In this document: piece by piece, positions 1-21,315 of the stretch
How positions within the stretch are numbered: the stretch's first letter is position 1
Layout: each line of letters begins with the position of its first letter
DNA from: a virus
DNA: 21,315 bases
Virus record (IMG/VR): IMGVR_UViG_3300005516_000009
Coordinates: 1-21,315 of that record
Direction: 5' to 3' (one strand)
Translations under genes and position numbers: made by a program
Notes under the pieces: model-generated
The model's database searches: none
Told to the model about the DNA's origin: nothing
Seen by the model: the letters and a program-made list of their open reading frames with translations, nothing else

Positions 1-282
1 TTCCATAAGTTTATCAGTAGCATCAGAAACACTTTTAATCAATTGTCCTGCAACTTCATATGCTCTTGGGGTTTCAGTTTCTTGTGCTAATTCAAGAATG
101 CCATTAATAGCTTCTTGACCCTTTTCTATAATAGAATACAGATTTCCTCTTGTATATTCATAATCCTTTTTAATATCATCTACTGAAGATTTAACCTTCT
201 TAATTTCGGGTTTTACATCTTCAGTAACAACTTCACTTTCAACATTAAAGGCTTTATCCAAATCATTAAATTTATCAGTCAT
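1..282 (-). CDS. 16: Terminase small subunit gp16, N-terminal part (runs off left edge)
   Basis: An ATG at 280-282 opens a frame without stops to the window edge, giving the first 94 residues. It starts MTDKFNDLDKAF and is acidic and helical, with a segment PRAYEVAGQLIKSVSDATDK near residues 72-91. I recognise this pattern from T4-like marine phage gp16. In T4, gp16 oligomerises and hands concatemeric DNA to the large terminase gp17, which packages it into the prohead. The gene starts six bases after the gp15 stop, so it is probably co-transcribed and translationally coupled; only a weak AAAG lies upstream. Position directly after gp15 supports the call, and gp17 would be expected beyond the left edge. 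The C-terminal half is outside the window. Identification rests on remembered family pattern plus synteny. Confidence 0.82.
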   Translation of the reverse strand, partial: MTDKFNDLDKAFNVESEVVTEDVKPEIKKVKSSVDDIKKDYEYTRGNLYSIIEKGQEAINGILELAQETETPRAYEVAGQLIKSVSDATDKLME

Positions 283-288
283 TATACT

Positions 289-1272
289 TTATATAAAGGA
301 ACCATCAAATCCAAAGTCATCACCATCATCTATAAAGACATTATCTTCAACGGTAATAGTCTTAACCTCACCACCTAACAAGTGAGAAGCAATTGTAGTA
401 GCGTCTTCACCACGTCTTACATGTATCTTATTACCAGATTTGGAAGTAACATAAAGTTGTTCCCCATCAATATCAAGACGAGTGTCTTTTGTAATGGAGG
501 AAGCATCAACCACTTCAATAACCTTATCTGTTAAGGTAACATCTTTGGCAAGATTAGTTACAACATTACCGTTATAATCCTTGAGTGCTCTTGGGACAGT
601 TTGATAAGTAACATCTCTAACATTCTTGGCTCCCTTATCTCCAGAATAGTAAGAGATAGAAGCCTTCTTGATGATATCCTTCGTAGCAGATGTAGTAGGA
701 CCAAACAGATATGTTTTAGCTGTAAATCTTAAAGTATATAAAAGAACTCTACGAGAACTAAAATCACCTTCATAATCATCCTGCATAGTGATATTTTCAA
801 GAACTATAGGAACATCTCTTTTCTCTTTTAGTTCTGATACCAATTCAATTGTTAGATTATAAGAAGGTTGGAAGTATGGTAATATTTGTTCAACAATCTG
901 AAGAGCATCATCATTTAACTTCGTCATAATACTCAATTCAAATTGCATATTATAAGGAACTGGCATATATGCCTTTTTAATTTCCTTACTATCTTCAGGA
1001 TCTGTTACAATAAATTGTTGAGTAGTTGATACCTTTCTACTAGCATCATAAGTTAATCCAACAAACTCAAAGGACATTCTCGGCAAAGTAATTGCCGTTG
1101 GCTTATTTAAATCTGGCGACTGCTCAATCCTAGCTAAGAATTTTTGAGTAGGTCCATAAGCTAATGGAACTCTTATTGTAGAATTTTCTTGTTTAATGGT
1201 AATATCATTAAACAGAGTACCAAACCCTATAACAGTCCTTCTCAATATTTCGTTATAAAAATACTCAAACAT
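289..1272 (-). CDS. 15: gp15 proximal tail sheath stabiliser / tail terminator
   Basis: A 327-residue protein beginning MFEYFYNEILRRTVIGFGTL, the typical start of T4-like gp15. T4 gp15 (about 272 residues) forms a hexameric ring that caps the finished tail and docks it to the neck. Residues 1-240 look like the conserved core, including RVPLAYGPTQKFLARI (34-49), MPVPYNMQFELSIMTK (103-118) and RRVLLYTLRFTAKTYLFGP (174-192). Residues 244-304 are a separate beta cassette (IDGEQ, then VRRGEDATTIASHLLGGEV) that also occurs in both giant proteins of this block. The protein ends in an acidic Gly/Phe tail (DDGDDFGFDGSF). Its gene follows gp14 after 40 bases and precedes gp16 by 6. AGGTTAGGAAG lies immediately upstream of the ATG and gives a plausible ribosome site. 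Confidence 0.9.
   Translation of the reverse strand: MFEYFYNEILRRTVIGFGTLFNDITIKQENSTIRVPLAYGPTQKFLARIEQSPDLNKPTAITLPRMSFEFVGLTYDASRKVSTTQQFIVTDPEDSKEIKKAYMPVPYNMQFELSIMTKLNDDALQIVEQILPYFQPSYNLTIELVSELKEKRDVPIVLENITMQDDYEGDFSSRRVLLYTLRFTAKTYLFGPTTSATKDIIKKASISYYSGDKGAKNVRDVTYQTVPRALKDYNGNVVTNLAKDVTLTDKVIEVVDASSITKDTRLDIDGEQLYVTSKSGNKIHVRRGEDATTIASHLLGGEVKTITVEDNVFIDDGDDFGFDGSFI
361..543 (-). repeat. Arg-Gly/His-Gly cassette in gp15
   Basis: Residues 244-304 of gp15 fit the pattern (I/V)(D/G)xE, then about 12-20 residues to VxRG, then T, SH and GxxV. The same pattern occurs in the giant protein at 13737-21315 (its residues 39-95 and 1590-1657, counted from the ATG at 21251) and, more diverged, in the 2,498-residue protein (residues about 2092-2155). 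The cassette replaces or extends the C-terminal region beyond the gp15 core. Confidence 0.6.
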
Positions 1273-1312
1273 CTTCCTAACCTGGATATACTATTATTTA
1301 ACCAAGTTATAA

Positions 1313-2737
1313 TTAGGGTATTCCAAATGGATTTGCTTCTGAGAAATCTAATATATCATCTGCAGAAACTTGAATATTCACATTATCAGCAAATCCATCA
1401 TCAACAGGATTAACATCTACTACCCTGAGTGCATGTGATGCACCTGATGTTGACCCGACAATCATTTCCTCTTTAACAAATATACCTTTTACTGAAGCAA
1501 TTTCCATTTGATTTGTAGTAGAATTCCAAGTCCTAAGTCTTGCCGTTGCTCCACTGACAGATCCTGTAATTACTTCATTAAACACATAATCTCCAGTAGA
1601 ATCCATATTTGGAGAACCGATACTAATAGTTGGTGCTACAGTATAACCAAGTCCTGCATTCTGTATGTGAATAGCCGTAATAATACCAACACTACTTACT
1701 AGTGCAGTTGCTGCGGCTGATACTGTGGATAATCCCGTAAATGTAATAGGTGGATTTGTAATATATCCACCACCCCCACCAGTGACTGTAATAATACCAA
1801 CTACACCGTCTCCAATGAATGCAGTTCCAGCAAATCCTACTCCACTATCACTACTAACTTTTATTGATGGTGCTAAAGTATAACCAGCTCCAGCATTTAC
1901 CAAATTAATTTCTTGAACTGACCTAGTTGCTGGATTGATACTCTTATTACACACAACAATACCACCAATTAATACTGCAGATCCAATACCTGTTATACCA
2001 CTAACTGGTGCTGATGAGAACCCAACAGAAGGTGATCCAATGTATCCACCACCCCTATTAGAAATGGTTACATATTTAATACCACCATCAACAATATTTG
2101 TTATAGCAGTTGCAGTAACACCAGTTCCAACAACAGATAAAGTTTGAGTATGCCCTTGAATGGTATTGATACCATCTTCGGTTAATCCATCAAGGTCATC
2201 CCCAACCAAAACATTATCAATCTCTTCTATTCCAGTAGCAATAACCTCATCTTCAACTCTGAAGAGTTCGCAGGTTAATTCATAGACATATAAGTCTTGG
2301 AGTTGATAATATGGTTTAGCATATTCAATATCTTTAACTTCATACACCCTATCATCAAGAGGGAACCAAATTAAATCACCAGTTTTAGGTCTTGTAGATA
2401 ACTTGATATTAGTCTGATCTTCTATTAAAGGGGAAATATAGTTCTCAAAACGTTCTCTTGAAATAACCAATCTAACTTCATCTTGAGATTGAATACCAAA
2501 TTTTGAAAGGATAGTTCCAGCCCCAGCATATTCATCAAAATTATCCACATAAGCTTCAAGTGGAAGCGCCATATCAAACTTAGATTGGACAACCTCCCTA
2601 AGAACAGTTTTTTCTGTTATATACTTTCTTGGAATATAGAAAATATCAACTCCATACATCCTCAACTGTTCGTTGATAAGATCCTGAACTAGACTCTGCT
2701 CAGATTTAGTACCTTGAGTAAAAAATGGATTTAACAT
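1313..2737 (-). CDS. 14: gp14 neck protein, enlarged by repeat insertion
   Basis: A 474-residue protein starting MLNPFFTQGTKSEQSLVQDL, with YGVDIFYIPRKYITEKTVLR (28-47) and SRERFENYISPLI (93-105), characteristic of T4-like gp14. T4 gp14 (256 residues) joins gp13 to complete the head and form the neck to which the tail attaches. Residues 1-200 resemble the conserved part: GDLIWFPLDDRVYEVKDIE (120-138) and YQLQDLYVYELTCELFRVED (144-163). Residues about 200-375 are an inserted Gly-rich region with four copies of a Gly-Tyr/Pro repeat. They are followed by two SGATA cassettes (387-404 and 423-442). A conserved-looking tail, ADDILDFSEANPFGIP, closes the protein. The gene starts four bases after the gp13 stop with AGGTTGA overlapping that stop. 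The length well above T4 gp14 is explained almost entirely by the insertion. Confidence 0.88.
   Translation of the reverse strand: MLNPFFTQGTKSEQSLVQDLINEQLRMYGVDIFYIPRKYITEKTVLREVVQSKFDMALPLEAYVDNFDEYAGAGTILSKFGIQSQDEVRLVISRERFENYISPLIEDQTNIKLSTRPKTGDLIWFPLDDRVYEVKDIEYAKPYYQLQDLYVYELTCELFRVEDEVIATGIEEIDNVLVGDDLDGLTEDGINTIQGHTQTLSVVGTGVTATAITNIVDGGIKYVTISNRGGGYIGSPSVGFSSAPVSGITGIGSAVLIGGIVVCNKSINPATRSVQEINLVNAGAGYTLAPSIKVSSDSGVGFAGTAFIGDGVVGIITVTGGGGGYITNPPITFTGLSTVSAAATALVSSVGIITAIHIQNAGLGYTVAPTISIGSPNMDSTGDYVFNEVITGSVSGATARLRTWNSTTNQMEIASVKGIFVKEEMIVGSTSGASHALRVVDVNPVDDGFADNVNIQVSADDILDFSEANPFGIP
1613..2077 (-). repeat. Four Gly-Tyr/Pro repeats inside gp14
   Basis: Four protein-level copies of xIxIxNxGxGYxxxPxIxI lie at gp14 residues 221-242, 275-296, 313-335 and 353-375, which correspond to 2012-2077, 1850-1915, 1733-1801 and 1613-1681. 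Cores are NRGGGYIGSPSVGF, NAGAGYTLAPSIKV, GGGGGYITNPPITF and NAGLGYTVAPTISI. They are separated by Gly/Ala/Val-rich linkers and look like a small beta-rich repeat domain. The same motif recurs in both giant proteins. Confidence 0.8.
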
Positions 2738-2741
2738 ACTA

Positions 2742-3587
2742 TCAACCTATCATATCAAATGGAGGAAGTTCATAAGTATTAGACATTTTCTCCATAATCA
2801 ACTCAATTTCTCTTTGAGCGTCATCATATATCTGTCTTCCATTTAATTCAATACCACCAGGAAGTTTTACTCCTTGGAACTTAATCAAGTTCTGCCCCCA
2901 CTGACGCTTAATCAATGCAGTAACATATCTCTTCAAAAATGAATCATTCCAAACTCTTGTAAAGTCATTGGGGTCTAAAAGTCTATAACAATCTATAACA
3001 AAATAAGTATCCTTACTTGCATCACCCCAATCAATATCCAAATATAATCTATCTTGTCTTTGATTAAATCTTATTTGCTTCTGAGTATTGAGCAAGAAAT
3101 CCATATCTTCTAGATATGTTTTTGTTCTTGTATAAGTCAGTAACTCAGTTGTTCCCCAATAATAAACATCATTTAAGAACATCTGATATTTCACACTAAA
3201 CATATTATTAGTTGCGGTCATATTACCGTCATACTTAAATATTCTAGTTATTCCAATAATTTCTGGTGGAACTTGAATATAGTTACTATTCTCTTCAAAT
3301 GAAAATGTCTTAACATCTCCATCAATTGTAGCACTTGCAGTAGTAGTAACTATACCCGCACTATTACTTCCTGCTGGACCTCTGCCCCTATCAATATCTT
3401 CTTGAGTTATCTTATATTTAAGTAATGCTTGTGTTACTCCATCAAAATGCCTTTCATGGAAAAATTGCAATGCATCATCTATAAGATCATCAACCTGCTC
3501 GTCAGCAACATTAATCTCTAATACTGGAGCTCCCAGTTGTCTTTTGCAGTAGTTTACTAGATCTTGCCTACTCGCTGGTTGTGCCAT
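2742..3587 (-). CDS. 13: gp13 neck protein
   Basis: A 281-residue protein starting MAQPASRQDLVNYCKRQLGA and continuing APVLEINVADEQVDDLIDDA, a strongly conserved opening of gp13 in marine T4-like phages. T4 gp13 (309 residues) binds the filled head at the portal vertex and, with gp14, makes the neck. Other typical segments are FFHERHFDGV (42-51), QVPPEIIGITRIFKY (105-119), LYLDIDWGDASKDTYFVIDC (181-200), the basic and aromatic segment SFLKRYVTALIKRQWGQNLI (216-235), and LPGGIELNGRQIYDDAQREI (242-261). Unlike gp14 and gp15 next to it, it carries none of the shared beta cassettes. The 25-base gap upstream has no strong ribosome site, but an NATAAATA octamer lies at its edge. gp14 follows after four bases. 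Confidence 0.93.
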   Translation of the reverse strand: MAQPASRQDLVNYCKRQLGAPVLEINVADEQVDDLIDDALQFFHERHFDGVTQALLKYKITQEDIDRGRGPAGSNSAGIVTTTASATIDGDVKTFSFEENSNYIQVPPEIIGITRIFKYDGNMTATNNMFSVKYQMFLNDVYYWGTTELLTYTRTKTYLEDMDFLLNTQKQIRFNQRQDRLYLDIDWGDASKDTYFVIDCYRLLDPNDFTRVWNDSFLKRYVTALIKRQWGQNLIKFQGVKLPGGIELNGRQIYDDAQREIELIMEKMSNTYELPPFDMIG

Positions 3588-3609
3588 TTATACTACTAAT
3601 CCGTAAAGG

Positions 3610-3617
3610 TATTTATG
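3610..3617 (-). promoter_or_regulatory. Possible T4-type late promoter octamer before gp13
   Basis: The minus strand reads CATAAATA here, one base from the T4 late consensus TATAAATA and matching the NATAAATA form described for cyanophage late genes. It overlaps the end of the 213-residue gene and lies 22 bases upstream of the gp13 ATG. In AT-rich DNA such an octamer can occur by chance, so the call rests on its placement ahead of a core late gene. Confidence 0.35.
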
Positions 3618-4254
3618 GTGCGGATGATATACCAGGATAAACATAAATGTTTCCATCAACAATTTTATAAATGGTTGACGCAGTACCTACTCTTGTAAAG
3701 GTAACTGCTGTTCCTGGAAGAACTGATGATGCAATTGTGGAAGCAGTTCCAATAGTAATAGTGCTAGATGCAGTTGTAATACCAACTACAGAAACATTAG
3801 TAATACCTGCTCCAACAGACATTGAATCTCCAATAGCAACACTACCAACTTTATTGAGAATAAATGAAGTATTACCAACACTCACTGTTTGCCCTACAGC
3901 AACAGATGTGTCTAAAATAGATTTTGTTTCTTTATCACCAGTCAATAAAACATCAAAATAATATCTACCATATCCAATATCTGTAGTAGAAGAAGCATCT
4001 AAAGATATATTAAATTTACCAGCAGAAGCATTTGGGAATCCAACTGTAAATGTCTTCAAAGCACCTGATGTAGAACCAGTGCCAATACTCTTTCTCAATT
4101 GAGCAGAACCAGTATATCCTGTCAAGTCATATGCAGAATTTGAAGTATTTAAAACATTAAAATTGGTATTAAAGTTTGCTCCAGTATAGAGACTTAAACT
4201 AGCACCATATGGTACTCCAGAATCTGGGTCAAATGTGATGTTTTTTGTTGCCAT
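3613..4254 (-). CDS. Virion structural protein with BppU-like N-terminal domain
   Basis: A 213-residue protein. Residues 20-113 resemble the small beta-sandwich found at the start of baseplate/fibre-type proteins (BppU-like): YDLTGYTGSAQLRKS (42-56), a middle strand KFNISLDAS (80-88) and GYGRYYFDVLLTG (94-106). The closing strands YKIVDGNIYVYPGIS (196-210) would complete the fold. Between them, residues about 115-194 form a Val/Gly/Thr/Ser-rich insertion (VGSVAIGDSMSVGAGITNV, then TITIGTAS and GTAVTFTRVG). Related proteins that I remember beside gp13 in cyanophages are shorter and lack a segment this long. A baseplate or fibre role is inferred from fold resemblance and position only. The ATG overlaps the stop of the upstream 59-residue gene by one base (TAATG), which implies coupled translation. 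Confidence 0.6.
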   Translation of the reverse strand: MATKNITFDPDSGVPYGASLSLYTGANFNTNFNVLNTSNSAYDLTGYTGSAQLRKSIGTGSTSGALKTFTVGFPNASAGKFNISLDASSTTDIGYGRYYFDVLLTGDKETKSILDTSVAVGQTVSVGNTSFILNKVGSVAIGDSMSVGAGITNVSVVGITTASSTITIGTASTIASSVLPGTAVTFTRVGTASTIYKIVDGNIYVYPGISSAP

Positions 4255-4433
4255 TATTCTTTAGGTACTCCAATCATTTGTAATACTTCCTGTTGTTTTA
4301 AATAAAGTTTGCAATAAACTTTACTAACATCTCTAAGAATTTCAATATCATCAATATTATCTATCTCAGAAGCTTGTTTAATATACTCAAAACTTTTATT
4401 TAGATTATCTAATGTAATGCTATCAGGATCCAT
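4254..4433 (-). CDS. Small conserved-type protein of unknown function (59 aa)
   Basis: ATG at 4431-4433, stop TAA at 4254-4256. The product begins MDPDSITLDNLNKSFEYIKQ and ends LYLKQQEVLQMIGVPKE. It is acidic in the middle (EIDNIDDIEILRD), predicted helical, and has one Cys and no membrane segment. It resembles small proteins encoded next to gp13 in marine T4-like phages, whose function I do not know. Reality of the gene is well supported: an AAAGGAG ribosome site lies seven bases upstream, its start overlaps the 72-residue gene by 11 bases, and its stop shares one base with the next start (TAATG). Such tight packing suggests production in step with the 213-residue structural protein. Confidence 0.82.
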   Translation of the reverse strand: MDPDSITLDNLNKSFEYIKQASEIDNIDDIEILRDVSKVYCKLYLKQQEVLQMIGVPKE

Positions 4434-4641
4434 TTAATAACTCCTTTAGTAATGATTTTATTTCACTAATGTCGCTTTTCATATTAGCAACTTCATCTTC
4501 TATATTTTGAACCTTTTCCACTTTTTGTTTTTTTAAGTTACGGGAAATAATGTATTTTTTATATTCAGATTTATTGGTATTAACTATTGAATTAGTATCA
4601 GGATCTTTTACAAAATCCTGATGATCTTTTATTTTCTGCAT
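4423..4641 (-). CDS. Small coiled-coil protein (72 aa)
   Basis: A charged 72-residue protein. Residues 1-40 are basic and include DFVKDPDTNSIVNTNKSEYK (9-28), a pattern I recall from small proteins in the same place of other marine T4-like phages. Residues 44-70 form a coiled coil with hydrophobic positions I47, V51, M54, I58, I61, L65 and L68 in regular 4-3 spacing. This predicts a short parallel helix bundle, possibly an oligomerisation or scaffold element. It starts two bases after the stop of the giant DUF4815 gene, without a clear ribosome site, so it is likely translated by coupling. Its last 11 bases overlap the next gene. No function can be assigned from sequence. Confidence 0.75.
   Translation of the reverse strand: MQKIKDHQDFVKDPDTNSIVNTNKSEYKKYIISRNLKKQKVEKVQNIEDEVANMKSDISEIKSLLKELLNGS
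4441..4447 (-). promoter_or_regulatory. Ribosome binding site of the 59-residue gene
   Basis: Minus-strand AAAGGAG, seven bases before the ATG at 4431-4433 and inside the coding region of the 72-residue gene. It is the best Shine-Dalgarno match I found in the window and decides the start of the 59-residue gene. Confidence 0.75.
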
Positions 4642-4643
4642 AA

Positions 4644-7600
4644 TTAAGCCAATGCAAGTACTCTCAAATCTTTAACTCTAGGAATGTGAACCTGATTTGA
4701 TGAAGTCATAACAATCTTAATCTTATAAGCTCTAAATGATGGTAAATCATCAATATTAAACTCATATTCTTTATAATCCAAACCACTACCTTCAACTGAA
4801 GATAATAAAGATTTATCTATTTTAATATCTGAATGTCCATCATTATCAGAACTATCAATAATATTTCCCATATCATTTAGATTAGAATATCCTGGGAATG
4901 GTGTGAAAATAGGTTTAAAGTCAGACTTATCACTAATTGCATAAAATACTCTAATATCACATGAAGTATTGATATAAGCATTAAGCAATACCTTAATGGA
5001 AGTAGCAGAATTTTCTAAAGTTACTTCCTTAGAAATATATTGACATGCTGTCGGGTCTTCCTTAAGAGTATTTACTCTATAATCATTTGCATAATCAGTA
5101 ATTGGACTATTAACTCTGTTTGATGTAGTCATAAAACTTAATCTTTGACTATCAATCATAGGAGAAACTTTCGAATCCATTGTATTGAGAAGTAACTTCA
5201 TATGAACAGATTTGCTACCAGGCAAGGTTGCTAATTTGCTACTTTCATTGGGTTTTGAGCATATCAATCTAGTAGAATTAAAATAGTTATTCTCATTAAT
5301 AGTAACATATTGATATCCCATATCTATGAATGGAATCTCACTTCCATCCATACTTTGACCACTAACAGTTCTAACTTGTGCTTTTAATGTAGTTCCTGGA
5401 ACAGTTATATTCTCAATTACCGGAGTAAGAACTTCAAACGGAATATTTTGAGTTGCTCTTACATTATATCCACCTGTAGATTTGGTCTCATTTAAATATA
5501 GTTCAGGATATCCTCCAGCAGAAGTAGCCCTACTAACATTATTAGAATCCAGCAATGTTGAAGTATCAATTTTAATATGATATGAATCATAAGAAATGGC
5601 ATTATCAAGAAGAACACTATTTAAATCATGGGATTTATTAATTCTTCCCAGATTGACACCACCAAGTTCATATTTAAACACAGGTGTCCCTGCAGGATAA
5701 GAACTAGACCTTGTATTGGTACTAAATACTCCCCTAGTCACTGTTCCACCAAGAATATTTGAACCTACACTAGTATAACTTATAATCTCACTACCAACTT
5801 GAATGAATCCTACATTGGTAGCTGCAACACCAACATTTTCAAATGTTTCAAAATCTGTTGCATCCTCTACAGTTATGCCTCCAGTACCAGAATATGAAGT
5901 ACTTAATTTAGTTGGTTTAATATCAGTTTTTACATCACTTATATCAACAATGTTATCTGAGAAATACATTCCATGATTCTTATGATTTACCTTAATATAA
6001 AGACCATCAGTAATATTTGTTACAATTGCTGCAGGCACATTACCACCATTAGAAGCATTTAATTCAGTAAGACCTATACCACTAACACCAGAAGTGTAGT
6101 ATATTGTACTACCAGTTCCAGTAGCAAAATTTCCCTGGACTTGATCTAAAATAAACTCACTAGTTCCACCAATAGAAGCCACTGTTAGTTTAACATCCCT
6201 TCCTATATCAAGTGTTCCAATCTGCGATACACCAAGAACATCACCAGCTTGATAACCACTACCACCATTAGCAATGGTAGCAACACCAGCAATTGATCCA
6301 TTTGTAATGGTAATATTAGCAGTTGCACTTCCACCTTTACCTGTAATAGTGGTTAAGGTTACACCATCAAATGTATAGTTAGCAGCAGCTGGAGTAAATC
6401 CAAGACCCGCATTAGTAATAGTCAAAGATGTTAATGATCCAGCAACACCTGCTAGATTACCAGTAGCTTGTGTATTTAATTGACTAACTGTGTTACCAAT
6501 TCTATAGTTAGAATCTGCAACAGTTGTTCCGAATCCAACCCTAACACTCTTAGAAATAATATTTAATGGATTTGCTGGTAATACTGGAAGGAGACTATTT
6601 CCTACCTTATTATTACTAGCACCGGTAGTATCTGGATTGTACAAGTCAATAGAACCAGATAACTCAAAATCTGCTCTAATAATCTTAAATTTAAGTTCTT
6701 CCAGTTTAGAAGATTCCCATGCTCCAGCATTTGAAGGTTTGAATAGAGAACCTAAATTTGGAGAGTTTGAAACTGCTCTTCCACTTGTACTGGGCTCACC
6801 ATATCTGGAGATAGGCACAGTATAATTTCCTGAATTTGTAGATAAAGTAATAGCATATTCTTTACCACTACCTTCCAGATAAACAGGAGAATCAAATCTT
6901 ACTGGAGTAACATTATTACCAGTAGTAGTTTCATTAGGACCAAGAATTACTTCAGAGAAAGGAATAACTTTTTGAGATGGAACTCCATTTTCAACAGTTC
7001 TTAATTGGAAAGTTATTGGAATATTAGCATCTACTGTACCAAAGAAAAGATTGCACCTTGTTAAGAAAATACCACTACGTTCACTAACAGTAAATGTCTG
7101 TGCTAAAGGATTAGTCCATCCACCAATTTTTTCTTGTGATCCACCAAGTGTTCTTACTCTTATGTAAGATGTTCCTAAAGCTTTACTGTAAGTGGAAGAA
7201 TCAAATTCCTGCTTATAAGCAATCTTTGGATTTCTAAGAGAAATTGTATTAGTCTTAACATTATCTAGTTTTCCATATACACTAAATTGATCTTCTGCAA
7301 CAGTATGAGAAAAATCTCTATTGTTTGAAGGTTCATCAATCAGAGTAAATAATTTTGTACCAGATTCAAACTTAGGATTGTTTTTCTTTCTAGGATCAGG
7401 AATACAGATAGTTCCCTGTATATATGTTTCACTAGTTACCAATTCTTTGTCTGAAACTGTTGCTACTGCACCACTAGTTTCACCTACCAGAACCATACCA
7501 TTAACAGCATATCCCTGGAATCTATATCCCTTAGTCATTGAATATAAATCAATATTCAAATAACTTGAACTAGGAGTATATGCAGTTGGTGGTATTCCAT

Positions 7601-10600
7601 ATGGTGTAGTGGTATAAGACTTACTAGGATTATTAGAATCATAAGCACCATCTCTATGACTTGGACTTGCCAATCTAAATCTAATAAATGGTGCTTCTTG
7701 TCCAACATACTCATCAAGATTATTCTTTACTACAGTACCAGTAACTATTTCACCAATTTCAAATGTTCCAGATCCAGATTCCATTGTTATCCCAAGTAAC
7801 TTGGGAGTACAGTAATAAGAAATATCTACACCATCAAAGAAAGGATACAATCTAGTAGTATCTCTCATTCCACTAGCAGAGAACATAATATTTCTCTTTC
7901 TCATATAACCTATCAAATCTCTATTAATAATCCTATCACCAATAGAGAATTTGTTAATTGAATCTGATACAAATTGGGATCCTACAGTTCTTAAAGCAGA
8001 CATTGACGCATTGGCCTTCACATCATTCATAGTACTATTACTATGCCTTCTAACAGTTCTATCATTTACGCCCGACTTATGCTTAGAAGTTTCACCAGTC
8101 CAAAAACTCTGCCATGAGTTCCATATAATTGGAATATAACCATTTTGAGAATCTACTTCATCATCAGTTACCTTTTTAACTGTTTGAGCAAATGATCCAC
8201 TATCAGCAAAAACTCTTGTCTTTATCTGTAGATTATCTACCCAGTTATCAGAAGAAGGTGTTAGTTTTAAAATTCCAGTTGAATAAGCAGCTGGGTTTCC
8301 ATTAACATGTTGAAGTCTAGTTTCAAATGGTTGATCTAACCAATCAACCTCAGTATAAGAAAGTGTTATAACTTCACCTTTTATAGCACAATTAATATTT
8401 GTAGGAGTATTAACTGGATATAATTTATCATCATTACTAGTATCAACAGTTACTGGTCCAAAATCAGTACCTACTAAAGTAGTATAATGCTTAGGTCTCA
8501 GTTCTTTAGTCTTAATATCAATAGAATTTCTAATATTTAAAGCATCATCTTGAGAATTGAATGAAGTAAAGTTATCTACGAAGAAACCACTCTTAAATCT
8601 ATTTGATCCATCAGAATCTGAAACAAACATATTAGCAGTAGTACTTTCTAATGCAGATAATCCAACATAGTATTCAAGGCTATCAATTCTTTCCTCAAGA
8701 TTTTGGATATCTTTCATTTGATATCTCTTATTTTCAGGGAAAGTTAGATTAGCCTGATCAACATCATACAAATATGGAGGTAATGTAACAGTAGATATTT
8801 CAATTGCATTATCAACTAATACTGGTTTTTCAGGATTATCAGAAGGATCTCCAAATTTAACTTGGAAATTACCAGTTTCTGTTAAGTAGATAGTATCAAC
8901 TCTTCCTTGATAATAACCATAATCCAATATAATATTTTGATTACTAGCTAATATATTAGCAGCAGAATTTCCACTACCACTCATACTTCTTCCCAAAAAT
9001 TCTAAAGGTGATCTAGTATCTGCTACAACTGAATAATCACTGACTCTAGGTCTAATATCAATAATATCAGAATTGGGAATTCCATCAATAGATGGAATTT
9101 CCTCAGAATAATTATAATCTTTATAAGATTCTATAGTAGTAACATCTCCAGTATCACTAGAATCATGAGAACCTGCTGAAAAATATACTATAATTTTCTT
9201 AGAAGGTGGTTGAGTATCAATATTTCTTTTCAGAGTACCAAAATCATAGAAAGTTTTTTCCTGTCCTGTTGTAAAAGTAAAGTTTGAAGAAATATCTGTG
9301 TGACTCCCAGTCAAATCTGTTATAATAGCAGTTATATTTGACTCAGTTGCTGTAATCAATTCGCTTTCATCAAAGGTATTATCATTGAGATAAATGTAAG
9401 AAATTTTATTGGAAGCAGGTTTTGATATTACAATAGCAATAGCATTAGTAAGTTCCCCCTTTATTCTTTCCCCAACAATAATCTCACTAGTAGTACCAGA
9501 TGCACTATTAATTGAATTTAAAGTCATATGGGGAGCAGATGGATCAGTAGTATTTTTGGATTCATATATTCCATGAATCTCAATAATATCAGAAGTATTT
9601 AAACAAATATCTTCATCTTGGACTCTTGTGCCATAAGGATAATTTCCAAAATCTAATCCATCATTTATTGTTGTTGCTCCAATACCAGACCCTGCAAGTG
9701 TTGATTTGTTAATAATAACACTTTTAACTCTATTTTTTATTTTTACTTTAGATACTGGTTTAGACTTTATTAAAGTTGCAATGAGTTTGCAAGCTGCATT
9801 ATCTGTAGTTAAATTATAAGCATTAAATGTTTTACCATCTGCAGATATATTAATACTGCTTCCAAGTAAGATTTCTACAGATCCATCTCCTCTTGTTAAA
9901 GAGTAATTTGTTCCGTTGAATGCAGCAAAACTCTCATTATCACCAGCTTGTACTGGAGTACCAGATGATATTGCATTATTGACAATAGTAACATCATAAA
10001 TTTTTCTTATTGGTAGTAAAGAATCTGTAAGATCTACATTAGCAATATTTGACTTGGGGAAAGATGTGTATAATGTATTATCACTAGAAGAATCTAATTT
10101 TGTTGCTAAAAGAGTTAAATCTGTAGTTGCTATTTGTGCAGCTGGCATAACTGAGTTATTAATACCAGTAACTATACCAACAACGGCTGTTGTGACGGAA
10201 TCAGTTCCAACAACAGTAACTTTAAGGTAATTTGGATCACTAAATCTAACATCATCATATGATAAAATACTACCTACCTTTATACCATTAAGGAAGTTTG
10301 GATTATTACTCCTTATTACACCACCTGTGGTAATAGTTGATATTCCAATAACATTTCCAACAGATTGGAGAATATCAGCACTAAATGTGGTAATACCTAC
10401 AGCAGCATTAGGAGCAGCTGTAAATGGTATGCCTAGTTCATTAGAAATGATAGACTTTACATCACCTATTGAATGCTCTGTAATAGCAATAGCAATTCTA
10501 CCATCTGTTATTCCATCAAAAATAAGATTTTCATTCTCAATAAAATTACCATTTCTCTCATAAACAGTTAGTGCTACACCAGAAGAAACTGCACTCCTTA

Positions 10601-12140
10601 AGAATGCACTAGCTCCACTAGAAGCACCTTTAATAAATGTTGGGACAGCAAGAGTTACAGCTTGATTTAAAGTAATATCTGTATAAGTTTTTACATCATA
10701 AAGTGAAATACCCCATAAATTCAAATCTTGATTGGTCAAATAATTTTGAGAATTGAGTTTAAAATCATAAACTCTAGCTAATCCAATTTCAGTTCCTGCA
10801 GCATGTTCTTCATTATCTCCCTTTCTTTGATTTCTTAAACTTACAATATAAGTATTACCAATACCAACTTGAGGACTTCTTCTAACATTATTTAATTTAA
10901 ATGTTGAACCAGTATTATAGGTTATCAGTTGATCTTCCAATTTATTGGCAGTTCTTGGCTTGGATGCATCAATAAAAATAGGCTCAGTAGTTTCAAGTTC
11001 ATATCCCTTTACATAAGCCTTTCCTGGAGAAACTTTATATAAAGCCAAATTACTTGATGCTGAAGATCCATTATATGTAAAACTTCCAGGTTGGAAAATA
11101 CCTTGATTTCCAATATTGTCATTTAATGATTCTACTACAACAACATCAAAAGGTGTAATAGCATAGTTTCCACTTTCATCATAAGTTCTTCTTGCAAGAA
11201 CATCATTCAAATCTTTAAAATAAACTCCACCATCACCACCTCCACCAGAGGCTTTATTACCATTAGCATTATTTGGACCAACTAAGGTTCCATCTTGAAT
11301 CTTAGCAAGTTCAATAAAATTATCATCATCAAAGTCGTCAAGTGACTTTTTAAATAATGAAACTGTAATTCTTAATCTATCTGCACCTGGCGCAGCATAG
11401 TTATTAAATCCCTGTGAATTATCATTCAGTCCATCATCCAAGTTTGCATTGATTATCTCTTCATTAATATAAAGACCAACTCTATAGCTTGGACTGGATG
11501 AATACTGGTCTAAAATAAGAGTTTCGTCAAAAACTTCTATAAATTGACCCCTTACAAAATATATTCCATTTTCAATATGAAATGCAGATCCTTGTCCACT
11601 AGAAGCAGATGTAGCTGTCAATGCAAAGGGAGATCCTGCGGAAATAGTACTATTTCCTAACAATCCCGAAGTTATAGATACATTTGAAGAGAGTAATTCA
11701 CCATCTGAAAATTCGCTAGTACTATTATCAATAGAACTGGAAGAATCAATTCTAATGTATAATGTTAATTCCCCATCTTCAGATTCTTGTGGATATAAAA
11801 TATCAGTAACAGTCGCAGAAACACCAGATGCCTGTCCGGTGATAACAGATCCAATTATCTGATTAGCATATGCAGATACTGGAACATTTTGATAAGTATT
11901 AGATAACTTTATACAACTTAAAAGTTGAGTATAGCTAGTATTTCCAGGAATTACTTTAGCACCTTCCTTGAAAACACTCTGACCAAATCTTTCTATCTGA
12001 TTGGATAGAATAGATTGTAAAGATGTTAGTTCCCTTGCCTGAACTGGATATCCAGGCTTAAACAACACCTTATGGAAGCCATCTGCAGTGTCAAAGTCGT
12101 CAAAATATGGTGCTATATTGAGATTAGTTTGCTGTGGCAT
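4644..12140 (-). CDS. Giant virion structural protein with DUF4815-type N-terminal region
   Basis: A 2,498-residue protein. Residues 1-66 contain GFHKVLFKPGYPVQARELTS (21-40) and NQIERFG (47-53), the hallmark of DUF4815 phage proteins. A Gly-rich loop lies at 299-305, and KRYQMKDIQNLEERIDSLEY (1138-1157) is the conserved helical segment of the family. A further family-like region is PLAQTFTVSERSGIFLTRCN (1678-1697) followed by FFGTVDANIPITFQLRTVEN (1699-1718). The C-terminus ends IPRVKDLRVLALA. Cassettes are scattered through it: SGATA type at 95-114, 502-517 and 1549-1564; Gly-Tyr/Pro repeats at 1903-1971; a His-Gly then Arg-Gly pair at 2049-2155. Homologues are annotated as virion proteins; a tail-fibre or baseplate-periphery role is inferred from its place between gp8 and the neck genes. 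It starts six bases after gp8 with no clear ribosome site. Confidence 0.85.
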   Translation of the reverse strand: MPQQTNLNIAPYFDDFDTADGFHKVLFKPGYPVQARELTSLQSILSNQIERFGQSVFKEGAKVIPGNTSYTQLLSCIKLSNTYQNVPVSAYANQIIGSVITGQASGVSATVTDILYPQESEDGELTLYIRIDSSSSIDNSTSEFSDGELLSSNVSITSGLLGNSTISAGSPFALTATSASSGQGSAFHIENGIYFVRGQFIEVFDETLILDQYSSSPSYRVGLYINEEIINANLDDGLNDNSQGFNNYAAPGADRLRITVSLFKKSLDDFDDDNFIELAKIQDGTLVGPNNANGNKASGGGGDGGVYFKDLNDVLARRTYDESGNYAITPFDVVVVESLNDNIGNQGIFQPGSFTYNGSSASSNLALYKVSPGKAYVKGYELETTEPIFIDASKPRTANKLEDQLITYNTGSTFKLNNVRRSPQVGIGNTYIVSLRNQRKGDNEEHAAGTEIGLARVYDFKLNSQNYLTNQDLNLWGISLYDVKTYTDITLNQAVTLAVPTFIKGASSGASAFLRSAVSSGVALTVYERNGNFIENENLIFDGITDGRIAIAITEHSIGDVKSIISNELGIPFTAAPNAAVGITTFSADILQSVGNVIGISTITTGGVIRSNNPNFLNGIKVGSILSYDDVRFSDPNYLKVTVVGTDSVTTAVVGIVTGINNSVMPAAQIATTDLTLLATKLDSSSDNTLYTSFPKSNIANVDLTDSLLPIRKIYDVTIVNNAISSGTPVQAGDNESFAAFNGTNYSLTRGDGSVEILLGSSINISADGKTFNAYNLTTDNAACKLIATLIKSKPVSKVKIKNRVKSVIINKSTLAGSGIGATTINDGLDFGNYPYGTRVQDEDICLNTSDIIEIHGIYESKNTTDPSAPHMTLNSINSASGTTSEIIVGERIKGELTNAIAIVISKPASNKISYIYLNDNTFDESELITATESNITAIITDLTGSHTDISSNFTFTTGQEKTFYDFGTLKRNIDTQPPSKKIIVYFSAGSHDSSDTGDVTTIESYKDYNYSEEIPSIDGIPNSDIIDIRPRVSDYSVVADTRSPLEFLGRSMSGSGNSAANILASNQNIILDYGYYQGRVDTIYLTETGNFQVKFGDPSDNPEKPVLVDNAIEISTVTLPPYLYDVDQANLTFPENKRYQMKDIQNLEERIDSLEYYVGLSALESTTANMFVSDSDGSNRFKSGFFVDNFTSFNSQDDALNIRNSIDIKTKELRPKHYTTLVGTDFGPVTVDTSNDDKLYPVNTPTNINCAIKGEVITLSYTEVDWLDQPFETRLQHVNGNPAAYSTGILKLTPSSDNWVDNLQIKTRVFADSGSFAQTVKKVTDDEVDSQNGYIPIIWNSWQSFWTGETSKHKSGVNDRTVRRHSNSTMNDVKANASMSALRTVGSQFVSDSINKFSIGDRIINRDLIGYMRKRNIMFSASGMRDTTRLYPFFDGVDISYYCTPKLLGITMESGSGTFEIGEIVTGTVVKNNLDEYVGQEAPFIRFRLASPSHRDGAYDSNNPSKSYTTTPYGIPPTAYTPSSSYLNIDLYSMTKGYRFQGYAVNGMVLVGETSGAVATVSDKELVTSETYIQGTICIPDPRKKNNPKFESGTKLFTLIDEPSNNRDFSHTVAEDQFSVYGKLDNVKTNTISLRNPKIAYKQEFDSSTYSKALGTSYIRVRTLGGSQEKIGGWTNPLAQTFTVSERSGIFLTRCNLFFGTVDANIPITFQLRTVENGVPSQKVIPFSEVILGPNETTTGNNVTPVRFDSPVYLEGSGKEYAITLSTNSGNYTVPISRYGEPSTSGRAVSNSPNLGSLFKPSNAGAWESSKLEELKFKIIRADFELSGSIDLYNPDTTGASNNKVGNSLLPVLPANPLNIISKSVRVGFGTTVADSNYRIGNTVSQLNTQATGNLAGVAGSLTSLTITNAGLGFTPAAANYTFDGVTLTTITGKGGSATANITITNGSIAGVATIANGGSGYQAGDVLGVSQIGTLDIGRDVKLTVASIGGTSEFILDQVQGNFATGTGSTIYYTSGVSGIGLTELNASNGGNVPAAIVTNITDGLYIKVNHKNHGMYFSDNIVDISDVKTDIKPTKLSTSYSGTGGITVEDATDFETFENVGVAATNVGFIQVGSEIISYTSVGSNILGGTVTRGVFSTNTRSSSYPAGTPVFKYELGGVNLGRINKSHDLNSVLLDNAISYDSYHIKIDTSTLLDSNNVSRATSAGGYPELYLNETKSTGGYNVRATQNIPFEVLTPVIENITVPGTTLKAQVRTVSGQSMDGSEIPFIDMGYQYVTINENNYFNSTRLICSKPNESSKLATLPGSKSVHMKLLLNTMDSKVSPMIDSQRLSFMTTSNRVNSPITDYANDYRVNTLKEDPTACQYISKEVTLENSATSIKVLLNAYINTSCDIRVFYAISDKSDFKPIFTPFPGYSNLNDMGNIIDSSDNDGHSDIKIDKSLLSSVEGSGLDYKEYEFNIDDLPSFRAYKIKIVMTSSNQVHIPRVKDLRVLALA
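5661..5996 (-). repeat. His-Gly plus Arg-Gly cassettes in the DUF4815 protein
   Basis: Residues 2049-2160 carry VNHKNHGMYFSDNIVDI followed by FIQVGSEIISYTSVGSN and GTVTRGVFSTNTRSS. The second half is a diverged form of the cassette in gp15 (residues 244-304) and in the giant protein at 13737-21315. It runs directly into KYELGGVNLGRINKSHDLNS, a segment that looks like native protein again. Confidence 0.55.
6228..6434 (-). repeat. Gly-Tyr/Pro-type repeats in the DUF4815 protein
   Basis: Residues 1903-1971 contain LTITNAGLGFTPAAANYTF and VATIANGGSGYQAGDVLGV, separated by a Gly/Ala/Thr linker. They match the first half of the repeat seen four times in gp14, although the Pro position is altered. 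Confidence 0.6.
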
Positions 12141-12146
12141 AATTTT

Positions 12147-13703
12147 TTAAAACTGCAAAACAACTTTGATATCTTCTTTTTGAGTCGATGATCGTAAAAT
12201 GGATGGTCTATTATCAATATAAATTATATTTCCAGTGTATTTTTGAACTTCTGGACTAGATACACCATTGTCAAATTCTTGACCAAGATAATACGTTCTA
12301 CTATTTATTACTGTAGATACACCAGTAAATCCACTATCTATAGTTAAACTGGATCCAGAAGTAGGTGCAATTGTTAGATTACCACCACTTCCTGGTGTAG
12401 ATGTAAATTCCTGTAAAATATATCCATATGTTGGATTGGTTTGAGCTGTTCCAACAGTATTAAATCCTGCAAGACTTCTATCCTGCCAGAATTTCAAAAC
12501 TCCAGTAACTTGATCATAATTAACAACCCTACCAACAGCAGTTGTTCCTGTAGAAATAGTTTGTGTAAAATATGCATCAGGATCAAAAACTGCAGTACTA
12601 TAACCACTTCCCACCAATCTAAGTGCTTGTAATGCACTAGCCTTATCCTTAATTAGAAGAGCATTAGAATCAAATTCTGTAGGATTTTCTACAATACCAA
12701 TTCTTGCAATTTCATTTCCAGTAATAAAATCTGGGTTCTCAATATCATTTTCAATTCTAGAATAGAGAAGTACATTATATGCACCAAGTTCTCTATAAAT
12801 GTCTGATCCATGACCCCCTTTAGGAGTTATAATAACATCAAATTCTGGTCTAGTAGTTCCTGTGGGAACTCCACCTGCAACTAAATCAACACTACCATAA
12901 GTATAACGATAACCTTGATTGGTAACTATAATAGAACCAATTTTTTGGTCGTTTGTTGTAGTAATAGTACATTCTGCACCACTACCATTACCAGCAATGG
13001 GAACATTTGTATAAGTAGCACCACCAACAGGACCGATACCAGCACCTTTATTAGTAACAACTACGATTTTAATTGACCCATCTATTGCATTATCTCTTAC
13101 AGATTCTGTATATATTGAAGTATCCCAATTATCTGGGACAGGCATAAAATCTGTGGATTCAAATTTTGCAATATCAGCAGGTTTAATAGTATAAAGATAT
13201 TTCCAAATATAACCATCACCACTACTACCAGCACTTCTTGGTTCTAATTCTGTAAAGGTGGGTTCATCCAATGAAGGTTTCCCATCAGGGGTGTCTGGAT
13301 TGGATCCATTTTGAAGGCAAATATAAACTCTATAATCACTATTCAGAACATAAAAATATGTAGAATATAAACTAGTAGCACCTGAAATTGGAGCAGTATT
13401 GGTTCTGCTGTAATCATGTCTATACATATCATAAACACTACCAGAATTCCACTTTCTTCTAGGAACTACCTGTCTGACATCAGAACTGGTAATCTTTTTC
13501 ATAGCAATCATTGTATCCCAATAATCAGTCTCTTGACCAAAATTATCTTTTGGAGCAGGAGGACTCTTATCCCACTCTTCTTGATAATCATTTGGATTAG
13601 AAAGACCTACAAAGGTATAATATGAATTGAGAGAAGTAGTAACTCCAACAACAAAGTTCTTTGCATTTAATATTCTAATTTGATCAGTTATAATTGCAGA
13701 CAT
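12147..13703 (-). CDS. 8: gp8 baseplate wedge protein
   Basis: A 518-residue protein beginning MSAIITDQIRILNAKNFV. It contains SGSVYDMYRHDYSRTN (87-102), YFYVLNSDYRVYICLQNG (116-133), DEPTFTELEP (146-155) and SGDGYIWKYLYTIKPADI (161-178), all typical of gp8 in marine T4-like phages. The block ITPKGGHGSDIYRELGAYN (292-310) and the ending YIDNRPSILRSSTQKEDIKV (495-514) also fit. T4 gp8 (334 residues) is a dimer in each baseplate wedge and links the wedge core to peripheral proteins. The extra length comes partly from two Gly-rich repeat-like stretches (residues 211-276) and an SGATA-like stretch (383-406). The gene follows the right-hand giant gene after 33 bases that hold an NATAAATA octamer. 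It lacks an obvious ribosome site. Confidence 0.9.
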   Translation of the reverse strand: MSAIITDQIRILNAKNFVVGVTTSLNSYYTFVGLSNPNDYQEEWDKSPPAPKDNFGQETDYWDTMIAMKKITSSDVRQVVPRRKWNSGSVYDMYRHDYSRTNTAPISGATSLYSTYFYVLNSDYRVYICLQNGSNPDTPDGKPSLDEPTFTELEPRSAGSSGDGYIWKYLYTIKPADIAKFESTDFMPVPDNWDTSIYTESVRDNAIDGSIKIVVVTNKGAGIGPVGGATYTNVPIAGNGSGAECTITTTNDQKIGSIIVTNQGYRYTYGSVDLVAGGVPTGTTRPEFDVIITPKGGHGSDIYRELGAYNVLLYSRIENDIENPDFITGNEIARIGIVENPTEFDSNALLIKDKASALQALRLVGSGYSTAVFDPDAYFTQTISTGTTAVGRVVNYDQVTGVLKFWQDRSLAGFNTVGTAQTNPTYGYILQEFTSTPGSGGNLTIAPTSGSSLTIDSGFTGVSTVINSRTYYLGQEFDNGVSSPEVQKYTGNIIYIDNRPSILRSSTQKEDIKVVLQF

Positions 13704-13721
13704 TTTTAACAGATTTTTAGT

Positions 13722-13729
13722 TATTTATT
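13722..13729 (-). promoter_or_regulatory. Possible T4-type late promoter octamer before gp8
   Basis: The minus strand reads AATAAATA in the 33-base gap between the right-hand giant gene and gp8, 18 bases before the gp8 ATG. It differs from the T4 late consensus TATAAATA by one base and fits NATAAATA. Chance occurrence in AT-rich DNA is possible; the intergenic placement is the main support. Confidence 0.35.
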
Positions 13730-13736
13730 AAGGTTC

Positions 13737-16700
13737 TTAAGTATATCCTTTATACCTAAGAGGTTTTAATCTACTTATATATGATGAAGTTGAGAGTCCA
13801 ACAACTCCTTGGTTAGTATATGCAGGATATTCAACAGCTTTAGATCTAACCCTACTAATAATCTTACCCCAAGAATAGTCACCAAAATCTGGTTGAACTG
13901 TGGAACCTATCCCCACACCCTGATTGTCAGTTACACGACAATTGACTCTTTTTATATAAGTATTACCAATTCCTGGGTGAGATATTAATTCATTTGAGAA
14001 ACTATCCACATAATAGATATTATCCATATAAGAAATACCTATTCCAATAGTATTACCAGCAGTATCTAATGATGTCATTGTTGTTGCAGCAATTCCAACA
14101 TTTGAACGAGAAACAACAAATACATCTCCAGTACTAATACCAGATATTGTTGAAGCAGATGAGACTAAGCTAATATCTCTCAAATCAGATTCTAATGGTA
14201 TATGCAAATCAAACCATACTTTATTAGCACTACCAACTTTTGTTGTTCCAAAACCAACTATTTTACCATAATCTCCACTATATGTAAAGACAGTAATTGG
14301 TTCAGTACCATACTCAGGTGTTGAAATAATAACTTGTGGTATTGATGTATAATTGGTTCCAAGACCAGTTAATGTTATGGAAGTTACAACTCCAGCAGTT
14401 ATTGCTGCTGTTGCTGTTGCTGTGCTTCCATATCCAACAGGATTACCAATGATAACTGTTGGAGCAGTCTCATACCCCTTACCACCATCACTAATAACAA
14501 TTGATGTTATGTTGGAAGAAACACCAACAACAGCAGTAGCAATTGCAACAACATTATCATCTTTATTTTTTGATATTGTAACTTCATTTTGGAAAATAGT
14601 ATCATCTGGATCCTCATTTAGAGGGTTGAAAAATGGTCTTACACTATCAACATATATTATTGTAGCTCCAACTCCAACAGTACTTGTTACATAAGAGAAA
14701 GAATGAATAGAAGGTTCATATATTTCTCTACTCTTATCAACAAAAACACCATTAATAACTCTATCTTCAGTTTGTCTAGTCCAAGTAACTGGTCTCTTCA
14801 ATGTTTCGTCTTGAGTTCTTCCTGGACCAAAATATGGTTCGCTACTAACAGTATCAATTGAACTAAGTTCAAAAACATTTCTATTTTCTTCATCCAAGAA
14901 GAAACTTTGGCCAATGGTAGAATCATTTTCAATATTTAAAATATCACCAACTTTCAAGGTTTGAAGAATCTCAATTGCTTTAACGTCAACTCCTATTCCA
15001 CTTCCTTTATAGAACATAATACCACATGTATCTCCAAATTTAGGTGCCTCACTAAATGATATTAAACTACCACCAGTAAAGGAATAACCTTCACCCGGAA
15101 CTTGAAGTACACCATTAATAAAAATTATTAGAGTATCTTGCAGTTTAATAAAAGATGAACTGGTATCAACAATATATGGATCATCATTTTTTCTCATCAC
15201 AAATGTTTTGGTACTACCATTAAATCTCCCACTTATATTATCAATTATATCAAATTCTCCCATAGTAAATGCACTAAATGTATCATTATAAACATTATCT
15301 ACTGTAAGTTGGAACTCATTAGGAGTAAACTCATCATATGATGAAGTTGTAGGTATACCAATAGTTCCTCCAACAGATACTGATATGGTATCTCCTTGCT
15401 TATAACCATAACCAAAGTTGGTAAGCTTATATTCAATAACACTAGAACCTTGCCCAACAACAATATCTACCTTTGCACCAGTACCAACACCAGAAGTATT
15501 TGGAACTATATTGGAATAGGATAGTGGTGAATCAAAAACTACCGTAGGCACATTGGATCTTGTATATCCAATTCCAGGATTAGTAATAGCAACGCCTATA
15601 ATATTACCATTACTTACTGTAGCAACTCCAACTATTTCAATATTGGGAATCCCATTACTAAAAGTTTGGACTCCAACATTAACAGTTTGAATTCCAGATC
15701 TATATCCAGATCCACTATTTCCTATACTTATTGATTCAATAGTTCCAGCAGCAGAAACAACAGAAGTAGCACCAGCAGCAACTAATGGCATATATCCATA
15801 TCCTCCTGTAAAGGATGTTGAAACAATCCTACCACCTATTGGAAGAGATGTTGTATTTGGATCACTGGTAATAGAAGATGCAGTTCCACTAAAAGTAATA
15901 GTAGTAGCAGAACCTACTTCTCCAACAGTAAAGTTATTCTTAGTTCCAGTAAATCCAGGAATCTGAGCAATACCATTAACCAATATAACTCCCTCAGTAA
16001 AACTACTAGTAGTATCAATACCAGCAACTTTTAAATTGAAATATTCCTGCTGTGCATCAAACTGATCAGAAATATCATCAAAAAGCATATTTCTAGTATA
16101 AGTTTCATCAGAACTATCAACAGCACCAGTACGTAAGAACACTCTTCCATGGAAAGTTGATCCACTAGTAATTCCTACCCAATCTCTTTCATCAGGATTA
16201 TTATAACTATGAGAAAGTGGTTGTTTTCCTACAGGTGCATCTGCAAATGATATTGTACTACCATTAATAGCATAATCACCAACCATTTTTGTAATTACAG
16301 AACCAATTCCACTAGCGTTGTGTTGAGAAAGACCTGTTCCCATCCACCCTCTATAAACACTTATATTACTACCACTAATACCATTTACACGCATAATTTC
16401 ATCACCAATCTTAATCAAATCCCCACTAAAGAGAGAAGAAGCTGTACCAACTACAATTGTATTATCTGTAAAATATACTGTAGATGTAATATGTGTTGTT
16501 ACAGCAGTTGATACGATAGGTGCTTGTACCATATTATCAACTGCTATCAAAGTTTTAGTATCTTTTTTCTTTGAAGTAAATGTGTGTATTCCAACTCCAA
16601 GACTTGTTATGTCTACTGCTATTGGACTATATGCTAAAGCATCTGCTGCTGTACGTGCAAATTTTATAGTACCATTATCATACTTAATAATATGTACGCT

Positions 16701-19700
16701 TGATGGTAATAAATCAGTAGATCCAAACCCTGTAAATGTTGTAGTACCAATACCAATAGCAGTTCCATTTGTAGGAACTGTGTAAGTAACTTCTTCACCA
16801 CTAACAAAGTAATGGTTTGGAATCTTAACTTGATCAGTTGATATATCAACTATAGTACTACTAGATCCAACAACACTTCTTGTGAATATCTCATCAGTAG
16901 CATATTTTAGTGGGAAATCTTTCTTTATTGCAACAATAGTACCTTCATAGTATCCAGCAAAAGATTGTATAGAACCATTAGTAAAGTCAATCTTTTCAGT
17001 TTGTGTTAATTCTTCATGAGTCCTAAATGCAGATGCGAAAACATTCACTTTAACTGCTGTAGATGCTATAGGGGTAAAATGTAAATCAATTGTATTAGTA
17101 ACTGAATTGTAACCAGAACCAAAAGTTCCTAACCCAATTGAAGTCTCTACAATACCAAATTCTGTATCATATGTAGCATCCAATCCAGATGAAGTATCAT
17201 GATCATCTACAACAACGACTTCACTAAACATAGTTTGAGTTCCAGTATGAACTTGAGCCATAAACCATGCACCATCATGATCTAATGGATATGAACAAAC
17301 TGTAGTAATTCCAGGACTTCCTGATGAACCGATTACAGTAGATTGTGTTTTAAGTTGTTGATATGCGAATCCAAGAGTAGAAATTCCTGCAGTAGTAGTA
17401 TTTCCAACTCCAATTGTAATAGTATTAGCATATGCAGTGGTTCCTATTCCAACACCAGAACTGGGATAAAAATCAACATTAATATTACTACCACTATAAT
17501 ATGCATGATATGTTCCTAACCCAGCATTATAACTACTTGAATCATCTGTATTCAATCTTCCATATTCAAGAACATTTATATCTGTACCATTGTGTGTGAT
17601 ATTTAATTGATTATACTCATATTCTATTCCATAAGAATCTGCTGCTATCTGAACAATAACTTTTAGGGAAGAATGGTAACTTGAAATTCCAACAATTGTT
17701 GTAGAACCAGTGCCTACTATAGCACTACTAAATCCAACACTATTGGAGGTAATGAGAGTATCTCCAACAGAAGTGCTTCCAATACCTAATACTTCCCTAT
17801 CCAAAACAAATTCAAGTACTGAAACTTGATAGTTATTATTAGAATAATTTGTTGGATAGAATCTCACTTCCCCAGTTTGTAAAGCTTTATCAACTACAAC
17901 ATCAAGTGATCCCAGATCACCTATTGTACCAACTGATGCATATTGATTGATAAATGCATCATCATTATCATGAATAACATCACAAATCATTAACTGACGT
18001 TCAGAAGTAAATCTAGTATCTCTAATAAATGTTATATATTTTTGAGCTCTATGATCTGTTGAGTCAAAATCATGAATTTTACTATATTTTTCTGGTCTGG
18101 GATTACTATCAAACTGATCAGCAATATTATCTATTGAAAGTACCCTATTTCCAACAGATTCAATATAATCATCAAGAATTTTACTACCAAAAGTTATTCT
18201 ATTGGAATATAACTTTCCACTAACACCACCAAAACCACCATGTAAAGAATTTTCAGTTACAAGATCAAAATCATAAACAGTATGAAGACTAATATTTTGT
18301 GGAATTTCTGAAGTAACCTCAACATCAGCATGAGTTTCTGCAGCCTGTGTGAAATTAATGCTAGTAGTACTCTCTAATTGATAATCTGAGAACCTTTTAA
18401 ATCCAAGTGTATGGCTTAAACTAGAAACAGGGATATTCCAGGTCTCATAAGGAATGTTAGATTTTAATGTATATGAGAAATTCTGATAATACCAACTATC
18501 TTGAAGTCTTTCTGAGTTTAAATTCAGAATTCCAGTAGTTCTATCAACACCTTTCTTTATTTTAGAAACAGCGTCAAGATTCAGTAAAGATTCATATGCT
18601 GTTATAGTAAGAGCTTTACTCTGTTTCTTAGAAGAGAGACCTTTAATAATTTTACCTTTAACAAAGAAAGTATTAGAAGAAACTCTAATAATACCAGATT
18701 TGGCGTCCCAAGTATTGACCAATCCAGTTATTTGATTTCCAGATACATCAGTTGAAGTAACTGTCTCACCCTGAGAGTATGCAGCATCATTAGTAATAAC
18801 CTCAAATAATGGGAAATCCTTTACATTAATAATTCTTCCTGAGGAATTCTGAGAATCATATTCTCCTGGATAATTAGTGCCGAGAACATCAGTCATATCG
18901 TATGATACATCACCAATTCCACCAAGATTTGGTGTAATTGCACTGACTTCGAAGAACTTATAATCATAACCTTCACAGTTATATCCAGGAGCAGTTGATC
19001 CAACTCCTACACTAAGATTCTCAACAAGAACCTTATCCCCTATAGCAAATGGGAATCCTTGAGCAACACTAAATCCATAATTTAAAGTAGCTTTTACAAC
19101 TTTTGTAACTGGATCATAAGTTATTGATGAAATTCCAACTCCATTAGAATTTTCTATGGGAACAACAGTTGGATACCTATTACCAATACCATAAGAGTTC
19201 TTAAGAATGGTTACTTGAGAATCTCCAAATTTGTAAGTTAAATCTACATCATCAATAACAGTTTGTGTGCCTGGATCATAACATAATAATTTTGGAGGAG
19301 TAGTATAACCCTTACCAACAGATGTTATTCCAATAGATTCAATAGAATATAATGGTTCAATTAAAATATTCTGGTTCAGAAGAACAGATGGTTTTAAAGT
19401 TTGATCCGATGGGAAATCATATCCAATATCATTAATATTAACTCTCTGAACCTTTCCTATTGAACTACTTCCGGCAGAAACAGCAGCACCAGTACCAAGA
19501 CCACTACTCACTTCTACAATCTGAGGAAGAGAATAGAAATTTCTACCCCTATTAGTAATCTCAAACTTTGTGATTTCACCAAAAGCATTTGTAGAATTTG
19601 TCTTATAAGAAATAGTTGATGTACTACTCTCATATAAAGATGCTTCTGGTTTATTGTCTATTGTATATGTAAATGTTGAATCATTGGTGGGGTATATTAA

Positions 19701-21315
19701 ATATTTACCATTATACAAACTATTTTTTACTTCAATACCATTTTGATTATAAACCTCATAATCAATAATAAGTTCTTCCTTTTCTATGGGAAGATTGCTT
19801 TCATATATTGGGGTAAATTTGTAGAAAAGTTTTCCTGGTGCTGTTGAATTGATTGATAAAGTTAAAGTTGCATCAGAATCTACACCAATCTTTCCATTTC
19901 TAGTAACTTTAAAACTATCATCATCAGGAGCTTTATCCCACTCCTTAGTCATAAACTCATCACTGTATATCTTCATAGTAAAAGCAGAATAATCTGTTGG
20001 TCCTACAACATAAGATAAACTAGAATCTGAAAGATTAAATGTAATAGTACTATCCCTATAGACAGTTAATGGGGGATTGACTAAAGAAAGAGTTCCACCT
20101 TGAAGTGGTGCTTGGAGATTTGTAAATATTGGGGTGTTTGAAGTTGAGTCATAACGAGTACTTGATAATCTAAAGTTGTCCTCATCTACCTTATAAACAT
20201 AATAAAATGTATTATCTGCCAATCCAGTAGTAGGTGATGTTGCTGTATGAAGAACTTTATCTCCAGTTACAAATCCATGACCAGTAATCTCAATGGTATC
20301 AGTATCAACTGTTATTCCACCACTTACAAAATTCTTAGGATCAAACACCATCCTTCTATTAAAATCATCATATTTAACCACAACTGTTCTAGTAATTGAT
20401 GGGTTTACATCAATAACAACATCATCTCTAGCGCTAAGACCATGAGTTGATGCTGTTGATACTGTTACAATATTTCTAGAAAGATCTGCAAATATTGGAG
20501 TAAATGTATTCTTAATACTATGATAAACACCAGTTCCTATTCCAGTAAAGTATAATACTCTAGAATCTGCATGAGCACCTAATCCTACATATTCTCCTGT
20601 GGTATTGCTAAGTCCAACTCTTGTTGTAGATAATCCAAGTAAATCATCACTTATTCTAGCAACATATAAGGTAGAGTTATCTGCCAATGTAATCGGAGTA
20701 TTTGCTATAGTATTACCAGTATATTCTCTAGCTTTGAGGCCTCCACCATTTCCAGAATCATACGTTACTTTATCACCAGTCAATAAGTTATGACTTGGAA
20801 TATAAAGAGATCCATCAGGAATATCAATAGTTACTCCAATTCCAATAGTTAATGGAGATCTTCCACTAGTAGAAGTTCCAATACCAACTGTAGTTTCTGG
20901 TTCAAAATATAATTGCCTATTTCTTCTATTAATAGATGTTGTTTTAATTCCACTATCAATAATCAATCTTCTAGGATCTTCTATAAGAGTAGTACCTACA
21001 CTATGTGAAGTACCTACTGTATTATCAACAGCTCTAAGAACTCTAATTTTTGACTCTGATTCAAGTACATTCAGCACTCTTACCCTTTCAGAACCAACTT
21101 TAAGAATATCATTTTCTTTAATATAATCAGAATCTATATTTCCACTAACTGAAAAATGAGTAACAAATCCAGTAACAGCAGTACTACCTACTGCTGTAGT
21201 TGAAGGCCCTGTAGCGATTAGATTCAAAATATTTGAACTAATCCCAGCCATATGGAAACCTTCTAATCCAGTTGTAGTTGTAGATACTCCAGATATAAAG
21301 ACAAGATCAGTATTT
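13737..21315 (-). CDS. Giant repeat-cassette virion structural protein (5' end beyond right edge)
   Basis: An open frame of at least 2,525 codons that runs to the window edge. The first ATG is at 21251, but 21 further codons upstream stay open and read like the same protein (VFISGVSTTTTGLEGFH), so the true start is probably outside. Numbering from that ATG, the protein is a chain of Gly/Val/Ser/Thr-rich beta cassettes: Arg-Gly cassettes at 39-95 and 1590-1657; His-Gly/Thr-Gly-Asp cassettes at 151-210, 321-365 and 1476-1538; Gly-Tyr/Pro repeats at 563-660, 1839-1961 and 2249-2312; NGVxQxPG cassettes at 1563-1677, 1723-1792 and 1999-2084. It ends with SWGKIISRVRS and RLKPLRYKGYT. I saw no catalytic motif or membrane segment. 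Similar proteins near gp8 in cyanophages are annotated as virion structural proteins; a fibre or baseplate-associated role is inferred. It is clearly not T4 gp7 or gp10 by anything I can see. Confidence 0.8.
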   Translation of the reverse strand, partial: NTDLVFISGVSTTTTGLEGFHMAGISSNILNLIATGPSTTAVGSTAVTGFVTHFSVSGNIDSDYIKENDILKVGSERVRVLNVLESESKIRVLRAVDNTVGTSHSVGTTLIEDPRRLIIDSGIKTTSINRRNRQLYFEPETTVGIGTSTSGRSPLTIGIGVTIDIPDGSLYIPSHNLLTGDKVTYDSGNGGGLKAREYTGNTIANTPITLADNSTLYVARISDDLLGLSTTRVGLSNTTGEYVGLGAHADSRVLYFTGIGTGVYHSIKNTFTPIFADLSRNIVTVSTASTHGLSARDDVVIDVNPSITRTVVVKYDDFNRRMVFDPKNFVSGGITVDTDTIEITGHGFVTGDKVLHTATSPTTGLADNTFYYVYKVDEDNFRLSSTRYDSTSNTPIFTNLQAPLQGGTLSLVNPPLTVYRDSTITFNLSDSSLSYVVGPTDYSAFTMKIYSDEFMTKEWDKAPDDDSFKVTRNGKIGVDSDATLTLSINSTAPGKLFYKFTPIYESNLPIEKEELIIDYEVYNQNGIEVKNSLYNGKYLIYPTNDSTFTYTIDNKPEASLYESSTSTISYKTNSTNAFGEITKFEITNRGRNFYSLPQIVEVSSGLGTGAAVSAGSSSIGKVQRVNINDIGYDFPSDQTLKPSVLLNQNILIEPLYSIESIGITSVGKGYTTPPKLLCYDPGTQTVIDDVDLTYKFGDSQVTILKNSYGIGNRYPTVVPIENSNGVGISSITYDPVTKVVKATLNYGFSVAQGFPFAIGDKVLVENLSVGVGSTAPGYNCEGYDYKFFEVSAITPNLGGIGDVSYDMTDVLGTNYPGEYDSQNSSGRIINVKDFPLFEVITNDAAYSQGETVTSTDVSGNQITGLVNTWDAKSGIIRVSSNTFFVKGKIIKGLSSKKQSKALTITAYESLLNLDAVSKIKKGVDRTTGILNLNSERLQDSWYYQNFSYTLKSNIPYETWNIPVSSLSHTLGFKRFSDYQLESTTSINFTQAAETHADVEVTSEIPQNISLHTVYDFDLVTENSLHGGFGGVSGKLYSNRITFGSKILDDYIESVGNRVLSIDNIADQFDSNPRPEKYSKIHDFDSTDHRAQKYITFIRDTRFTSERQLMICDVIHDNDDAFINQYASVGTIGDLGSLDVVVDKALQTGEVRFYPTNYSNNNYQVSVLEFVLDREVLGIGSTSVGDTLITSNSVGFSSAIVGTGSTTIVGISSYHSSLKVIVQIAADSYGIEYEYNQLNITHNGTDINVLEYGRLNTDDSSSYNAGLGTYHAYYSGSNINVDFYPSSGVGIGTTAYANTITIGVGNTTTAGISTLGFAYQQLKTQSTVIGSSGSPGITTVCSYPLDHDGAWFMAQVHTGTQTMFSEVVVVDDHDTSSGLDATYDTEFGIVETSIGLGTFGSGYNSVTNTIDLHFTPIASTAVKVNVFASAFRTHEELTQTEKIDFTNGSIQSFAGYYEGTIVAIKKDFPLKYATDEIFTRSVVGSSSTIVDISTDQVKIPNHYFVSGEEVTYTVPTNGTAIGIGTTTFTGFGSTDLLPSSVHIIKYDNGTIKFARTAADALAYSPIAVDITSLGVGIHTFTSKKKDTKTLIAVDNMVQAPIVSTAVTTHITSTVYFTDNTIVVGTASSLFSGDLIKIGDEIMRVNGISGSNISVYRGWMGTGLSQHNASGIGSVITKMVGDYAINGSTISFADAPVGKQPLSHSYNNPDERDWVGITSGSTFHGRVFLRTGAVDSSDETYTRNMLFDDISDQFDAQQEYFNLKVAGIDTTSSFTEGVILVNGIAQIPGFTGTKNNFTVGEVGSATTITFSGTASSITSDPNTTSLPIGGRIVSTSFTGGYGYMPLVAAGATSVVSAAGTIESISIGNSGSGYRSGIQTVNVGVQTFSNGIPNIEIVGVATVSNGNIIGVAITNPGIGYTRSNVPTVVFDSPLSYSNIVPNTSGVGTGAKVDIVVGQGSSVIEYKLTNFGYGYKQGDTISVSVGGTIGIPTTSSYDEFTPNEFQLTVDNVYNDTFSAFTMGEFDIIDNISGRFNGSTKTFVMRKNDDPYIVDTSSSFIKLQDTLIIFINGVLQVPGEGYSFTGGSLISFSEAPKFGDTCGIMFYKGSGIGVDVKAIEILQTLKVGDILNIENDSTIGQSFFLDEENRNVFELSSIDTVSSEPYFGPGRTQDETLKRPVTWTRQTEDRVINGVFVDKSREIYEPSIHSFSYVTSTVGVGATIIYVDSVRPFFNPLNEDPDDTIFQNEVTISKNKDDNVVAIATAVVGVSSNITSIVISDGGKGYETAPTVIIGNPVGYGSTATATAAITAGVVTSITLTGLGTNYTSIPQVIISTPEYGTEPITVFTYSGDYGKIVGFGTTKVGSANKVWFDLHIPLESDLRDISLVSSASTISGISTGDVFVVSRSNVGIAATTMTSLDTAGNTIGIGISYMDNIYYVDSFSNELISHPGIGNTYIKRVNCRVTDNQGVGIGSTVQPDFGDYSWGKIISRVRSKAVEYPAYTNQGVVGLSTSSYISRLKPLRYKGYT
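14316..14507 (-). repeat. Gly-Tyr/Pro repeats, C-terminal cluster of the right-hand giant protein
   Basis: Residues 2249-2312 (from the ATG at 21251) contain VISDGGKGYETAPTVIIGNP and TLTGLGTNYTSIPQVIISTP, separated by a Gly/Thr/Ala linker. This is the same repeat and linker arrangement as in gp14. Confidence 0.7.
15000..15257 (-). repeat. NGVxQxPG cassette, third copy
   Basis: Residues 1999-2084: IDNISGRFNGSTKTFVM, then LIIFINGVLQVPGEGYSF, then SLISFSEAPKFGDTCGIMFY. It parallels the copies at 15876-16085 and, interrupted, at 16215-16565. Confidence 0.6.
15369..15737 (-). repeat. Gly-Tyr/Pro repeats, middle cluster of the right-hand giant protein
   Basis: Residues 1839-1961 contain three copies with cores ISIGNSGSGYRSGIQTVNV, VAITNPGIGYTRSNVPTVVF and YKLTNFGYGYKQGDTISVSV. 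The middle copy keeps the Pro position; the outer two keep the N/G and GxGY part. Confidence 0.65.
15876..16085 (-). repeat. NGVxQxPG cassette, second copy
   Basis: Residues 1723-1792: LFDDISDQFDAQQEYFNL, then GVILVNGIAQIPGFTG, then TTITFSGTAS. It matches the third copy in order: a DxIxxxF opening, an NGxxQxPG turn and a TIxFS strand. Confidence 0.55.
16281..16484 (-). repeat. Arg-Gly/His-Gly cassette, internal copy
   Basis: Residues 1590-1657: TVYFTDNTIVVGTASSLFSG, LIKIGDEIMRVNGISGSNIS, then VYRGWMGTGLSQHNASG. It is the clearest match to the gp15 cassette and sits between two halves of an NGVxQxPG-type cassette. Confidence 0.65.
19272..19565 (-). repeat. Gly-Tyr/Pro repeats, N-terminal cluster of the right-hand giant protein
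   Basis: Residues 563-660 contain FEITNRGRNFYSLPQIVEVS, a degenerate middle copy VNINDIGYDFPSDQTLKPSV, and IGITSVGKGYTTPPKLLCY. The first and third keep the G-x-Y/F and Pro positions. Confidence 0.6.
20157..20801 (-). repeat. His-Gly/Thr-Gly-Asp cassettes of the right-hand giant protein
   Basis: Residues 151-365 contain IPSHNLLTGDKVTYD followed by LYVARISDDLLGLSTTRV, and IEITGHGFVTGDKVLHTA followed by FYYVYKVDEDNFRLSSTR. A degenerate STHGLSARDDVVIDV lies between them at 268-282. A fourth copy lies at residues 1476-1538 (IPNHYFVSGEEVTYT, then IIKYDNGTIKFARTA). Confidence 0.6.
20967..21137 (-). repeat. Arg-Gly/His-Gly cassette, N-terminal copy
   Basis: Residues 39-95: ENDILKVGSERVRVLNV, KIRVLRAVDNTVGTSHSVGT. 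This is the gp15-type cassette with Ala in place of the Gly of RG. Confidence 0.55.

Follow-up and report, generated by a model that had tools for sequence, protein, structure and literature searches.

Gene content of the window and identity of gp14

The window, i.e. the whole stretch of DNA analysed here, is a virus record of 21,315 bases taken in full, with structural genes of the T4 type all on one strand. It contains a gp7-like gene that is open at the window end, gp8, the gene for a 2498-aa protein, two small open reading frames, gp13, gp14, gp15 and the start of gp16, in the gene order of S-SM2. The best matches of the window gp14 were Bellamy and S-SM2, with 61–62% identity across full gp14, and the window belongs to a T4-like cyanophage near these two phages. 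The genes of interest were:

289..1272, minus strand: gp15, tail sheath stabiliser, contacted by the gp14 tail in T4 (Pfam T4-gp15_tss, 3.4e-88)
1313..2737, minus strand: gp14, head closure Hc2 or neck protein, 474 aa (Pfam T4_neck-protein, 3.8e-27; phrog_460, head closure Hc2, 5e-121; T4 gp14 fold, Z 11.6)
2742..3587, minus strand: gp13, neck protein, without approx. 35 residues at the T4 fibritin-binding domain III (in the alignment with T4 gp13 the match breaks between the flanking parts)
13737..21314, minus strand: gp7-like baseplate wedge protein, at least 2525 aa and open at the window end, with extra GxGY units and a barrel-like segment (phrog_2885; four matches to the unit HMM and one to the barrel HMM)

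The assignment of gp14 is based on sequence, fold and position. The Pfam family T4_neck-protein matched residues 1–168 with 95.8 bits against a cut-off of 25, the core shared the fold of T4 gp14 (VIA Z 11.6, 135 aligned residues, 5.7 Å; Foldseek 1.5e-9) as well as that of neck proteins from other phages (VIA), and the gene is located between gp13 and gp15. The original prediction of an enlarged gp14 with a conserved N-terminal part was correct; the protein comprises 474 residues, compared to 256 in T4, and the Pfam match covers its N-terminal part. In many records gp14 is annotated as neck protein or head closure Hc2, and the repeat architecture described below is visible there.

The two small open reading frames lie directly before gp13, at the position of wac in T4. 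The one at 3613–4254 encodes a protein of 213 aa that corresponds to both phrog_1084 and phrog_3304 (L-shaped tail fiber assembly); the other, at 4423–4641, encodes a virion protein of 72 aa (phrog_473). The window gp15 contains an extra C-terminal domain (292–531, residues approx. 248–327) that is also found in S-SM2, Syn19 and S-CAM9 and is missing in T4 and P-SSM2; by eye, a stretch resembling it was also seen in gp7. The gp7-like protein has a length of 4156 aa in S-SM2.

A GxGY repeat array in the gp14 tail

The gp14 chain was divided into the following parts, all on the minus strand:

2210..2737, minus strand: ring core, residues 1–176 (core profile detected in all 109 complete distinct relatives)
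2090..2209, minus strand: linker and first strands (197–203, 210–216) of a putative small beta barrel, residues 177–216 (DSSP of the full model; joining of the barrel halves presumed)
1583..2089, minus strand: GxGY repeat array, residues 217–385 (four HMM units; AlphaFold2 model of 216–388 alone)
2009..2089, minus strand: GxGY unit 1, residues 217–243 (unit HMM 31.8 bits)
1850..1924, minus strand: GxGY unit 2, residues 272–296 (31.2 bits)
1733..1813, minus strand: GxGY unit 3, residues 309–335 (27.9 bits)
1610..1687, minus strand: GxGY unit 4, residues 351–376 (34.1 bits)
1406..1582, minus strand: SGATA/SGASH part of the putative beta barrel, residues 386–444 (barrel profile detected in 103 of these 109, some without repeats)
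1316..1405, minus strand: C-terminal anchor peptide ILDFSExNPFG, residues 445–474 (anchor profile detected in 108 of these 109)

It had been proposed that 1613–2077, which corresponds to gp14 residues 221–375, holds four NxGxGYxxxP repeats and two SGATA cassettes. GxGYxxxP was indeed present four times, at residues 229, 283, 322 and 362, a number reached in none of 2000 shuffles of the window gp14 (mean 0.037), while the preceding Asn was found in three units only and the third one reads TGGGGGY. One SGATA was found, at residue 395; the second cassette reads SGASH (residue 431), and both are located outside the proposed interval.

To count units we used an HMM of 28 residues built on 293 distinct units from relatives of 450–500 aa, which gave 3 matches at i-E<0.01 among 1800 shuffled proteins. 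It detected exactly four units in the window gp14, and at i-E<0.01 also four in gp7, one in gp8 and one in the 2498-aa protein. In this phage the GxGY unit thus occurs in several of the virion proteins, and gp7 and gp8 of S-SM2 likewise contain it.

Presence and number of units among gp14 relatives

Two IMG/VR scans yielded 134 gp14 sequences, 122 of them distinct and 109 of these complete. The core profile was detected in all 109, the C-terminal anchor in 108 and the barrel in 103, so that the conserved tail assumed in the original prediction is real. The survey of repeat presence and number that had been suggested gave a range from none to 11 units: four in 78 relatives, none in 11, one in 2, three in 6, six in 2, eight in 4, nine in 4, and ten and eleven in one each. 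Clustering at 90% identity (90 gp14 clusters) left this range unchanged. Since the core is found in 109/109 and the anchor in 108/109, with anything from none to 11 units in the middle, the array is, judged by these profiles, an optional insert of variable length. A region common to all relatives, which had been named as an alternative, is ruled out by the 11 without units. Across the survey gp14 varied from 201 to 952 aa, a length governed largely by the number of modules at one place. The longest arrays were seen in two gp14 of 950 and 952 aa (L028 and L123, with 10 and 11 units).

The commonest class comprises 71 sequences with 33–79% identity to the window, in which many Gly, Tyr and Pro of the units are invariant or nearly so. 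By the same profile counts the array is not peculiar to the window phage, as the named cyanophages S-SM2 (4 units), P-SSM2 (4), S-CAM9 (8) and S-PRM1 (7) possess it; S-MbCM7 has 3 units, two of them weak, and Syn19 has none. No units were counted in gp14 of T4, RB43, Va3, M21a and AB2I2. In our searches of the open-licence literature, which included PMC9230969, PMC3797505, PMC11821841 and PMC5259590, we came across no description of the gp14 repeats, and in PMC3037559 the terms gp14, neck, wac and fibritin do not occur.

Predicted structure of the array

The AlphaFold2 model of full gp14, based on the 71 sequences, had a mean pLDDT of 75 and a pTM of 0.49. Within this model the ten-residue blocks of the array scored between 83 and 93, with one block at 58, and residues 216–388 modelled alone reached a pLDDT of 90.4 and a pTM of 0.82. 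In the latter model the array is a confident separate domain that folds without the core. The proposal of an extra beta region between ring core and conserved tail is therefore supported as far as its location and its predicted independent folding are concerned, and a packing of residues 200–445 into the core, the counter-case considered in the original prediction, is disfavoured insofar as the array folds confidently alone.

For full gp14, VIA returned weak matches to EF-Tu and eIF2-gamma barrels, with 63–68 residues aligned across 194–444. From these weak rows we infer that strands near 197–216 and 389–441 belong to a single closed barrel that is interrupted by the array, i.e. that the modelled gp14 tail contains a small beta barrel with the array placed in it.

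Searches with the array or its repeat unit gave few leads. Foldseek with the array alone found nothing in the PDB at E<=0.001, phmmer with the repeat alone nothing at E<=10, and no curated Pfam domain described the repeat in the 71 arrays. Single weak Pfam rows to NtrZ, CBM_2 and InlJ_IG were judged to be chance.

Likeness to domain I of the tail sheath protein gp18

When the array was aligned to the PDB with VIA, the first four matches were gp18 structures, 3foa (Z 5.9), 3j2m (5.7), 3fo8 (5.7) and 9ev2 of KP1 (5.2), with 15–20% identity. The best of them, 3foa, covered 73 residues at 2.7 Å with 20% identity. Among the matches listed only gp18 of T4 and KP1 exceeded Z 5, the next one being a filamin Ig domain with Z 3.3, and the gp18 matches fall in or start from domain I. 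The values of 5.2–5.9 are below 8, a range that can mean a mere common arrangement of strands.

The aligned range starts with model residue 6 on gp18 residue 99; if it is ungapped and the initial Met is counted, G229 falls on G107 and Y232 on Y110. T4 gp18 domain I has PGSNY where the array has GxGY, and gp18 of Aeromonas phage 44RR has EGQGY at this position. Of 75 aligned gp18 sequences 65 contained the domain I columns, and G107 and Y110 were each kept in 62 of these. Ten gp18 entries were without the domain I columns, one of them truncated (L202), so that domain I also appears as an optional insert in its carrier. T4-like sheath proteins of 503–599 aa without domain I were noted on several virus contigs (L215–L217, L219, L224, L225, L227, L229 and L230). 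In T4, domain I is reported to be inserted in domain II, to protrude from the tail without contacts between subunits and to bind both the baseplate and the long tail fibres in their retracted state; the substitutions G106S, S175F and A178V inhibit fibre retraction (PMC3004832). G106 is presumably the motif Gly (107 with Met), because the T4 gp18 sequence indicates a numbering that omits the initial Met.

The sequence comparisons were less clear. Aligned to gp18 domain I with hhalign, the array reached a best probability of 14.6% (E 0.0019), and the whole-array score of 22.0 was above the best of 40 column-shuffled controls (17.05) and above all other gp18 parts (<=14.4). A deeper gp18 set lowered the result (probability <=5.7%, score 18.7 against 15.4). 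The profile match is thus in register and beats its shuffled controls, but is not significant alone. In an ungapped unit matrix gp18 did not rise above its own shuffles, and the Pfam family Gp18_dom_I (PF22639) had no match at E<=1 in the 71 arrays. Below its cut-off this family was seen in three of five cyanophage records (E 0.003–0.007) at GDGYKVGD, GENYKVND and GEDYDKDD, and a comparable signal was obtained in 2 of 14 control genomes. A sequence proof of kinship was accordingly given up, and in view of the weak sequence evidence we regard the array as probably a fold relative of gp18 domain I, and not a member of it, with the predicted fold as the basis. The two are probably alike in fold and share a GxxY motif and the optional insertion in a carrier protein; they differ in that domain I sits on the sheath as a single module, is not detected by Pfam in gp14 and shows weak profile similarity to the array.

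Likeness to domain D3* of the tailspike Dpo31

An hmmsearch with the profile of the gp14 array matched residues 408–511 of the tailspike Dpo31 of phage Carin-1 with 5.4e-5, in and beside its domain D3* (434–536). Dpo31 came up by profile only and was not among the matches listed in the structure comparisons. D3* is described as an Ig-like domain that protrudes from the tailspike and is distantly like sugar-binding domains, a weak likeness (DALI Z 2.9) according to the same report (PMC13317679). On the level of sequence this decoration domain is the best link of the array, and it favours adhesion. Both are inserts of GxGY-type units in a virion protein, protruding in the case of D3*; in contrast to gp14, Dpo31 is a trimeric tailspike of a podovirus, and its domain is described as Ig-like.

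Absence of T4 devices in the cyanophages tested

The original prediction had found no recognisable wac gene. In agreement with this, Fibritin_C (PF07921) had no match in the window, which is a fragment, nor in four of four complete cyanophages, while the T4 control gave 2.3e-34. Gp18_dom_I was above its cut-off in none of five cyanophages and was detected in T4. In T4 it is gp13, not gp14, that is reported to bind fibritin, via domain III (190–239) (PMC12270204), the place where the window gp13 lacks its approx. 35 residues. Among the records with gp14 and with gp18 in a phage collection were those named Synechococcus (378) and Cyanophage (61), and neither name was among the ten commonest of the 1428 fibritin records (smallest listed 28) or of the 1377 domain I records (smallest listed 21). 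These two lists of names are otherwise nearly identical, and there may be a few cyanophage exceptions.

A collar by homology to fibritin is ruled out by the missing PF07921 match in the genomes tested, and the collar survives as an idea about function only. What the array would share with the T4 collar and whiskers is that several appendages surround the neck, a likeness that is proposed only; fibritin (gpwac) is a separate trimeric fibre held via gp13 domain III (reported in PMC12270204) and was not found in the cyanophages tested. In Syn19 the array, fibritin and domain I are all absent, hence nothing has to replace fibritin, and this phage is the strongest argument against the view that a replacement is needed.

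Divergence of the insert and the border to the core

The median dN to the window over 70 relatives was 0.265 for the core, 0.435 for the array, 0.460 for the barrel and 0.311 for the anchor; divergence is faster in the insert than in the core. In the listed comparisons with computable dS, dN was smaller than dS, the identical core of contig L002 excepted.

2195..2196, no strand: border of identity between the window and L002, at gp14 residue 181 (one mismatch upstream, 76–94% identity downstream)

The DNA of the window and of L002 is identical except for one base from approx. 4700 down to 2196. Beyond the border the identity was 76–94% from gp14 residue 181 through gp15, and 96–99% in the last 200 bases. 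L012 and L014 have identical cores (100%) and inserts with 91.7% identity, and for L133 and L137 the values were 90.2% (core), 81.3% (insert) and 93.4% (gp15). Most of the 44 close pairs were without an identity step at the core/insert border. This suggests an occasional exchange at the border; a chimeric metagenome assembly could give the same picture.

Proposed role of the gp14 array

The explanation we consider best, with a probability of about 45%, is a modular gp14 whose six beta arms would point outward where gp14 meets gp15 and serve as a docking or adhesion surface. Its firmer part is that the arms are optional and surface-exposed, which we consider likely: exposed arms, and not a component of the DNA gate, are suggested by a core and an anchor that stay constant, by a middle that varies and changes fast, and by the fold. 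The core would form the unchanged head-closure ring, followed by a C-terminal tail that runs onto gp15 as in T4. In cyanophages this tail would hold the small beta barrel, with the variable GxGY string inserted in it. Two units probably make one module of approx. 90 residues, which would give two modules per subunit in the window gp14. Provided that gp14 forms a hexamer like its T4 counterpart, the head-tail junction would be surrounded by six short beta arms, neither forming the ring nor gating DNA, and most likely offering an outward docking or adhesion surface like that of gp18 domain I on the T4 tail shaft.

In phages without fibritin and gp18 domain I the arms may help to hold the tail fibres against the neck. 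A fibritin-like, fibre-holding role of the array is plausible, and on account of the likeness to gp18 domain I and the missing fibritin we rank fibre holding or docking first, with glycan adhesion close behind; taken by itself, fibre holding by gp14 arms is still a tentative proposal that we would not expect to hold. Rather improbable, though worth stating, is the wider idea that in T4-like phages a single fibre-docking beta module is moved from one virion protein to another, with enterobacterial phages placing it on the sheath (gp18 domain I, plus fibritin) and many marine cyanophages, which have neither, placing expandable strings of it on gp14, gp7 and gp8, so that the neck ring acts as the collar.

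Instead of handling fibres, the array could be an adhesin-like decoration with weak binding to glycans of the host or the environment, a role that has been proposed for Ig-like domains of phages, and with no involvement of the tail fibres. The fast evolution of the array and the presence of GxGY units in gp7 and gp8 would suit this, as would the collar of phage Milano, for which a decorating domain resembling proteins that interact with glycans has been reported (PMC10491603). The neck is distant from the baseplate, however, a carbohydrate module at the neck-fibre end of Anabaena phage A-1(L) is reported not to have bound the host (PMC10966104), and the sugar binding of D3* is itself a weak similarity; we consider this doubtful, to about the same degree as fibre holding. 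Somewhat less probable still is that the array has no outward function and strengthens the joint by packing on gp15, on the first sheath ring or on the extra C-terminal domain of gp15. The tail of T4 gp14 (178–256), described as disordered before tail joining, binds gp15 residues 203–245 in the virion (PMC12270204), the extra domain of the window gp15 follows this contact region, and the segment that diverges between the window and L002 spans the gp14 insert through gp15. Such packing is difficult to reconcile with a constant core that bears anything from 0 to 11 units and with L133/L137, in which the insert differs (81%) and gp15 is alike (93%). A link between the array and the extra domain, examined in six aligned phages, is broken by P-SSM2, which has four units without the extra domain, and by Syn19, which shows the reverse.

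A neutral or near-neutral expansion of functionless repeats, tolerated because of the location in an exposed loop, would account for the wide variation in presence and number, including Syn19 and the 11 of 109 relatives without units. We consider it quite improbable, as many Gly, Tyr and Pro of the units vary little or not at all among the 71 sequences, 78 of the 109 relatives have retained four units, and dN was below dS in the comparisons given above. With docking or adhesion by outward arms as the preferred reading, the gp14 array is a precise candidate for fibre handling or neck decoration in the cyanophages tested, which have no T4 whiskers, and three virion sites, namely neck, sheath and tailspike, would be linked by a beta module of one kind. 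Many viruses of ocean cyanobacteria carry on the neck ring a string of small beta modules, variable in length, that may help to hold or stick things at the neck, the place where T4 has whisker fibres as separate parts.

The nearest known counterparts are gp14 of S-SM2 (481 aa), P-SSM2 (470 aa), S-CAM9 (657 aa), S-PRM1 (656 aa) and Bellamy (483 aa), with the same core, units, barrel and anchor; compared to the four units of the window, S-CAM9 has eight, S-PRM1 seven and Syn19 none. T4 gp14 (PDB 9mkb, 9lu4–9lu7) shares the ring core (sequence 9.6e-24; fold Z 11.6) and a C-terminal tail after it, and differs in its length of 256 aa and in having no match to the unit, barrel or anchor profile. The tail end of T4 gp14 (L056, 5926–6696), NNRGKSFESSPFDNDFMD, resembles one degenerate unit and a PF[DG] end akin to NPFG, and similar tail endings were seen by eye in gp14 of other Straboviridae.
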